Of a stretch of DNA of 64,000 nucleotides, positions 1-64,000 are shown piece by piece. Source of the stretch: Pimelobacter sp. (GTDB lineage: Bacteria; Actinomycetota; Actinomycetes; Propionibacteriales; Nocardioidaceae); the NCBI GenBank assembly GCA_002698575.1, contig NZZG01000084.1:20344-84343 (forward strand), in the 5' to 3' direction. A program made the translations under genes and the position numbers. The first letter of the stretch is position 1. Every line of letters begins with the position of its first letter. A model generated the notes under the pieces. That model was not told the origin of the DNA and searched no databases. It was given only the letters and a program-made list of their open reading frames with translations.

Positions 1-1
1 G

Positions 2-157
2 GGCGCGCTGGCGGTCAGCGCCGGGCCTCAGCGCACCATCATGGGATGGGCGTTGCGTCGCCGCGCGGGCACACCGCAGGCCCGGGCCGCGCAGGCCGCC
101 GGTGCCCCGGTCGAGGGGGAGCCGGGTGAGGCGTCTCACGATGCCGACCCGGGGTGA
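2..157 (+). CDS. glmU: GlmU, C-terminal end (partial, runs off the left edge)
   Basis: Only the last 51 codons are present. The stretch GALAVSAGPQRTIMGW followed by an Arg/Ala-rich tail is the characteristic end of actinobacterial GlmU, the bifunctional glucosamine-1-phosphate acetyltransferase and N-acetylglucosamine-1-phosphate uridylyltransferase that makes UDP-GlcNAc for peptidoglycan. The visible part lies just after the left-handed beta-helix acetyltransferase domain; the catalytic residues are outside the window. The short acidic tail (EGEPGEASHDADPG) is variable in the family. The stop is 72 nt before prs, the usual actinobacterial glmU-prs order, so the two may be co-transcribed. Confidence 0.85.
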   Translation, partial: GALAVSAGPQRTIMGWALRRRAGTPQARAAQAAGAPVEGEPGEASHDADPG

Positions 158-229
158 CGCGCGCCGCGACACATGGGCGAGACTGACCGGTGCATCGAGC
201 CACACCCAGCAACCACCCAGGAGCAGCGC

Positions 230-1210
230 GTGACGGGCATCCAGAAGACCACCGAGAAGAACCTCATGGTCTTCACCGGACGGGCCCACCCCACCCTGGC
301 GACCGAGGTGAGCGACCTCCTCGGCACCCCGCTGGTGCCGACCTCGGCCTACGAGTTCGCCAACTCCGAGATCTACGTGCGCTACGAGGAGTCGGTGCGA
401 GGCTGCGACGCCTTCGTCATCCAGAGCCACACCGCGCCGATCAACGAGTGGATCATGGAGCACCTGATCATGGTCGACGCGCTCAAGCGTGCCTCGGCCA
501 AGCGGATCACGGTCGTGATGCCCTTCTACGGCTACGCGCGCCAGGACAAGAAGCACCGCGGTCGTGAGCCGATCTCGGCGCGGCTGGTCGCCGACCTCTT
601 CAAGACCGCCGGCGCCGACCGGCTCATCTGCGTCGACCTGCACGCCGACCAGATCCAGGGCTTCTTCGACGGCCCGGTCGACCACCTGATGGCGCTCCCG
701 GTCCTGGCCGACTACGTCAAGGGCAAGTACGGCGGACAGGCGCTCGCGGTCGTCTCGCCCGACGCCGGTCGGATCAAGGTCGCCGAGCGCTGGTCGGCCC
801 GCCTCGGCGGCGCCCCACTGGCCTTCATCCACAAGTCGCGCCGGATCGACCGTCCCAACGAGACCGTGGCCAACCGGGTCGTCGGCGACGTGAAGGACCG
901 CATGTGCGTCCTGGTCGACGACATGATCGACACCGGCGGCACCATCGTGAAGGCCGCCGACGCGCTGATGGAGGAGGGCGCGGCCGGCGTCATCATCGCC
1001 GCGACCCACGCCCTGCTCTCCGACCCCGCGGTCGAGCGGCTGAAGAGCTCCCCGGCGACCGAGATCGTGATCACCAACACCTTGCCCCTGGCCGACGACA
1101 AGGAGTTCGACAAGCTCACCACGCTGTCGATCGCCCCCCTGGTGGCCAGGGCGATCCGCGAGGTGTTCGAGGACGGTTCGGTCACCTCGATGTTCGACGG
1201 CCACGCGTAG
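230..1210 (+). CDS. prs: Ribose-phosphate pyrophosphokinase (PRPP synthase)
   Basis: A 326-residue cytoplasmic enzyme that transfers pyrophosphate from ATP to ribose 5-phosphate, giving PRPP for nucleotide, His, Trp and NAD synthesis. In sequence order it shows the N-terminal block EKNLMVFTGRAHPTLA, the flexible-loop region YARQDKKHRGREPISA, the metal/ribose-phosphate segment VDLHADQIQGFF, and the PRPP loop VLVDDMIDTGGTI. Length fits the family (about 315-330). I chose the GTG at 230 because AGGAGC lies 5 nt upstream and it gives the usual actinobacterial N terminus (MTGIQKTTEKN); an in-frame ATG at 173 would add 19 residues unlike the family. It follows glmU, the usual neighbour. Confidence 0.95.
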   Translation: MTGIQKTTEKNLMVFTGRAHPTLATEVSDLLGTPLVPTSAYEFANSEIYVRYEESVRGCDAFVIQSHTAPINEWIMEHLIMVDALKRASAKRITVVMPFYGYARQDKKHRGREPISARLVADLFKTAGADRLICVDLHADQIQGFFDGPVDHLMALPVLADYVKGKYGGQALAVVSPDAGRIKVAERWSARLGGAPLAFIHKSRRIDRPNETVANRVVGDVKDRMCVLVDDMIDTGGTIVKAADALMEEGAAGVIIAATHALLSDPAVERLKSSPATEIVITNTLPLADDKEFDKLTTLSIAPLVARAIREVFEDGSVTSMFDGHA

Positions 1211-1276
1211 TCCCGGTTAAATTTCCCCCTGGTCCAGACCGGTGGGTTACCCTCCTCGCGGCTTGGGTAGAGGGCC

Positions 1277-1301
1277 CCTGCGCGCGCAGGCGGACCGCCT
1301 G
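1277..1301. other. Two overlapping palindromes after prs
   Basis: A 14-nt perfect palindrome (CCTGCGCGCGCAGG, 1277-1290) shares its last four bases with a second one (CAGGCGGACCGCCTG, 1287-1301). The two hairpins cannot form together. The site lies in the 133-nt gap between prs and the next gene. No T-run follows, so it could be a weak terminator, an attenuator-like switch, a protein site, or chance in GC-rich sequence. Confidence 0.25.
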
Positions 1302-1343
1302 ACGCCGAGCAGTCGTCGCGTCGATCGGATCGGGATAGTGAGC

Positions 1344-4265
1344 ATGGGGTCGGACAACCGCCACAAGCACGTCAAGGGAGCCCGCGCGGCCACGGGTCGC
1401 TGGGGAGCACGTGGGGGGGTCGCCCTGCTGGCGCTGTTCCTGCTGGCCACGGCGACCATCACGGGCTCTGCCTCGGCGACCGCCGGGCGGGCGCCGCTGG
1501 GCCTGTCCGCGGCCGACGACGACCCGCAGCGCGTCCTGCAGTCGGTGTCGGTCGGGGTGGGACCGGACGGGAGCATCACCGGCATCGACTCCACGAGCAT
1601 CAGCAAGACCGACTCCTCGGACCTGACGACCGACGACGAGACGTTCGACCCCGCGTCGGTGGCCGGTGACCTCCCGGTGCGGATCCTGACGTCGTACCGC
1701 CTGGGCGACCGCTCGGGCACCGACCTCAGCGAGATCGTCGGCGAGAGCGGTCGGGTGGAGATCGAGGTGGTCGTCCAGAACACCACGGTGCGTCCGCAGA
1801 AGCTCACCTACGACGTCGACTCCACCGAGCGCAGCCAGTTCGCCCTCGTCGGCGCCCCGCTGACGGTCGTGGCGACCGCCGACCTCGGCGACAACGGCCT
1901 GACCCGGGTGGTGACCGACGACGGTGGCAACGCCGCCTCCGAGGCGGCGACCAACGGCGTGCTGAGCCGCGGCGAGGACAACAGGGTCAAGGTGCAGTGG
2001 GCGAGCCTGCTCGCCCCACCGCGACTGAGCCCGAGCGCGACGTTCCGCCTGGTGCAGGAGACCGAGGGCTTCGAGGTCCCCACGTTCGACGTCAACGTCC
2101 AGCCCGGGCTGGTCACCGACACCTCGGTGCAGAACCTCCTCGAGTCCGCCTTCTCCGACGAGGCCGGCAGCACGCTGCGGCTCGAGGGCCGCACGATCGC
2201 GCTCATCGGCCAGGTGACCGGGGCGCTCGAGGTCGCCTCCAACGGGCTCTCCGACATCGAGCAGCTGCTCGACACCTCGGCGCGCACGATCGGGCAGCGC
2301 ACGATCACCGACCTGACCGGCAGCTCCGACCGGATCACCACCGAGCTCAGCGGGCTCGCCAAGGACCTCGGCACCCTCAACGACGACATCGACTCCCAGC
2401 TCAAGACCACGCAGTCCTCGACGCTGAGCCAGCTGGAGAACACCGTCGAGGCGATCAAGAAGCGCCTCGGTGACCCGACCTCGACCCCCGAGCCGAAGCC
2501 GATCAAGGTCACCGACTGCGCGTTCGACTTCACCGACAGACTCTTCGGCTCCGACGCCACCGTCTTCGCCCAGCTGCTGCGGGTCAAGGCCCAGCTGACC
2601 GCGATCGGCGGAGCCTCGCAGAAGTGCGCCGGGCTGCTGGCCGAGGACCTGCGCGAGGCGATCGGCTCCACCGATCCCGACTACGAGTGCGCTCCGGCCT
2701 CCGAGGCCCTGATCTGCGCCCTGGGCCAGACCAGCCAGAGCATCAGCCAGAAGGCCGTCGACCTCTCCACGGTCGGCACGAACGTCGCCGACCGCTTCGA
2801 GGCCGAGCGCCTCCTGGACGTCCGCTCGGGGGTCGACGACCTCAACGAGACCGTCGACGGCCTGCAGGACACCGCACGGAACCTCGCCAACGGCAGCTCC
2901 TCGCTCGACCCGTTCCTCGAGCGTCTCGGGGAGCTGCAGGCGGGGCTGACCGACCTGCAGGCGGCCCTGCAGCCGGGCTCGTCCAACGGCATCCCTGCCC
3001 AGCTCGCGGCGATCAACACCCAGGCGCGCATCGCCCAGGGTGCCCTCGGCTCCGGCGCCGGTGGTGGCTCGGTGAGCCAGCAGGCCCAGGACGCTGCCGC
3101 GCGGGCGTGCGACATCGCCGATCCCGTGCCGGCCGCCCCACGCCCGGTCGACGAAGCAGGCGCCACGGAGCAGACCGACCCCCCGCCCACGCCGACCGTC
3201 GACCTGCGCGAGGAGGTCAGCGCGCTCCTGGTCGGGCGCACCTGCGCCGGCGGCAACACCGACGTCCCGAGCGGGTACGGCGGCCTCTCGGTCGCCGAGC
3301 GGGCCGAGTCGGCGCTCGGTGCGATCAACGAGATGATCGACCTCTCCGACCTCTCCGACCCCGCCAACCCGGTCAACCAGCAGCTCAGTGACCTGCGGCT
3401 GTCGGTCGGTGACCTGCTCACCCTGGTGATCGGTCTGATCACCGACGACGGTGCGGGTCTCAAGGGCCGCGTCAAGCAGCTCGCCGAGCGCCTCGACGCC
3501 CTCGGCGTCGGCCTCGACACGCTGCCGAGCGGTACGGCGTGCCCCGCGGACACCGAGGACGACGAGGACGCGCTGACCGCGCTCAACCGATCCTTCGGCC
3601 GGCTCTACTGCAAGCAGGTCGGGCTGGAGAGCTACATCGCCAACCAGTTCAGCAACGCCGGCACCGTCCTCGGCGACGTGCAGCAGGACCTGGCGGACGG
3701 CCAGGAGGACGCCGACTCGGCTCGGCAGTCTGCCCAGGACACCGTGGACGACACCACCGAGCAGCTGAGCAAGCGCCTGGACAAGGCCGGCAACGCGCTG
3801 CGGAGCAAGGGTGCCAAGGAGATCGCCGCGCAACGGCGTCGTCTGGACACCGAGGTCAAGACGGTCACCCAGCTGCTCAGCGACAACATCAAGAGCGCGG
3901 TGTCGCTCATCGACAGCCGCGTGCGTACCGCCAACGGCAACCTCGGGGAGTCGCAGCAGCGTCTGGTGAGCGACCTGGCCCGCGTGCTGACCGACATCGG
4001 CAGCCGCGACGGCTCCGGGCTGCTCGGAGCCCTGGCCAGCGGCGCGAGCGAGACGAGCCTGGCCAACGAGTCGATCGTGCGCGTCAGCAACACCGCCAGT
4101 GCGTTCCGCAACCTGCGCAGCGCAGCCATGGAGGACACCCTCCTCCAGCAGGCCCAGCTCGCGCGCTCCTTGGAGCTGCAGCAGGAGCTGCCCGCCTTCG
4201 GTCTCGAGCTGCCCGCGGGCAGCCGGTACGTGTCGGTCTTCTCCTTCCACGTGGGTCAGCGGTGA
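1344..4265 (+). CDS. Large exported coiled-coil protein of unknown function
   Basis: I do not recognise a named family. The 973-residue protein has a basic N terminus, a hydrophobic core at about residues 25-39 (VALLALFLLATATIT) and a likely signal-peptidase site near Ala47. An early beta-rich part (about 55-270) is followed by long helical, heptad-like stretches with many Leu/Gln/Asp repeats (for example QLSDLRLSVGDLLTLV), and a Pro-rich spacer around 595-625. A few Cys pairs are scattered through it. The organisation recalls the extracellular part of YhgE/Pip-type proteins, but no second membrane anchor is visible at the C terminus. ATG 1344 is chosen because GGGA lies 8 nt upstream; GTG 1338 is possible. 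Its stop overlaps the next start (GTGA), so it is coupled to the lipoprotein gene. Confidence 0.7.
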   Translation: MGSDNRHKHVKGARAATGRWGARGGVALLALFLLATATITGSASATAGRAPLGLSAADDDPQRVLQSVSVGVGPDGSITGIDSTSISKTDSSDLTTDDETFDPASVAGDLPVRILTSYRLGDRSGTDLSEIVGESGRVEIEVVVQNTTVRPQKLTYDVDSTERSQFALVGAPLTVVATADLGDNGLTRVVTDDGGNAASEAATNGVLSRGEDNRVKVQWASLLAPPRLSPSATFRLVQETEGFEVPTFDVNVQPGLVTDTSVQNLLESAFSDEAGSTLRLEGRTIALIGQVTGALEVASNGLSDIEQLLDTSARTIGQRTITDLTGSSDRITTELSGLAKDLGTLNDDIDSQLKTTQSSTLSQLENTVEAIKKRLGDPTSTPEPKPIKVTDCAFDFTDRLFGSDATVFAQLLRVKAQLTAIGGASQKCAGLLAEDLREAIGSTDPDYECAPASEALICALGQTSQSISQKAVDLSTVGTNVADRFEAERLLDVRSGVDDLNETVDGLQDTARNLANGSSSLDPFLERLGELQAGLTDLQAALQPGSSNGIPAQLAAINTQARIAQGALGSGAGGGSVSQQAQDAAARACDIADPVPAAPRPVDEAGATEQTDPPPTPTVDLREEVSALLVGRTCAGGNTDVPSGYGGLSVAERAESALGAINEMIDLSDLSDPANPVNQQLSDLRLSVGDLLTLVIGLITDDGAGLKGRVKQLAERLDALGVGLDTLPSGTACPADTEDDEDALTALNRSFGRLYCKQVGLESYIANQFSNAGTVLGDVQQDLADGQEDADSARQSAQDTVDDTTEQLSKRLDKAGNALRSKGAKEIAAQRRRLDTEVKTVTQLLSDNIKSAVSLIDSRVRTANGNLGESQQRLVSDLARVLTDIGSRDGSGLLGALASGASETSLANESIVRVSNTASAFRNLRSAAMEDTLLQQAQLARSLELQQELPAFGLELPAGSRYVSVFSFHVGQR

Positions 4266-5584
4266 CGCGGGCCCGGCGACGCGACGCGACCAGGAGCGCC
4301 CGGGGACGACTCGTCGTGGCCGTGAGCGTCGCGGGCCTGGCCCTCGCGGGTTGCTCGGGCTCCGACGACGAGCCCGGCGTCGGCGGGCCGGGTGACGGCT
4401 CGGCGATCTCCCCCCAGCCGGTGGGCGTCGCCAACGCCGGCACCGCGCAGGCTCCGCTGCGGATCGGGGTCGTGGTCTCGCTGACCTCGGATCCGGGTCA
4501 GGGCCAGGACTGGCTCGACGGGGCGGAGGGTGCCCGCGTCGCCGAATACCGCCTCGACCAGGGCGGCGGTGCCGTGGACCTGGAGGTGCTCGACGACCAG
4601 GGCACGGCCAACGGCGCCATCACCGCGGTCGAGCAGCTCGTGGAGTCCGGGGTCGCCGGCATCGTGCTGGCCACCTCCGGCGACCACGTCCAAGGAGCGC
4701 TGGAGTCCTCGGCGGCCTCCGAGACGGCCGTGCTGCTGCCCTACTACCGGGGTCCGGGCGAGCTGCCCGCCAACGCGTTCCGGACCGCGCCGACCCAGGG
4801 CGACGTCGACACCGCGTTGCTCGCCGCGCTCGGTGAGCAGGGTCTCGACAAGCCCTTCGTGCTGACCGCCGACGGTCTCTCGGCCGACGGTGTCGGCTCC
4901 GCCGATGCGCTGGCCTACCGCGGGAACAACGTCGAGAAGCTCGCCCGTCGGATCACCGTCGCGCGCGCCAACGGCAGGATCGACTCGGTCGTCATCGCCG
5001 CGGCGGCGGCGACCCAGGCCGAGATCGTCAGCGCCCTGCGCGGCCGGTTGGAGGACCTGCCGATCGTGCTCACGCCCGAGGCCCAGACCCCGACCTTCGC
5101 CGCGACGCTGGACACCTCCGCGGGGACCATCGCCTCGCGCTTCGCCAGCGCCGGGGTGGATGCCTCCGACGCGACCACGATGACCAGCAGCGCGGCCGCG
5201 GACGCCGTGGCCGCCTACTTCGCCGCGCTCCGCCTCGCCGCCGGTGACGACGAGGTCACCGACCTCTTCGGGGACGGGGCCTTCGTCGACGCCGCCGGGG
5301 AGGCCGACATCGCGAGTCATGACGCCGTGATCGCGGTCGCCGCGGCCGCGGCCGCAGCGGGATCGCTCGAGCCCGCGGACGTGCTCGGGTCGCTCGACGG
5401 GCTGACGGTCTCGGCCGGGGACGGCCTCGCCGGCCCCGACCTCGACTTCTCGGACTCCGACACGCTGGCCGGCTCCGCCGTCGTACCGTTGCTCGCGACG
5501 GTGCAGGATCCGGGTGTGCGACCGCCGGTCGCCGACGGTGACGCGCGGCTGTTCTGGTTCGCGCTCGACACCGGGTCCAGCTGA
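4262..5584 (+). CDS. Substrate-binding-protein-like lipoprotein (type 1 periplasmic-binding fold)
   Basis: A 440-residue lipoprotein. The N terminus is basic, with a hydrophobic stretch ending in the lipobox LALAGC (Cys31), so it is probably diacylglyceryl-modified and tethered outside the membrane. A Ser/Asp/Gly linker precedes a region resembling branched-chain amino-acid ABC binding proteins (LivJ-like): LRIGVVVSLTSDPGQGQDW at the start of the fold, then DGAEGARVAEYRLDQGGG and VAGIVLATSGDHVQGALESS. No permease or ATPase gene is nearby, so this may be a sensor or accessory subunit rather than a transporter component. The GTG start overlaps the previous stop by 4 nt. The next gene, a membrane kinase, begins 29 nt after its stop, which suggests shared signalling. 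Confidence 0.75.
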   Translation: MTRARRRDATRSARGRLVVAVSVAGLALAGCSGSDDEPGVGGPGDGSAISPQPVGVANAGTAQAPLRIGVVVSLTSDPGQGQDWLDGAEGARVAEYRLDQGGGAVDLEVLDDQGTANGAITAVEQLVESGVAGIVLATSGDHVQGALESSAASETAVLLPYYRGPGELPANAFRTAPTQGDVDTALLAALGEQGLDKPFVLTADGLSADGVGSADALAYRGNNVEKLARRITVARANGRIDSVVIAAAAATQAEIVSALRGRLEDLPIVLTPEAQTPTFAATLDTSAGTIASRFASAGVDASDATTMTSSAAADAVAAYFAALRLAAGDDEVTDLFGDGAFVDAAGEADIASHDAVIAVAAAAAAAGSLEPADVLGSLDGLTVSAGDGLAGPDLDFSDSDTLAGSAVVPLLATVQDPGVRPPVADGDARLFWFALDTGSS

Positions 5585-5613
5585 CGGTCGAGGTCGCCTG
5601 AAAGAGGTGTTGC

Positions 5614-7659
5614 GTGGAGGGCCCCAACGCACTGGGGAGCCGCTACGAGCTCGAGGAGAAGCTCGGGGTCGGCGCCATGGGCGAGGTCTGGCGCGCCCTG
5701 GACCGACGTAGCGGCCAGCGCGTGGCCGCGAAGGTGCTGCGGGCCGAGTTCGCCCGCGACACCGACATCGTCACCCGCTTCATCCAGGAGCGCTCCATCC
5801 TGATGGGGCTGACCCACCCCAACATCGTCCGCGTCCGCGACCTGGTCGTGGAGGGCGAACGCCTTGCCATCGTGATGGACCTCGTCGAGGGCGGCGACCT
5901 GCGGCACCACCTGAGGGAGCACGGTCCCATCGCCGCCGACCACGCGGTGCCGCTGGCCTGCGTGGTCCTCGATGCCCTCGACTCCGCGCACCAGTCCGGG
6001 TGCCTGCACCGCGACGTCAAGCCCGACAACGTGCTGCTCGTCGACGGTGACGTCGCCAAGCCCCAGAACCTCCGCCTCTCCGACTTCAGCATCGCCCGGC
6101 TCGCGCACGACTCGACCGTGCAGTCCACCGGTCTGCTCGGCACCCCCAACTACATGCCGCCGGAGCTGTTCCGGGTGGGCCAGTTCAGCGCGGCCTCCGA
6201 CGTCTACGCCACGGGGATCCTGCTCTACGAGATGCTCGGGGGTCGCACCCCGTTCGCCGGCTCCGGAACGGCCCACACCATGGGCAACCGACACGTCTCG
6301 TCCCTGCCTCCCCGCCTGCCCGTCTCGGAGCCGTTGTGGGCCGCGATCGAGCAGATGCTGGCCAAGGACCCGCGCGACCGGTTGCGGGCAGGTGCGACGG
6401 CGCGCCTGCTGCGCGGGCTGCCCAGCGACGCCCTGGGCGCCGACCCGCTCCCGCTCCAGCCCGTGCCGCAGGTGTGGGAGGACGTCGCCCAGACGGTCGT
6501 CCGGCGTCCCGCGCCCGACCCGGGTGACCCGGCGGAGTCGTCGGAGTCGTCGGAGCCGTCGGGCCGGTCGGGGGACGCCGGCGACCTCAGGCGTGTCTCC
6601 GCAGCGCAGCCGACCTGGCCGCAAGGAGCACCGGGCACGGATCCCGGCCCCGGGTCGGCGGCACGGACCACCGAGGGCGGACCCGAGCGCCCGAGTCCCG
6701 CGGCGACGCACGCGCGCCGGCGGGCGAGCGCGCCCACGCGGCCGCGCTGGATCCCGTGGGTGGCCATCGCGGCGGCCCTGGTCCTGCTCGGGGTCGGTGG
6801 CATCGCCTGGGCCACCGCACGGGGCGGGGACACGCCCATCGAGGACCCCACCGACGACCCGGTCGTCCGAGGAGGGGGTGCTGCTGCGACCGCCCAGCTC
6901 ACCGACACCACCTTGCCCCTCGGGCTGACGGTCTCGCGCTCGGCCAGCTACGACCCGGTGGACGGGTCCATCGACCTGACCATCGCCTACTCCGCCTCGA
7001 CCGCCCCCCTGACCGGCCCGTTCCTCGAGGTCTTCCCCCCGGCTGCCGACGGGTCGGGCTGCCCGCTGGCCGCGTGGGAGGGCCGCCAGCAGCAGCGCGC
7101 GTCCACCACGTCCTCGGGGGTGCGCAGCGAGTGCGCCGCCTATGTCGTCGACGTCCCGGCGCTGCCCGCCCAGGGACGCCAGGAGGTCGGCGTCGTCGTC
7201 TCGGGAGCCGGGCTCGACATGGCGGAGGACCCCGGCGCCCTGCAGGACTGGCTGCAGGACGTGTCCGCGGCCACCACCCTGGCCCTGGCGGGAGAGAGCG
7301 TGCGCGACGACCAGTTCCCCGCCCAGCGGGTGACCGGGGTGTGGCTCGAGGCCTCGCCGTTCAGCGTGCGGCTGCGCGAGGAGATCCGGGTCGAGGTCGG
7401 TCCGCAGTTCGTGACCGGGGAACGGGGACCCGCCTTCTTCGACAGCTTCACGACCTCGGGTGCCCCGTCGGGCTTCCTCCGACAGATCGCGGGCGGGTAC
7501 GACGGCATCCGGCTGAGCGCGTGCCCGGCGGTCAAGATCACCGCGCAGAACCAGGTCAGCGGCCTGGTGGGCGGGGGACGCAGCTGCGCGATCGAGGTCG
7601 AGGTCGGCAAGCTCCTCGTCGCCGAGGACACGGTGAGAGTCACCGGCGCCGGCAGCTGA
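5614..7659 (+). CDS. Transmembrane Ser/Thr protein kinase with an extracellular domain
   Basis: A 681-residue PknB-like (Hanks-type) kinase. The kinase domain covers about residues 10-275: glycine loop GVGAMGEV, ATP Lys40 (VAAK), catalytic Asp134 (HRDVKPDN), metal Asp157, then GTPNYMPPE and SDVYATGILLYEM. The usual DFG is DFS (Asp157-Phe158-Ser159), which is uncommon but keeps the essential Asp. A Ser/Pro/Glu-rich juxtamembrane linker follows, then one membrane helix at about 379-402, then about 270 extracellular residues with a few Cys and no PASTA repeats. The GTG start has AAAGAGG 6 nt upstream. It probably senses an envelope signal, perhaps with the two exported proteins encoded upstream; that partnership is inferred from position only. 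Confidence 0.9.
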   Translation: MEGPNALGSRYELEEKLGVGAMGEVWRALDRRSGQRVAAKVLRAEFARDTDIVTRFIQERSILMGLTHPNIVRVRDLVVEGERLAIVMDLVEGGDLRHHLREHGPIAADHAVPLACVVLDALDSAHQSGCLHRDVKPDNVLLVDGDVAKPQNLRLSDFSIARLAHDSTVQSTGLLGTPNYMPPELFRVGQFSAASDVYATGILLYEMLGGRTPFAGSGTAHTMGNRHVSSLPPRLPVSEPLWAAIEQMLAKDPRDRLRAGATARLLRGLPSDALGADPLPLQPVPQVWEDVAQTVVRRPAPDPGDPAESSESSEPSGRSGDAGDLRRVSAAQPTWPQGAPGTDPGPGSAARTTEGGPERPSPAATHARRRASAPTRPRWIPWVAIAAALVLLGVGGIAWATARGGDTPIEDPTDDPVVRGGGAAATAQLTDTTLPLGLTVSRSASYDPVDGSIDLTIAYSASTAPLTGPFLEVFPPAADGSGCPLAAWEGRQQQRASTTSSGVRSECAAYVVDVPALPAQGRQEVGVVVSGAGLDMAEDPGALQDWLQDVSAATTLALAGESVRDDQFPAQRVTGVWLEASPFSVRLREEIRVEVGPQFVTGERGPAFFDSFTTSGAPSGFLRQIAGGYDGIRLSACPAVKITAQNQVSGLVGGGRSCAIEVEVGKLLVAEDTVRVTGAGS

Positions 7660-7714
7660 CGAGCCCGCCGCACGCGTCAACCCGGGCGCACCAGCGCACC
7701 GTCGCGTCCAGCGA

Positions 7715-7744
7715 TTCGCGCTGCGTGGCCAGGCCGTCTAGGAT
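7715..7744 (+). promoter_or_regulatory. Possible promoter for rplY
   Basis: TTCGCG (7715-7720) and TAGGAT (7739-7744) are separated by 18 nt. The -10 is a good actinobacterial hexamer; the -35 matches at only three positions. It would give a leader of about 140 nt that includes the hairpin at 7813-7834. Confidence 0.4.
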
Positions 7745-7812
7745 CGCCAGGTTGCCTCGGCGAGGGAGCGGTTGCTCCGTGATCGACAGGGCCGGCTGAC
7801 CAGTACGTGTGG

Positions 7813-7834
7813 ACGCCGCGCTGTCGCGCGGCGT
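7813..7834 (+). terminator. Perfect hairpin before rplY: terminator or attenuator
   Basis: A perfect 9-bp stem (ACGCCGCGC / GCGCGGCGT) closes a TGTC loop and is followed by TCTGTGTTT. It could end transcription from the kinase gene. Because it lies downstream of the likely rplY promoter, it could also work as an attenuator in the L25 leader. The sequence does not decide between these. Confidence 0.5.
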
Positions 7835-7894
7835 TCTGTGTTTCCGCCGGTGGCCCCATGCCGTTGACGAGCACAACCCACGAGGAGACACACC

Positions 7895-8551
7895 ATGGCT
7901 GCCGAGAAGATCCAGGCCGAGACCCGCACCGAGTTCGGCAAGGGCGCCGCGCGCCGGATCCGACGCGACGACAAGGTGCCCGCCGTGGTCTACGGCCACG
8001 GCAAGGAGCCGCTCCACCTGACCCTGCCGGGTCACGACACGATGATGGCCCTCAAGCACGGTGGCGCCAACGCCCTGCTCGACCTGGACATCGACGGATC
8101 CTCGCAGCTCGCCCTGACCAAGCAGATCCAGATCGACCCGATCCGCCGCACGCTCGAGCACATCGACTTCGTGGCCGTCACCAAGGGCGAGAAGGTCACC
8201 GTCGAGGTCCCCGTGCACCTCAACGGCGATGCCGCCCGCGACACCCTGGTCGTCGTGGGCACCTCGACGATCCAGCTCGAGGCCGAGGCGACCAACATCC
8301 CCGAGTACGTCGAGGTCTCGATCGAGGGCCTCGAGGCCGGCACCCAGATCCTCGCCTCCGACCTCACGCTCCTCGAGGGCTCGGTCCTGCTCCTGGACCC
8401 CGAGACCCTGATCGTCAACGTGACCGAGCAGGTCAGTGCCGAGGAGCTCGAGGCCGAGCTCGAGTCCGCCGAGGCCGAGGCCGGCATCGAGCGCGACGAG
8501 TCCGACGAGGAGTCCGGCGAGGGCGAGAGCGCCGAGACCCCCGACGAGTGA
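7895..8551 (+). CDS. rplY: 50S ribosomal protein L25/general stress protein Ctc
   Basis: A 218-residue long-form L25 (Ctc family) that binds 5S rRNA in the large subunit. The N-terminal L25 domain (about 1-95) includes RTEFGKGAARRIRRDDKVPA and VVYGHGKEP. The C-terminal TL5/CTC beta domain (about 96-185) includes VPVHLNGDA and ends in an acidic tail rich in Glu/Asp/Ser. ATG 7895 has GAGGAG about 8 nt upstream. It sits directly before pth, a very common actinobacterial pairing that links ribosome function to recycling of peptidyl-tRNA. Confidence 0.95.
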   Translation: MAAEKIQAETRTEFGKGAARRIRRDDKVPAVVYGHGKEPLHLTLPGHDTMMALKHGGANALLDLDIDGSSQLALTKQIQIDPIRRTLEHIDFVAVTKGEKVTVEVPVHLNGDAARDTLVVVGTSTIQLEAEATNIPEYVEVSIEGLEAGTQILASDLTLLEGSVLLLDPETLIVNVTEQVSAEELEAELESAEAEAGIERDESDEESGEGESAETPDE

Positions 8552-8624
8552 TCGGGTCGTGATCGGCGCGCGGCTCAGGTGGTTCCTGGGCCGCCTGGTC
8601 TCACCCGTTCACGAGGAGCAGGAC

Positions 8625-9218
8625 ATGACCGCTGGTGAGGTGTGGCTCGTCGTCGGCCTCGGCAACCCCGGGCCGGCGTACGCCGGTCACCGACACAACA
8701 TCGGCTACCTGGTGACCGACGAGCTGGCCCGACGCCTGGGGTCGGGCTGGCGCGCGCACAAGAGCGGCCGCGCGGAGGTCGTCGAGGGACGCCTGGGGGC
8801 GCCGGGCTCGGACGGCCCGAGGATCGTCCTCGCGCGGCCGCGCTCGTTCATGAACGAGGTCGGCGGTCCCACCAAGGCGCTCGCCAGCTTCTACAAGGTC
8901 GACCCCGACCGGATCGTGGCGATCCACGACGAGCTCGACATCGGCTTCGGCACGCTGCGCGTCAAGCTGGGCGGCGGGGACAACGGCCACAACGGGCTCA
9001 AGTCCCTGCGCTCGTCGTTCGGGACCGGCGACTTCTACCGGGTGCGGGCCGGCATCGGCCGCCCTCCCGGTCGGCAGGAGGTCGCCGACTTCGTGCTGTC
9101 CAACTACTCCTCGACCGAGCGCAAGGAGCTGCCGTTCCAGGTGGACACGGCAGCCGATGCCGTCGAGAGCCTGATCGAGCAGGGACTGGCCCGCACGCAG
9201 GGTGCCTTCAACAGCTGA
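8625..9218 (+). CDS. pth: Peptidyl-tRNA hydrolase
   Basis: A 197-residue enzyme that cleaves the ester bond of peptidyl-tRNAs released by stalled ribosomes. The family blocks are all present: VVGLGNPGPAYAGHRHNIGY with the catalytic His, SFMNEVGGP with the substrate Asn, IHDELDIGFGTLRVK, GGDNGHNGLKSL, and GIGRPPGRQEVADFVLSNY. ATG 8625 is chosen because AGGAG lies 8 nt upstream and the reading gives a standard length; the frame is open further upstream but that part resembles nothing in the family. The gap from rplY is 73 nt, so the two genes may share a transcript. Confidence 0.95.
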   Translation: MTAGEVWLVVGLGNPGPAYAGHRHNIGYLVTDELARRLGSGWRAHKSGRAEVVEGRLGAPGSDGPRIVLARPRSFMNEVGGPTKALASFYKVDPDRIVAIHDELDIGFGTLRVKLGGGDNGHNGLKSLRSSFGTGDFYRVRAGIGRPPGRQEVADFVLSNYSSTERKELPFQVDTAADAVESLIEQGLARTQGAFNS

Positions 9219-9250
9219 CCGGTGACGGTAACGGCTCGGTGACGCGGCTC

Positions 9251-9308
9251 GTGAAGGGCCCGTGAGGTCGCCGCGAGCACGTGTGAAGGGACCGTGAAGA
9301 CCCCGTGA
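9251..9308. repeat. Three copies of a GTGAAGGnnCCGTGA-like repeat
   Basis: In the 352-nt gap between pth and the EPS locus, GTGAAGGGCCCGTGA (9251-9265) and GTGAAGGGACCGTGA (9283-9297) lie 32 nt apart. A third related copy (GTGAAGACCCCGTGA, 9294-9308) overlaps the second. The spacings (32 and 11 nt) are near whole helical turns. These may be sites for a regulator of the EPS promoter about 150 nt downstream. The rest of the gap shows nothing but that promoter. Confidence 0.4.
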
Positions 9309-9461
9309 GGGCTCCGTGCGAGCGCCGGGAAACGGTCTGGACCGGGTACGGGCGGTGCACGTCGGCTCCACACGAAATCCACACCCGAGCAACGCCGGGG
9401 CAACAGGAGCCTCAGTGCTACCAAGGCTGCGCCACGGTCTCTCCAGAAGGCCCGTTCGGGC

Positions 9462-9490
9462 ATGACACCTTGGTCCGTCCTGACTAGGGT
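9462..9490 (+). promoter_or_regulatory. Promoter of the exopolysaccharide locus
   Basis: ATGACA (9462-9467, five of six against TTGACA) and TAGGGT (9485-9490) are separated by exactly 17 nt. Transcription would begin near 9497, leaving a leader of about 75 nt before the GTG at 9571. The following genes touch or nearly touch, so this promoter probably drives the locus at least to 14709 and possibly to 20867. Confidence 0.6.
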
Positions 9491-9570
9491 TTCGGTATCC
9501 CACCGGGCTATCGACTCGGTCCGGCGGGTGTCCGTGGGGGACTGGGTCGACAGCTGGGGGGCTGATTTCT

Positions 9571-11016
9571 GTGAGGCAGGCTTTTTTCGACGATCCGTCG
9601 ATCGTCCGGGAGACCTCTCTGCTTCCCCGTGCCCAGAGCGGCGCCCCGTCGGCAGCTCCTGCCTCCGCCCGCGCTGCCCGCCGACGTGACCGGCACCTCC
9701 GCGTCGCCGTCCCGCTCGCCGCGGCCGGCTCGGTCGCCCTGGCTGCCGTGCTCTCCTCGGCCGAGACCCGGCTCGCCGTCGTGGTCGCCGCGGCGGCCCT
9801 CGTCACGGCACTGGGCCTGCGCCACTCGTCCACCGAGAGCCGACTGCGCGGCGCCGCGGTCGTCGCGCGCTCCCTGGCGGCCCCCACCGCCTTCGTGGTC
9901 CTGGCCCTCGCCGTGCTCCAGCAGCCCACCCAGCTGCGCACCGAGCTCGCCGTGCTGGGCACGAGTGCCGCGCTCGGTGCCGCGCTCGGGTACCTGGTGG
10001 TCTCCGCCCGTCGAGCGGTGCCCCGCGTCGTGGTCGTCGGGGACGAGGCCGGCGTCGCCGAGCTCCTGGCCCGCTGGGGCAACGGACGCCACCTGCACGT
10101 CGCCGGCGCCCTGTTGCGCGCCACCGGTCCCCGCTCGCTGAGCCGAGGGGCCCACTCCGGAGCCCTCGGCGTCCCGCTGGTCGCCGGAGCCGCCGCCCTG
10201 ACCGAGTTCGTCCGCACCTCCGGTGCCGACGCCGTCATCGTGGACAGCCGTACGGCGGCCGTCCCCGGCGAGGTGCGTCGCCTGGAGTGGCAGCTGGCCG
10301 ATGCCCGCGTGGCGGTGCTGTGCGCCGGGGAGACCGGTCACGTGGCCCCGCGCCGCCTGGGCTGGACGGCGGTCGACGGCACGACGTTCAGCGTCATCGC
10401 CTCGCCCTCCTCGAGCGTCGCCCGCGCCGTCAAGGGCCTGGCCGACCGCGTCCTGGCCCTCGGCCTCCTGGTGTGCTTCGCGCCCCTGCTGGCGTTCCTC
10501 GCCCTGGTGGTGCGCCTGGACTCCCGCGGCCCTGCCTTCTTCCGTCAGACCCGGGTGGGCCGTGAGGGCACCACCTTCACCCTCCTCAAGCTGCGCACGA
10601 TGACCGTGGACGCCGAGGAGATCAAGCAGACGCTGCTCGAGCTCGACGAGGGCAACGGCGTGCTGTTCAAGATGCGCAACGACCCGCGGATCACCCGGGT
10701 GGGCCGGTGGCTGCGGGCCTCCTCGCTCGACGAGCTGCCCCAGCTGTGGAACGTCGTCACGGGAGACATGTCCCTGGTCGGTCCGCGACCTGCCCTGCCC
10801 GAGGAGGTCGCGGTCTACAACGAGCTGGAGCGCCGCCGACTGGCGGTCAAGCCCGGCCTGACCGGTCCGTGGCAGGTGAGCGGACGCTCGTCGCTGAGCC
10901 GCGAGCGCTCGATGCAGCTCGACGCGGGCTACGCCGACAACTGGCACCCGGCCGGCGACGCGCGCATCCTGCTGCGCACGATCGATGCCGTCCTGCTCCG
11001 GCGCGGTGCGTTCTAG
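9571..11016 (+). CDS. Polyprenyl-phosphate sugar phosphotransferase (WcaJ/WbaP type), starts EPS synthesis
   Basis: A 481-residue membrane protein. It moves a sugar-1-phosphate from a nucleotide sugar onto undecaprenyl phosphate, the first step of exopolysaccharide repeat-unit assembly. The N-terminal half has hydrophobic helices and a nucleotide-fold-like region (VPRVVVVGDEAGVAELL). The bacterial sugar transferase domain (PF02397) begins with a membrane helix at about 290-313, then RQTRVGREGTTFTLLKLRTM, DELPQLWNVVTGDMSLVGPRP (about 386-406), and KPGLTGPWQVSGRSS near the end. The GTG start has a G-rich Shine-Dalgarno about 8 nt upstream. It is the first gene of the EPS locus. The sugar it transfers cannot be told from the sequence. 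Confidence 0.92.
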   Translation: MRQAFFDDPSIVRETSLLPRAQSGAPSAAPASARAARRRDRHLRVAVPLAAAGSVALAAVLSSAETRLAVVVAAAALVTALGLRHSSTESRLRGAAVVARSLAAPTAFVVLALAVLQQPTQLRTELAVLGTSAALGAALGYLVVSARRAVPRVVVVGDEAGVAELLARWGNGRHLHVAGALLRATGPRSLSRGAHSGALGVPLVAGAAALTEFVRTSGADAVIVDSRTAAVPGEVRRLEWQLADARVAVLCAGETGHVAPRRLGWTAVDGTTFSVIASPSSSVARAVKGLADRVLALGLLVCFAPLLAFLALVVRLDSRGPAFFRQTRVGREGTTFTLLKLRTMTVDAEEIKQTLLELDEGNGVLFKMRNDPRITRVGRWLRASSLDELPQLWNVVTGDMSLVGPRPALPEEVAVYNELERRRLAVKPGLTGPWQVSGRSSLSRERSMQLDAGYADNWHPAGDARILLRTIDAVLLRRGAF

Positions 11017-12227
11017 TGGTGCGCACCGCAGGTCTCCACACCACTCCCGGGCGGGTCACGGTCGTCGCCGCGGGCGTCGTCGGCATGCTGCTCGGCGCCT
11101 CGTGCGGCGCCCCGGACGAGACCGGCGCCCCCGAGCCGACCACGGCCCCGTCGGGCGGACCGACCGCATCGGCGTCCCCCGACGCGACGGACGCGCCCGT
11201 CGGCGAGCGCGACGCACGCACGTGGCCCTACCCGGCGGACTCCATCTGGAACCACCCGCTCGGCGACGAGGCGAGCCTGGTGCCGTTCCCCGTCGAGCCG
11301 ACCGACGTCACCCTCGTGCCCGAGGAGGACCTCCTCATCATCGCGCCCGAGGCTCCGCTCCAGGACGTCTACGCGACCACCGCCGGCTGGGACCCCGCCC
11401 AGACGCGGTGCGGCTCGGTGACCGACGAGGTGCTCGTCGAGGACCTGCCGATCCCCGTGGGCTGGACGACCGACCCCGGCTACGACGGCACCACGCCGAA
11501 CCAGTCGACCGCGATCCTGCTTCCCGACGACACCCTGCTGGAGCTCCAGCCGTTCCACATCTGCCCTGACGGCACGCCCGTCGCCCAGTACGCCGCCCCC
11601 GCCTGGCGCGGCAGCTCGATCATCACCGGGGGCGTGCCCGGCGACATCGGCGGCGGCGCCCACGGCGGCTCCGGCCTGACCGCCTTCGGCGGCACCATCC
11701 GGCTGGGGGAGTGGGTGCCGGGAGGTCGGATCCGGCACGCGCTGAAGGTCACGGTCTCCGGCGACGAGCTGTCCTCGAGCGAGGGTGGCTTCCGCTGGCC
11801 GGCCGACCGCGCGGACGTGGACTGGGCCACGACCTACCTCGGCTCGGTCCCCGAGGCACGGATGGGGGCGCTGCTGACGCTGGGTCCCGACTTCGACGTC
11901 GACGCACTGAGCACCGAGCCGGCCCGGATCATCGCCACCGCGCTGCAGGAGTACGGCGCCTACGTCGTCGACGACGCGGGCCGGCGTACGGTCGCCTACT
12001 CCGTGGAGTGGGGCCCGCAGGGTCGCGTCACCGACGAGTTCGAGCAGGCCTGGGGATATCCCATGGCCGGGCGGGTCTCGGAGGCCAGCGGAGAGCAGCA
12101 GGGCTTCCTGGCCGACATGGAGCGCATCGACCTGGCACTCCAGGTCGTCGACGACAACACGGCCGAGACTCCCGGCGGCGCCGGCACGGCGCTGGCTCCC
12201 TTCGCGCCCCCGTTGGCGGTGTCGTGA
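11016..12227 (+). CDS. Exported protein of unknown function in the EPS locus
   Basis: A 403-residue protein I cannot place in a named family. The N terminus has a basic part and a hydrophobic stretch (VTVVAAGVVGMLLGASC). The Cys after LLGAS may be a non-standard lipobox; otherwise a simple signal peptide is possible. A Thr/Ser/Pro/Ala-rich linker (about 35-65) leads to a compact domain rich in Trp, Pro and Gly, with blocks such as DSIWNHPLGDEASLVPF, SSIITGGVPGDIGGGAHGGSG and GGFRWPADRADVDW. The position between a sugar transferase and a glycosyltransferase suggests polymer modification, polymerisation or attachment outside the cell. GTG 11016 overlaps the previous stop by one base (GTG 11019 is also possible), and its own stop overlaps the next ATG. 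Confidence 0.7.
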   Translation: MVRTAGLHTTPGRVTVVAAGVVGMLLGASCGAPDETGAPEPTTAPSGGPTASASPDATDAPVGERDARTWPYPADSIWNHPLGDEASLVPFPVEPTDVTLVPEEDLLIIAPEAPLQDVYATTAGWDPAQTRCGSVTDEVLVEDLPIPVGWTTDPGYDGTTPNQSTAILLPDDTLLELQPFHICPDGTPVAQYAAPAWRGSSIITGGVPGDIGGGAHGGSGLTAFGGTIRLGEWVPGGRIRHALKVTVSGDELSSSEGGFRWPADRADVDWATTYLGSVPEARMGALLTLGPDFDVDALSTEPARIIATALQEYGAYVVDDAGRRTVAYSVEWGPQGRVTDEFEQAWGYPMAGRVSEASGEQQGFLADMERIDLALQVVDDNTAETPGGAGTALAPFAPPLAVS

Positions 12228-13483
12228 TGCGGATCCTCCACGTCAACAAGTTCCTGCACCGTCGCGGTGGCGCCGAGGCCTACATGCTCGACCTGGCCGA
12301 GGCACAGCGCGCCGAGGGTCACGACGTCGGCTTCTTCGCGATGCAGCACCCCGAGAACGACGGCGACGTCAACGACGACCTCTTCCCGGCGCGGATGGAG
12401 CTGAACCCGCCGCCGGAGGGACTGGCGGCACGCGTGCGCACCGCCGGCCAGATCATCTACCGCCCCGACGCCCGGGCCGGCATGGACGCGGTGCTCGACC
12501 GGGTCCGTCCCGACGTCGTCCACCTGCACAACATCTACCACCAGCTGTCGCCGTCCATCCTGCGGCCGGTCAAGAAGCGCGGCATCGCCGCCGTGATGAC
12601 CCTGCACGACTACAAGCTGGCCTGCCCGACGTACCAGTTCCTCGACGCCGACGGGAAGATCTGCGAGGCCTGCCTCCCGGGGAAGTTCCGCAACGCGACC
12701 AGGAAGCGGTGCAACCAGGGCTCGCTGGCCGGCAGTGCGCTGGCCACCATCGAGCTGAGCGTGCACCGCGCCACGCACGCCTACGACGCGGTCGACGCGC
12801 TGATCTGCCCGAGCGAGTTCCTGAGGACGAAGATGGCCCAGGGTCGGGTCTACCCCGAGCGCCTGGTCCACCTGCCCAACTTCTGCGACCTGCACCAGAT
12901 CACCGCGGCCACGCAGCCCGGCGCCGGTGTCCTGTACGCCGGGCGGCTCTCGCCCGAGAAGGGCGTCGACGTGCTCGTCGACGCCGCCGCTCACCTGCCC
13001 GCCGGACTGCGCGTCACCATCGCCGGGGACGGTCCCGAGCGCGCGGCCCTGGAGAAGCGGGCCGCCGACCGCGGTGTGGTCGACCGGGTCACCTTCCTCG
13101 GCCGGATCCCGGGCCAGGACCTCCATCAGCAGATGCGCGACCACGCGGTCGTGGTCGTCCCGTCGCGGTGGTACGAGAACCAGCCGATGACCATCCTCGA
13201 GGCCTACGCGGCCGCCCGCCCGGTCGTCGGGTCGCTGCTCGGGGGTCTACCGGAGCTGATCGACGAGGGCGTCACCGGACGCCTCGTCACGCACGACGAC
13301 CCGACCGCGCTCGCCGCGGCACTGTCCGAGGTGGCCGGGGACCCGGCCGCCGCTCACCGCATGGGGATGGTCGCTCGGGAGCGCACCCATGCCTTCTCGA
13401 TCGACACCCACGTCCGCGGGCTCGACGAGATCTACCAGCGTGTCGTCGCACGGCACGTCGCAGCACCCAGGGGGAAGAACTGA
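12227..13483 (+). CDS. Glycosyltransferase family 4
   Basis: A 418-residue GT-B enzyme that probably adds a sugar to the lipid-linked EPS repeat unit on the cytoplasmic face. The N-terminal acceptor domain starts MRILHVNKFLHRRGGAEAY and holds the HLHNIYHQLSP block and a four-Cys segment (about 125-165) common in capsule/EPS members. The C-terminal donor domain has GVLYAGRLSPEKGVDVLVDA, the nucleotide-binding IAGDGPERAALE, and the EX7E pair Glu317/Glu325 in ENQPMTILEAY, which indicates a retaining mechanism. ATG 12227 shares one base with the previous stop (TGATG), so translation is coupled. Donor and acceptor sugars are unknown. Confidence 0.92.
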   Translation: MRILHVNKFLHRRGGAEAYMLDLAEAQRAEGHDVGFFAMQHPENDGDVNDDLFPARMELNPPPEGLAARVRTAGQIIYRPDARAGMDAVLDRVRPDVVHLHNIYHQLSPSILRPVKKRGIAAVMTLHDYKLACPTYQFLDADGKICEACLPGKFRNATRKRCNQGSLAGSALATIELSVHRATHAYDAVDALICPSEFLRTKMAQGRVYPERLVHLPNFCDLHQITAATQPGAGVLYAGRLSPEKGVDVLVDAAAHLPAGLRVTIAGDGPERAALEKRAADRGVVDRVTFLGRIPGQDLHQQMRDHAVVVVPSRWYENQPMTILEAYAAARPVVGSLLGGLPELIDEGVTGRLVTHDDPTALAAALSEVAGDPAAAHRMGMVARERTHAFSIDTHVRGLDEIYQRVVARHVAAPRGKN

Positions 13484-14709
13484 TGAGTCTCAAGATCGCG
13501 ATGCTTGGCACACGTGGCCTGCCCGCGTCGTTCGGCGGGGTCGAGCACCACGTCGAGCAGATCGGCGCACGGCTCGTGGAGCGTGGCCACCAGGTCACCG
13601 TGTACTCCCAGAGCCGCTACGGGGACGGCGAGCCCCTGACCGAGCACCTCGGCATGCGCGTGGTCACCATGCCCACCGTGCCGGTGCGCGGCTTCGAGGC
13701 GCTGTGCCACTCGGCCCTGTCCACCGTGCACGGACTCTTCCGCGGCCACGACGTCTTCCACTACCACGCCGTCGGTCCCGGGCTGCTCTCCCCGTTGGCG
13801 CGCTTCGGCTCGCGCGGGGCCGTGGTGCAGACGGTGCACGGCCTCGACGCCGACCGTGCCAAGTGGGGCGGCGGTGCCCGGTCGGTGCTCAACGCGGCCA
13901 CCTGGTTGAGCGCCCGCGTGCCCGACACGACCATCACGGTCTCGCAGGCGCTGGCCGACCACTACGCGGCGCGCTACGAGCGCGCGTGCGAGTACGTCCC
14001 CAACGGCGTCAACATGAAGCCGCGCCGCCACCCGCAGCTCATCCGGGACGCCTACGGGCTCTCGGGTCGTGACTACTTCCTCTTCGTCGGGCGGCTGGTC
14101 CCCGAGAAGCGTCCCGACCTGCTCCTCAAGGCCTTCGCGCAGGTGCGGACCGACAAGAAGCTCGTCCTCGTCGGAGGCTCGAGCCACACCGACGACTACG
14201 TCGAGGAGCTCCGCGCGCTGGCCGCGCAGGACCCCCGCGTGATCATGCCCGGCTACCTGTACGGCGACGTGCTCGACGAGCTGTTCACCAACGCGGCCGG
14301 CTTCGTGCAGCCCTCGGCCCTCGAGGGCCTGCCGCTGACGCTGCTCGAGGCGATGGGCAGCGGGCTGCCGGTCGTGGTCTCCGACATCGACCCGCACCTC
14401 GAGATCGTGGGACGGGACCGGGCCGGAGCCCGCGTCTTCCGCGACGGTGACCAGGTCGGGCTCACCGACGCCCTGCGCAAGGTCGCCGAGGACACCGCGA
14501 CCGAGAAGGCCTCCAGCGTCGCCATGCGCGACTCGGTGCTGTCGGTCTACGACTGGTCGGCCTGCGTCGATGCCCTCGAGGGCGTCTACGAGACCGCCGT
14601 GCACTCCACCCGCCGTCAGCGTCGCCGGCGCAACAGCAACGTCCACCAGCTCCACCGCGTCAACCACCACCTGGCCGGTGCCCGGTGCGACGAGGCCATC
14701 CACGCCTGA
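13483..14709 (+). CDS. Glycosyltransferase family 4 with a DUF1972-type N terminus
   Basis: A 408-residue GT-B enzyme. The opening MLGTRGLPASFGGVEHHVEQ is the DUF1972/rhamnosyltransferase-like signature seen in many EPS and rhamnan transferases. The acceptor half continues with VFHYHAVGPGLLSPLA and VVQTVHGLDADRAKWG. The donor half has YFLFVGRLVPEKRPDLLLKA, LVLVGGSSHTDDY and the EX7E pair Glu281/Glu289 (EGLPLTLLEAM). A basic tail (RRQRRRR, about 380) could help it stay near the membrane. The start ATG overlaps the previous stop by one base, with GGGGGAAG upstream. It probably adds the next sugar of the repeat unit; the linkage is not visible from sequence. Confidence 0.92.
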   Translation: MSLKIAMLGTRGLPASFGGVEHHVEQIGARLVERGHQVTVYSQSRYGDGEPLTEHLGMRVVTMPTVPVRGFEALCHSALSTVHGLFRGHDVFHYHAVGPGLLSPLARFGSRGAVVQTVHGLDADRAKWGGGARSVLNAATWLSARVPDTTITVSQALADHYAARYERACEYVPNGVNMKPRRHPQLIRDAYGLSGRDYFLFVGRLVPEKRPDLLLKAFAQVRTDKKLVLVGGSSHTDDYVEELRALAAQDPRVIMPGYLYGDVLDELFTNAAGFVQPSALEGLPLTLLEAMGSGLPVVVSDIDPHLEIVGRDRAGARVFRDGDQVGLTDALRKVAEDTATEKASSVAMRDSVLSVYDWSACVDALEGVYETAVHSTRRQRRRRNSNVHQLHRVNHHLAGARCDEAIHA

Positions 14710-14777
14710 GCGTGCCCTCGTCGTCCCTCTCGGGATCCACGCACCGAACACCGTTTCAGAACAGGAAAAAGCAACCG

Positions 14778-17700
14778 ATGAAGTCTCCCTCTCGTGCCTC
14801 GAAGATCGTGGGCGCCCTCGCGCTGGCGCTGGTCGCCTCGGCCGGCCTGGCCGTGACACCGCCGGCGCAGGCCGCGCAGAACGTCGTGGTCACCCAGCTG
14901 CCCGACCAGACCCACCCGCGCGTCCTCAACGGGCGGATCTACGCGATCGCCACCGCCGGCGACCTCGTCGCCGTGGGCGGCACGTTCACCTCGGTCCGCA
15001 ACGGCGCGGGTGGCTCACCCGACCAGGCGCGGCAGTGGATCTTCCTCTACAACAAGGCGACCGGGAAGATCGTGGAGTCGTTCAACCCGACCCTGCGCGG
15101 ACCCGCGCCGTCCACCACCGGACTGGTCGCCGACCAGCCGGGCGTGGAGGCGATCGAGTTCGCGCCCGACGGCAAGTCGATGTACGTCGCCGGCTGGTTC
15201 ACCAGCGTCAACGGGCAGTCGCGCCAGCGCGTGGTCCGGCTCAACCTCGACGGCTCGCTGACCGCCGGGTTCTCGGCCAGTGTCAACAACACGGTCAACG
15301 ACCTCGCGCTGACCGGCGGCCGGCTGATCGTCGGCGGGGAGTTCAGCAAGGTCAACCAGCAGCCCGTCGAGCGGCTCGTCTCCCTCGACCCGCAGACCGG
15401 CGCGACGCAGAGCGACTTCAACCTGCCGCTGACCGACTCGCGCGACGAGTTCGCGCCGTACCTGCAGGACATGGACGCCTCGCCCGACGGCAAGTGGCTC
15501 GCCATCGCGGGCAACTTCCAGACCGTCGGCACGGTGGCACGCAACCAGGTCGCCCTGATCGACCTCAAGCCCGGCGGCGCGGCGCCGCGCGTGGCCAACT
15601 GGTCGACCGACGCCTACAGCGTCGACTGCGCGCCGGTCTACGACGACTCCTGGGTCCGCTCGGTCAACATCTCGCCCGACAGCTCCTACATGGTGGTGGC
15701 CGGGACCGGAGCCTTCATCCCGAACACCCTGTGCGACTCCGCGGCCCGCTGGGAGCTGCCGCCCACGCAGTCGGGCGACCACCTCAGCCCGACCTGGAAG
15801 ACCCTCACCGGCGGCGACACGTTCTGGACCGCCGAGGTCACCGAGAGCGCCGTGTACGTCGGCGGCCACCAGCGCTGGGTCAACAACCCCCGGCCCTCGC
15901 CGGGCGGCGACAGCGACGGTCCCGGCTCGGTCGAGCGCGACGGCATCGTGGCGCTGGACCCGCTCACGGGTGCGCCCCTGTCCTGGAACCCGGGCCGTGA
16001 CCGCGGCCGCGGAGCCGAGGCGATCACGGCCACCGACGACTTCCTGCTCGTGGGCAGCGACACCGAGTTCTTCGCCGGCCAGCTGCGCCAGCGGCTCGCG
16101 CCGCTGCCGGTTGCCGGAGGACTGCCCAACCCGCAGCCGACGGCCGTGGACCTGCCCGTGACCCTCAACTACGTGACCGGCTCCCAGCTGCGCTCGGTCG
16201 CCTTCGACGGTGCGAGCTTCGGCTCGACGAGCCAGGTCCCTGCCTCGACGGGCATCGACTGGAGCGGGTTCCGCGGCGGCTTCGTCCAGAACGGCAAGCT
16301 CCACTACTTCGGTGCCTCGCAGGCGTTCTACTCGCGGCCCTTCAGCACCTCGTCCATCGGCTCGGAGACCAACCTGTCCAGCACGGTCGGCTACGTCGAC
16401 TACAGCGCCAACCTCACGCCGTACGACCAGCCCTACGGCGTGGCCGAGACCAACGTGGCCACCTACAACCCGACCAACGGGCAGATCTACTACGTCAAGA
16501 GCGACGGCAAGCTGATGAAGCGCGGCTACTCGCTCGAGAGCGGCATCATCGACGCGGGCGAGCAGGTCGCCTCCGGCCGGTCCTTCGCCAACGCGCGGGG
16601 TCTCGCCTTCATCGGTGACTGGCTGTACGCGGCCTGGTCCAACGGCGGTCTGTACCGCTTCTACGCACCGGGCGGCGAGGTCGACTTCGACAACAACGCG
16701 CTCGTCGACTCGAGCACCACCAACTGGAGCCAGGTCAAGGGACTCTTCGCCATGCCCAGCAGCGGCGCGGCGGTGCAGCCGACGAAGCCCGACTACAGCT
16801 GTTCCACGAGCCTTCCGTGGCGGGCCAAGTACTGGTCGAACCAGGAGCTCGACGGCGCGCCGGACAAGATGCGCTGCGAGGCCGACGTCAACTACAACTA
16901 CGGCAGCGGTGCACCTGCGGACACCAACCTGCCGAGCAACAACTTCTCGGCCAGCTGGACCCGCAGCGTCTCGGTGCCCGACGGCAAGGCCCTCCAGGTC
17001 ACCGCGACCGCCGACGACGGGGTCCGTGTCTACGTCGACGGCGTCCGCGTCATCAACGACTGGGTCGACAGCTCCGCCCGCACCCGCACCGGCACCTCCG
17101 CTGCGCTCTCGGGTGGTGACCACACGGTGCGCGTGGAGTTCTACGAGAACTCCGGCGGCGCCCAGATCCAGGTGTCCACGACGGTGGTCGACGCTCCCGC
17201 GGCCCCGCTCGAGCCGGACAACATCGCCCCGGACACCACCGTCTCGGGCCCGCAGCTCGACGACGTGGTCGCCAGCGGTCCGGTGACCTTCACCGGCACG
17301 GCGACCGACAACCGGTCCATTACGTCGGTGCGGGTGGCCATCTACAACCGCGACGACGCCACGAACCGGTGGCTGCAGCCGAACGGGACCTGGGGACCCA
17401 GCTACGCCTACCGCTCGCCGGTGCTCGCCGAGCCGGGCGTCGCCTCGACCACGTGGTCGATCGACATCACGCTGCCCGAGGGCAACTTCGCCGTGGACGC
17501 GGTCGCCGTGGACGGGGTCGGCAACGTCGACCTGTCCAGCGTCTTCCGCAGGTTCTCGGTCAACGACAACCCGGTGCAGGCCGACACCCAGGCTCCGGTG
17601 GTCGCGGTGACGTCCCCGGTCAAGCGGGACACCGTCCGGACGACGTCCTTCACGGCGAGCGGCACCAGTGGCGACAACCGCGGGGTCGACTCCGTGCGGG

Positions 17701-18608
17701 TGGCCGTGCGCAACCGGACCACGGGCGACTGGCTGCAGGACAACGGTTCCTGGGCGCCCGGCTTCGCCTCCCGCAATCCCGCGCTGGCCTCTCCGGGAGC
17801 CACCAGCAGCACCTGGAGCCTGCCGCTCACGCTGGCCACGGGCAGCTACGCCCTGGACGTGCGGGCGACCGACACCTCGGGCAACCAGTCCCCGAGCACC
17901 TACCACCCGTTCGAGGTCGACGCCTCGGCGCCGGACAACCAGGCGCCCTCCACGACGGTGGCCTCGCCGGCCAAGAACGCCACGGTGGGCAGCCCGGTCA
18001 CCTTCACCGGCACCTCGACCGACAACAAGGGCGTCAGCCAGATGCGGGTGGCGATCTACAACCGGGTCGACTCCACCAACAAGTGGCTGCAGGCCAACGG
18101 GACCTGGGGCCCGAGCTACGCCTTCCGCTCGGCGACCCTGGCCAACCCGGGGGCGACCAGCACGGGGTGGAGCATCTCGATCCCGCTGCCCGACGGTCTC
18201 TACGGCCTCGACGCCAAGGCCGTCGACACCTCGGACAACAAGGACCCGAGCTCGCCGTTCGTGCCGTTCCAGGTCGGCAACGACCAGGCCGCTCCGGTGG
18301 CGAAGGTGGCCAAGCGGTCCGCCCAGGTCTCGGGAGTGGCGAGCGACGACTCGTCGGTGCGCAAGGTCCAGGTCGAGGTCAAGAAGGCCGGCAAGGGCAA
18401 GAAGAAGTGGGTGACCAAGAAGGGCAGGCTGGCCCGCAAGTCCAAGACGCTCTCCACGACCCTTGCCGCACCGGGCGCTCGCACGAGCCGCTGGGCGCTC
18501 GGTCTCGACCTGTCGCCCGGGAAGTACGTCGTGTACGTGACCCCGGTGGACGGCACCCGCAACAGCCCCGCCAAGCCGCTGCGGAAGCGGATCAAGATCC
18601 GCGGCTGA
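14778..18608 (+). CDS. Large exported beta-propeller/PA14/Ig-repeat protein in the EPS locus
   Basis: A 1276-residue exported protein. A signal peptide ends near PAQAAQ (about residue 34). Residues 40-300 hold delta-60/DUF5122-like propeller repeats (VAVGGTFTSV, MYVAGWFTSVNGQSRQRVV, LIVGGEFSKVNQQ). A second propeller-like region runs to about 660. A PA14 domain (about 674-804; FSASWTRSVSVPDG, DDGVRVYVDGVRVINDW) suggests carbohydrate binding. Three similar Ig-like repeats follow (814-930, 934-1049, 1054-1166) sharing WLQ-NG-W-P and W-I-LP-G blocks. A degenerate fourth, Lys-rich, ends in PLRKRIKIRG. No sortase motif or membrane anchor is seen. ATG 14778 has AGGAAA upstream. It probably binds the polysaccharide made by this locus at the cell surface; that role is inferred. 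Confidence 0.8.
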   Translation: MKSPSRASKIVGALALALVASAGLAVTPPAQAAQNVVVTQLPDQTHPRVLNGRIYAIATAGDLVAVGGTFTSVRNGAGGSPDQARQWIFLYNKATGKIVESFNPTLRGPAPSTTGLVADQPGVEAIEFAPDGKSMYVAGWFTSVNGQSRQRVVRLNLDGSLTAGFSASVNNTVNDLALTGGRLIVGGEFSKVNQQPVERLVSLDPQTGATQSDFNLPLTDSRDEFAPYLQDMDASPDGKWLAIAGNFQTVGTVARNQVALIDLKPGGAAPRVANWSTDAYSVDCAPVYDDSWVRSVNISPDSSYMVVAGTGAFIPNTLCDSAARWELPPTQSGDHLSPTWKTLTGGDTFWTAEVTESAVYVGGHQRWVNNPRPSPGGDSDGPGSVERDGIVALDPLTGAPLSWNPGRDRGRGAEAITATDDFLLVGSDTEFFAGQLRQRLAPLPVAGGLPNPQPTAVDLPVTLNYVTGSQLRSVAFDGASFGSTSQVPASTGIDWSGFRGGFVQNGKLHYFGASQAFYSRPFSTSSIGSETNLSSTVGYVDYSANLTPYDQPYGVAETNVATYNPTNGQIYYVKSDGKLMKRGYSLESGIIDAGEQVASGRSFANARGLAFIGDWLYAAWSNGGLYRFYAPGGEVDFDNNALVDSSTTNWSQVKGLFAMPSSGAAVQPTKPDYSCSTSLPWRAKYWSNQELDGAPDKMRCEADVNYNYGSGAPADTNLPSNNFSASWTRSVSVPDGKALQVTATADDGVRVYVDGVRVINDWVDSSARTRTGTSAALSGGDHTVRVEFYENSGGAQIQVSTTVVDAPAAPLEPDNIAPDTTVSGPQLDDVVASGPVTFTGTATDNRSITSVRVAIYNRDDATNRWLQPNGTWGPSYAYRSPVLAEPGVASTTWSIDITLPEGNFAVDAVAVDGVGNVDLSSVFRRFSVNDNPVQADTQAPVVAVTSPVKRDTVRTTSFTASGTSGDNRGVDSVRVAVRNRTTGDWLQDNGSWAPGFASRNPALASPGATSSTWSLPLTLATGSYALDVRATDTSGNQSPSTYHPFEVDASAPDNQAPSTTVASPAKNATVGSPVTFTGTSTDNKGVSQMRVAIYNRVDSTNKWLQANGTWGPSYAFRSATLANPGATSTGWSISIPLPDGLYGLDAKAVDTSDNKDPSSPFVPFQVGNDQAAPVAKVAKRSAQVSGVASDDSSVRKVQVEVKKAGKGKKKWVTKKGRLARKSKTLSTTLAAPGARTSRWALGLDLSPGKYVVYVTPVDGTRNSPAKPLRKRIKIRG

Positions 18609-18647
18609 TCCCGCGCGTGACCCCGACCCGTGGAAGGGTGTGACGTC

Positions 18648-20867
18648 ATGACGCAGACGTCCACGCCGCAGGGGCGGCGACCCAGCCTGGCCCGCGACCG
18701 AGGACGCTCCGTCCTCGGCGCGGTCGTCAGCAACGTCGCCAACGTCCTGGTCATCCTGGTCATCGCCAGGATGCTGGGCGTCGGCGCGGTCGGTGAGTAC
18801 ACGCTCGCCTTCGCGGTCCGGGCGATCCTGCTGCTGGTGTGCGGCCTCGGCATGCGCACGGCCATGACCCGCTTCGTGGCCGCACACCTCGCGACCGACG
18901 ACCCCGGCGGTCTCCGGGGGGCGGTGGTGCTCGGCGTGTCCGTTCCGGTCGGGGTCGCGACGCTGGTGGCCGCCGGCTGGTTCGCCGCCGCCGACGTGCT
19001 CGCGACCTCGGTCTTCGACGAGCCCGAGCTCGCCACCACCATGCAGGTCGTGGCGTTGAGCCTGCCGTTCTTCGTCCTCGTCAACGTCGCGCTCGCCGCG
19101 ACCCAGGGCTTCTCCTCGATGCAGGCCTACGTCTGGATCGGACAGGTGCTCGAGCCCGGGCTGAGGTTCGCCCTAACGCTCCTGCTCCTGCTGCTCGGTG
19201 GGGGGACCACGGCGGCGGCCTCGGCGCTGCTGGCCGCCAGCGTGGTCTCGGGAGTCGTGGCGCTGGTGACACTGGTGCGGATGGTCCGCAGCCTGACCCC
19301 GGCGCCGCGGACGTACCCGGGCAGAGCCCTGGCCAGCTTCGCGGGGACCAGCTGGGTGGCCTCGATGGCGACGCAGGGTCTCCTCTGGGCCGACGTGGTG
19401 ATCCTGGGGGCGCTCGTGTCCACGGAGGAGGTCGGCGTCTACCAGGTCGCCGCCCGCGTCGTCCTGATCGGCATGTTCGTCATCACCGCTCTCAACGCCG
19501 CGGTGTCGGCGCGCATCGCGACCGCCTGGGTCCGCGGCGACATCGATGCCGTCGACGAGCGCTACACCGGGACCATCCTGTGGAGCTCGCGTCTGACCTG
19601 GCCGATGCTGGCCGGGCTGGTCGCCGTGCCGACCGCGGTGCTGCAGCTGTTCGGCTCCGGGTTCGGGGACGCCTCGACGGTGGTGCTCATCCTCGCGGTC
19701 GGTGCCGCGGCGGAGGTCCTCGGAGCGCCCTCGGCCGTGCTGCTGAACCAGATCGGGCGCAACGGCCTCAACCTCGTGATCAACGTGTCGTCGCTGCTCG
19801 TCAATGTCGGGTTGAACTTCGCCCTGATCCCCGGGTACGGCATCAACGGTGCGGCCTTCGCGTGGGCGTTCACCATGACCGTCGGTGCCGTCGTCCGGGT
19901 GGTCACGGTGCGCCGGGTCGCCACCGGGAGGTGGCCCTGGAGCCGGCCGCTGCTGGTGTCCCTCGGCGCAGCGCTCGCCGCAGCACTGCTGGCCGAGCTG
20001 GTCACCGACCTGCTTCCGGGCAACGAGTGGCTCAGGCTCGCCGTCGCCTCGGTGCTGGTGATCGGGCTGTACGGCTCGGTGGTGGTCCTGCGTGGTCTCA
20101 GCGGTGTCGAGCGCGATGCGCTGTCGCGGGCGATCGCGCTGCGGCTGCCCCAGCTGCGGCGCTGGCGCGTCCAACGCCAGCTCCGCCACGCCGCGAGCAG
20201 CGAGGCGCACCTGTCCGTCGACGAGCTGATCAGTCCGTTCCGGGCCGACGTGCTGGCACGGGCAGACCTCTTCCGGCTCGCTCGCGAGCACGCCGACCTG
20301 CGGGTCAACGACGAGGCGGGCTTCCTGCGGCTCGCCCGCGCCGGTGGCTACGGGGCGTGGTTCGACGAGATCCTCGTCCACAAGGGCCACGTGCCCGGGA
20401 CGGACACGGCCAGCCTGGAGCGCACCTTCCGTTCGATCGTCCGCTCGAGCCTGCAGCTGCTCGACCGGCAGGACGCGCTCGGGCGTGAGTCGCTCGGCAA
20501 GGTCACCGTCACCCGGGTGACGGCCGGCACCGAGATCGACGGCTGGAGCCTCGCCGAGGACCGGTGGGTCCTCCTGGACGGCGGGCACCGGGTCGCGCTC
20601 GCGGTCCTCGAGGGGGTCGAGACCCTGGCTCCCGAGGAGTACGCCGTGGTCAGCGGTCAGCTGCCGCCCAACAACACGGCTCGGCTGCTGGAGTCCGGCC
20701 GGCTGTCCGAGGGCGAGGCGGTGCAGTTCCTGGCGCGCGGGCTGGTGGCGCCCGAGGACCGGGACCGGGTGCACAGCTGGGGCCAGCTGCTCGAGTGCCT
20801 CGCCCCGGGGCGTCGCGCGGACGTCGAACGCTGGCCGGAGGTGGGCGCGGCCAGCGGCACCCGCTGA
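18648..20867 (+). CDS. Wzx-like flippase fused to a C-terminal domain with a ParB-type DGGHR motif
   Basis: A 739-residue protein in two parts. Residues about 20-485 form 12-14 hydrophobic helices of the MATE/MOP polysaccharide flippase type (VLVILVIARMLGVGAVGEY near the start; LNFALIPGYGINGAAFAWAF late), which would move lipid-linked repeat units outward. Residues about 500-739 are soluble and not part of ordinary flippases: LSVDELISPFRADVLARADLF, then a Ser/Leu-rich helix, then RWVLLDGGHRVALAVLEG with D644-G-G-H-R648. That matches the DGxHR core of ParB/Srx-type nucleotide-binding domains, sometimes seen as separate proteins in polysaccharide loci. ATG 18648 has GGAAGGG about 9 nt upstream; GTG 18630 is possible. 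It is the last gene of the EPS locus. Confidence 0.82.
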   Translation: MTQTSTPQGRRPSLARDRGRSVLGAVVSNVANVLVILVIARMLGVGAVGEYTLAFAVRAILLLVCGLGMRTAMTRFVAAHLATDDPGGLRGAVVLGVSVPVGVATLVAAGWFAAADVLATSVFDEPELATTMQVVALSLPFFVLVNVALAATQGFSSMQAYVWIGQVLEPGLRFALTLLLLLLGGGTTAAASALLAASVVSGVVALVTLVRMVRSLTPAPRTYPGRALASFAGTSWVASMATQGLLWADVVILGALVSTEEVGVYQVAARVVLIGMFVITALNAAVSARIATAWVRGDIDAVDERYTGTILWSSRLTWPMLAGLVAVPTAVLQLFGSGFGDASTVVLILAVGAAAEVLGAPSAVLLNQIGRNGLNLVINVSSLLVNVGLNFALIPGYGINGAAFAWAFTMTVGAVVRVVTVRRVATGRWPWSRPLLVSLGAALAAALLAELVTDLLPGNEWLRLAVASVLVIGLYGSVVVLRGLSGVERDALSRAIALRLPQLRRWRVQRQLRHAASSEAHLSVDELISPFRADVLARADLFRLAREHADLRVNDEAGFLRLARAGGYGAWFDEILVHKGHVPGTDTASLERTFRSIVRSSLQLLDRQDALGRESLGKVTVTRVTAGTEIDGWSLAEDRWVLLDGGHRVALAVLEGVETLAPEEYAVVSGQLPPNNTARLLESGRLSEGEAVQFLARGLVAPEDRDRVHSWGQLLECLAPGRRADVERWPEVGAASGTR

Positions 20868-21028
20868 GCTGCGTGGCGGCAGGAGCTCTTTCGGCGCGTC
20901 CCGGACGGGCGCGTCGCGTACGCACGGCACGCACAGCACCCACGTCGGCTCGACCGGCCATGACGGGACAGGCCCTAGTCTGAAGGCCCTGCTGCTCCCA
21001 GCGTCCCGACACCGCCCAGAGGTGGCCC

Positions 21029-21916
21029 GTGCTGTTCCCCGAGTCCCGTGCAGCCCTCGACCTGGCCGCCGGGGAGCCTGCGGTCTTCGCCCGGGGCTAC
21101 GACATCGCGGCCGCCCGGGAGCAGGCCAGGCTGGTCGCCGCCGCGCAGCCTCGCGAGGACGTCGAGGAGGTGAGCGACGTCGACGCCGGCGGCGTCCCGT
21201 GCCGCGTCTACCGACCGACCGGTGCGCTCCCGGGAAGCGTCGTCCACCTGCACGGCGGAGGCTTCGTCTTCAACGACATCGACGTCCACGACGCCTCGGC
21301 GCGCCGGCTGGCCAACCGGTCGGGTCGGACCGTGCTCAGTGTCGACTACCGGCTGGCGCCCGAGCACCCGTTCCCGGCCGCCCCCGACGACGTCGACAGC
21401 GTGCTCGAGTGGATCGACCGTGAGGGTCCCCGCCACGGGCTCGCCGGGCCGCTCCTGGCCCACGGGGACAGCGCGGGAGCCAACCTCGCGCTGGTGGCGG
21501 CGCTGCGGCACCCGGGCCGCTTCGCCTGCCTGGCCCTGATCTACCCGTTCCTCGATCCCACGGCCCGCTTCGACTCGCACCACACCGAGACCGAGGGCTT
21601 CGACCCGCAGGAGGTGGCCTGGTACTGGACGCAGTACTCCGGCGGCGACCCCGACCTGTACGACGACCCCGACCTCGCACCGCTGCTCTCCGACAAGCTC
21701 TGGACCCTCCCGCCGACCCTGGTGATGACCTCCGAGCACGACCCGTTGCGCGGCGAGGGCGAGCACCTGGCCCGGATGATCGCGCAGCAGGGGGTGCAGG
21801 TCGTCGCGACGCGCTACCTCGGTCAGCTGCACGGCTTCTGGCGGCACCCGGACGCGTTCGCGGCCGCTGAACCGCTCATGGGGCAGGTGGCCTCGTTCCT
21901 CTCCGCCCACGGCTGA
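21029..21916 (+). CDS. Alpha/beta hydrolase, hormone-sensitive lipase family
   Basis: A 295-residue cytoplasmic esterase of the HSL family (alpha/beta hydrolase fold-3, PF07859). It has the HSL oxyanion block VHLHGGGFVFND, the family segment VLSVDYRLAPEHPFPAAPDD, nucleophile Ser148 in HGDSAGAN, acid Asp in TSEHDPLRGEGE, and catalytic His in GQLHGFWRHP. It probably hydrolyses short-chain esters; the substrate is unknown. The GTG start has AGAGG about 8 nt upstream. The 161-nt gap before it contains TAGTCT near 20975, a possible -10 without a good -35. rpiB starts 12 nt after its stop. Confidence 0.9.
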   Translation: MLFPESRAALDLAAGEPAVFARGYDIAAAREQARLVAAAQPREDVEEVSDVDAGGVPCRVYRPTGALPGSVVHLHGGGFVFNDIDVHDASARRLANRSGRTVLSVDYRLAPEHPFPAAPDDVDSVLEWIDREGPRHGLAGPLLAHGDSAGANLALVAALRHPGRFACLALIYPFLDPTARFDSHHTETEGFDPQEVAWYWTQYSGGDPDLYDDPDLAPLLSDKLWTLPPTLVMTSEHDPLRGEGEHLARMIAQQGVQVVATRYLGQLHGFWRHPDAFAAAEPLMGQVASFLSAHG

Positions 21917-21928
21917 GAGACTTCGCGC

Positions 21929-22483
21929 ATGCGCGTGCACCTGGGCAGTGACCATGCCGGCCTCGAGCTGAAGGACCACCTCAGCCGGTGGCTGAGCGAC
22001 CACGACTACGAGCCGGTCGACCACGGTCCCTTCGTCTACGACGCCCTCGACGACTACCCCGTGTTCTGCCTGCGGGCCGCCGAGGGCGTGGCTCGGGACC
22101 GCGCTGCGGGCCTCGACAGCCTGGGCGTCGTGGTCGGCGGGTCCGGCAACGGCGAGCAGATGGCGGCCAACAAGGTCGCCGGCATCCGCTGCGCGCTGGT
22201 CTGGTCCGACGACACCGCTCGGCTCGCCCGCGAGCACAACGATGCCCAGGTGGTCTCCGTGGGCGGGCGAATGCACACCCTCGAGGAGATGACTCGGTTC
22301 GTCGAGCTCTTCCTGGCCGAGCCGTTCAGCCACGACGAGCGCCACGTCCGCCGGATCGGTCTGATGGCCGACTACGAGCGGACCCGGGTCCTGCCGGAGC
22401 TGCCGGGGTCGGCCGTCGGTCGCGGCCCGGCGGACCCGGCGGACGCACCCGGCGGGGCCGGGCCCACCGGGGCCGATGCCTGA
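21929..22483 (+). CDS. rpiB: Ribose-5-phosphate isomerase B, mycobacterial type
   Basis: A 184-residue RpiB that interconverts ribose 5-phosphate and ribulose 5-phosphate in the pentose phosphate pathway. The start MRVHLGSDHAGLELKDHL is typical. The anion-hole segment is VVVGGSGNGEQMAANK, without the catalytic Cys of E. coli RpiB; as in Mycobacterium tuberculosis, Glu76 probably acts as the base. REHNDAQVVSVGGRMH follows. The last 25 residues are Gly/Ala/Pro-rich and variable. The start has no clear Shine-Dalgarno, but GAGACT lies 6 nt upstream, so it may have its own leaderless transcript. Its end overlaps the glycosylase gene by 8 nt. Confidence 0.93.
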   Translation: MRVHLGSDHAGLELKDHLSRWLSDHDYEPVDHGPFVYDALDDYPVFCLRAAEGVARDRAAGLDSLGVVVGGSGNGEQMAANKVAGIRCALVWSDDTARLAREHNDAQVVSVGGRMHTLEEMTRFVELFLAEPFSHDERHVRRIGLMADYERTRVLPELPGSAVGRGPADPADAPGGAGPTGADA

Positions 22484-23312
22484 GGGCCACACCCTCCACC
22501 GCCTCGCCCGTCACCTCACCGAGGCCTTCGCCGCGACGCCGGTCTCGGTGACCAGCCCGCAGGGCCGCTTCGCCGAGTCGGCCGCACGGCTCGACGGTGA
22601 CGTGCTCGTGGGCGCGGAGGCGTGGGGCAAGCAGCTGTTCGTCGAGTTCGTGGGCGAGCGCTTCATCCACGTCCACCTCGGCCTCATCGGCAGGTTCGAC
22701 CTGCACCCGTACGTCGACCAGGTGCCACCCCCGGTGGGTCAGGTGCGGTTGCGCCTCGTCGGTGAGACGGCGTACGCCGACCTGCGCGGCGCCTCCGCGT
22801 GCGACCTGTGGACCGCGAGCCAGCGGGACGCCGTGGCGGCAGCGGCCGGACCCGATCCGCTTCGCGAGGACGCCGACCCGGAGCGGGCCTGGGACCGCGT
22901 CCGACGCAGCCGCCTGCCCATCGGCGCCCTGCTGATGGACCAGTCGGTGCTCGCGGGAGTGGGGAACGTCTACCGCGCCGAGCTGCTCTTCCGGGCCGGG
23001 ATGCACCCGCTGCGACCGGGCAGCACCCTGAGGTCGCGACAGTGGCAGGCACTGTGGGACGACCTGGTGCCGCTGATGGCCGAGGGGGTGCGAACCGGCC
23101 GGATCGACACGGTGCGGGCCGAGCACACACCGCAGGCGATGGGCCGGGCGCCACGCGTCGACGACCACGGGGGAGAGGTCTACGTCTATCGCCGTCACGG
23201 CCTTCCGTGCCTGGTGTGCGGGCGACGCGTCAGCATCGAGACCCTCCGGGCGAGGAACTCCTACTGGTGTTCGCGATGCCAGCCCGTGTTCCGCTCGCGA
23301 GCCGTACGCTGA
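22476..23312 (+). CDS. Fpg/Nei-family DNA glycosylase (Nei-like)
   Basis: A 278-residue base-excision repair enzyme that removes oxidised bases and nicks the abasic site. After removal of Met, the N-terminal Pro is the catalytic amine; MPEGHTLHRLA is typical of mycobacterial Nei rather than Fpg (PELPE). The middle has VHLGLIGRFDLHPY and the helix-two-turn-helix GALLMDQSVLAGVGNVYRAELLFRAGMHP. The C-terminal zinc finger is C-x2-C-x16-C-x2-C (CLVCGRRVSIETL to YWCSRC). It overlaps the rpiB end by 8 nt, so translation is probably coupled. I cannot assign Nei1 versus Nei2 without alignment. Confidence 0.92.
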   Translation: MPEGHTLHRLARHLTEAFAATPVSVTSPQGRFAESAARLDGDVLVGAEAWGKQLFVEFVGERFIHVHLGLIGRFDLHPYVDQVPPPVGQVRLRLVGETAYADLRGASACDLWTASQRDAVAAAAGPDPLREDADPERAWDRVRRSRLPIGALLMDQSVLAGVGNVYRAELLFRAGMHPLRPGSTLRSRQWQALWDDLVPLMAEGVRTGRIDTVRAEHTPQAMGRAPRVDDHGGEVYVYRRHGLPCLVCGRRVSIETLRARNSYWCSRCQPVFRSRAVR

Positions 23313-23372
23313 GCCCACCACCTGCTGCACCCAGGCTCGGCTGCACCGCAGCACCAGAGAGGCGACACCCCG

Positions 23373-24476
23373 ATGACCACCGCGACGTCGGCGACCACCC
23401 GGTCGCCCCTGGCGGGCCTGCGGCTGCGGTGGGTGCGGCTGCGGCGACGCAGGGACAGCCTGGAGCTGCGCGTCGCGCTCGGGCTCGGTTTGCTCGCCGT
23501 GGTGATCACCTCGTTGGTCGCCCTGGCGCCGACCGCGATGCCGTTCACCAGCCTGGTGATCCCGGTCGTCGTCGGGAGCCTCTTCCTCGGACCGCGGACC
23601 CTGCCGTGGTTCGTCCTCTTCGTGGTCGCGATGCTCGCCATCGCGATGGCCAACCAGGAGACCCTCACCAGCCGGACCCTCGGCGCGGCCGGTGTCCAGT
23701 TCTCGGTCTGCCTGATCGTCTTCCTCACCAGCCTGAGGCGCTCGCGGCTCGGGGTGGCGGGCCTGCGCGGCGAGACGATGTTCGTCGACCTGCGCGACCG
23801 GATCCTCAACCAGGGCACGATCCCGGACCTGCCGACGGGCTGGGTCGTCGAGTCGGCGCTGGACTCGGCGGGCGGGACGGCCTTCGCCGGCGACTTCATC
23901 GTCGCCGCTCGCTCCCCCGACGGCTCGTCGATGCAGCTGGTGGTGGTCGACGTCTCCGGCAAGGGCGAGGAGGCAGGGACCCGCGCGCTGCTGCTCTCCG
24001 GTGCCTTCGGCGGTCTGCTGGGCGCGCTCCCGCCCGACGGGTTCCTTCCCGCCGCCAACGAGTACCTGCTGCGCCAGGACTGGGCGGAGGGCTTCGCCAC
24101 CGCCATCCACCTGTGGGTCGACCTGGCCACCGGCGACTTCGAGGTGCGGACGGCGGGCCACCCGCCGGCCGCCCACCGGACCGCGGGCGCCGGCCGGTGG
24201 GCGGTGCTGCGCAGCGACGGACCGGTGCTCGGACTCATCGAGGACGCCGAGTTCACGTGCGTCCCCGGTCACCTGGGGCGAGGCGACGCCGTGCTGCTCT
24301 ACACCGACGGGATGGTGGAGGAGCCACGACGTGACATCGACCTGGGTATCGATCGGATGCTGGGGGAGGCCGAGTCGCTGCTGCGTGGCTCCTTCGTCGG
24401 GGCCGCCCAGCGGCTGGTGACGTCGCTGGGCTCGCGCGGCGACGACCGGGCGATGGTGGTCGTGCACCACACGTGA
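23373..24476 (+). CDS. Membrane-anchored SpoIIE-type PP2C phosphatase
   Basis: A 367-residue protein. The N-terminal half has a basic start (RWVRLRRRRDS) and about four membrane helices (residues 30-125). The C-terminal half is a PP2C/SpoIIE phosphatase (about 150-365): AGGTAFAGDFIVAA, VVVDVSGKGEEAGTRALLLSGAFGG with the metal Asp, VRTAGHPPAA, and AVLLYTDGMVEEPRR. Such proteins usually dephosphorylate anti-anti-sigma factors in partner-switching control of alternative sigma factors; no such partner is nearby. A GAGAGGCGA Shine-Dalgarno precedes ATG 23373. A second SpoIIE-type phosphatase lies at 48999-50264 and is not closely alike outside the core. Confidence 0.9.
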   Translation: MTTATSATTRSPLAGLRLRWVRLRRRRDSLELRVALGLGLLAVVITSLVALAPTAMPFTSLVIPVVVGSLFLGPRTLPWFVLFVVAMLAIAMANQETLTSRTLGAAGVQFSVCLIVFLTSLRRSRLGVAGLRGETMFVDLRDRILNQGTIPDLPTGWVVESALDSAGGTAFAGDFIVAARSPDGSSMQLVVVDVSGKGEEAGTRALLLSGAFGGLLGALPPDGFLPAANEYLLRQDWAEGFATAIHLWVDLATGDFEVRTAGHPPAAHRTAGAGRWAVLRSDGPVLGLIEDAEFTCVPGHLGRGDAVLLYTDGMVEEPRRDIDLGIDRMLGEAESLLRGSFVGAAQRLVTSLGSRGDDRAMVVVHHT

Positions 24477-24568
24477 GTCCCACCCGCCTGCGGCCGGGCC
24501 GGTGCCGGTTGGGCGTCCGGCCGGGCACTGTGGCACGATTCAGGGGTTCCGAACGCGTTTCGGGGCGC

Positions 24569-24642
24569 GGGGATGTAGCTCAATGGTAGAGCCTCAGTCT
24601 TCCAAACTGACCACGCGGGTTCGATTCCCGTCATCCCCTCCA
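24569..24642 (+). tRNA. tRNA-Gly (anticodon TCC)
   Basis: A complete cloverleaf folds: acceptor GGGGATG/CATCCCC, D arm GCTC-AATGGTA-GAGC, anticodon stem TCAGT/ACTGA around loop CTTCCAA (anticodon TCC at 24601-24603), T arm GCGGG-TTCGATT-CCCGT, discriminator T and an encoded CCA. It reads GGA/GGG glycine codons. Confidence 0.97.
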
Positions 24643-24676
24643 AGCGGTCCTCCGGCCACCCCGGATGCCGTCTTGG

Positions 24677-24749
24677 CGGGGCGTAGCGTAGTGGCTAGCG
24701 CGCCTGCTTTGGGAGCAGGAGACCGCAGGTTCGAGTCCTGTCGCCCCGA
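24677..24749 (+). tRNA. tRNA-Pro (anticodon TGG)
   Basis: A complete cloverleaf: acceptor CGGGGCG/CGCCCCG, D arm GCGT-AGTGGCTA-GCGC, anticodon stem CCTGC/GCAGG around loop TTTGGGA (anticodon TGG at 24710-24712), T arm GCAGG-TTCGAGT-CCTGT, discriminator A. CCA is not encoded (ACCCC follows). It lies 34 nt after tRNA-Gly, so the two are probably one transcript. Confidence 0.97.
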
Positions 24750-24873
24750 CCCCGAGTTTGTGTTCGACCTGCATGCCTGGCTTGACTAGCAGCACCACGA
24801 GCCACCACCCAGCACCACCACCGATCGATCAGACCTGACCAGCAGCACCCCTGGACCTAGAGGAGACACCCCT

Positions 24874-26268
24874 GTGAAGAGCGCCGTCGAGACCGTGAGC
24901 CCGACCCGGGCCAAGCTCACCGTCGAGGTGCCTTTCGAGGAGCTCCAGCCGAGCCTTGATGCCGCCTACAAGAAGATCGCCCAGCAGATCAACATCCCCG
25001 GCTTCCGCCGCGGGAAGGTGCCGCCGATGGTCATCGACCGTCAGGTCGGCCGGGCGGCGGTCCTCGACGAGGCCGTCAACGAGGTGCTGCCGCAGAAGTA
25101 CGTCGAGGCGCTCGAGGAGAACTCGCTGACGCCCGTCGCGCAGCCGGAGATCGAGGTCACCAAGTTCGAGGACAACGACGTCCCGGAGTTCACCGCCGAG
25201 GTGGACGTCCGTCCCGAGATCACCCTGCCCGACTACACCGGGCTGTCGGCCCAGGTCGACGACATCGAGCTGAGCGACGCCGAGGTCACCGAGCAGGTCG
25301 AGGCCCTGCGTGAGCGCTTCGCCACGCTGCGCGACGTCGAGCGCGCCGCTGCCGACGGCGACTTCGTGGTGCTCGACCTCAAGGCGAGCCAGGACGGCGA
25401 GGTCGTCGAGGGCGCCGAGGTGTCCGGGATGAGCTACCGCGTGGGCCGCGGCGGCATGATCGACGGCCTCGACGAGGCCCTCGTCGGGCTCGAGCCCGGT
25501 GGCGAGGCCACCTTCGAGAGCGAGCTCGTCGGTGGCGACCTGGTCGGCACCAAGGTCGAGGTCGCGGTCAGCATCAGCCAGGTGCAGGAGCAGGACCTTC
25601 CCGAGCTCGACGACGAGTTCGCCCAGCTGGCCTCCGAGTTCGACACGATCGAGGAGCTCACCGCCGACGTGCGCGAGCGCCTGGGTCGCGGCAAGCGTCT
25701 CGAGCAGGCCGCCGCGGCGCGTGACGCCGTGCTCGAGGGCATGCTCGAGACGATGGAGATCCCGCTCCCCGAGACGATCGTGACCGACGAGCTGAACGCC
25801 CGTCGCCAGAGCATCGAGCAGCAGCTCGCCCAGGCCGGCATGACCATGGAGGCCTACCTCGAGGACGAGAAGCAGACCGTCGACGAGTTCGAGGCCGACC
25901 TCGAGCGTCGCGTGCGCGACGCCGTCGGTGCCCAGTTCGTGCTCGACGAGATCGCCAAGGCCGAGGAGATCGGCGTCGACCAGAACGAGCTCTCCCAGCA
26001 CCTCGTCCGGCGCGCGCAGCAGTCCGGCCAGGACCCGCAGGAATTCGCCAACCACATGTTCGAGCACAACCACGTGCCGGACCTGGTGCAGGAGATCCTG
26101 CGCGGCAAGGCGCTGGCCATCCTCGTGGAGTCCGCGACCGTCACCGACGCCTCGGGCAACCCGGTCGAGCTCAAGCGCCTGCTTCCCGACGGCACCATCG
26201 CCGAGGAGGAGCCGGAGGCCGACGTCGAGGAGTCCCCCGCGGACCAGGACGCGTCCGCCGAGGACTGA
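24874..26268 (+). CDS. tig: Trigger factor
   Basis: A 464-residue ribosome-bound chaperone and prolyl isomerase. The N-terminal ribosome-binding domain (1-115) contains the signature IPGFRRGKVPPMVI. The FKBP-type PPIase domain spans about 160-245 (GDFVVLDLKAS, MIDGLDEALVGLEPGG). The helical C-terminal chaperone domain follows (LPELDDEFAQLASEFDTIEEL), with an acidic tail (EEEPEADVEESPADQ) typical of actinobacteria. The GTG start has AGGAG 10 nt upstream. It follows two tRNA genes and precedes the clp region, the usual tig-clpP-clpX order, but here two further genes (26324-28009) lie between tig and clpP1. A strong palindrome follows its stop. Confidence 0.96.
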   Translation: MKSAVETVSPTRAKLTVEVPFEELQPSLDAAYKKIAQQINIPGFRRGKVPPMVIDRQVGRAAVLDEAVNEVLPQKYVEALEENSLTPVAQPEIEVTKFEDNDVPEFTAEVDVRPEITLPDYTGLSAQVDDIELSDAEVTEQVEALRERFATLRDVERAAADGDFVVLDLKASQDGEVVEGAEVSGMSYRVGRGGMIDGLDEALVGLEPGGEATFESELVGGDLVGTKVEVAVSISQVQEQDLPELDDEFAQLASEFDTIEELTADVRERLGRGKRLEQAAAARDAVLEGMLETMEIPLPETIVTDELNARRQSIEQQLAQAGMTMEAYLEDEKQTVDEFEADLERRVRDAVGAQFVLDEIAKAEEIGVDQNELSQHLVRRAQQSGQDPQEFANHMFEHNHVPDLVQEILRGKALAILVESATVTDASGNPVELKRLLPDGTIAEEEPEADVEESPADQDASAED

Positions 26269-26279
26269 TCGTTCCACCG

Positions 26280-26309
26280 CCCCTCAGTGCACAGATGTGC
26301 ACTGAGGGG
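26280..26309. promoter_or_regulatory. 30-bp perfect palindrome over a promoter, after tig
   Basis: Two 14-bp arms (CCCCTCAGTGCACA and its exact complement) flank GA. It begins 12 nt after the tig stop, so the RNA hairpin may end tig transcription, although no T-run follows. It also overlaps a plausible promoter for the next gene: TGCACA (26288-26293), 17 nt, TATCGT (26311-26316), then ATG 26324 seven nt later. A dimeric repressor bound here would block that promoter. Both roles may be real. Confidence 0.6.
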
Positions 26310-26323
26310 CTATCGTGAGGCAC

Positions 26324-27502
26324 ATGACCACGACCGGGCCCCGCGTCCTCGACGCCCTCTCGCTGCTCTCCGAGGTCGCCGACCAGGTGGTGGTGGGCAG
26401 CGTCCGCGACACCCACCTCGCCTGGTCCGAGCGGACCCACGGGCTGACCCGTCGCGTCGCCGGGCCCGGGGCGAGCCTCCCCGAGGCGCTGCACCGCGGG
26501 ATCGCGGGCGCCGTGTACGGCGGCATCGGCCTGGGTCTCAAGGCCGCCTCCCTCGGCTTGGACAAGGCGGCCGAGGCCGGTCTCGGTCCGCACCTGGAGG
26601 ACTCGCCGCGGGGTCGCTTCGTCAGCTCAGCGGTCAACGGGCTGATCGGCGACCGGCTGCTGCGCGAGCGGCCGCAGATGGCGATCCCGATGGCGGTGCG
26701 GCACGACGGTCGCGACGTCGCCCCCCAGCGCGAGGACCTGTCCACAGCCTTCCCCGACGCGACCGGCGAGGTCGTGGTGTTCTTGCACGGCCTGTGCGAG
26801 AACGAGTCCTACTGGCGTCGCCACCGCGACCGCACGGGCACGACGTACGGCGAGTCGTTGGCCGAGCACGGCTGGACGCCCCTCTACCTGCGCGCCAACA
26901 GCGGCTTGTCCCTGCGCGAGAACGGCGTGGCCCTGGCCGCCCTGATGCGGCGCCTCGTCGAGCAGTGGCCGGTGCCGGTCTCGCGGATCTGCCTGGTCGG
27001 GCACTCGATGGGCGGCCTGGTGATCCGCGCCGCGGGAGCCGTCAGCGCCGAGCCGGTCTCCTCGGAGACGGTCGACTGGAACGACCTGGTCACCGACGTC
27101 GTCACCCTCGGCACCCCGCACCTCGGAGCGCCCATCGCCTGGGGCATCGGCCACGGCAGTCGCGGCCTGGGCCTGCTGCCGGAGACCGCCGCCTTCGGGC
27201 GGATCCTCGACTGGCGCTCCGTGGGGGTCCACGACCTGGTGGTCGGCCTGGCCGAGGACGTGCCGCCGTTGCCGCACGCTCGCTACCACCTCGTGTGCGC
27301 CACGCTCAGCGGGTCGCAGCGGCACCCGGTGGGTCATGTCGTCGGCGACCTCCTGGTGCGTCCGCGCTCGGCGTACGGCACCGACCGTCGGGGCCGCGAG
27401 CTCTTCCCCGGAGCCGACCGCCTCCACGTGGGGCGCACCGACCACTTCGGCCTGCTCAACCACCCCGAAGTGCTCTCCGCCCTGCGGACCTGGCTCACCT
27501 GA
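26324..27502 (+). CDS. Alpha/beta hydrolase, lipase-like
   Basis: A 392-residue predicted esterase/lipase. A helical N-terminal region (about 1-150) precedes the hydrolase fold: VVVFLHGLCENESYW (oxyanion region), GWTPLYLRANSGLSL, nucleophile Ser228 in LVGHSMGGLVI, VVTLGTPHLGAPIAW, and a likely catalytic His in VGRTDHFGLLNHPEV. The GTP-H-G block is common in lipases. Mycobacteria and relatives have similar intracellular lipases; the substrate is unknown. ATG 26324 is preferred because TATCGT lies 7 nt before it, giving a leaderless transcript; GTG 26315 would add three residues. The gene sits between tig and the clp genes, apparently separately regulated. Confidence 0.85.
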   Translation: MTTTGPRVLDALSLLSEVADQVVVGSVRDTHLAWSERTHGLTRRVAGPGASLPEALHRGIAGAVYGGIGLGLKAASLGLDKAAEAGLGPHLEDSPRGRFVSSAVNGLIGDRLLRERPQMAIPMAVRHDGRDVAPQREDLSTAFPDATGEVVVFLHGLCENESYWRRHRDRTGTTYGESLAEHGWTPLYLRANSGLSLRENGVALAALMRRLVEQWPVPVSRICLVGHSMGGLVIRAAGAVSAEPVSSETVDWNDLVTDVVTLGTPHLGAPIAWGIGHGSRGLGLLPETAAFGRILDWRSVGVHDLVVGLAEDVPPLPHARYHLVCATLSGSQRHPVGHVVGDLLVRPRSAYGTDRRGRELFPGADRLHVGRTDHFGLLNHPEVLSALRTWLT

Positions 27503-27529
27503 CCGGTCGGTTCGGGCAGGATGGCGGCC

Positions 27530-28009
27530 ATGACGAGCTCCCTGCCCAAGCCTGCCGAGCGCGAGCTGATCGCGACCACGACCATCGCGGCGCCCCCCGC
27601 CGAGGTGTGGGCGCTGCTCACCGACTTCTCACGGATGCCCTCCTGGAGCCCCGAGCTGGTCCGGATGGTGCCGCTGCTGCGCGGCGGCCTGCGGGTCGGC
27701 CAGCAGTACCTCGGCATCAACAAGCGCAAGGCGATGATCTGGCCGACCCGCTCGGTGGTGGCCGAGCTGGAGCCCGGTCGGGTCGTCGCGTGGGACACCC
27801 GCTCCAGCGGTGCCCGGTGGATCTGGGAGATCGAGCCCACGGAGGGCGGCACGGCGGTGACGCACCGACGTCCGGTGCCCTCGGGGCTGAGCCCGATGAG
27901 CGGGGTCTTCGCCCGGGCGTTCCTCGGCGGCGCCGAGGGTCACTGCGACGAGCTGGAGGCGGGGATGGCCACGACCGTCGCGCGGCTGAAGGCGGCCGTG
28001 GAGGGGTGA
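27530..28009 (+). CDS. SRPBCC-family protein (polyketide cyclase/START-like)
   Basis: A 159-residue small protein with the helix-grip fold of the SRPBCC superfamily, which binds hydrophobic ligands. Typical blocks are [30 protein letters not shown] near the start, [15 protein letters not shown] and [18 protein letters not shown] in the strands, and the C-terminal helix [23 protein letters not shown]. No catalytic residues are assignable; it may carry or modify a lipid-like ligand. ATG 27530 is chosen over ATG 27521 because CAGGAT ends 7 nt before it, the leaderless pattern found across this window. It follows the lipase-like gene by 27 nt. Confidence 0.82.
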
Positions 28010-28029
28010 GCCGAGGATGCCGGCGCCGA

Positions 28030-28045
28030 TTCGGCTGTCGGCGAA
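28030..28045. promoter_or_regulatory. Possible ClgR site upstream of clpP1
   Basis: TTCGGCTGTCGGCGAA has TTCG/CGAA ends and a GGC-N5-GCG core, one mismatch from the CGC-N5-GCG core known for ClgR, the activator of actinobacterial clp operons. It lies about 50 nt upstream of the clpP1 -10 (28085-28090), a normal place for an activator. The match is short. Confidence 0.45.
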
Positions 28046-28084
28046 CAGGGCGGGTTTGCCCGTGGAAGTGTCCCTGCTTCGGGC

Positions 28085-28090
28085 TAGGGT
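28085..28090 (+). promoter_or_regulatory. -10 element of a leaderless clpP1 promoter
   Basis: TAGGGT ends 7 nt before the GTG at 28098, and no Shine-Dalgarno sequence lies between. No good -35 is seen (GTGGAA at 17 nt), as expected for a promoter that depends on an activator such as ClgR. Confidence 0.5.
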
Positions 28091-28097
28091 CGGCGAC

Positions 28098-28745
28098 GTG
28101 AACCAGAACTCCAGTCCTTCGGCCCCCCTGGCCCCGACGATGGGCGCCGGCGGGGGACTCAACGTCCTCGACGACCACATCTACCAGCGCCTGCTGCGCG
28201 AGCGCATCGTGTTCCTCGGCTCCGAGGTGCGCGACTCCAACGCCAACGCTATCTGCGCGCAGCTGCTCCTGCTCTCGGCCGAGGACCCCGAGGCAGACAT
28301 CTTCCTGCACATCAACAGCCCCGGTGGCTCGGTCGACGCCGGCATGGCGATCTACGACACCATGAACTACATCCCCAACGACGTGGCGACCGTCGGGATG
28401 GGCCTGGCCGCCTCGATGGGCCAGTTCCTGCTGTGCGCCGGCACCAAGGGCAAGCGCTACGCCCTGCCGCACGCGCGGATCATGATGCACCAGCCGTCCT
28501 CGGGCATGGGTGGTTCGGCCTCGGACATCAAGATCCAGGCCCAGCAGTCGCTGCACATCAAGAAGGTGCTGCTCGACCTCATCGCCGAGCACACCGGCCA
28601 GTCGATCGACCAGGTCATCGCCGACGCGGACCGCGACCGGTGGTTCACCGCCGAGCAGGCGCAGGAGTACGGCCTCGTCGACCAGGTGGTCAAGAGCGCC
28701 CGCGAAGCCGCCGACGACGGCCGCCCGGCCCACCAGAAGGACTGA
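28098..28745 (+). CDS. clpP1: ATP-dependent Clp protease proteolytic subunit (ClpP1)
   Basis: A 215-residue serine protease subunit that forms the Clp barrel with ClpP2. The catalytic triad is visible: Ser106 (GLAASMGQF), His131 (MMHQPS) and Asp180 (DRDRW). [19 protein letters not shown] is the family block. The C terminus is a short charged tail. GTG 28098 is chosen because TAGGGT ends 7 nt upstream and it gives a normal length; the frame is open further up, but that part is not family-like. It is followed 10 nt later by clpP2, a standard actinobacterial tandem in which both subunits are needed for activity. A ClgR-like site lies upstream. Confidence 0.95.
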
Positions 28746-28755
28746 GGTACACCAC

Positions 28756-29361
28756 ATGAGCTACTACATCCCGCAGTGGGAAGAGCGCACCTCCTACGGT
28801 GTGCGCCGCATCGACCCCTACACCAAGCTCTTCGAGGACCGCATCATCTACCTCGGGACGCCGATCTCCGACGAGGTCGCCAACGCGATCATCGCCCAGC
28901 TGCTCTGCCTGCAGTCGATGAACCCCGACCAGGACATCAGCATCTACATCAACAGCCCCGGTGGCTCCTTCACCGCGCTGACGGCGATCTACGACACGAT
29001 GCACTTCATCAAGCCCGACGTGCAGACGGTCTGCATCGGTCAGGCGGCCTCGGCCGCCGCCATCCTGCTGGCCGCCGGCACGGCCGGCAAGCGGCTCGCG
29101 CTGCCCAACAGCCGGATCCTGATCCACCAGCCCTACACCGAGGGCACGTTCGGCCAGACCTCCGACATCGAGATCCAGGCCAACGAGATCCTCCGGATGC
29201 GCGAGCTGCTGGAGAAGATGATCAGCGACCACAGCGGCAGGGGCGTCGAGGAGGTCAGCGCCGACATCGAGCGCGACAAGATCCTCACCGCCGCCCAGGC
29301 CGTGGACTACGGCCTGATCGACAACGTCCTGGAGTCCCTGAAGACCCCGGCGCTGGCCTGA
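28756..29361 (+). CDS. clpP2: ATP-dependent Clp protease proteolytic subunit (ClpP2)
   Basis: A 201-residue partner of ClpP1 in the hetero-tetradecameric protease. The triad is Ser99 (GQAASAAAIL), His124 (LIHQPYTEGTFGQ) and Asp174 (DIERDK). YINSPGGSFTALTAIYDTM and ILTAAQAVDYGLIDNVL are typical. The start ATG lies 10 nt after the clpP1 stop, so both are one operon. A GC-rich hairpin lies shortly after its stop, and clpX begins 165 nt further on. Confidence 0.95.
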   Translation: MSYYIPQWEERTSYGVRRIDPYTKLFEDRIIYLGTPISDEVANAIIAQLLCLQSMNPDQDISIYINSPGGSFTALTAIYDTMHFIKPDVQTVCIGQAASAAAILLAAGTAGKRLALPNSRILIHQPYTEGTFGQTSDIEIQANEILRMRELLEKMISDHSGRGVEEVSADIERDKILTAAQAVDYGLIDNVLESLKTPALA

Positions 29362-29404
29362 TCGCGGACACGACGGTCCGGATTCGCCGTGATCCCGTGT
29401 TCGT

Positions 29405-29419
29405 CCCCCCGTCGGGGGG
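29405..29419 (+). terminator. Short GC hairpin after clpP2
   Basis: CCCCCC-GTC-GGGGGG could fold into a 6-bp hairpin 44 nt after the clpP2 stop. There is no T-run. It may reduce read-through into clpX; the stem is short and the loop is only three bases, so this is weak. Confidence 0.3.
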
Positions 29420-29526
29420 CGGCACGGGGTACCGTCGGATGGTTTGACGGCCGGGTCGCTCGGCGAGGCCCGGCATGGCACCACCCCCATCACGCACCAT
29501 GACGCATCACCACCTGGAGGACCCCC

Positions 29527-30807
29527 GTGGCACGTATCGGTGACGGAGGCGACCTGCTGAAGTGCTCCTTCTGCGGCAAGAGCCAGAAGCAGGTCAAGAA
29601 GCTGATCGCCGGCCCCGGCGTCTACATCTGCGACGAGTGCATCGACCTGTGCAACGAGATCATCGAGGAGGAGCTGAGCGAGGGCACCGAGGTCAGCCTC
29701 GACGAGCTCCCGAAGCCGAAGGAGATCTTCGACTTCCTCAACTCCTACGTCGTGGGTCAGGAGCAGGCCAAGAAGGCGCTGGCCGTCGCGGTCTACAACC
29801 ACTACAAGCGGGTCCAGGCCGGCGTGCAGCCGGTGTCGGGCAAGCACTCCAAGGACGAGGTCGTCGAGGTCGCCAAGTCCAACATCCTCGTCATCGGTCC
29901 GACCGGGTGCGGCAAGACCTACCTGGCCCAGACCCTCGCCCGGATGCTCAACGTCCCGTTCGCGATCGCCGACGCGACGGCGCTGACCGAGGCGGGCTAC
30001 GTCGGCGAGGACGTCGAGAACATCCTCCTCAAGCTGATCCAGGCCGCTGACTACGACGTCAAGAAGGCCGAGACCGGCATCATCTACATCGACGAGATCG
30101 ACAAGGTGGCCCGCAAGGCGGAGAACCCCTCGATCACGCGCGACGTCTCCGGCGAGGGCGTCCAGCAGGCCCTGCTGAAGATCATCGAGGGCACCACCGC
30201 CTCGGTCCCTCCCCAGGGCGGCCGCAAGCACCCGCACCAGGAGTTCATCCAGATCGACACCACCAACATCCTGTTCGTGGTGGGCGGTGCCTTCGCAGGT
30301 CTCGAGCACATCATCGAGCAGCGGGTGGGCAAGAAGACGCTCGGCTTCACCGCCGAGGTGCGCGGAGCCGAGGAGCGCGCGGCCGACGACCTGCTGGCCC
30401 TGGTGCGTCCCGAGGACCTCACCAAGTTCGGCCTGATCCCGGAGTTCATCGGTCGTCTCCCGCTCATCGCCAGCGTCAACAAGCTCGACCAGGCCGCCCT
30501 GGTGCAGATCCTCACCGAGCCCCGCAACGCCCTGGTCAAGCAGTACCGCAAGCTCTTCGACCTCGACGGGGTCGAGCTGGAGTTCTCCGACGAGGCGATC
30601 AAGGCGATCGCGGACCAGGCTCTCGAGCGTGGCACCGGTGCCCGTGGACTGCGGGCCATCATCGAGGAGGTCCTGCTGCACGTCATGTACGACGTGCCCT
30701 CGCGCGGCGACGTCGCCAAGGTGATCATCACCGGCGAGGCCGTCGACGGCGAGGCCGCTCCCGAGCTCGTCCTGCGCGAGACCAAGCCCAAGAAGAAGTC
30801 GGCGTAG
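29527..30807 (+). CDS. clpX: ATP-dependent Clp protease ATP-binding subunit ClpX
   Basis: A 426-residue AAA+ unfoldase that recognises substrates and feeds them to ClpP1P2. The N-terminal zinc-binding domain has [11 protein letters not shown] and [11 protein letters not shown]-type Cys pairs (residues about 13-41). Walker A is [15 protein letters not shown] and Walker B is [11 protein letters not shown]. The pore-loop region and sensor 2 ([13 protein letters not shown]) are present. The GTG start has GGAGG 6 nt upstream. The gene follows clpP1P2 after 165 nt and may have its own promoter; none was clear to me. A family of intergenic repeats begins 56 nt after its stop. Confidence 0.97.
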
Positions 30808-30863
30808 TCGCGATCAAGCGAGCAGCGCGTCGCGAGGGACGAGCGGCGCGCGTCGCGAGACGA

Positions 30864-30917
30864 GGTTGAGTAGCGCTGCGACTGAGGAACGAAGTCGCAC
30901 GAGCGCGTACCGAAACC
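30864..30917. repeat. Intergenic palindromic element (GGTTGAGTAGCG...CGAAACC type)
   Basis: A 54-nt element begins GGTTGAGTAGCG and ends GCGTACCGAAACC, imperfect inverted ends sharing GGTT and GTA. Inside, TGCGACT and AGTCGCA form a 7-bp hairpin. Similar GGTTGAGTAG/CGAAACC elements occur in many copies between genes in Nocardioides-type genomes (general knowledge, not tested here). It lies between clpX and the valS end. Confidence 0.6.
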
Positions 30918-30974
30918 CGGTGACCCGGCCAGCAGCCCTGGGGACGAAGGGTGAGCGCGCATGTCGCCGCCATC

Positions 30975-31001
30975 TCGCTACGCCGGCGCCTCGCTGCGCT
31001 C
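30975..31001. repeat. 27-bp direct repeat, copy 1
   Basis: TCGCTACGCCGGCGCCTCGC followed by TGCGCTC; identical to the copy at 31029-31055, 54 nt away. Together with the element at 30864-30917 it fills the gap between clpX and valS, which holds no gene I can support. Confidence 0.85.
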
Positions 31002-31028
31002 GTCGGCCGGCTACTCGATGTCCGAGGA

Positions 31029-31055
31029 TCGCTACGCCGGCGCCTCGCTGCGCTC
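31029..31055. repeat. 27-bp direct repeat, copy 2
   Basis: Identical to 30975-31001. Its last two bases fall in the valS stop codon (minus strand), so the repeat reaches exactly to the end of the valS frame. Two copies are too few for a CRISPR array and the spacer is not array-like. Confidence 0.85.
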
Positions 31056-33672
31056 AGTCGTCCGCCGGAGCCAGCTCCGCGTCCACCTGCAGCTCGTCGC
31101 CGCCGGCCACCAGCACCAGCTCGTCGATCTTGCCGACCGCGATCAGGTCGGCGCGCGCCAGCTCCACCCGGTCGAGCTGCTCCTGAGGACCGGTGACCCG
31201 CACCTGGGAGAGGCGGGCACGCATCGAGACCTTGGCCTTCGACTTGGCGCCGCGCACGCCGCGCAGCACCGTCGCCACGGCGTCCACGGTCGCCGGGTTG
31301 GCGGCCGCCGCCGAGCCGAGCTCGGTGGCCAGCGGCCACGAGGACCGGTGGATGGAGCCGGGGCGCCACCACGACCAGACCTCCTCGGTCACGAACGGCA
31401 GGAACGGCGCGAGCAGCCGCAGCTGCATCTCCAGGGCGATGGTGAGCGTGGCCTTGGCCGACTCGGTCGGCTCGCCGCCGTCCTCGGCGTAGGCGCGCTC
31501 CTTGACCAGCTCGAGGTAGTCGTCGCAGAACTCCCAGAAGAACTTCTCGGTCACCTCGAGGGCCGTCGAGTAGTCGTAGGCCTCCAGGGCCTCGGTGGCC
31601 CGGGTGACCACGCCCGCGAGCCGGGCGAGCAGTGCGCAGTCGACCGGCGCGCTGACGCGCACCGGGTCGAGGGAGGTGCCCCCCACGTTGCCGAGCACGA
31701 ACTTGGAGGCGTTGAGCACCTTCATGGCCAGGCGGCGACCGACCTTCATCTGGGTCTCGTCGAAGGGCGAGTCCAGGCCGGGGCGGGCCAGGGCGGCGCG
31801 CCACCGCACGGCGTCGGCGCCGTACTTGTCCAGGATCTCGGTGGGGACGACCACGTTGCCCTTGGACTTCGACATCTTCTTGCGGTCGGGGTCGAGGATC
31901 CAGCCGGACAGCATCGCGTGCGACCACGGCACCTGCCCGTTCTCGTAGTGAGCGCGCACCACCCGGCTGAAGAGCCAGGTGCGGATGATGTCGTGGGCCT
32001 GGGTGCACAGGTCCATCGGGAAGACCCGCTCGAAGAGGTCGTCGTCCTCCCCCCAGCCGCCCGCGATGTGCGGGGTGAGCGAGGAGGTCGCCCAGGTGTC
32101 CATCACGTCGGGGTCGCCCAGGAAGCCACCGGGCTGGTTGCGCTGGGACTCGTCGTACCCACGGGGGGCGTCCGTGGACGGGTCGACCGGGAGCTCGGCC
32201 TCGCTGGGCAGCAGGGGGTGGTCGTAGTCCGGCTCCCCCTCGGCGTCGAGGGGGTACCAGACGGGGAACGGGATGCCGAAGAAGCGCTGGCGGGAGATCA
32301 GCCAGTCGCCGTTGAGGCCGCTGACCCAGTTGTCGAAGCGGTGCTTCATGTGACCCGGGAGCCAGGTGATCTGCTCACCCTCGGTGAGGAGCTCGTTGCG
32401 CAGCTCCGGGCTGCGACCGCCGTTGCGGATGTACCACTGGCGCGTCGCGACGATCTCGAGCGGCTTGTCGCCCTTCTCGAAGAAGTTGGCCATCCGCTGG
32501 GTCGGCTTCGGCTCGCCGTCCAGGTCGCCGCTCTCGCGCAGCAGGGCGACCATCGCCTCGCGGGAGGAGAAGGTGGTCTTGCCGGCCAGCTCGGCGTACG
32601 CCGTCGACGCGGCCTCGCTCGCGAGCCAGGGCGGCGTCTCGCGGGTGAACCGCCCGTCGCGGCCGACGACGGTGCGCACCGGCAGGTCGAGCTCGCGCCA
32701 CCAGGTCACGTCGGTGAGGTCACCGAACGTGCAGCACATCAGGATCCCCGAGCCCTTGTCGATCTCGGCCAGGGGGTGGGCCAGCACCGGCACCTCGACG
32801 CCGAAGACCGGCGAGGTCACGGTGGTGCCGAACAGGTCCTGGTAGCGCTCGTCGTCGGGGTGGGCGATCAGCGCGACCACGCTGGGGATCAGCTCGGGCC
32901 GCGTCGTCTCGATGTGCACCACGCCGCCACCGGGCCGGTGGAAGCCCACGCGGTGGTAGGCGCCGGCGTACTCGCGGGCCTCGAGCTCGGCCTGGGCGAC
33001 CGCGGTCTGGAAGGTGACGTCCCACAGGGTCGGCGCGTCCTGGAGGTAGGCCTCGCCGCGGGCGAAGTTGCGCAGGAACGCGCGCTGGCTGACGGTCTGC
33101 GCCTTCGCGCCGATCGTCGTGTAGTGCTGCTTCCAGTCGACGGAGAGGCCGAGGGTGCGCCACAGCGACTCGAAGACCTCCTCGTCCTGCTCCACCAGAC
33201 GCTCGCACAGCGCGATGAAGTTGGGCCGGCTGATCGGCACCTGCTTCTTGGCATCCGGCTTCTCGGGGGGAGTGAAGTCCGGGTCGTAGGGGAGCGAGGG
33301 GTCGCAGCGCACGCCGAAGTAGTTCTGCACCCGGCGCTCGGTGGGCAGGCCGTTGTCGTCCCAGCCCATCGGGTAGAAGACACTCTTGCCGCGCATCCGC
33401 TGGAAGCGGGCGATCAGGTCGGTGTGGGTGTAGGAGAAGACGTGGCCGACGTGCAGGCTGCCGCTGACGGTCGGTGGCGGGGTGTCGATCGAGTAGACGT
33501 TCTCGCGCGGCTGGGTGCGGTCGAAGGCGTAGGTCTCCTCGGCCTTCCACCGCTCGGCCCACGTGGCCTCGAGACCCTCGAGGGCCGGCTTGTCCGGTAC
33601 GACGACGGCGCCGGCGGGTGCGTCCGCGGTGCTCGTCGGGTCCGGGGCCTGGCCTTCGATGATGTCGGTCAT
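31054..33672 (-). CDS. valS: Valyl-tRNA synthetase
   Basis: An 872-residue class I synthetase that charges tRNA-Val and edits mischarged Thr. The HIGH motif is [12 protein letters not shown] (about residue 73), the editing (CP1) domain spans about 200-400, and the KMSKS motif is [12 protein letters not shown] (about 597). The C-terminal anticodon-binding part ends AELAPADD. Start: ATG at 33672 (minus strand) is preceded by TAGGAT with a 7-nt gap, so the mRNA is probably leaderless; the frame stays open upstream through the GNAT region, but that extension is not synthetase-like. The stop lies at the edge of a 27-bp repeat. Confidence 0.96.
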
Positions 33673-33796
33673 GGACGAAATCCTAGTGGGGTGTGTCCTG
33701 CCGATTGACGCGGCGTCACACGACGCCCGGCGGGCGCGGTGCGCGCTGGACCGGAATCCTCCTGCGGCCTCGGTGCGGATGGTGTCGGATGGACCG

Positions 33797-34720
33797 ATGA
33801 GCGCTGCCCGCCCGACCCTCGAGTTCTTCGACGACCCCGCTGCCTTCCTCGTCGCGGCGGATGGCTTCCTCGCCGCCCACCCGGTGCTGGTCACGGTGGT
33901 CTCCACGGTCACCGAGCGGTGTGCCCGGGGCGAGATCGCGCGGGGACCCGCGCCGCGCTGGTGGGTGATCGTGCGCGAGCACGACGAGGTCGTGGCCGTC
34001 GGCATGCGCACGGCTCCGGGCGGCGAGAGCCCGCCGTACCTGACCGCGATGTCGGACGACGCCGCGCTCGCGCTCGCCGGCGCCCTCGCGTCACGGGGCG
34101 AGTCCGTGACCCAGGTCAACGGCGCGCTGCCGGCCTGCCTCGTGGTCGCGCAGGAGACGGCGCGGTGGAGCGGCGGCACGGTCCGGATCATCGAGCACAC
34201 CCGGCTGCACCGCCTCGACGAGCTCCGCGAGCCGCCCCGACCCGGGGGCCGGTGCCGTGCGGCCACACCCGAGGACGTCGCGACGTGCCTGGACTGGTGG
34301 GAGGCCTTCGAGGTCGACGCGGCCGCGCAGGCCGGTCGACCCGCGCACGCCGCTCTCGAGCCGCAGGACGCCGACCTGATGCTGGCCCGGATCGAGCGTG
34401 GCGGCGTGCTGCTCTGGGAGGACGACCAGGGCGAGGTCGTCCACCTCACCGCCGCCAACCGGCCGTCGTACGGCGTGGTCCGGGTCGGTCCGGTCTACAC
34501 GCCCGCCGAGCAGCGCGGGCGGGGGTATGCGAGTGCCGCGGTGGCCGAGGTGGCGGCCGCGGCGCGGCGCGCGGGCCACGACGTCTGCCTCTTCACCGAC
34601 CAGGCCAACCCGGTCTCCAACAGGATCTACGCGGCGATCGGCTTCGTGCCGGTCGTCGACATGGCCCACGTCGAGATCGTCCGCGGAGCCGGACGCCTCA
34701 CCACACCAGGACCGGCTTGA
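33797..34720 (+). CDS. GNAT-family N-acetyltransferase
   Basis: A 307-residue protein with a C-terminal acetyl-CoA domain (about 225-300): the motif A segment [19 protein letters not shown] and the following [22 protein letters not shown]. The N-terminal 200 residues look like a degenerate second GNAT-like half, as in many two-domain actinobacterial members. The acceptor is unknown. ATG 33797 is chosen because TCGGAT ends 6 nt before it; no Shine-Dalgarno is seen. It is divergent from valS (124 nt apart) and its end overlaps the end of the alcohol dehydrogenase gene by 23 nt on the opposite strand. Confidence 0.85.
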
Positions 34721-35795
34721 CGGCGGCTCCCGAGGCCACGTCGGCGATCGCCTTCTCGATCTCCTCGAAGGAGTAGGTCGTCACCAGGTCGTCGACCCCG
34801 AAGTCGCCCGCCGCGCGCATCGCGAGCAGCCGCGGGATCATCTCCTGCGGATCGGACTCGCCCTCGATGGAGGAGCGGATGATCTTGCCGTTCTGGAGCA
34901 GGTCGATCGCGTCGATCGTGTACTCCTCGGGGCCGAGCCCGAGCGCCACCAGCGTGCCGCGGATCCGCAGTGACTGCTGGGCCTGCTTGACGACCTCGGA
35001 GACCGCGGTGGTGTCGATCGCGTACGACGCCCCGCCTCCGGTCAGCTCCTTGACCCTCTCCACCACGGACTGCTCGCCCAGCGTCGACGGGTCGACGACG
35101 ACGGCCCCGAACCCGGCGGCCACCTCGAGGCGGCTCGGCATCAGGTCGACGGCGACGACCGTCCCGCACCCGGCGGAGCGCGCGGCGACGATCGCGGCGA
35201 GGCCCACCGCGCCGCAGCCGAAGACGACCAGGCTGTCGTCGGGGCCGGGATCGAAGATGTTGAGCACCGTGCCCGCGCCGGTCTGGAAGCCGCAGCCGTA
35301 CGGCGCGACCGTCGCCAGGTCGAGGTCGGGATCGATGACGACGCAGTTGTCGGCGTAGGCGATCGCGTGCTTGGCCATGCTCGACTGGCCGAAGAAGGAG
35401 CCGTAGACGGGCGCGCCGTCGCGCTGGTGCGTGGTGGAGCCGTCCATCCGGAAACCCATGTAGTTGTACATCAGCGTGTTGTCGCAGTAGCCCACGAGAC
35501 CGTCGCGGCACATCTGGCACTCGCGGCACGAGCGGAAGCTGAGCAGCACGTGGTCGCCGACGGCGATGCCCGTGACGTCCGCCCCGACCTGCTCGACCAC
35601 GCCGGCGCCCTCGTGGCCGAAGACCCGGGGAAACATCTCGGCGGGCAGCTGGTCGCGCAGCGACAGGTCGGTGTGGCACACGCCCGTGGCGACGATGCGC
35701 ACGAGGACCTCGTCGGCGCGGGGCTCGTCGAGGTCGACCTCGACGAGCTGGAACGGGCCGCCGGGGGACTCGACGATGGCAACAGTGGTCTTCAT
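34698..35795 (-). CDS. Zinc-dependent alcohol dehydrogenase
   Basis: A 365-residue medium-chain (MDR) alcohol dehydrogenase. The catalytic zinc ligands are in GVCHTDLSLRD and FGHEGAGVVEQVG, with a third in PYGCGFQTG. The structural-zinc cluster is intact (C-x2-C-x2-C-x7-C in SCRECQMCRDGLVGYC). The nucleotide fold has VVFGCGAVGLAAIVAARSAG. It resembles benzyl/aryl-alcohol or NDMA-type dehydrogenases; the substrate is unknown. It lies 10 nt downstream of the DUF4334 gene and is probably co-transcribed from the KstR-like promoter at 36280-36297, which would point to steroid or lipid metabolism. The last 23 nt overlap the GNAT gene end. Confidence 0.92.
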   Translation of the reverse strand: MKTTVAIVESPGGPFQLVEVDLDEPRADEVLVRIVATGVCHTDLSLRDQLPAEMFPRVFGHEGAGVVEQVGADVTGIAVGDHVLLSFRSCRECQMCRDGLVGYCDNTLMYNYMGFRMDGSTTHQRDGAPVYGSFFGQSSMAKHAIAYADNCVVIDPDLDLATVAPYGCGFQTGAGTVLNIFDPGPDDSLVVFGCGAVGLAAIVAARSAGCGTVVAVDLMPSRLEVAAGFGAVVVDPSTLGEQSVVERVKELTGGGASYAIDTTAVSEVVKQAQQSLRIRGTLVALGLGPEEYTIDAIDLLQNGKIIRSSIEGESDPQEMIPRLLAMRAAGDFGVDDLVTTYSFEEIEKAIADVASGAAVKPVLVW

Positions 35796-35805
35796 GAGCA
35801 GGGGG

Positions 35806-36273
35806 TCACTCTCTCTCGAGCCAGAAGTAGTACAGGTCGGAGACGCCGAAGGCGGCCTCCAGCTTGCCGTTCATGATCCCCATGAGCGTGGTGTCGTCGA
35901 CGCGCTTGAAGTGGTCGAGGACCGGCATCTTGTCGTAGACCATCGTGGCCGTGCTCTCGCCGCGGAACTCGACGGGCCACAGGCTGGCCTCACCGCCGCC
36001 GCCCGCCTTGAGGTGGGAGAACAGTGCCCCGTCGGCGTCGCGACAGATCAGTGGCTGCGCGTCGAGCGGGCCGTGGAAGCGCTTGCCGTGCCAGCCCACC
36101 TGCTCCAGCACCGTGCTGGCGAGGTGACCGGTGGCGAAGTCACCGCCGCGCCAGTCGCCGAGGATCTCGGCAACGGTGACCGGAGTGAGGGCTGCCCACA
36201 GGATGTCGAGGTCGTCGGGGTCGACGTGGGTGGCGTCGCGGAAGCGCCGGAAGTCGGCGGTGACGTCGGTCAT
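35806..36273 (-). CDS. GXWXG/DUF4334 domain protein
   Basis: A 155-residue protein with an N-terminal GXWXG motif (LGDWRGGDFATGH, about residues 39-50) and a DUF4334-like C-terminal part (ATMVYDKMPVLDHFKRVDDTTLMGIMNGK, about 110-138). The family function is unknown; the shape recalls lipocalin-like ligand carriers. ATG 36273 is preceded by TAGGTT with a 6-nt gap and by GTGACA 18 nt further up, so the transcript is probably leaderless. A perfect KstR-type operator covers this promoter. The alcohol dehydrogenase gene follows after 10 nt. Confidence 0.8.
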   Translation of the reverse strand: MTDVTADFRRFRDATHVDPDDLDILWAALTPVTVAEILGDWRGGDFATGHLASTVLEQVGWHGKRFHGPLDAQPLICRDADGALFSHLKAGGGGEASLWPVEFRGESTATMVYDKMPVLDHFKRVDDTTLMGIMNGKLEAAFGVSDLYYFWLERE

Positions 36274-36279
36274 GGGATC

Positions 36280-36297
36280 AACCTAGAACGTGTTGCA
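36280..36297 (-). promoter_or_regulatory. KstR-like operator in the DUF4334-ADH promoter
   Basis: TAGAACGTGTTGCA (36284-36297, plus strand) fits TNNAACNNGTTNNA, the operator of KstR, the TetR-type repressor of cholesterol catabolism, at every fixed position. It overlaps the minus-strand -10 (TAGGTT, 36280-36285) and lies just inside the -35 (GTGACA at 36304-36309). A bound repressor would block transcription of the DUF4334-ADH pair. Confidence 0.6.
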
Positions 36298-36370
36298 GTT
36301 TGCTGTCACCAGATGGAGGAGATGCGTCGATGTCGGTCTCTGCCGCCACCGCCCTAGACTCGCGGGCGAG

Positions 36371-37774
36371 ATGTCCGACATGAGTGCTGCCCCCGCCGTC
36401 CCCGACGCCCCCCGGCTCGCCGAGACCTACGCCGAGGTCGAGGACGCGCTGCTCTCCCGCTGGCCGGAGAGCAGGCTGGAGCCGTCCCTGGACCGGATCC
36501 GGGCATTCTGCGAGGTGCTCGGCGACCCGCAACACTCCTTCCGCTCGATCCACCTGACCGGCACCAACGGCAAGACGTCGACGTCGCGGATGATCGACAC
36601 CCTGCTGCGCGCCCTCGAGCTGCGCACGGGTCGTTTCACCTCGCCGCACGTCGAGCGGATGAGCGAGCGGATCAGCATCGACGGCGAGCCGCTGGGCGAC
36701 GAGGAGTTCGTGCGCGCCTTCAACGACGTGGCCCCCTACACGCACCTCGTCGACAGCGACCAGCCCTTCCCGCTGTCGTTCTTCGAGACGGTCGTCGCGA
36801 TGGCCTACGCCGCCTTCGCCGACGCTCCCGTCGACGTCGCGGTCGTCGAGGTCGGCATGGGAGGCACCTGGGACGCCACCAACGTGATCGATGCCGACGT
36901 GGCCGTCGTGCTGCCCGTGTCCGTCGACCACACGTCGTACCTCGGCGAGAACCCGGGGGCGATCGCCCGCGAGAAGGCCGGGATCATCAAGCCCGACTCG
37001 ATCGTCGTGATGGCCGAGCAGCCCCTCGACGCCGCCACGGTGCTGCTGGAGCGAGCCCAGGAGGTCGGCGCCACGGTGGCGCGCGAGGGTCTCGAGTTCG
37101 GCGTGGTCTCGCGCGTCGCAGCCGTCGGCGGCCAGGTGGTCACCCTCCAGGGCCTGCGCGGGCGCTACGACGAGGTCTTCCTGCCGCTCTTCGGTGCCCA
37201 CCAGGCGCAGAACGCCGCCGTGGCGCTGGCCGCCGTGGAGGCCTTCGCCGGCGACGCTGAGCTCGACGACGAGCTGGTGCGCGCCGCCTTCGCCGAGGTC
37301 ACCTCGCCCGGTCGGCTCGAGGTGATCCGTCGTAGCCCGACGATCGTGCTCGACGCGGCCCACAACCCGGCCGGAGCCCGGGCGACCGCTGCGGCCCTGG
37401 AGGACTCCTTCCAGTTCGCACCGCTGATCGGGGTCGTGGGCGTGATGGCGGACAAGGACCACGAGGGGGTGCTGGCCGCCTTCGAGCCCCACCTGGCGCA
37501 CGTCATCTGCACCCAGAGCTCCACCGAGCGTGCCCTACCCGCACAGGCGCTCGCCGAGGCGGCGCTGGACGTCTTCGACGAGGACCGGGTCACCGTGGTC
37601 CCGGACCTCGCCGCCGCCATCGAGGCCGCCGCCACGCTCGCCGAGGCGGGCGAGGCGTTCGGCAGCCCGCTGGGCTCCGGAGCCGTGCTGGTCACCGGTT
37701 CGGTCGTCACGGTCGGCGAGGCCCGCTCCCTGCTGACCCGGGGCAGGTCAGGCGCGCGGGACGCGCAGTCGTGA
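36371..37774 (+). CDS. folC: Folylpolyglutamate/dihydrofolate synthase
   Basis: A 467-residue Mur-ligase-like enzyme that adds Glu to dihydropteroate and to folates. The P-loop is IHLTGTNGKTSTSRM (about residues 62-76), followed by VAVVEVGMGGTWDATN, VDHTSYLGENPGAIAREKAGI, and the C-terminal domain start TIVLDAAHNPAGARAT. ATG 36371 is 10 nt after TAGACT (36355-36360); ATG 36380 is a close alternative. It overlaps the next gene by 4 nt (GTGA) and is normally found in this order with DUF4233 and ndk. Often valS precedes folC directly; here four other genes or sites separate them. Confidence 0.95.
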   Translation: MSDMSAAPAVPDAPRLAETYAEVEDALLSRWPESRLEPSLDRIRAFCEVLGDPQHSFRSIHLTGTNGKTSTSRMIDTLLRALELRTGRFTSPHVERMSERISIDGEPLGDEEFVRAFNDVAPYTHLVDSDQPFPLSFFETVVAMAYAAFADAPVDVAVVEVGMGGTWDATNVIDADVAVVLPVSVDHTSYLGENPGAIAREKAGIIKPDSIVVMAEQPLDAATVLLERAQEVGATVAREGLEFGVVSRVAAVGGQVVTLQGLRGRYDEVFLPLFGAHQAQNAAVALAAVEAFAGDAELDDELVRAAFAEVTSPGRLEVIRRSPTIVLDAAHNPAGARATAAALEDSFQFAPLIGVVGVMADKDHEGVLAAFEPHLAHVICTQSSTERALPAQALAEAALDVFDEDRVTVVPDLAAAIEAAATLAEAGEAFGSPLGSGAVLVTGSVVTVGEARSLLTRGRSGARDAQS

Positions 37775-38142
37775 GCGAGCGCGAGCGGTCGCCGCGCCGC
37801 GGCATGTGCTCGGCCGTGCTCTTCCTCGAAGCGATCACCCTCGGTCTCAGCACCCCGGTGATGATCGCGGTCGCCGACGTCTCACCCGCCGTCGCGCTGC
37901 CGGTCGGGCTGGGGCTGGCCCTGCTCAGCATCGTGGCCTCGGGCCTGCTGCGGGCCGAGTGGGCCTACGGCCTGGGCTGGGCCATCCAGGGAGCCGCGGT
38001 CGTGCTCGGCTTCCTGGTCACCACGATGTTCTTCCTCGGGGCCGTCTTCGCCCTGCTGTGGGGCTCGGCCGACCTGCTCGGCCGCAAGATCGAGCGCGAG
38101 CGCGCCGAGGCCTACGCCCGCTTCGACGCCGAGCAGGCCTGA
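37771..38142 (+). CDS. DUF4233 membrane protein
   Basis: A 123-residue protein with about four hydrophobic helices (residues 12-95: MCSAVLFLEAITLGLSTP, ALPVGLGLALLSIVASGLL, GWAIQGAAVVLGFLVTTMFFLGAVFALLW) and a charged C-terminal helix. This is the DUF4233 family, encoded next to folC across actinobacteria; function unknown. The GTG start overlaps the folC stop by 4 nt, so the two are translationally coupled. The stop is 12 nt from the end of the convergent MocR gene. Confidence 0.88.
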   Translation: MSERERSPRRGMCSAVLFLEAITLGLSTPVMIAVADVSPAVALPVGLGLALLSIVASGLLRAEWAYGLGWAIQGAAVVLGFLVTTMFFLGAVFALLWGSADLLGRKIERERAEAYARFDAEQA

Positions 38143-38154
38143 GACCCGGACCGC

Positions 38155-39489
38155 TCACCCGTCCTCGAGTCCGCGCGCCAGCGCGGCCAGGGCGGCGTCC
38201 AGCTCGGCGTCGGTGACACCGCCGAACCCCACGACGAGGCCGGTCAGCTCCGAGCTGCGGCAGTAGTCGGCGAGCAGGTTCACCTCGAAGCCGGCCCGGC
38301 GCGCGGCCGCCTGCGCGGCGAGCGCCCGGTCGTGGGGGAGCAGCCACGTCGAGTACATCCCCGCCACCGGGCCGGCCGGGATCGCGTACGGCGTCAGGGC
38401 GGCCGAGACGCGCGGTGCGCGCTCGGCGTACACGCGACGGGCGGAGCGCACGACCTGGTCGACGTAGCCGTCGCGCAGCAGCGCGAGGAAGGCCCGCTGC
38501 ACCGGCCAGGAGACGCCGTCGTGCCGCACCTCGCGGGCGCGGCAGATCGTCTCCAGCAGGGGTGCGGGTGCGAGGAGCCACCCGAGGCGGAGCGAGGGCG
38601 CCACCGACTTGGAGGCGGTGCCGAGGTAGGCGACGTGCTCACGGTCCAGGGAGGCCAGCGCCGGCACCGGGGCGACGTCGTAGCGGAACTCGGAGTCGTA
38701 GTCGTCCTCGACCACCACCGCTCCCGCTGCTCGCGCCCCGGCCAGCAGTCCGAGCCGCCGGTCGGCCGACATCACGTGGCCCAACGGGTGCTGGTGGGCG
38801 GGCGTGACGTAGGCGGCCGCGAGGCCGGCGAGAGACGTCAGCGGCTGCCCGGCCGGTACGTCGTGCACCTCGCGGTGGGCCGAGCGCACGGTCTCGGCCG
38901 CGGCGCGGTAGCCGGGGTCCTCGACGGCGACCGGGCCCGGGGGCAGGGCGTCGAGGAGATGGCGCAACCCGTCGGTGGTGCCGCCGGTGATGAGCACCTC
39001 GTCGGGCTCGCACGGGACTCCACGGGTGCGGGTGAGCCGCTCGGCCAGGGCGCTGCGGAGGGCGAGCAGGCCGCGCGGGTCGTCGTACCCGCGCGGTGGG
39101 GTGGCCGCCGAGACCTCACGCCAGGCGCGGCGCCACCCGGCGCGGTGGCGGGGGTCGATCCACGGGGTCCCCGTGTCGAGGCGGATCCGCGACGCGGTCG
39201 AGGTGGGGGACGCCTGCGGTCGAGGGCGCGCCACCGGTGCGGCCTCCGACCCGACGTAGGTGCCGGAGCCGCGACGCGCCTCGAGCCACCCCTCGGCGAC
39301 CAGCTGCTCGTAGGCCTGCTCGGTGACCGAGCGGGAGACGCCGAGGTCGGCGGCCAGGGCCCGCGAGCTCGGGAGACGCGTCCCGCGGGTGAAGGTGCCG
39401 TCCTGGACGAGACGGCGGATCCGCTCGGAGAGCTGGCGTCCCAGGGGGACCGAGCTGTCACGATCGAGTCGGACCGGGAGGGTGGGCAT
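38155..39489 (-). CDS. MocR/PdxR-type GntR regulator with an aminotransferase domain
   Basis: A 444-residue regulator. The N-terminal winged helix is GntR-like (VPLGRQLSERIRRLVQDGT, RLPSSRALAADLGVSRSVTEQAYEQL; residues about 14-70). A linker leads to a fold-type I aminotransferase domain (about 105-440) with the PLP-binding Lys294 in YLGTASKSVAPSLRLGWL and the PLP Asp/Tyr region VVEDDYDSEFRYD. Such proteins sense PLP or an amino compound and often control vitamin B6 or amino-acid genes. The divergent neighbour is a PNPOx-like flavoprotein, and a perfect 20-bp palindrome lies between their starts. This suggests that it regulates itself and that gene. Confidence 0.9.
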   Translation of the reverse strand: MPTLPVRLDRDSSVPLGRQLSERIRRLVQDGTFTRGTRLPSSRALAADLGVSRSVTEQAYEQLVAEGWLEARRGSGTYVGSEAAPVARPRPQASPTSTASRIRLDTGTPWIDPRHRAGWRRAWREVSAATPPRGYDDPRGLLALRSALAERLTRTRGVPCEPDEVLITGGTTDGLRHLLDALPPGPVAVEDPGYRAAAETVRSAHREVHDVPAGQPLTSLAGLAAAYVTPAHQHPLGHVMSADRRLGLLAGARAAGAVVVEDDYDSEFRYDVAPVPALASLDREHVAYLGTASKSVAPSLRLGWLLAPAPLLETICRAREVRHDGVSWPVQRAFLALLRDGYVDQVVRSARRVYAERAPRVSAALTPYAIPAGPVAGMYSTWLLPHDRALAAQAAARRAGFEVNLLADYCRSSELTGLVVGFGGVTDAELDAALAALARGLEDG

Positions 39490-39516
39490 GAGTGTCCTGC
39501 TCGACTAGACGCCTTG

Positions 39517-39536
39517 TGGCCTGCTGGTGCAGGCCA
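39517..39536. promoter_or_regulatory. 20-bp palindrome between the MocR gene and the PNPOx-like gene
   Basis: TGGCCTGC-TGGT-GCAGGCCA has perfect 8-bp arms. It lies in the 68-nt divergent gap, where the -35 of the plus-strand gene would be (its -10, CAGGAT, is at 39546-39551). It is the obvious candidate operator of the adjacent MocR-type regulator. No other inverted repeat of this size is in the gap. Confidence 0.6.
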
Positions 39537-39557
39537 TTTTCCTGTCAGGATCGGCCC

Positions 39558-40262
39558 GTGTCCACACCCGCCCCGTCCCTCTCCCCGTCCCTCTCCCCGA
39601 CCGAGCGCACCACGGTGCGCCGCGGCAGCAACCGCGTCGTCGCCGACCGGGCCGCGCTGCACGCCCTGCTCGACACCGCCCTGGTGGCCCACCTCGGCGT
39701 CGACGTGGGAGAGCACCCCGTCGTCCTGCCCGTGGCCTTCGCCGTGGATCCGGACGGCCCGGACGACTCCGGGACCCTCTACATCCACGGCTCTGTGGCG
39801 GCTCGCTGGCTCACCGCCTCGAGCACGACCACCGTGTGCGTCACCGTCACCGAGCTGGACGGCCTGGTCGCGGCGCGCTCGGGCTTCCACCACTCGATGA
39901 ACTACCGCTCCGCCGTCGTCATCGGCGCGGCCCGCCTGGTCGAGGACCCGGCGGAGAAGTCGCACGCGCTCTCGCTCACGGTCGACCACATGGTCCCCGG
40001 TCGCGCCGCGACCCTGCGTCCGCCCACCCGCAAGGAGCTGGCGGCGACGTCGGTGCTCGCCGTACCGCTGCGCGAGGCGTCGATGAAGCAGCGCGACGGC
40101 GACCCCGTGGACGAGCCCGAGGACGTCGAGGCGGCGGCGTGGGCCGGTGTCATCCCGGTACGACGCGTGGCCGGTGCGCCGCTGTCGGCCCGCGACTCCC
40201 ACGACCAGGTGCCGGCCGACGTGACCGCCCGGGCGGTGGGGCTGTCCGACGCCATAGGCTGA
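39558..40262 (+). CDS. Pyridoxamine 5'-phosphate oxidase-like (FMN-binding split barrel) protein
   Basis: A 234-residue protein of the PNPOx-like/flavin-nucleotide-binding family (NimA-related). Blocks are ADRAALHALLDTALVAHLGV, HPVVLPVAFAV, LYIHGSVAARWLT, and SMNYRSAVVIGAARLV. Members bind FMN or F420 and are often of unknown substrate. The Pro/Ser-rich N terminus (STPAPSLSPSLSPTE) is a low-complexity start. GTG 39558 is chosen because CAGGAT ends 6 nt before it. It is divergent from a MocR regulator and 5 nt upstream of ndk. True PdxH activity is doubtful; the family is broad. Confidence 0.85.
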   Translation: MSTPAPSLSPSLSPTERTTVRRGSNRVVADRAALHALLDTALVAHLGVDVGEHPVVLPVAFAVDPDGPDDSGTLYIHGSVAARWLTASSTTTVCVTVTELDGLVAARSGFHHSMNYRSAVVIGAARLVEDPAEKSHALSLTVDHMVPGRAATLRPPTRKELAATSVLAVPLREASMKQRDGDPVDEPEDVEAAAWAGVIPVRRVAGAPLSARDSHDQVPADVTARAVGLSDAIG

Positions 40263-40267
40263 TCACC

Positions 40268-40675
40268 ATGACCCAGCGCACTCTCGTCCTGCTCAAGCCC
40301 GACACCGTCCGTCGGGGACTCGTGGGGGAGGTGCTGTCGCGCTTCGAGGCCAAGGGGCTCTCGATCGTGGCGATGGAGCACCGCACCATCGACGGCGACC
40401 TGGCCGACGCGCACTACGCCGAGCACGTCGAGCGCGACTTCTACCCGCCGCTGCGGGCCTTCGCCACCAGCGGACCGCTGGTGGCGCTGGTGCTGGAGGG
40501 CGACGAGGCGATCGACGTCGTGCGCGCCATCAACGGCGCGACCGACGGCCGCAAGGCGGCCCCCGGCACCATCCGCGGCGACCTGTCGCTGTCCAACCGC
40601 GAGAACCTCGTGCACGCCTCCGACTCCGAGGAGTCGTCGGCGCGCGAGATCGGGCTGTGGTTCCCGGGGCTCTGA
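40268..40675 (+). CDS. ndk: Nucleoside diphosphate kinase
   Basis: A 135-residue enzyme that passes phosphate from ATP to other nucleoside diphosphates through a phosphohistidine. TLVLLKPDTVRRGLVGEVL starts the fold and the catalytic His116 is in ENLVHASDSEESSARE. Length is typical. ATG 40268 follows TAGGCT (40255-40260) with a 7-nt gap, so it may have a leaderless promoter of its own inside the end of the previous gene; the gap to that gene is 5 nt. Confidence 0.96.
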   Translation: MTQRTLVLLKPDTVRRGLVGEVLSRFEAKGLSIVAMEHRTIDGDLADAHYAEHVERDFYPPLRAFATSGPLVALVLEGDEAIDVVRAINGATDGRKAAPGTIRGDLSLSNRENLVHASDSEESSAREIGLWFPGL

Positions 40676-40822
40676 CAGCCCCCTGCCAGGACCCGCCACC
40701 GTGACGTGAGGGTGCGCTGAGTCGGGCCACGAGTCGCCCACAGGGACCAGCGGGCCGGCGTTCCTGCACAGTCGCGTCCGGCGCCGGTGTCGGGGTCGGT
40801 CGGACCCGGGCACGGTCGGTGC

Positions 40823-41179
40823 ATGCACACCGACGCGCACCGCACGACCGGTCCACCCACCACCCCGTCGGCTCCCGAGATGGCCATGGTCCCCACGTCG
40901 GTGGGGCGTGCCTCCCGGGAGTGGGACGAGCAGCACGTCGACCTGCGGGCCGCCGCGGGCCAGGTCGCCGAGGCCTCGACGGCGGGCTTCACCCCTCCGG
41001 TCGCCCACGCGGCGGCAGCCTTTCTCGATGCCTGGACCGCTCACACGGCCGCGATCGCCCAGGGCTGCGAGGTGCAGGCCGACGCGATGCGTGCGGCGAT
41101 CACCGACTGGCTCGACAGGGACGCAGGGAGCGCGGCCCGGGGCTGGGCGCTGCTCGGCTTCGTGGAGGAGCTGCGATGA
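40823..41179 (+). CDS. Small EspC-like/WXG100-like helical protein
   Basis: A 118-residue all-helical protein without a signal peptide. The pattern (VGRASREWDEQHVDLRAAAGQ, an AHAAAAFLDAWTAHTAAIAQGC helix with a central Trp, then ADAMRAAITDWLDRDAGSAARG) resembles EspC-type substrates of type VII (ESX) secretion rather than the strict WXG pair. It overlaps the following hydrolase gene by 4 nt (ATGA), so the two are made together and may be exported as a pair or complex. No ESX machinery gene is in the window. ATG 40823 has no strong Shine-Dalgarno. Confidence 0.65.
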   Translation: MHTDAHRTTGPPTTPSAPEMAMVPTSVGRASREWDEQHVDLRAAAGQVAEASTAGFTPPVAHAAAAFLDAWTAHTAAIAQGCEVQADAMRAAITDWLDRDAGSAARGWALLGFVEELR

Positions 41180-42960
41180 CGGCCCCCCAGGGCGCAGGCG
41201 TGCCGCTCCCGGACCCGCCCAGCGTGATGCCGGCCTACGCGGCCCGCGCCGCGCTCGTGGATGACTGCTGTACCTCCCTGCGAGCGGCGTGCGCCCGCCT
41301 CGACGACCTCGGCACCTTCACCTCGGGTCCCGCCCGGCTGGACGACTGGGTCGGAAGCAGCGGGGACGTCTACCGGCTTCGCACACGTGCGCTGGGGAGG
41401 CGGGCCGAGGCCATGTCGCTGGCCCTGCGGCGCGTGGCCGCGCGGGTCGAGGACCATGCCGAGACCCTCGCCGACCTCGGTGTCCTGCACGCCGACCTGG
41501 TCACGAGGAGCACCTCGCTGGCCGGGGGGATCGAGGTGCTGCGGCGCGACGTCGCGCGCGCCACGCCGGCCGGCCTCGCCTCCCTCGGACCGGTCCTGCA
41601 CGCCAGGTCCGTGGCGCTGCGCGCGAGCATCGCCGACTACGAGCACGACCGACGGCGCTGGCTGCACCGGCTGTTCGAGGAGGAGCAGGCGATGGTCGCC
41701 GCGTTCGAGAGGCTCCACTCGATGCGCCAGGTCCGGGACCGTTTCGCCGGGGTGCCGGACCCGGCCGACCGAGCCCTGCGCGACCTGCCCGCGGTGGGCA
41801 GCCCGCCCCGCGAGGCCCTCGCCTGGTGGCGCTCGCTCTCCCCGGCCGAGCGAGCCGCCCTCCTGGTGGCCGCGCCGGGGGTGCTCGGCAACCGCGACGG
41901 GCTCCCGGTGCGGGTGCGCCACCGGGCCAACGAGGTGCGGCTCGAGCGCGACCTGGCCGGGCTCAGGTCCTTGCGGGAGCGCGGCGACCTCACCGACCGC
42001 GAGAAGCAGGTGCTGCGCAACGCCGAGGCAGCAGCCGCCGCGCGCGACGAGGCCGAGCAGACCCGGGACCCGCAGACCGGTGAGCCGGTCCCGGTCCGCC
42101 TGCTGCTCTACGACCCCACCGCCTTCGGCGGCGACGGTGCCGTCGCGCTCAGCGTCGGGGACCCCGACATCGCCGACGACATCTCCGTCCTGGTGCCCGG
42201 CCTGGGCACGGACGGGGCCGACATCCCCGGCCTGACCGCACACGCCACGTCCGTCTACGAGGCCGCACGCGACGCCGACCCGGGCGCGTCGCACGCCTCG
42301 ATCGCGTGGATCGGCTACGACGCCCCCGACAACATCCCGGTCCGCGACGGGCTGGCGGCGGACGCCGCCGGCGTGGTCCGGGAGGACCTCGCCGAGCGGG
42401 GTGGCGCCGCCCTCGCCGAGGCGGTCGATGGCCTCAGAGCCTCCCGGGAGGGAGAACCCGCCGACATCACCGTGATCGGGCACAGCTACGGCTCCACCAC
42501 GGCGGGGCACGCCGCCCACGACCAGGGGCTCGCGACCGACGACCTGGTCTTCGTCGGCAGCCCGGGCGTCGGCGGCGGGGTCGACGACACCGCCGACCTC
42601 GGCATGTCGTCGCAGCACGTCTGGGCGGCAGCGAACAGCCACGACGTCGTGCCCCACCTGGCCGACCGGGGCTCGATCGACCTGGGCCTCCTGGGTGGCA
42701 TCGGGCTCGGCAACGACCCGGCGGAGGACGACTTCGGTGCGATCCGCTTCCAGGCCGAGTCGGGCAGCGGCTCGGAGACCGGCGCTCACTCGGGCTACTT
42801 CGAGGACGGCTCGGAGTCGCTCGACAACCTCGCCCACATCGTGACCGGCCAGTACGGGCTCGTCGACCGGGCGCCGGGGGTCACCGACCCCTGGTGGGGC
42901 CCGCCGAGGGACCCGGAGCTCGGCCGGAGCCCGCGCCCGGGATCGAGCCGCGCCGCGTGA
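41176..42960 (+). CDS. DUF1023-type alpha/beta hydrolase with a helical N-terminal domain
   Basis: A 594-residue protein. The N-terminal half (about 1-230) is helical, like the partner domains of type VII substrates. The C-terminal half is a DUF1023 (PF06259) hydrolase: ISVLVPGLGTDGADIPG, SIAWIGYDAPDNIPVRDG, nucleophile Ser437 in TVIGHSYGSTTAGHAA, LVFVGSPGVGGGVD, and a likely catalytic His near GAHSGYFEDGSESLDNLA. DUF1023 proteins are common in actinobacteria, often beside small WXG/EspC proteins. The enzyme may act outside the cell; no signal peptide is visible, as expected for type VII export. The start overlaps the small gene before it by 4 nt. Confidence 0.85.
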   Translation: MTAPQGAGVPLPDPPSVMPAYAARAALVDDCCTSLRAACARLDDLGTFTSGPARLDDWVGSSGDVYRLRTRALGRRAEAMSLALRRVAARVEDHAETLADLGVLHADLVTRSTSLAGGIEVLRRDVARATPAGLASLGPVLHARSVALRASIADYEHDRRRWLHRLFEEEQAMVAAFERLHSMRQVRDRFAGVPDPADRALRDLPAVGSPPREALAWWRSLSPAERAALLVAAPGVLGNRDGLPVRVRHRANEVRLERDLAGLRSLRERGDLTDREKQVLRNAEAAAAARDEAEQTRDPQTGEPVPVRLLLYDPTAFGGDGAVALSVGDPDIADDISVLVPGLGTDGADIPGLTAHATSVYEAARDADPGASHASIAWIGYDAPDNIPVRDGLAADAAGVVREDLAERGGAALAEAVDGLRASREGEPADITVIGHSYGSTTAGHAAHDQGLATDDLVFVGSPGVGGGVDDTADLGMSSQHVWAAANSHDVVPHLADRGSIDLGLLGGIGLGNDPAEDDFGAIRFQAESGSGSETGAHSGYFEDGSESLDNLAHIVTGQYGLVDRAPGVTDPWWGPPRDPELGRSPRPGSSRAA

Positions 42961-43106
42961 GCAGGTGAGTCGACACGACGGGTGCGGCGTGCCTGCGCCG
43001 AAATCCGGCCGCCCCTTCCTACGCTCGCTACCGGGACCCGCGGAATCACGCGCTCGCGGCCCCACCTTCCCCGGTCAATGCGCGTGAGCAGTGAGGCGCG
43101 CGCGCA

Positions 43107-44134
<1,028 letters not shown>

Positions 44135-44138
<4 letters not shown>

Positions 44139-45085
44139 GGCTCTCGCGCTCCCGCCGGCCCCTGGGCGCCGTACGACGCCACGACCACGAGGGCGCCGGC
44201 GACGGCCACCCGCCCCGCGCCCTGGTGCTCGCGCTGGTGCTCGCCTGCGTCAGCCTCATGCTGCTCGACCGCGGTGAGGAGTCGGCGATCGACCCGGCCC
44301 GCCGCGCCGTCGGCGAGGTCGTCGGACCGGCTCAGTCGGGGGTCTCCGCGGCCATCCGACCGGTCGTCGAGCTGCCCGACTTCTTCCGCAGCCGCGAGGA
44401 GATGCGCGCCGAGCTCGCCTCCCTCGAGGCCGAGAACGCGGGACTGCGCACCGAGGTCCGCACCTCCGACTACCGACGCAACAAGCTCGCCGAGCTCGAA
44501 GGCCTCACCAGCGCGGCGGAGGACCTCGGCTACGCGCTGCTCCCGGCCCGGGTCGTGGGACTCGGCTCGTCGCAGACCTTCACCAACACCGTCACCATCG
44601 ACGCCGGCTCCGCCTCCGGGCTGGCACCGGACATGACCGTGGTCAACAACGACGGCCTGGTCGGTCGCATCCTGCGCGTGACGCGTACCTCGGCGACCGT
44701 CCTGCTCCTCGTCGACGCCGACTCCACCGTCGGTGGTCGGATCGGGGAGAGCATGGAGCTCGGGTTCCTGCAGGGGCGCGGCGTGATCGGCGGGACCGCC
44801 CGCCTGGACCTCGAGCTGCTCGACCAGCGGCTGGTCCCCTCGAAGGGGGACACCGTCGTGACCTGGGGCAGCCTCGGTGGCGAGGGCGAGCCCAGCGGGC
44901 CGTACGTCGCCGGCGTCCCCATCGGGGAGGTGGTCTCGGTCTACTCCAGCCTGCGCGAGTCCTCGCAGCGCGCGGTGATCGACCCGTTCGTCGACTTCTC
45001 CGAGCTGGACCTCGTCGGCGTCGTGGTCCCCTCGGGCACGCGCAGCGACCGAGCCGTCGTCGAGGCCGACGGGAGCCTGCGATGA
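44135..45085 (+). CDS. mreC: Rod shape-determining protein MreC
   Basis: A 316-residue bitopic protein that scaffolds the elongasome. A membrane helix (LVLALVLACVSLMLL, about residues 32-46) is followed by a coiled coil (SREEMRAELASLEAENAGLR, about 88-110) and the beta domain with VVNNDGLVGRILRVTRTSATVLLL. It overlaps mreB and mreD by 4 nt each (ATGA), so it is coupled to both. Length is normal for actinobacteria. Confidence 0.95.
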
Positions 45086-45633
45086 GCGATCCCTCCACCC
45101 GCGGCGGCTCGGCGGCCCGGCTCGTGCTCGTCGCGGCCGCAGTCCTGGCCGCCCTCGTGCTGCAGACCACGGTCTTCCCGCACCTGGCGTGGGGTGGCGT
45201 GGTCCCCGACGTGGTCCTCCTGGTCGTGGTGGCCGCCGGCCTGGCCCGTGGTTCCCAGCACGCCATGGTGCTCGGCTTCTTCGCCGGGGCCCTGCTCGAC
45301 CTGGCTCCGCCCGCCGACCACGTCGCCGGGCGCTGGGCCCTGGCCCTGATGCTGGTGGGCTACGTCGCCGGTCAGGTGCGCCGTGAGGCGACGCCGTCGG
45401 TGGGGGTGTGCCTGGCCACCGTCGCGGCCTGCTCCTTCCTGGGGTCCTCGGTCTTCGCGCTGAGCGGGATGATCCTGCAGGACTCCGCCGCGAGCATCCC
45501 CGACCAGCTCGGCGTCGTCCTCGTCGCGGTGGTGTGGGACGTGCTGCTCGCGGCACTGCTCGCCGCGCTCGTCCTCGGACCGGCGCGCCGCGTGCGCCCC
45601 CGGACCCGGACCGACGGACTCGCGCGACGATGA
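45082..45633 (+). CDS. mreD: Rod shape-determining protein MreD
   Basis: A 183-residue membrane protein with about five hydrophobic helices (LVLVAAAVLAALVLQTTVFP, GGVVPDVVLLVVVAAGLA, MVLGFFAGALLDLAPP and two later). It works with MreC and RodA in cell elongation. The call rests on position and topology because MreD is weakly conserved. Overlaps of 4 nt on both sides (ATGA) tie it to mreC and the PBP2 gene. Confidence 0.92.
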   Translation: MSDPSTRGGSAARLVLVAAAVLAALVLQTTVFPHLAWGGVVPDVVLLVVVAAGLARGSQHAMVLGFFAGALLDLAPPADHVAGRWALALMLVGYVAGQVRREATPSVGVCLATVAACSFLGSSVFALSGMILQDSAASIPDQLGVVLVAVVWDVLLAALLAALVLGPARRVRPRTRTDGLARR

Positions 45634-47804
45634 GGGCACTCGTGAGCCCCGGTGGGGCCGGCGGCGAGGGGTCCACCGGGCGCCTCCGCATCCTGGTCAT
45701 CCAGGCGCTGGTCTTCTCGCTCTTCGCCACCCTCCTGGTGCGCCTCTACTACCTCCAGGTGGTCGCCGGCGACGAGTACCAGGGCCGTGCGGCAGCGCAG
45801 TCCGTGCGCGAGATCGTGCTGCAGCCCTCCCGGGGGCTCATCGTCGACGACCAGGGCCGACCGCTTGTCGCCAACCGGTTGTCGTGGGTCGTCTCGCTCG
45901 ACCGGACGCTGCTCGGCAAGTTCAGCGAGCGCAAGCGCGACAAGCTCCTCGACCGGGTCGCCGACGTCGTCGACGTGCGCCCCGCACGCATCGACAAGCG
46001 CCTGGTCTCCTGCGGCGAGGAGGGATCCCAGGCAGGCGTGTGCTGGAACGGCTCGCCCTACCAGCCCGTCCCGATCGCGTTCGACCTCGACCAGGCGCAG
46101 GCCCAGCGCATCCGCGAGGAGCCCGAGGACTACCCGGGCGTCATCGTGGAGCAGCAGAGCGTGCGCGACTACCCCGAGCCCTTCGGCATCAACGCCGCCC
46201 ACCTGCTGGGCTACCTGAGCCCGATCACCTCCGACGAGCTCGACCGGGCGGAGTCCGACGGGGACCGCTCCGTCAACGGCGCCTCCACCGTCGGACGGGC
46301 GGGACTGGAGCAGCAGTACGACGCCTGGTTGCGCGGGATGCCCGGCTACCGCGAGGTCTCGGTCGACTCGATGGGCCGCGTCATCGGCGACGAGGGCGAG
46401 GTGGAGGCCCAGCCCGGCGACACGTTGGTGACCTCGCTCGATGCGAAGGTGCAGGCCACCGTCGAGAAGCAGCTCGCCGAGACGATCGCGACCGCGCGTC
46501 AGACCCGGGACTCGGTCACGGGTCGCAACTACGTCGCGGACGCCGGGGCCGCGGTCGTCCTGGAGGCCGACACCGGTCGCGTGGTCGCGATGGCCAGCCA
46601 GCCGACGTACGACCCCTCGGTCTGGGTGGGCGGCATCTCCAAGAACGAGCTCGCCGAGCTCTACTCCGAGGAGGCCGGCCTGCCGCTGCTGGGCCGCGCG
46701 ACGCAGGGTCAGTTCGCGCCGGGATCGACCTGGAAGCCCTTCATGACCGCGGGGGCGCTGACGAACGGCTACGGCACCGACACCCGGCTCGACTGCTCGT
46801 CCTCGGTGCAGGTGGGCAACCGTGCCTTCAAGAACTACGAGTCCGGCGCCTACGGCTACATCGGCTTCGACAAGGCGCTCGAGGTCAGCTGCAACACCTT
46901 CTTCTACCGGATCGGCCTCGACTACTGGCAGCGCTTCGGCAGCGACGTGGCCGACGTGGACGCCCGGGACCCACTCGTCGAGGAGGCCCAGGAGTTCGGC
47001 TTCGGAGCCGAGACCGGGGTCGACCTGCCCGGCGAAGCCTCCGGCCGGATCGCCGACCGTCAGTGGAAGCGGGACTACTTCGAGTCGCAGAAGGACTACT
47101 ACTGCTCCATCGCCGACAAGCCGCGCGACGCCCCGTCCAACCGGGACCTGTCCGACTTCGTCTACAAGTTCGCGGGCGAGTTCTGCGTGGAGGGCTTCGC
47201 CTACCGGGCCGGGGACGCGGTCAACTTCGCGATCGGGCAGGGCGACACGATCGTCACGCCGCTGCAGCTCGCACGGGGCTACGCGGCCATCGCCAACGGC
47301 GGGACCCTCTACGAGCCCCGCATCGGGACGGCGATCGTCGCCGCGGACGGCACGGTGATCAGGAGGATCAAGCCGAAGGTCAGCGGCACCGTGGACCTGC
47401 CGCCGGGCATCGACGGCTACATCGACGAGGCGCTGCAGGGCGTGAGCCGCCAGGGCACCATGTCGTGGCGACTCGGTGGCTTCCCGCTCGACGAGGTGCC
47501 GATCCGGTCCAAGACCGGCTCGGCCGAGGTCTACGGCAAGCAGTCGACCTCGTGGGTCGCGTCGTACTCCGACGACTACGTCGTGGTGATGATGGTCAGC
47601 CAGGGCGGCACCGGCTCCGGCACGTCCGGCCCCGCGGTCCGGGCGATCTGGGAGGCGCTCTACGGCATCGAGGGCGAGGACGTGCTGCCGGCCAGGGCCG
47701 CGATCCCCGGCACGACGTTGCCCGACCGCCTGCCCGTCTTCCAGCGCAACGGCTCGATCCTGCCGCCCGCGCTGGGCCCGCGCGAGAAGGAGAGTGGATC
47801 CTGA
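45630..47804 (+). CDS. mrdA: Penicillin-binding protein 2 (elongation transpeptidase)
   Basis: A 724-residue class B PBP. The N-terminal anchor (ILVIQALVFSLFATLLVRLYYL, about 21-42) leads to the dimerisation domain and the transpeptidase. Catalytic motifs are SxxK at Ser366 (PGSTWKPF), SxN at Ser420 (VSCNTFF) and KTG at Lys628 (SKTGSAEVYG). The transpeptidase cross-links peptidoglycan during elongation with RodA, which follows with a one-base overlap (TGATG). The C-terminal tail is longer than usual, with no recognisable motif. Confidence 0.96.
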   Translation: MRALVSPGGAGGEGSTGRLRILVIQALVFSLFATLLVRLYYLQVVAGDEYQGRAAAQSVREIVLQPSRGLIVDDQGRPLVANRLSWVVSLDRTLLGKFSERKRDKLLDRVADVVDVRPARIDKRLVSCGEEGSQAGVCWNGSPYQPVPIAFDLDQAQAQRIREEPEDYPGVIVEQQSVRDYPEPFGINAAHLLGYLSPITSDELDRAESDGDRSVNGASTVGRAGLEQQYDAWLRGMPGYREVSVDSMGRVIGDEGEVEAQPGDTLVTSLDAKVQATVEKQLAETIATARQTRDSVTGRNYVADAGAAVVLEADTGRVVAMASQPTYDPSVWVGGISKNELAELYSEEAGLPLLGRATQGQFAPGSTWKPFMTAGALTNGYGTDTRLDCSSSVQVGNRAFKNYESGAYGYIGFDKALEVSCNTFFYRIGLDYWQRFGSDVADVDARDPLVEEAQEFGFGAETGVDLPGEASGRIADRQWKRDYFESQKDYYCSIADKPRDAPSNRDLSDFVYKFAGEFCVEGFAYRAGDAVNFAIGQGDTIVTPLQLARGYAAIANGGTLYEPRIGTAIVAADGTVIRRIKPKVSGTVDLPPGIDGYIDEALQGVSRQGTMSWRLGGFPLDEVPIRSKTGSAEVYGKQSTSWVASYSDDYVVVMMVSQGGTGSGTSGPAVRAIWEALYGIEGEDVLPARAAIPGTTLPDRLPVFQRNGSILPPALGPREKESGS

Positions 47805-48979
47805 TGCAGACCTCGGCCCTGACCCGACGCCCCGGCATGGACTGGCTCCTGCTCCTGTCGGTCCTCGCGCTCAGCGTCCTGGGCTGCCTGCTCGTCTGGT
47901 CGGCGACGAGCGCGCGCAGCGACCTGACCGGCGGCGACCCGCGGGCGTTCCTGGAGAAGCAGATCGTCAACGTCGCCCTCGGCCTCGCCCTGCTGATCCT
48001 CGTCCTGGCGACCGACCACCGGTGGGTGCGGATCGTGGCGCCGCTGGTCTACCTGGCCTCGATCGGCGGCCTGGTGCTGGTCCTCACCATGGGCACCGTC
48101 ATCAACGGTTCCCGCTCCTGGTTGATGCTGGGCGGTCTGTCCATCCAGCCGTCGGAGTTCGCCAAGCTGGCCGTGGTGATCGGCATGGCCCTGGTCGTGG
48201 CCGAGCGTGCCGAGGGTCGCTGGCGGCCCCGCGTGGGGAGCGTCGACGTGATCGCCATGCTGGCCATCGCGGCGGTGCCCACCGCGTTGATCCTGATGCA
48301 GCCCGACCTCGGCACGATGCTGGTGCTGGCGGCCACGGTCTTCGGGGTCCTGGCGGCCGCCGGCGCGCCGCGTCGCTGGCTGGCCGTGGTCGCGGTGTCC
48401 GCGGTGCTCGCCGCGGGGACCGCCATCCGCGCCGGCGTGCTCAAGCAGTACCAGGTCGACCGCTTCCTGGCCTTCACCAACCCGGACCTCGACCCCCGGG
48501 GCGCGGGCTACAACGTCGAGCAGGCCCGGATCGCGGTCGGGAACGGCGGCTGGTTCGGCAATGGACTGCTGCACGGCTCGCAGACGCGGTCCGGCTTCGT
48601 GCCGGAGCAGCACACCGACTTCGTCTTCACCGTCGCCGGCGAGGAGCTCGGCCTGGTCGGCTCGGCGCTGATCATCGCCCTGCTCGGCGTCGTGCTGTGG
48701 CGCGCGCTGACGATCGCGGTCCGGACCGACGACGTCTTCGGCCGCGTGGCCGCCGCCGGGATCGCCTGCTGGTTCGGTTTCCAGGCCTTCCAGAACATCG
48801 GCATGTGCCTGGGCATCATGCCGGTCACCGGCGTGCCCCTCCCGTTCGTGTCGTACGGCGGCAGCTCGATGTTCGCGGGCATGCTCGCGGTGGGCCTGCT
48901 GCTCAACATCTCGCGGAGGGCCGCCGTGGCGCCGGCCGCGAGGATGCAGCCGGCCAAGCGGGTCCTGGTCCGCGCCTGA
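47804..48979 (+). CDS. rodA: Peptidoglycan glycosyltransferase RodA
   Basis: A 391-residue SEDS-family membrane protein with about ten helices. It polymerises lipid II during elongation, working with PBP2. Markers are GLSIQPSEFAKLAVVIGMAL, LILMQPDLGTMLVLAATV, the long external loop with NVEQARIAVGNGGWFGNGL, FVPEQHTDFVFTVAGEELG and PVTGVPLPFVSYGGSSMFAG. It starts one base into the PBP2 stop. The convergent phosphatase gene ends 19 nt away; no hairpin terminator separates them. Confidence 0.95.
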   Translation: MQTSALTRRPGMDWLLLLSVLALSVLGCLLVWSATSARSDLTGGDPRAFLEKQIVNVALGLALLILVLATDHRWVRIVAPLVYLASIGGLVLVLTMGTVINGSRSWLMLGGLSIQPSEFAKLAVVIGMALVVAERAEGRWRPRVGSVDVIAMLAIAAVPTALILMQPDLGTMLVLAATVFGVLAAAGAPRRWLAVVAVSAVLAAGTAIRAGVLKQYQVDRFLAFTNPDLDPRGAGYNVEQARIAVGNGGWFGNGLLHGSQTRSGFVPEQHTDFVFTVAGEELGLVGSALIIALLGVVLWRALTIAVRTDDVFGRVAAAGIACWFGFQAFQNIGMCLGIMPVTGVPLPFVSYGGSSMFAGMLAVGLLLNISRRAAVAPAARMQPAKRVLVRA

Positions 48980-48998
48980 CGCAACGACCGAGCACGCC

Positions 48999-50264
48999 TC
49001 AGGGCACGTCGTCCCCGTCGCCGCTGTCGGCGGGGCGGCTTCCCCACCACTGCACGCACATGGCCGTCGCGTCGTCACTGACCCAGGCGTCGTCGCGGTC
49101 GACGAGCTGGTCGCGGATCCCGCGGACGAGCTCGGGCAGCGACCGCCCCTCCCTCGTGCTGCGACGGAGCAGGTCGAGGAGCCCGTCGACGCCGAGCAGG
49201 GCGTTGTCGAGGTCCCGGGCCTCGGTCAGCCCGTCGGTGTAGAAGACCAGGATGTCGCCGGGCTCGAGGAAGTCCTCGCACACGGTGGGGGAGCCCAGGC
49301 CGAGGCCGGTGCCCAGCGGCGGCATCGGCTCCAGCGCGAGCGAGTCGTCGACCGCGCCGGCTCGCAGCACCAGCGGCGAGGGGTGGCCGGCGCTGAGCCA
49401 GGACAGGTGACCGGTGGTGGTGTCGAGCTCGGCCAGGATCGCGGTGACGAACCGGTCGCCGCGGCCGAAGTCGGCCACCGCTGACTCCATCGCCGCGTAG
49501 GTCGCAGCCAGGTCCTGACCGCCACGCCGAGCGTTGCGGTAGGCGGTGATGGCGACCGTCGAGGTGAGCGCGGCGTCGAAGCCGTGCCCCATCGCGTCGA
49601 GGACCGCCAGGTGGGTGGTGTCACCGTTGACGGCGTAGTCGTAGGCGTCACCGCCGGTGGAGTAGCCCGGCTCGAGCAGGGCGGTGATGACGACCTCCTG
49701 GGTGGAGTGCGTCGACGGGGGGAGCAGCGACTCCAGCAGCTCGGCGCCCAGGGCCATCTCCTGGGTGCGGCGCGACTGGTGCAGCTCATCGCCGAAGTGG
49801 CTCTTGGCCAGCACCGCCTGCGCGATCGTGCGGGCCACCTCGCCGGCGGTCCCCAGCAGCGCCTCCCCGTCCCGGTCGGGACGCCCCGACACGACCAGCT
49901 CCAGCACCCCGATGCGTTGAAGCCCGTGGCTGACGGGTGCTCGGAGGGTGAGCTCGCCGGGGGCCGGCCCAGGCGTGGCCGTGGCCGTGGCGGAGACGTA
50001 GCAGTCGCCCACCGGGTTGCCGGTCACCGGAAGGACCGGGCGTCGGGGGGAGCGTCGCGAGACCTCGCCCTGCAGGTCCGACTCCTCGAGGTTGACCAGG
50101 TAGAGCACGACCTCGCGGGCCTCGAGCACCCGCTGGAGCTCCTCGATGGCCAGGTCCGCGACGTCGGAGGGGCGGCAGGCGTCGAGGCGTCGGACGAGCG
50201 ACGCGATCAGGTCGGCGCGCTCGGCCGGACCGTGGGGGGCGGGCGTCACATCCGCATTCTTCAT
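48999..50264 (-). CDS. SpoIIE-type PP2C phosphatase with a GAF-like N terminus
   Basis: A 421-residue soluble phosphatase. Residues about 10-170 resemble a GAF sensor (RADLIASLVRRLDACRPSDVADLAIEEL; LQRIGVLELVVSGRPDRD). A linker helix (HQSRRTQEMALGAELLESLLPP) precedes the SpoIIE domain: GYSTGGDAYDYAVNGD, LAVLDAMGHGFDAALTSTVAI, SWLSAGHPSPLV and ILVFYTDGLTEARD. It probably dephosphorylates an anti-anti-sigma factor. ATG 50264 is chosen because GAGGG lies about 8 nt upstream; the frame extends further but without a family-like start. It is divergent from the transporter gene. Confidence 0.9.
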   Translation of the reverse strand: MKNADVTPAPHGPAERADLIASLVRRLDACRPSDVADLAIEELQRVLEAREVVLYLVNLEESDLQGEVSRRSPRRPVLPVTGNPVGDCYVSATATATPGPAPGELTLRAPVSHGLQRIGVLELVVSGRPDRDGEALLGTAGEVARTIAQAVLAKSHFGDELHQSRRTQEMALGAELLESLLPPSTHSTQEVVITALLEPGYSTGGDAYDYAVNGDTTHLAVLDAMGHGFDAALTSTVAITAYRNARRGGQDLAATYAAMESAVADFGRGDRFVTAILAELDTTTGHLSWLSAGHPSPLVLRAGAVDDSLALEPMPPLGTGLGLGSPTVCEDFLEPGDILVFYTDGLTEARDLDNALLGVDGLLDLLRRSTREGRSLPELVRGIRDQLVDRDDAWVSDDATAMCVQWWGSRPADSGDGDDVP

Positions 50265-50354
50265 CAGGGGCGTCCCTCGCGGACGGAGAACCCCGGGAGA
50301 TCCCCTCCGTTCGGGTTGTCGGGTCGACACGTCGAGCCCCTAGAGTGGTTGCCG

Positions 50355-52025
50355 ATGACAACCACGCCGCGCCCCGAACCCACGCCGGAGACCCACTCGG
50401 GCGAGTACTCCCACGCCCAGATCCTCACCATCCTCTCCGGCCTGATGCTCGGCATGTTCCTCGGCGCGCTCGACCAGACGATCGTCAGCACGTCGATCCG
50501 GACCATCGCCGACGACCTCGAGGGGCTGTCCATCCAGGCCTGGGTGACCACGGCCTACCTGATCACCGCGACGATCACCACGCCGATCTACGGCAAGCTC
50601 GGCGATCTCTACGGCCGCAAGAAGCTCTTCATGTTCGCGATCACGGTCTTCATCGCGGGCTCCGCGCTGTGCTCATTCGCGACCTCGATGCCCCAGCTCG
50701 CGGCGTTCCGCGCCTTCCAGGGCCTCGGTGCGGGCGGCCTGTTCACGCTGGTGCTGGCGATCATCGGCGACATCGTCTCCCCCCGGGAACGGGCCAAGTA
50801 CACCGGCTACTTCATGGCCGTCTTCGGCACCTCGAGCGTGCTCGGGCCGTTGGTGGGCGGGTTCTTCGCGGGCCGCTCGGACCTGTTGGGGCTCACCGGG
50901 TGGCGATGGGTCTTCCTGGTCAACGTGCCGATCGGGATCGCCGCGCTGGTCGTCGTCTTCCGGACGCTGCACGTGCACACCACGCCCGCCCGCGACGTCC
51001 GCATCGACTGGTACGGCGCCGCCGCCCTGGTCACGATGCTGGTGCCGGTCCTCACCGTCGCCGAGCAGGGCCGGGAGTGGGGCTGGACCGACCCGCGCTC
51101 GCTGGTCTGCTACGTGATCGGCGCCATCGGCTTCGCGGCCTTCGTCATCGCCGAGCGGGCGATGGGCGACGCCGCCCTGATCCCGCCCAAGCTCTTCAGG
51201 ATCCGGGCGGCCGTGGTGACCGTCGCGGCGAGCGTCGTCGTCGGGGTGGCGATGTTCGGCGGGATCATGCTGCTGCCCCTCTACATGCAGATCGTGCACG
51301 GCGCCTCGCCCACCGAGTCCGGCCTGCTCATGCTCCCGATGGTCGCCGGGATGATGATCGCCTCCATCGGTTCCGGCCGGGTCATCTCGCGCACGGGGCA
51401 GGTGCGGACCTTCCCCATCGTCGGCTCGGTCCTGATCACGGTCTCGCTGGTGCTGCTCTCCTTCACCAGCGCCGACACCGCCCTGGTGTGGGTGTCCCTG
51501 GCGATGCTGCTGCTCGGCCTCGGGCTGGGTCAGTGCATGCAACCGCTGCTGCTGACGATGCAGAGCGCCGTACCGCCCAGCGACATCGGGGTGGCGACGA
51601 GCTCGGCCACCTTCTTCCGTCAGATCGGCGGCACGGTGGGGGTCGCGGTCTTCCTCTCCGTCCTCTTCGGCACCGTCGGTGGCAACATCTCGACGGCCTT
51701 CGCCGAGGAGTCGCAGACCCCGGCGTTCCAGGCGGCCGCCGCTGCGGCCGAGCCCGGCTCGCTCGACGCCCGCGTGGTCGCCGGTGACCCCGAGGTCGTC
51801 CAGTCGGTCCAGGACGACTCCTCGATCATCGAGGAGCTCGACCCGGTCCTCGCGCACCCGTTCAAGGCCGGCTTCGCCGAGTCGATGGACCGGGTCTTCC
51901 TGCTCGCTGCCGGTGCCGGCCTGATCGCCTTCCTGATCCTGCTGCTGATGCCCACGGTCGAGCTCCGGGCGACCTCGGCATCCGCGGCGGCGCGCGCCAC
52001 GGCGCCCGCAGCCGAGCACGACTGA
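50355..52025 (+). CDS. DHA2-family MFS drug exporter (EmrB/QacA type)
   Basis: A 556-residue transporter with about 14 membrane helices. The DHA2 signatures are LGALDQTIVSTSIRTIADDL in helix 1, GKLGDLYGRKKLFM in the first loop and GPLVGGFFAG in helix 5. The extracellular segment near the end (EESQTPAFQAAAAAAEPG) is typical. It probably exports drugs or hydrophobic compounds by proton antiport; the substrate is unknown. TAGAGT (50341-50346) ends 8 nt before ATG 50355 and no Shine-Dalgarno is seen, so the mRNA is probably leaderless. No regulator gene of the usual type is adjacent. Confidence 0.93.
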   Translation: MTTTPRPEPTPETHSGEYSHAQILTILSGLMLGMFLGALDQTIVSTSIRTIADDLEGLSIQAWVTTAYLITATITTPIYGKLGDLYGRKKLFMFAITVFIAGSALCSFATSMPQLAAFRAFQGLGAGGLFTLVLAIIGDIVSPRERAKYTGYFMAVFGTSSVLGPLVGGFFAGRSDLLGLTGWRWVFLVNVPIGIAALVVVFRTLHVHTTPARDVRIDWYGAAALVTMLVPVLTVAEQGREWGWTDPRSLVCYVIGAIGFAAFVIAERAMGDAALIPPKLFRIRAAVVTVAASVVVGVAMFGGIMLLPLYMQIVHGASPTESGLLMLPMVAGMMIASIGSGRVISRTGQVRTFPIVGSVLITVSLVLLSFTSADTALVWVSLAMLLLGLGLGQCMQPLLLTMQSAVPPSDIGVATSSATFFRQIGGTVGVAVFLSVLFGTVGGNISTAFAEESQTPAFQAAAAAAEPGSLDARVVAGDPEVVQSVQDDSSIIEELDPVLAHPFKAGFAESMDRVFLLAAGAGLIAFLILLLMPTVELRATSASAAARATAPAAEHD

Positions 52026-52066
52026 CGAATCGGAGCACGGCTGGCCCGGCTCGTAGACTGGCGCGC

Positions 52067-54091
52067 ATGCCGAGCTCCACGTCTGCCAGCGTCTTCCCAC
52101 GCCTCGAGCCCCACCTCCCCACCATCTCCAAGCCGATCCAGTACGTCGGCGGCGAGCTGAACTCGACCGTCAAGGACTGGGACTGCGGCCAGCAGGCGGG
52201 CGAGGGCGAGCACGGCGGGCCCGGGCAGACCGTGCGCTGGGCGCTGATGTACCCCGACGCCTACGAGGTCGGTCTGCCCAACCAGGGCGTCGCGATCCTC
52301 TACGAGGTGCTCAACGAGCGCGACTGGATCCTCGCCGAGCGCACCTACTCGGTCTGGCCGGACATGGAGCAGGTGATGCGGACCGGTGACGACCAGGGCC
52401 CGATCCCGCAGTTCACCGTCGACGGGCACCGGCCCGTGCGGGACTTCGACGTCTACGGGCTGAGCTTCTCCACCGAGCTGGGCTACACCAACATGCTCAA
52501 CGCCCTCGACCTGGCCGGCATCCCGCTGCACAGCGTCGATCGCACCGAGGACGACCCGATCGTCCTGGCGGGGGGCCACGCGGCGTTCAACCCCGAGCCG
52601 GTCGCCGACTTCCTCGACGCGGCCGTCCTCGGCGACGGCGAGGAGGTCGTGCTCGCGATCTCCGAGGTCGTGCGCGAGTGGAAGGAGCAGGGCCGCCCCG
52701 CCGGCGACATGGCGAGCGGGCGCGACGAGCTGCTGCGGCGCCTGGCCGTGACGGGCAACATCTACGTGCCGAAGTTCTACGACGTCTCGTACGCCGCCGC
52801 GGCCGATGGCGGCGGCATCGCGGCCGTCACGCCCAACCGCCCCGGCATCCCGCACCGCGTCACCAAGCACACCCTGATGGACCTCGATGCCTGGCCCTAC
52901 CCGGCCAAGCCGCTCGTGCCGCTGGCCGAGACGGTCCACGAGCGGTTCAGCGTCGAGATCTTCCGCGGCTGCACGCGGGGCTGCCGCTTCTGCCAGGCCG
53001 GGATGATCACGCGCCCGGTGCGGGAGCGCTCCATCGAGACCATCGGTGCCATGGTGGAGAACGGCATCCGCAAGTCCGGCTTCGAGGAGGTCGGCCTGCT
53101 CAGCCTCAGCAGCGCCGACCACACCGAGATCGGCGACGTCGCCAAGGGTCTGGCCGACCGCTACGAGGACTCCAACGTGAGCCTCAGCCTGCCCAGCACC
53201 CGCGTCGATGCCTTCAACATCTCGCTGGCCAACGAGTTCTCCCGCAACGGGCGCCGCTCCGGGCTCACCTTCGCCCCCGAGGGCGGCAGCGAGCGGATGC
53301 GCAAGGTGATCAACAAGATGGTCACCGAGGAGGACCTGATCAACACCGTCTCGGCGGCCTACTCCCACGGGTGGCGCCAGGTGAAGCTCTACTTCATGTG
53401 CGGGCTGCCCACCGAGACCGACGAGGACGTCCTGCAGATCGCCTCGCTCGCCAAGCGCGTCATCGCCGAGGGCCGCAAGGTCACCGGCCAGAACGACATC
53501 CGGTGCACCGTCTCGATCGGTGGCTTCGTGCCCAAGCCGCACACGCCGTTCCAGTGGGCCTCCCAGCTCGACGTGGAGACCACCGACGACCGCCTGCAGC
53601 AGCTGCGCGACGTCGTTCGCGCCGACAAGAAGTACGCCCGGGCGATCGGCTTCCGCTACCACGACGGCAAGCCGGGCATCATCGAGGGACTGCTCTCGCG
53701 CGGCGACCGCCGTGTCGGCGCCGTGATCGAGCAGGTCTGGCGCGACGGGGGCCGTTTCGACGGGTGGAGCGAGCACTTCTCCTACGACCGCTGGATCGCG
53801 GCGGCCGAGACCGCCCTGGCCCACACGGACGTCGACCTCGCCTGGTTCACCACTCGCGAGCGCGGCTACGACGAGGTCCTGCCCTGGGACCACCTCGACT
53901 CCGGCCTCGACAAGGACTGGCTCTGGGCCGACTGGGAGGACGCCCTGGCGGTCGCCGACGGCTCCTCCGACGTCGAGGTCGAGGACTGCCGGTGGACCCC
54001 CTGCTACGACTGCGGCGTCTGCCCCGAGATGGGCACCGAGATCCAGATCGGGCCCACGGGCCAGAAGCTGTTGCCGCTCAGCGTGGTCTGA
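52067..54091 (+). CDS. Radical SAM protein, TIGR03960 family
   Basis: A 674-residue protein: an N-terminal B12-binding-like region (about 60-230; MYPDAYEVGLPNQGVAILYE, VLAGGHAAFNPEPVADFLD) and a radical SAM domain with the cluster motif CxxxCxxC in FRGCTRGCRFCQAGM (about 303-310). A C-terminal Cys cluster (CRWTPCYDCGVCPEM) may hold a further metal site. The family is encoded beside a DUF2344 protein (here at 56250) and rne across actinobacteria; its reaction is not established, though a role in RNA modification is a reasonable guess. ATG 52067 follows TAGACT with a 7-nt gap (leaderless). Two other genes here separate it from its usual partner. Confidence 0.92.
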   Translation: MPSSTSASVFPRLEPHLPTISKPIQYVGGELNSTVKDWDCGQQAGEGEHGGPGQTVRWALMYPDAYEVGLPNQGVAILYEVLNERDWILAERTYSVWPDMEQVMRTGDDQGPIPQFTVDGHRPVRDFDVYGLSFSTELGYTNMLNALDLAGIPLHSVDRTEDDPIVLAGGHAAFNPEPVADFLDAAVLGDGEEVVLAISEVVREWKEQGRPAGDMASGRDELLRRLAVTGNIYVPKFYDVSYAAAADGGGIAAVTPNRPGIPHRVTKHTLMDLDAWPYPAKPLVPLAETVHERFSVEIFRGCTRGCRFCQAGMITRPVRERSIETIGAMVENGIRKSGFEEVGLLSLSSADHTEIGDVAKGLADRYEDSNVSLSLPSTRVDAFNISLANEFSRNGRRSGLTFAPEGGSERMRKVINKMVTEEDLINTVSAAYSHGWRQVKLYFMCGLPTETDEDVLQIASLAKRVIAEGRKVTGQNDIRCTVSIGGFVPKPHTPFQWASQLDVETTDDRLQQLRDVVRADKKYARAIGFRYHDGKPGIIEGLLSRGDRRVGAVIEQVWRDGGRFDGWSEHFSYDRWIAAAETALAHTDVDLAWFTTRERGYDEVLPWDHLDSGLDKDWLWADWEDALAVADGSSDVEVEDCRWTPCYDCGVCPEMGTEIQIGPTGQKLLPLSVV

Positions 54092-54128
54092 GCCGAGCCG
54101 AGCCGGGCGCGCGAGGGCCGACCGGCCG

Positions 54129-54944
54129 CTAGGGCAGGATCTGCTCGTCCAGCGAGCCGAAGGTCGGCTCGGCGAAGCAGAGGAACTCGTCGTCCGGGTC
54201 GATGTCGCTGGGGTCGTCGATGATCAGGTTGATCAGCAGGTCCTCGGGGAAGGCCGCGAGAGCGTCGAGGTCGGCCTCGGGCATCAGCGAGGTGCAGACG
54301 TCCAGCGGGTCCACCTGGCCGCTCAGGTTGCCGTCGTAGTCCGAGGCGACGCCGACGTAGATGACCTCGGCGTCGTGGTCGGAGTCGCAGTCCTGCTTGA
54401 GCAGGTTGTACTCGTCGCCGTCCCGGTTGACCTCGACGCACTGGCCGGGCTCGGCGTTGGACGGCGTGACGACGTTCTGCACGGCGTAGACGATGCCGAA
54501 GACGATCAGTCCGCCGATGACGCTGAAGACCAGGCCGAGCGGGATCGCCGCGATGGCGGCCCAGCGGCCCTTGCGCTGCCCGCCCTTGGTGCGGCCGAGG
54601 CCGACCAGTCCGAGGATCAGGCCGATGGGGGACAGGAAGCAGGTGAAGGCGAGGACGAAGCCCGTGATCGAGAGCGCGTCGGTCTTCCTCGGTGCCTCGC
54701 CTGAGGGCTGCTGGCCGTAGGGCGACTGCCCGTACGGCGGCTGCTGGCCGTAGGGGGACTGGCCGTAGGAGGACTGGCCGTAGGGCTGCTGGCCGTACGG
54801 CGCGTCGCCGGCCGGCGGCGGCGGGTACTGGCCGGGCTGGTCGTTGCCGCCGTACGGCGGGGGAGGCGGCGGCCCGCCCTGACCGCCCTGGCCGGAGCCG
54901 TCGTCTGCGGGACCGGAGTTGTACGGGTCGTAGGGGTTGCTCAT
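54129..54944 (-). CDS. DUF4190 membrane protein with a septum-formation-like domain
   Basis: A 271-residue protein. The N-terminal 90 residues are low-complexity Pro/Gly/Gln/Tyr with YGQ-type repeats. DUF4190 follows, with two membrane helices ([21 protein letters not shown] and [21 protein letters not shown]). The outside part (about 165-270) looks like the Septum_form domain ([30 protein letters not shown]) with two Cys pairs. Function unknown; a wall or division role is possible. ATG 54944 has GGAG upstream. It is convergent with the radical SAM gene and divergent from the winged-helix gene. Confidence 0.82.
54715..54815. repeat. Coding tandem repeats (YGQ-type) in the DUF4190 gene
   Basis: On the minus strand this stretch encodes repeated [15 protein letters not shown] units, with near-identical copies of CCGTAGGG/CCGTACGG every 15-24 nt. 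Such GYQ/PYG tails are disordered and can vary in copy number. Confidence 0.7.
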
Positions 54945-55026
54945 CGCGTGCTCCAGGCTCGGCCGGCGGGCGGGGTCGCCCGGCAGTCTGTCAGACCTGT
55001 CGCACCCGCTCGTGCAGGATGGGCGG

Positions 55027-56253
55027 ATGCGCCACGTCCCCGACACCGAGCGTCGGTCCCGCCTCGGGCGTCGCCACGCCCTGGCGCCGGCCCACCGGGT
55101 CGACTCGGTGGCCGGGGCCACCCGGGCGATGACGGTGCTGCACGCGACCGAGCCGGCGACCGTGTACCTGTCGTGCTGGGCCCGGGTGCGCGAGGTGAGT
55201 GTCGCGACGATCGACCGCGCGCTCTACGACGACCGCGACGTCGTCAAGCAGCTCGCGATGCGCCGTACGTTGTTCGTCTTCCCGCGCGAGCTCCTGCCGG
55301 CAGCCTGGGGGAGTGCGTCGGCGCGGGTCGCCGAGACGGAGCTCAGGCGGATGGCGAAGGACGTCGAGAAGGCAGGGGTGGACACCGACGGGCAGGCCTG
55401 GGTGCACCGCTCGCGCGAGGCCGTCCGGGCCGCCATCGCCAAGCACCCGGACGGACTCACCGCCCTGGAGGTCCGCGCGCTCCTGCCCGACGTGGCGGTG
55501 ACCTACGACGTCACCTCCGGCTCGGTGTGGAACCACAGCCGCATCCTGACCCACCTGGGCCTCACCCACGACCTGGTCCGAGGACTCAACACCCAGCACT
55601 GGCGGGTCTCCAGGCCCCGCTGGACGCTGATGGAGGACTGGCTCGGCGTCGTGCCGCCGGCCTCACCTGCCGCCGAGGGGTACGCCGAGCTCGTCCGCCG
55701 CTGGCTGCACAGCTTCGGGCCGGGGACCGAGACCGACCTGGTCTGGTGGCTCGGCAGCACCAAGTCCGCGGTCCGCGCCGCGCTGAGCGACGTGGGCGCC
55801 GTGCAGGTCGGCCTCGACGGCGGGGAGACGGGCTGGTTGCTGCCCGAGGACGTCGAACCGCTCACCGGGGACGACGAGCCCTGGGTCGCCCTGCTGCCCG
55901 TGCTCGACCCGACGGTGATGGGGTGGAAGCAGCGCGACTTCTACCTCGGGTCACGTGCCGGAGAGCTGTTCGACCGCAACGGCAACGCCGGCACCACCGC
56001 CTGGGTCGACGGCCGTGTGGTCGGCTGCTGGACGCAGGGCGAGACAGGCGAGGTGCGGGTCCACCTCCTCGAGGAGGTCGAGGACGGTCCACGACGTGCG
56101 CTGCAGGTCGAGGCCGACCGGCTGACCCGGTGGCTCGACGGGCAGCGGGTGGGCACCGTCTACCCTTCGCCTGCGATGAAGTCCCACCGAGAGCTGCCTG
56201 TGCCCGCCGCTGCCCCGAGGGCCGCCCCGACCGAGGGGAGTGACGCCCCATGA
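55027..56253 (+). CDS. Winged-helix DNA-binding protein (HTH_42/YcaQ-like)
   Basis: A 408-residue protein of the winged helix DNA-binding (PF06224) family, which includes E. coli YcaQ, a glycosylase for DNA crosslinks. The opening motif [17 protein letters not shown]-like segment ([18 protein letters not shown]) and later [20 protein letters not shown] and [31 protein letters not shown] fit this family. A true DNA-repair role is likely by homology but not proven. ATG 55027 follows CAGGAT with a 6-nt gap. It overlaps the DUF2344 gene by 4 nt (ATGA), although the two families are not known partners. Confidence 0.85.
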
Positions 56254-56981
56254 GCCGCCAGCCCCCCGAGCAGCAGGCCCCGCCCGTCCAGCGGCTACGC
56301 GTGCGCTACGCCAAGCGCGGCAGGCTGCGCTTCACCAGTCACCGCGACTTCAGCCGCGCCTTCGAGCGTGCCGTCTTCCGGGCCCAGGTCCCGATGGCCT
56401 ACTCCTCGGGCTTCAACCCGCATCCCCGGATCTCCTACGCCGGGGCCGCGCCGACGGGCTCGGCCAGCGAGGCCGAGTACCTCGAGATCGCGCTGGCGCA
56501 GGTAGTCGACGCGGCGGAGATCCACGCACTCCTCGACGAGTCGCTGCCCGAGGGCCTCGACGTCCTGGAGGTGGTCGACGCCGCCGACCTGGAGAAGGGT
56601 GGTCTCGCCGACCGTCTGGTGGCCAGCCGCTGGCTCATCGACACGGGCGCGGAGGAGACGCGGGCCCAGAGTGCGGTCGCCGCCTTCCTGGCCGCCGAGT
56701 CGGTGACGGTGGAGCGGATGACCAAGAAGGGCCTGCGCGAGTTCGACTGCCGAGCGGCCGTGGTCTCGCTGGCGGTCGCCGAGGCCGGCGCTGCCCCGGG
56801 TCGGCTTCGGCTCGACGTCGTGCTGCGGCACGGCGTCCCGTCGGTACGTCCCGACGACGTCCTGACCGGGATCAGGAGCCTCAGCGACCTCGACCTGGGC
56901 GGCCCCCCGCTGCTCACCCGGGTCGAGCAGGGCCCCCTGGACGAGGCCACCGGCGCCGTGGGCGACCCCCTCGCCCGCTGA
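56250..56981 (+). CDS. DUF2344 protein, TIGR03936 (radical SAM-linked)
   Basis: A 243-residue protein with the TIGR03936/DUF2344 start (RLRVRYAKRGRLRFTSHRDFSRAFERAV, SSGFNPHPRISYAGAAPTG). It is the partner of the TIGR03960 radical SAM protein in most genomes, sometimes fused to it. The function is unknown; it may present an RNA substrate. It normally sits directly after the radical SAM gene; here a DUF4190 gene and a winged-helix gene lie between (54129-56253). The ATG overlaps the previous stop by 4 nt. Confidence 0.9.
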   Translation: MSRQPPEQQAPPVQRLRVRYAKRGRLRFTSHRDFSRAFERAVFRAQVPMAYSSGFNPHPRISYAGAAPTGSASEAEYLEIALAQVVDAAEIHALLDESLPEGLDVLEVVDAADLEKGGLADRLVASRWLIDTGAEETRAQSAVAAFLAAESVTVERMTKKGLREFDCRAAVVSLAVAEAGAAPGRLRLDVVLRHGVPSVRPDDVLTGIRSLSDLDLGGPPLLTRVEQGPLDEATGAVGDPLAR

Positions 56982-57357
56982 TCCGCACCGGCGGCCGAGG
57001 ATCGCCGCGAATCGCCGGCGAAGCGCAGTCCCAGGAGGTCTGTGCGATACTCGTCACGGTTGGCGATCGACGCTCCCAGGTGCCGAGGACCAACCCGACG
57101 ACGTTCTCGTCGGTTCGCCACGGCGGGTCGACACGGTGGGGACAGGTCGTCGCCAGACCGCGACGCGGCCCGGATCGGTGACAGCGATCCGACCAGGCCG
57201 CCGACCGCGGTAGGTGACCTCCGGCCCCCAGTGACGCACCGCGGAGGGTGTCGTTCGAACCACGAAGGCTTTGCACCGCGATCGGGACCACGGTCCCCGG
57301 ATCTCCCGACCGGTGCCAGACACCACCCGGCCTGGGGTCGGGTGCGAGGAGCACCAC
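56982..57357 (+). promoter_or_regulatory. Long 5' leader region of rne
   Basis: A 376-nt gap without a supported gene. GATACT at 57046-57051 is a possible -10, which would leave a leader of about 300 nt. A perfect 7-bp hairpin (CGGATCG/CGATCCG, 57171-57191, 7-nt loop) lies in it. RNase E genes often control themselves through a long leader, so a similar role is plausible here, but I see no closer match. Confidence 0.4.
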
Positions 57358-60300
57358 ATGGCTGACGACAACGCCGAGCAGAACACCGGCAACGAGGGCA
57401 GCGAGGGGTCCACCGGGCCGGACGCTCCCGAGCCCCCCGCGGGAGCCGAGGCGCCGCCCAAGGCCGCCAAGAGGGCGCCCGCGAAGAAGGCCGCCAAGAA
57501 GGCGCCGGCCAAGAAGGCCGCGGCGAAGAAGGCCGCGCCCACCGGCGACGAGCCGGCTCCCGAGGCCGGGGAGGCACCCGCCGAGAAGCCGGCGAAGAAG
57601 GCCGCCAAGAAGGCGCCGGCGAAGAAGGCGGCCCCCAAGGCCGCCAAGAAGGCGTCCGCGAAGTCGCCCGAGGAGGCCCCGGCGCCGCCCGAGCCGACGG
57701 CCTCCGAGAGCGGTGACGGACCTGCGGCACCGATGCCGCTCTTCCAGACTCCCGAGACGACCCCCGCGCCGCGCAAGCGGCGGGCGCCCGCCAAGAAGGC
57801 CGCTGCCGCGCCGGACGAGACGCTGCCGGAGACCGAGCCGTCCGGCACGAGCGCGGAGCAGGGCGCGGGTGACGACGACGGCGAGAAGCCCGCTCCCGCC
57901 AAGAAGACCACCCGCAAGCGGACCTCCTCGGCCAAGGCCGCTGCGTCTGGGGACAAGGAACGGCCGGGTGCCGACGACGAGCCCGACTCCTCGGGCCACC
58001 AGTCGGGCGGGTTGGGCGACGACTCCAGCACGGAGTCCGACCGGGGCACAGACAGGGGCTCCGAGAAGGGCTCTGAGAAGGGCTCTGAGAAGGGCTCAGA
58101 GAAGGACGCCGGGGACGACGACACGTCGTCGGGGTCGAAGGACTCCGACGAGGACGACAACGACGACGACAACGACAACGCCGAGGGCGGCGAGGGCCCC
58201 CGTCGCCGTCGGCGCCGCGGCGGTCGGCGTCGCCGCAAGAGCGGCGGGGGCGACGGCGGCAACGGCGGCGAGTCCGGCGACGGCAACCAGGGCAGCCAGG
58301 GCGGCGGCAACCAGGGTGGCGGCCAGAAGAATCAGAACCAGGCTGGCGCCAAGGACGAGGACGACGCCGACTCCGGCGACGGGTCCTCGCGCCGGCGCCG
58401 TCGTCGGCGCCGCGAGGGCGCCGACGGTGGGTCCGGCGGGGACGACCCCAACAACACCACGACCCGCGTGCGTCGCGCCCGCTCGCCCGAGGACGAGATC
58501 ACCGCGGTCAGCGGCTCGACCCGGCTGGAGGCCAAGAAGCAGCGCCGTCGCGAGGGCCGTGAGGCCGGACGGCGTCGCGCCCCCATCGTGAGCGAGGCGG
58601 AGTTCCTGGCCCGCCGCGAGTCGGTCGAGCGCGTGATGACGATCCGCCAGCGCAAGGACCTGACCCAGATCGGCGTCCTCGAGGACAAGGTGCTCGTCGA
58701 GCACTACGTGGCGCGCGAGTCGCAGACCTCGCTGATCGGCAACATCTACCTCGGACGCGTGCAGAACGTCCTGCCGTCCATGGAAGCCGCGTTCATCGAC
58801 ATCGGCAAGGGCCGCAACGCGGTCCTGTACGCCGGTGAGGTCAACTGGTCGGCCCTCGGCCACAAGGACGGCGCACCGCGCAAGATCGAGTCGGTGCTCT
58901 CCTCGGGCCAGACGATCCTGGTCCAGGTCAGCAAGGACCCGGTCGGGCACAAGGGTGCTCGCCTGACCAGCCAGATCAGCCTCGCGGGCCGCTTCCTGGT
59001 CTACGTGCCCGACGGCACGACCAGCGGGATCTCCCGCAAGCTCCCCGACACCGAGCGGCACCGCCTCAAGACGCTCCTCAAGGAGGTCGTTCCGTCCTCG
59101 GCCGGTGTCATCGTGCGCACCGCGGCCGAGGGGGCCAGCGAGGATGAGCTCACCCAGGACGTCGAGCGGCTCAAGTCGCGCTGGGAGGAGATCGAGGCCA
59201 AGACGGGCAAGGGCAGCAAGGGGGGAGCCCCCCAGCTGCTGTACGGCGAGCCGGACCTCACGCTCAAGGTCGTGCGCGACCTCTTCACCGAGGACTTCGC
59301 CAAGCTCGTGATCTCCGGCGACGAGGTCTGGGAGACGATCAGCGGCTACGTCTCCGAGATCGCCCCCGACCTCGCACCGCGGCTGGAGAAGTACGACGTC
59401 GCCGACCACAACGGCGCCGACCTGTTCACGACGTACCGCGTCGACGAGCAGATCGCCAAGGCCCTGGACCGCAAGGTCTACCTGCCCTCGGGCGGCTCCC
59501 TGGTCATCGACCGCACCGAGGCGATGACCGTGGTCGACGTCAACACCGGCAAGTTCACCGGCTCCGGGGGCAACCTCGAGGAGACCGTCACCAGGAACAA
59601 CCTGGAGGCCGCCGAGGAGGTCGTGCGCCAGCTGCGGCTGCGCGACATCGGCGGCATCATCGTCGTCGACTTCATCGACATGGTCCTGGAGTCCAACCGC
59701 GACCTCGTGCTGCGGCGCATGGTCGAGTGCCTCGGGCGCGACCGCACCCGGCACCAGGTCGCCGAGGTCACCTCGCTCGGCCTGATCCAGATGACGCGCA
59801 AGCGGATCGGCACCGGGCTGCTGGAGTCCTTCAGCGAGAACTGCCAGCACTGCCAGGGCCGCGGCGTCGTGGTCCACGACATGCCGATCGAGCCACGTCA
59901 GGGCGGCGACGACGACTCGCGCCGCGGTGGCGGAGGCGGCGGCCGTCGACGGGGCGGCCGTGGCCGCGGCCAGGACGACGACCAGCAGGGCTCGAGCCAG
60001 CGGTCCGGCGACTCGGGCGGCTCGGGGGACTCCGGTTCCCCGGCGCCGGCGTCGAAGCCGTCGCCCGCCGAGTTCGCGGCGATGGCGAAGGCCGAGCGTG
60101 CCCGCGAGGAGCAGGCACCGGCCGACGACGCCGCAGCGGCCGCTCCTGGTGGCCAGCAGGACGAGACCAGCCCAGCGGCCGAGCCGGCGGCGCCGAAGGT
60201 CGTGACCCGCACCCGTCGGGGCGCGAGCCGCACGGCACCGGTCTCTGCGACCTCTGCGACCCCTGCGGCCTCCGGGTCCACCGAGCAGACCGCGTCCTCC

Positions 60301-60837
60301 CAGCCGGCCGCGCCGGCCGCCGAGCCGGCCACGCCCGAGCCGGAGACCCCGGTCGCGACGCCGGCCGAGAGTCCGGCCGAGTCACCTGTGACCACCTCGC
60401 CGGCCGAGCCCGCGGCCCCCAAGGTCGTCACGCGCACCCGCCGTGGCGTCTCGCGCACCGTGGCGAGCGCGCCGTCGGAGCCCGTGGAGGCGGTGACTCC
60501 CAGCGCTCCGGTGACCCCGGTCCCGCCGGTGGCGACGCCCGACTCCAGCACGCCCGAGCCGCCGCGTGTGGTCACCCGCACCCGCGGGCAGGCAGCACGC
60601 CGTCCCGCGGCCCAGGCGACCGAGGCGACCGATGTGCCCACCATGGACGAGGCCGCTCCCGCAGCGGGCCAGATCGGCTCGCCGCCGGACTCCGGCGTCG
60701 TCGAGCCCTCGCTCGTCGACGTGGAGCCGGGGGAGCCGGTGACGGCCGCCGAGGGCGAGGACCCCGGGGCGGAGCCCACCACGGGCGCTGCCGAGCACGT
60801 CCCGGTCAAGCGCAAGGGCAGCGCGCGCAAGCGCTGA
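57358..60837 (+). CDS. rne: Ribonuclease E/G with long disordered ends
   Basis: A 1159-residue endoribonuclease. Residues about 38-101 are AKKA/PAKKA repeats, followed by an acidic GSEK/SDED region and an RRRR/GG region. The catalytic core spans about 415-845: S1 domain (SLIGNIYLGRVQNVLPSMEAAF), metal residues Asp727 (VVDVNTGKF) and Asp771 (IIVVDFIDM), and the Zn-link Cys829/Cys832 (NCQHCQGRG). The C-terminal 300 residues are Ala/Pro/Glu-rich with a motif VVTRTRRG-SRT repeated (near 60190, 60420 and 60570), probably a scaffold for RNA or partner proteins. ATG 57358 has AGGAG upstream. rplU follows 230 nt later. Confidence 0.95.
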   Translation: MADDNAEQNTGNEGSEGSTGPDAPEPPAGAEAPPKAAKRAPAKKAAKKAPAKKAAAKKAAPTGDEPAPEAGEAPAEKPAKKAAKKAPAKKAAPKAAKKASAKSPEEAPAPPEPTASESGDGPAAPMPLFQTPETTPAPRKRRAPAKKAAAAPDETLPETEPSGTSAEQGAGDDDGEKPAPAKKTTRKRTSSAKAAASGDKERPGADDEPDSSGHQSGGLGDDSSTESDRGTDRGSEKGSEKGSEKGSEKDAGDDDTSSGSKDSDEDDNDDDNDNAEGGEGPRRRRRRGGRRRRKSGGGDGGNGGESGDGNQGSQGGGNQGGGQKNQNQAGAKDEDDADSGDGSSRRRRRRRREGADGGSGGDDPNNTTTRVRRARSPEDEITAVSGSTRLEAKKQRRREGREAGRRRAPIVSEAEFLARRESVERVMTIRQRKDLTQIGVLEDKVLVEHYVARESQTSLIGNIYLGRVQNVLPSMEAAFIDIGKGRNAVLYAGEVNWSALGHKDGAPRKIESVLSSGQTILVQVSKDPVGHKGARLTSQISLAGRFLVYVPDGTTSGISRKLPDTERHRLKTLLKEVVPSSAGVIVRTAAEGASEDELTQDVERLKSRWEEIEAKTGKGSKGGAPQLLYGEPDLTLKVVRDLFTEDFAKLVISGDEVWETISGYVSEIAPDLAPRLEKYDVADHNGADLFTTYRVDEQIAKALDRKVYLPSGGSLVIDRTEAMTVVDVNTGKFTGSGGNLEETVTRNNLEAAEEVVRQLRLRDIGGIIVVDFIDMVLESNRDLVLRRMVECLGRDRTRHQVAEVTSLGLIQMTRKRIGTGLLESFSENCQHCQGRGVVVHDMPIEPRQGGDDDSRRGGGGGGRRRGGRGRGQDDDQQGSSQRSGDSGGSGDSGSPAPASKPSPAEFAAMAKAERAREEQAPADDAAAAAPGGQQDETSPAAEPAAPKVVTRTRRGASRTAPVSATSATPAASGSTEQTASSQPAAPAAEPATPEPETPVATPAESPAESPVTTSPAEPAAPKVVTRTRRGVSRTVASAPSEPVEAVTPSAPVTPVPPVATPDSSTPEPPRVVTRTRGQAARRPAAQATEATDVPTMDEAAPAAGQIGSPPDSGVVEPSLVDVEPGEPVTAAEGEDPGAEPTTGAAEHVPVKRKGSARKR
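58057..58104 (+). repeat. Four 12-bp tandem repeats in rne (GSEK)4
   Basis: Four copies of GGCTCnGAGAAG encode Gly-Ser-Glu-Lys four times. They use TCC, TCT, TCT and TCA for Ser; TCT and TCA are rare in this GC-rich sequence, suggesting recent expansion by slippage or a low-selection region of the disordered linker. Confidence 0.85.
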
Positions 60838-60851
60838 GCACCCCACGGGCG

Positions 60852-60888
60852 ACGTCCCCGACCGGCTCGTTTTGCTGTCCGGGGACGT
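60852..60888 (+). terminator. Hairpin after rne, before rplU
   Basis: ACGTCCCCG (60852-60860) and CGGGGACGT (60880-60888) form a 9-bp stem with a 19-nt loop containing TTTT. No T-run follows. It may end rne transcription. It overlaps the possible rplU promoter, so both cannot be read simply. Confidence 0.5.
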
Positions 60889-60900
60889 TGTCCGTAGCAT
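60872..60900 (+). promoter_or_regulatory. Possible rplU-rpmA promoter
   Basis: TTGCTG (60872-60877), 17 nt, TAGCAT (60895-60900). The -10 matches at four positions and the spacing is ideal, but the -35 is weak. It would leave a leader of about 160 nt before the rplU GTG. Confidence 0.45.
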
Positions 60901-61067
60901 TCATCCTTGGTGCGCCCGGCGTGCCGTCCTCTGACTGGCACCCATTCGCCACACGATGCCCGGTCCTTCGAGATGAGATCGTCTCGAGGTGCCGCGCGTG
61001 ATGGTGGCCGACGTGCAGCAGACCCAGATGTGCCAGACGTGATTGTGAATCGACGAAGGAGACCGCG

Positions 61068-61370
61068 GTGTACGCGATCGTGCGCGCAGGCGCCAAGCAG
61101 CAGAAGGTCGCTGTTGGCGACGTCATCGAGATCGACAAGGTCACCACGCCCGTCGGCGAGACCCTGAGCCTTCCGGTCGTGATGGCCGTGGACGGCGAGA
61201 CCGTGACCGCCACCGGCCTGGCCGACGCCGCGGTGACCGTCGAGGTGCTCGGCCTGACCAAGGGCCCCAAGATCGTCATCCAGAAGTACAAGAACAAGAC
61301 CGGCTACAAGAAGCGCCAGGGTCACCGCCAGAAGTACACCCAGGTCAAGGTCACCGACATCAGCCTGTGA
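61068..61370 (+). CDS. rplU: 50S ribosomal protein L21
   Basis: A 100-residue large-subunit protein. [20 protein letters not shown] and the basic block [20 protein letters not shown] are typical. The GTG start has AAGGAG 8 nt upstream. It heads the rplU-rpmA pair, followed 67 nt later by rpmA. Both proteins neighbour each other on the ribosome and are made together in nearly all bacteria. Confidence 0.97.
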
Positions 61371-61437
61371 GCGACCGAGCCTCGGCTCGGACCCGCTCGC
61401 ACCTCACGACACTCTCGACACCAAAGGGACTCCTCAG

Positions 61438-61692
61438 ATGGCACACAAGAAGGGCGCCGCGTCCACCAAGAACGGTCGCGACTCCAACTCCCAGCGTCTC
61501 GGCGTCAAGCGCTACGGCGGCCAGACGGTCAACGCCGGCGAGATCATCGTCCGCCAGCGCGGCACCCACTTCCACCCGGGCTCCGGCGTGGGCCGTGGTG
61601 GCGACGACACGATCTTCGCGCTCATCGCGGGCTCGGTCGAGTTCGGCCGCAAGCGCGGGCGCCGCGTGGTCAACATCGTGCCGGGCGAGTGA
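61438..61692 (+). CDS. rpmA: 50S ribosomal protein L27
   Basis: An 84-residue large-subunit protein whose N-terminal tail reaches the peptidyl transferase centre. [20 protein letters not shown] is the standard start without the Firmicutes-type cleaved extension, and [20 protein letters not shown] is the core. AAAGGGA lies about 10 nt upstream of the ATG. A strong hairpin terminator follows 38 nt after its stop. Confidence 0.97.
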
Positions 61693-61730
61693 CCTGAGGC
61701 TCGCCAGCAGCACCACTCACAGCTTTCACT

Positions 61731-61761
61731 GAGAGGCGTCCCGGGCATCGGGGCGCCTCTC
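61731..61761 (+). terminator. Terminator after rpmA
   Basis: GAGAGGCG (61731-61738) pairs with CGCCTCTC (61754-61761), extended inward by TCCC/GGGG to a 12-bp stem with a 7-nt loop, followed by GGCATTT. This is the best terminator-like hairpin in the window and separates the ribosomal pair from obgE. Confidence 0.7.
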
Positions 61762-61789
61762 GGCATTTCCGCACCACCGAGGAGCACCC

Positions 61790-63328
61790 ATGGCCATCCC
61801 CACCTTCGTCGACCGCGTCACGCTGCACGTCAGCGCCGGGCGTGGTGGCCACGGGGTCGCCTCGGTCCACCGCGAGAAGTTCAAGCCGCTGGGCGGTCCC
61901 GACGGCGGCAACGGCGGCCCGGGCGGCTCGGTGATCCTGCGCGTCGAGTCCGACGTGACGACCCTGGTCGACTACCACCACAGCCCGCACCGCAAGGCCG
62001 AGCACGGCGACCACGGCGGCGGCTCGCACAAGAACGGCTCCCACGGTGCCGACCTGGTGCTGCCGGTCCCCGACGGCACGGTCGTGGCCCACAAGAACGG
62101 TGAGGTCATCGCCGACCTCGTCGGTCCCGGCACCGAGCTGGTGATCGCCGAGGGCGGACGGGGAGGTCTGGGCAACGCCGCGCTGGCCTCGGCCAAGCGC
62201 AAGGCCCCCGGGTTCGCGCTGCTCGGCGAGCCGGGCGACGAGCTCGAGATCGTGCTCGAGCTCAAGGTGGTCGCCGACATCGGCCTGGTGGGGTTCCCCA
62301 GCGCCGGCAAGTCGAGCCTGATCGCCTCCATCTCCCGCGCACGGCCCAAGATCGCCGACTACCCGTTCACCACGCTCGTCCCGAACCTGGGTGTGGTCAC
62401 CGGCGGCGAGGTGACCTTCACCGTCGCCGACGTGCCCGGGCTGATCGAGGGCGCCAGCGACGGGCGTGGCCTGGGCCACGACTTCCTGCGCCACGTCGAG
62501 CGCTGCGCCGCCCTGGTGCACGTGCTGGACACCGCGACGTTCGAGCCGGGCCGCAACCCGCTGGACGACCTGGACATCATCGAGCGCGAGCTCACCCAGT
62601 ACGGCGGCCTCGAGGACCGGCCGCGGCTGGTGGCGCTCAACAAGGTCGACGTGCCGGACGGGCGCGACATCTCCGACATGGTGATCGACGACCTGGTGGC
62701 GCGTGGTCTGCGCGTCTTCCCAGTCTCGGCCGCGAGCGGCGAGGGGACGCGCGAGCTGGTCTTCGCGATGGCCGAGATCGTCTCCGCCGCCCGTGAGGAG
62801 CGGGCCGTCGAGGTGGCCCAGCGCATCGTGCTGCGTCCGCCGAGCGCCGACGGCGGCTCCGACTTCAGCGTCACCGAGACCGAGGACGGCTGGCGCGTGC
62901 GGGGCAGCAAGCCCGAGCGCTGGGTCCGCCAGACCGACTTCAGCAACGACGAGGCCGTCGGCTTCCTGGCCGACCGGCTCAACCGGCTGGGCGTCGAGAC
63001 CCGGCTCGTCGAGCTGGGCGCCGTCGAGGGCGACGCCGTCCTGATCGGCGACCCCGACAACGCCGTGGTCTTCGACTTCAAGCCCGGCCTCGACGCGGGG
63101 GCCGAGAACCTCGCCCGCCGTGGCGAGGACACGCGTCTGAAGGAGAACCGACCGGCCCGCGAGCGGCGCCGTGCGATCGAGGACGCGATGGACGACCGCA
63201 GCGAGACCGAGACCCGCGCCGACGTCGCCCGCCGCCTCGACAAGCCCGAGGTCTACGGTCCCTCCTCCTACGACATCGGCACCGATGACGACCCCGACTG
63301 GCTCGAGGACGACCCCGGTGCCCGCTAG
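61790..63328 (+). CDS. obgE: GTPase ObgE (CgtA)
   Basis: A 512-residue GTPase for 50S assembly and growth control. The glycine-rich Obg domain (1-160) includes [18 protein letters not shown] and [14 protein letters not shown]. The G domain has G1 [18 protein letters not shown]2/switch [15 protein letters not shown]3 [16 protein letters not shown] and G4 LNKVDVP. The C-terminal OCT domain covers about 350-430 ([28 protein letters not shown]), with an acidic tail. ATG 61790 has GAGG about 8 nt upstream. It overlaps the proB start by 11 nt. Confidence 0.96.
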
Positions 63329-64000
63329 GGCCGAGGTCACGCAGGCCCGACGCATCGTCGTCAAGGTCGGCTCGTCCTCGCTCACCACTGCCGCCGGCGG
63401 GCTCGATCCCGCCCGCCTGCGCGCACTGGTCGATGTGCTCGCCGTGGCCCGCGCTGCCGGGGGCGAGGTCGTGCTGGTCTCGTCCGGGGCGATCGCTGCC
63501 GGTCTGGCACCCCTGGGCCTGACCCGGCGTCCCTCGGGCCTGCCCGCCCAGCAGGCCGCGGCGTCGGTGGGGCAGGGGCTGCTCGTGCACCGCTACACCG
63601 AGGAGCTGCGTCGCCACGACATCGTGGTCGGGCAGGTGCTGCTGACCCACGACGACGTGACCCGGCGCGCGCACTACCGCAACGCCGCCCAGACCTTCGA
63701 CAAGCTCCTCGAGCTCGGCGTGCTGCCGATCGTCAACGAGAACGACACCGTCGCCACCGGCGAGATCCGCTTCGGCGACAACGACCGCCTGGCCGCCCTC
63801 GTGGCGCACCTGGTCAAGGCCGACCTGCTGGTGCTGCTCTCCGATGTCGACGGGCTGTACGACGGTCGCCCCAGCGACCCGGGCACCTCCCTGGTGCCCG
63901 AGGTGGTCTCGGCCGACGACCTCGACGGGCTGCGGATCGGCAGGACCGGCGCGGCCGGGCTCGGCACGGGTGGCATGCAGACGAAGGTCCAGGCCGCCCA
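63318..64000 (+). CDS. proB: Glutamate 5-kinase (partial, runs off the right edge)
   Basis: The first 227 codons are present. It phosphorylates glutamate for proline synthesis. The amino-acid kinase fold is clear: [73 protein letters not shown] and [31 protein letters not shown] ends the visible part. The GTG start lies inside the obgE end (11-nt overlap), the usual actinobacterial obg-proB arrangement. The C-terminal PUA domain, if present, lies outside the window. Confidence 0.95.

Follow-up and report, generated by a model that had tools for sequence, protein, structure and literature searches.

The locus analyzed here raises the question of why a polysaccharide flippase should carry a long C-terminal extension with a DGGHR motif, and what such an extension may do. 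The window, that is, the whole stretch of 64,000 nucleotides from a Pimelobacter sp. contig that was analyzed, contains a single uninterrupted open reading frame at positions 18630 to 20867 on the plus strand, encoding 745 amino acids from GTG 18630 or 739 amino acids from ATG 18648. ATG 18648, with GGAAGGG upstream, is more likely to be the start than GTG 18630. Counted from this ATG, the DGGHR codons on the plus strand encode D644 to R648 in the C-terminal part of the protein, in agreement with the original prediction. The latter had described one gene for a flippase with a C-terminal domain, and had named a frame error that revealed two separate genes as one observation that would speak against it. 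No frame break was found, and such an error is excluded by the stop-free reading frame here and in the other genomes with the same fusion. The gene contains the following features, in window coordinates.

18648 to 20090, plus strand: flippase part, MOP/polysaccharide-transporter type (PF01943, MatE PF01554), with 14 predicted helices and the N- and C-terminus inside.
20100 to 20867, plus strand: predicted cytosolic C-terminal tail, an arginine-rich linker and then the DGxHR domain from approximately 20190 (homology to four other fused and two stand-alone genes; AF2 model).
20235 to 20261, plus strand: P-x-R-x-D-x-x-x-R, invariant in 7 of 7 sequences and located where the domain is helical, towards its N-terminus.
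20349 to 20363, plus strand: invariant Y-x-x-W-F (7 of 7 sequences).
20577 to 20591, plus strand: DGGHR motif, flanked in the model by a strand and a helix and placed where ParB has its GxxR phosphate motif (alignment, hhalign, AF2 model).
20673 to 20681, plus strand: N-T-A, invariant in 7 of 7 sequences, where the helix following the last core strand begins (helix from model residue 171).

The flippase part was matched by PF01943 at residues 28–291 (E 4.2e-20; 72.7 bits against a curated cut-off of 28.2) and by MatE PF01554 at residues 244–397 (E 2.5e-9, above the curated cut-off). It showed 14 hydropathy peaks, and the loops assigned to the inside contained 22 lysines and arginines (N-terminus counted, C-tail excluded) as compared to a single one in the loops assigned to the outside. 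Based on this positive-inside pattern, the tail of 258 residues that follows the last helix is predicted to be cytosolic. With a profile score above the cut-off and a predicted topology of 14 helices with both ends inside, where MOP flippases have 12 or 14, the protein is classified from its sequence as a MOP polysaccharide flippase. Thus, the term Wzx-like flippase in the original prediction was right in that PF01943 identifies a real polysaccharide flippase, but the 14 helices correspond to the layout of TacF and MurJ rather than to Wzx, which is described as a 12-helix protein (PMC13385700).

To judge how widespread the extension is, we consider searches of several overlapping samples, all of them from the Actinomycetota. 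In the genus (Nocardioides), 7 of 215 genomes were matched at E <= 0.001, and five of these (G000, which is the genome of the window, G106, G257, G325 and G369) contain the same fusion, each as one stop-free open reading frame. The other two matches, in G265 and G151, were weak and unrelated on reading and were discarded. True matches were obtained in 2 of 245 genomes of the order sample, in 2 of 394 of the class sample, in 5 of 294 of the family sample, one of which has a stand-alone gene in another genus (G766), and in 2 of 396 of the phylum sample, one with a stand-alone gene in another class (G992); this genome was also the sole match among 219 genomes of its class. The total is seven genomes with the domain, five fused and two stand-alone. 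Matches in G213 and G014 (order search), G712 (class), G754 (family) and G1052, G541 and G886 (phylum) were noise on reading, and G900, G1075 and G905 from the phylum search were kept as distant DGxHR proteins outside the homologue count. No homologue was found in the plasmids, phages and viral contigs searched, and a search of the PDB by sequence or profile gave no match, the best reaching only E 2. One PHROGs family of unknown function was matched near DGxHR by three of six members (E 0.0054). The DGxHR domain family is thus very rare and dispensable for flippases in general.

Within the flippases, the tail is confined to one group. A search with the flippase part in 78 Nocardioides genomes yielded 12 matches at E <= 1e-30, which comprise four fused proteins and eight others. 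The fused proteins contain 204–272 residues after the last helix, as compared to 13–37 in the eight related flippases, and no DGxHR homologue was detected within approximately 10 kb on each side of the latter (best E 0.52). In a tree of 14 flippases, inferred from the flippase columns only and without the tail columns and the long G992 row, a branch with support 100/99 separated the five fused proteins from the others; the flippases of G766, with its separate DGxHR gene, and of G159, which has no such domain, grouped with them (100/99), and the term clade would here depend on the midpoint root. Judged by the tail lengths, the neighboring genes and this tree, the tail belongs to this flippase lineage.

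The genes upstream of the flippase suggest in which context the tail operates:

9571 to 11016, plus strand: polyprenyl-phosphate sugar transferase (PF02397, E 3.9e-61), with an upstream homologue in three of the four other fused loci.
12230 to 13483, plus strand, start approximate: GT4-type glycosyltransferase (PF13692, PF00534), with a homologue in all four other fused loci.
13480 to 14709, plus strand, start approximate: second GT4-type glycosyltransferase (PF00534, PF13439), with a homologue in all four other fused loci.
14685 to 18608, plus strand, start approximate: large protein with DUF5122 beta-propeller repeats, PA14 and Ig-like domains (PF17164, PF07691, PF17957), probably secreted.

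The order of the two GT4 genes, the large DUF5122/PA14 gene and the flippase-DGxHR gene was common to all five fused loci, with the DUF5122 gene directly upstream of the flippase in each. The sugar transferase precedes them in four of the five, no homologue being present in the stretch taken for G325. The DUF5122 protein may be located at the surface and connected with the same glycan. A second DUF5122 copy is present nearby in G106 and G257 (at 11752–13770 and 17150–19030 in locus L012, and at 11647–14481 and 17852–19765 in L013). A Ser/Thr protein kinase gene (PF00069, E 1.5e-50) is located upstream of the polysaccharide genes, at 5614–7659 of the window.

The two stand-alone genes are found in similar surroundings. 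In G766, a DGxHR gene of 246 codons is located beside a homologue of the first GT4 gene of the window (52% identity), approximately 6 kb from a flippase that is 39% identical to that of the window. In G992, a sugar transferase and a flippase only distantly related to the fused ones are encoded on the same 20-kb stretch as the stand-alone gene. The statement in the original prediction that stand-alone relatives occur near glycosyltransferase genes was borne out in these polysaccharide loci, most directly beside the GT4 gene of G766. With the G766 flippase a near relative of the fused ones, the flippase and the DGxHR module occur both split, as in G766, and fused. Parts that are fused in one gene and separate within one locus elsewhere suggest a shared pathway.

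We then ask what kind of domain the tail contains. In the window, DGxHR occurred five times in the 91,072 residues of the six-frame reading frames of at least 100 residues. The motif on its own is weak evidence; it is the conservation that exceeds chance. The tail was homologous over its length in the four other fused genes, and the alignment of seven sequences displayed 22 invariant positions, including PxRxDxxxR, YxxWF, DGxHRxAL and NTA, even with stand-alone proteins that are only 25% identical to the window protein. The dN/dS ratio was 0.35 for the tail and 0.12 for the flippase in the closest pair, and 0.29 and 0.26, respectively, between G106 and G257. The estimates for wider pairs (window-G325 and window-G106: tail 0.85 and 0.92, flippase 0.59 and 0.52) are distrusted, the third positions being nearly all G or C. 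Three of the seven homologues (L006, L023 and L028) have DGCHR, with cysteine at the position of the catalytic cysteine of sulfiredoxin, and the other four have glycine or asparagine.

No Pfam or NCBIfam family matched the last 275 residues, and neither PF02195, PF08857 nor a similar profile matched the window protein or the six aligned members at E values up to 10. An AF2 model of residues 512–745 (numbered from the GTG), built from four sequences, had a pLDDT of 75.3 and a pTM of 0.73. Its second half consists of a long helix, two strands, the DGGHR motif with its helix, a strand and a helix; the motif is flanked by strand 134–137 and helix 142–149 (model numbering), and the model is mostly helical outside this core. 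In a search of the PDB with the model, ranks 1–17 were occupied by 12 chains of human sulfiredoxin, four chains of Caulobacter ParB and Atu1540, although the first 16 represent only two proteins and their unanimity counts for less than 17 matches would. Osa, another member of the ParB/sulfiredoxin fold, appeared at ranks 35 and 37. The best E value was 0.21 and the best probability 0.87, with none reaching E 0.001. In a viral structure library, 8 of the 50 matches listed were named ParB or sulfiredoxin (best E among those listed, 0.11).

The alignment of profiles pointed in the same direction. Against nine ParB-fold sequences from relatives, hhalign gave a probability of 16% (E 0.0016), with the helix-strand-strand-DGGHR-helix of the tail in register with the helix-strand-strand-GERR-helix of ParB. 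Against three stand-alone DGNHR/DGHHR proteins the probability was 93.5% over 42 columns, a partly circular result since these targets were found by the profile of this family. A second AF2 model, of the trimmed core of the G106 protein, had a pLDDT of 47.8. In the model and the alignment, the GxxR phosphate motif (Box II) is present on a predicted strand-helix hairpin, with G-x-H-R in all seven sequences. There was no clear equivalent of Box III (ENxxR); the invariant NTA, where the next helix starts, is at best a candidate for it, and this box is often absent in non-canonical members of the ParB fold (PMC12704722). The catalytic cysteine of the sulfiredoxin signature F(G/S)GCHR is replaced by glycine in the window, and Pfam and NCBIfam detected neither a helix-turn-helix nor a C-terminal dimerisation domain, the canonical ParB features, in the tail. 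Elsewhere, the genome of the window has a gene for a canonical-type ParB (G000 contig C30) and an orphan ParB-fold gene, L076, on contig C126 (PF02195, E 1.9e-6).

We consider it likely that the tail has a ParB/sulfiredoxin-type fold. The original prediction had proposed such a domain and a fold prediction as one way to check it. What stands of this proposal is the agreement between the fold search, in which sulfiredoxin and ParB rank first and unrelated folds begin only at rank 18, and the hhalign register; at a best E value of 0.21, no single match was significant, and no profile matched.

We tentatively favor, with somewhat less than even confidence, the reading that the tail uses an NTP and, at the cytosolic mouth of the flippase, either modifies the lipid-linked unit or licenses it. 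The 14-helix flippase would export a lipid-linked oligosaccharide, with the predicted cytosolic tail as an accessory domain with a predicted ParB/sulfiredoxin-type core. The tail would act in the pathway of the flippase, as we propose on the same lipid-linked unit. An NTP would bind at the DGxHR motif, and the tail would modify the unit, most likely by phosphoryl transfer as in SerK, SbnI and Srx, or license it. This step would take place just before the unit enters the flippase from the cytosolic side, after which flipping would follow. The single gene, the recurrence of the fusion, its conservation, the lack of the tail in related flippases and the split version in another genus were observed; the cytosolic side and the core are predicted, and we infer the NTP binding, the modification of the unit and its coupling to flipping. 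It is possible, if rather doubtful, that this would amount to nucleotide-controlled flipping, by a MOP flippase whose built-in ParB/sulfiredoxin domain uses an NTP to modify or license the lipid-linked oligosaccharide at the cytosolic mouth. Transporters of this class are otherwise described as driven by ion gradients.

SerK, SbnI and Srx are ParB-fold proteins that have no DNA-binding domain and carry out phosphoryl-transfer chemistry with ATP (or ADP); in ParB and Noc, by contrast, CTP serves as a switch (PMC12704722, PMC5120207). The same fold evidence would also suit a regulatory switch, in which the NTP-bound state gates the flippase or recruits the glycosyltransferases without any modification, like CTP in the ParB clamps. 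This alternative is conceivable but not probable. A fusion in cis suits a gate, and TacF provides a precedent for a substrate check by a flippase on the cytosolic side (PMC13385700). A gate fits less well with the stand-alone versions in G766 and G992, the latter with a flippase only distantly related to the fused ones, and the invariant residues outside DGxHR (W, Y, R, D and N) would resemble a substrate pocket more than a switch. An enzyme is slightly favored over a switch because of these conserved residues outside the motif and the free-standing version. Either role would have to be exerted at the cytosolic mouth of the flippase, which is where the tail, directly following helix 14, is predicted to be.

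It is unlikely that the tail is a lineage-specific helical domain with no kinship to ParB or sulfiredoxin, in which DGxHR is coincidental. The mostly helical model outside the core, the lack of any significant match to a named family by fold or by profile and the frequency of DGxHR by chance in this composition are what such a domain would display, but the fold search with its unrelated folds only after rank 17, the hhalign register and the weak profile matches to the three DGNHR/DGHHR proteins converge on one fold. Quite improbable, too, is a scaffold of ParB/sulfiredoxin shape that no longer binds a ligand and serves only as a docking site for partner enzymes. In a published screen, 17 of 28 purified ParB-fold proteins did not bind NTP (PMC12704722), and in the two closest relatives the domain evolves faster than the flippase; yet the presumed pocket has the same D, G, H, R and N in all seven sequences.

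The genes next to the stand-alone versions suggested that the domain might be a partner of PAPS-dependent sulfotransferases acting on a sulfated glycan, and that DGCHR might support chemistry of the sulfiredoxin kind. Each of the two stand-alone genes directly adjoins a Sulfotransfer_3 gene of the same strand, with a 1-base gap in G766 (taking GTG 9461 as the start), and Sulfotransfer_3 was found within 10 kb in five of the seven DGxHR loci; the DGCHR of three sequences resembles the sulfiredoxin signature (PMC4619093). In G992, the stop of the sulfotransferase gene overlaps the start of the DGxHR gene as TTGA (L035 9153–9156), suggesting translational coupling. This partnership was demoted and is very improbable, since all eight control loci of related flippases without the domain also have Sulfotransfer_3 within 10 kb, none is present on the contigs of the window or G369, the two abutting sulfotransferases gave no BLAST match to each other, are not orthologous and are not those of the fused loci, and four of the seven sequences lack the cysteine. 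Sulfotransferases are simply common in these polysaccharide loci; for wps-1 of Actinoplanes, a cluster from another actinomycete, the proposed product is a sulfated exopolysaccharide (PMC13390465).

How flippases tell finished from unfinished lipid-linked units is still being worked out, and here the transporter itself carries, as a fusion, a module that is a candidate for checking or modifying these units. Three natural states are available for comparison: the flippase alone (G159), separate genes (G766) and the fusion (the window together with four relatives). Provided that the fold assignment holds, the ParB/sulfiredoxin fold would extend into envelope glycan export.

The open literature, in which most subscription papers are not covered, contained no flippase with such a domain; this agrees with the original prediction, and the description as a new domain architecture of a known fold is provisional. 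A survey of ParB-fold proteins from 2025 describes fusions with several kinds of domain, including HTH, HNH, methyltransferase and CBS, and the word flippase is absent from its main text; it would have missed this domain because it was built on PF02195, which does not match (PMC12704722).

With SerK, SbnI, Srx, GmrS and Osa, the tail shares the placement of DGxHR/GxxR between a strand and a helix and the order of the core elements, GmrS having DGQQR and Srx F(G/S)GCHR at this position (PMC4619093). It differs from these proteins by its own invariant set (PxRxDxxxR, YxxWF and NTA), by the lack of recognition by Pfam and by the attachment to a membrane flippase. The actinobacterial stand-alone DGNHR/DGHHR proteins at L029 1138–1644 (plus strand), L032 949–2031 (minus strand) and L033 1165–2064 (plus strand) gave a weak match to the domain profile (E 0.001–0.007 per genome). 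They have a ParB-like look below the Pfam cut-off, with ParBc_2 at E 0.03–0.05 for two of them and none for L029. Only the DGxHR hairpin aligns, and their conserved blocks (RDFDxxFLP and others) are absent from the tail.

As a transporter, the window protein shares with other MOP/PST flippases (PF01943; TacF-, MurJ- and Wzx-like) the profile match, the 14 predicted helices and a locus that also encodes two glycosyltransferases and a sugar transferase, and it differs in that it continues for approximately 250 residues more than the eight related flippases of the genus. A functional parallel is TacF, the teichoic-acid gatekeeper, a 14-helix MOP flippase that passes only substrate modified on the cytosolic side and in which a groove formed by helices 13 and 14 lies outside the core. 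The discrimination by TacF takes place within its central cavity, and its description, in the passages considered here, includes no extra cytosolic domain (PMC13385700), whereas the flippase of the window carries a predicted cytosolic domain of its own.
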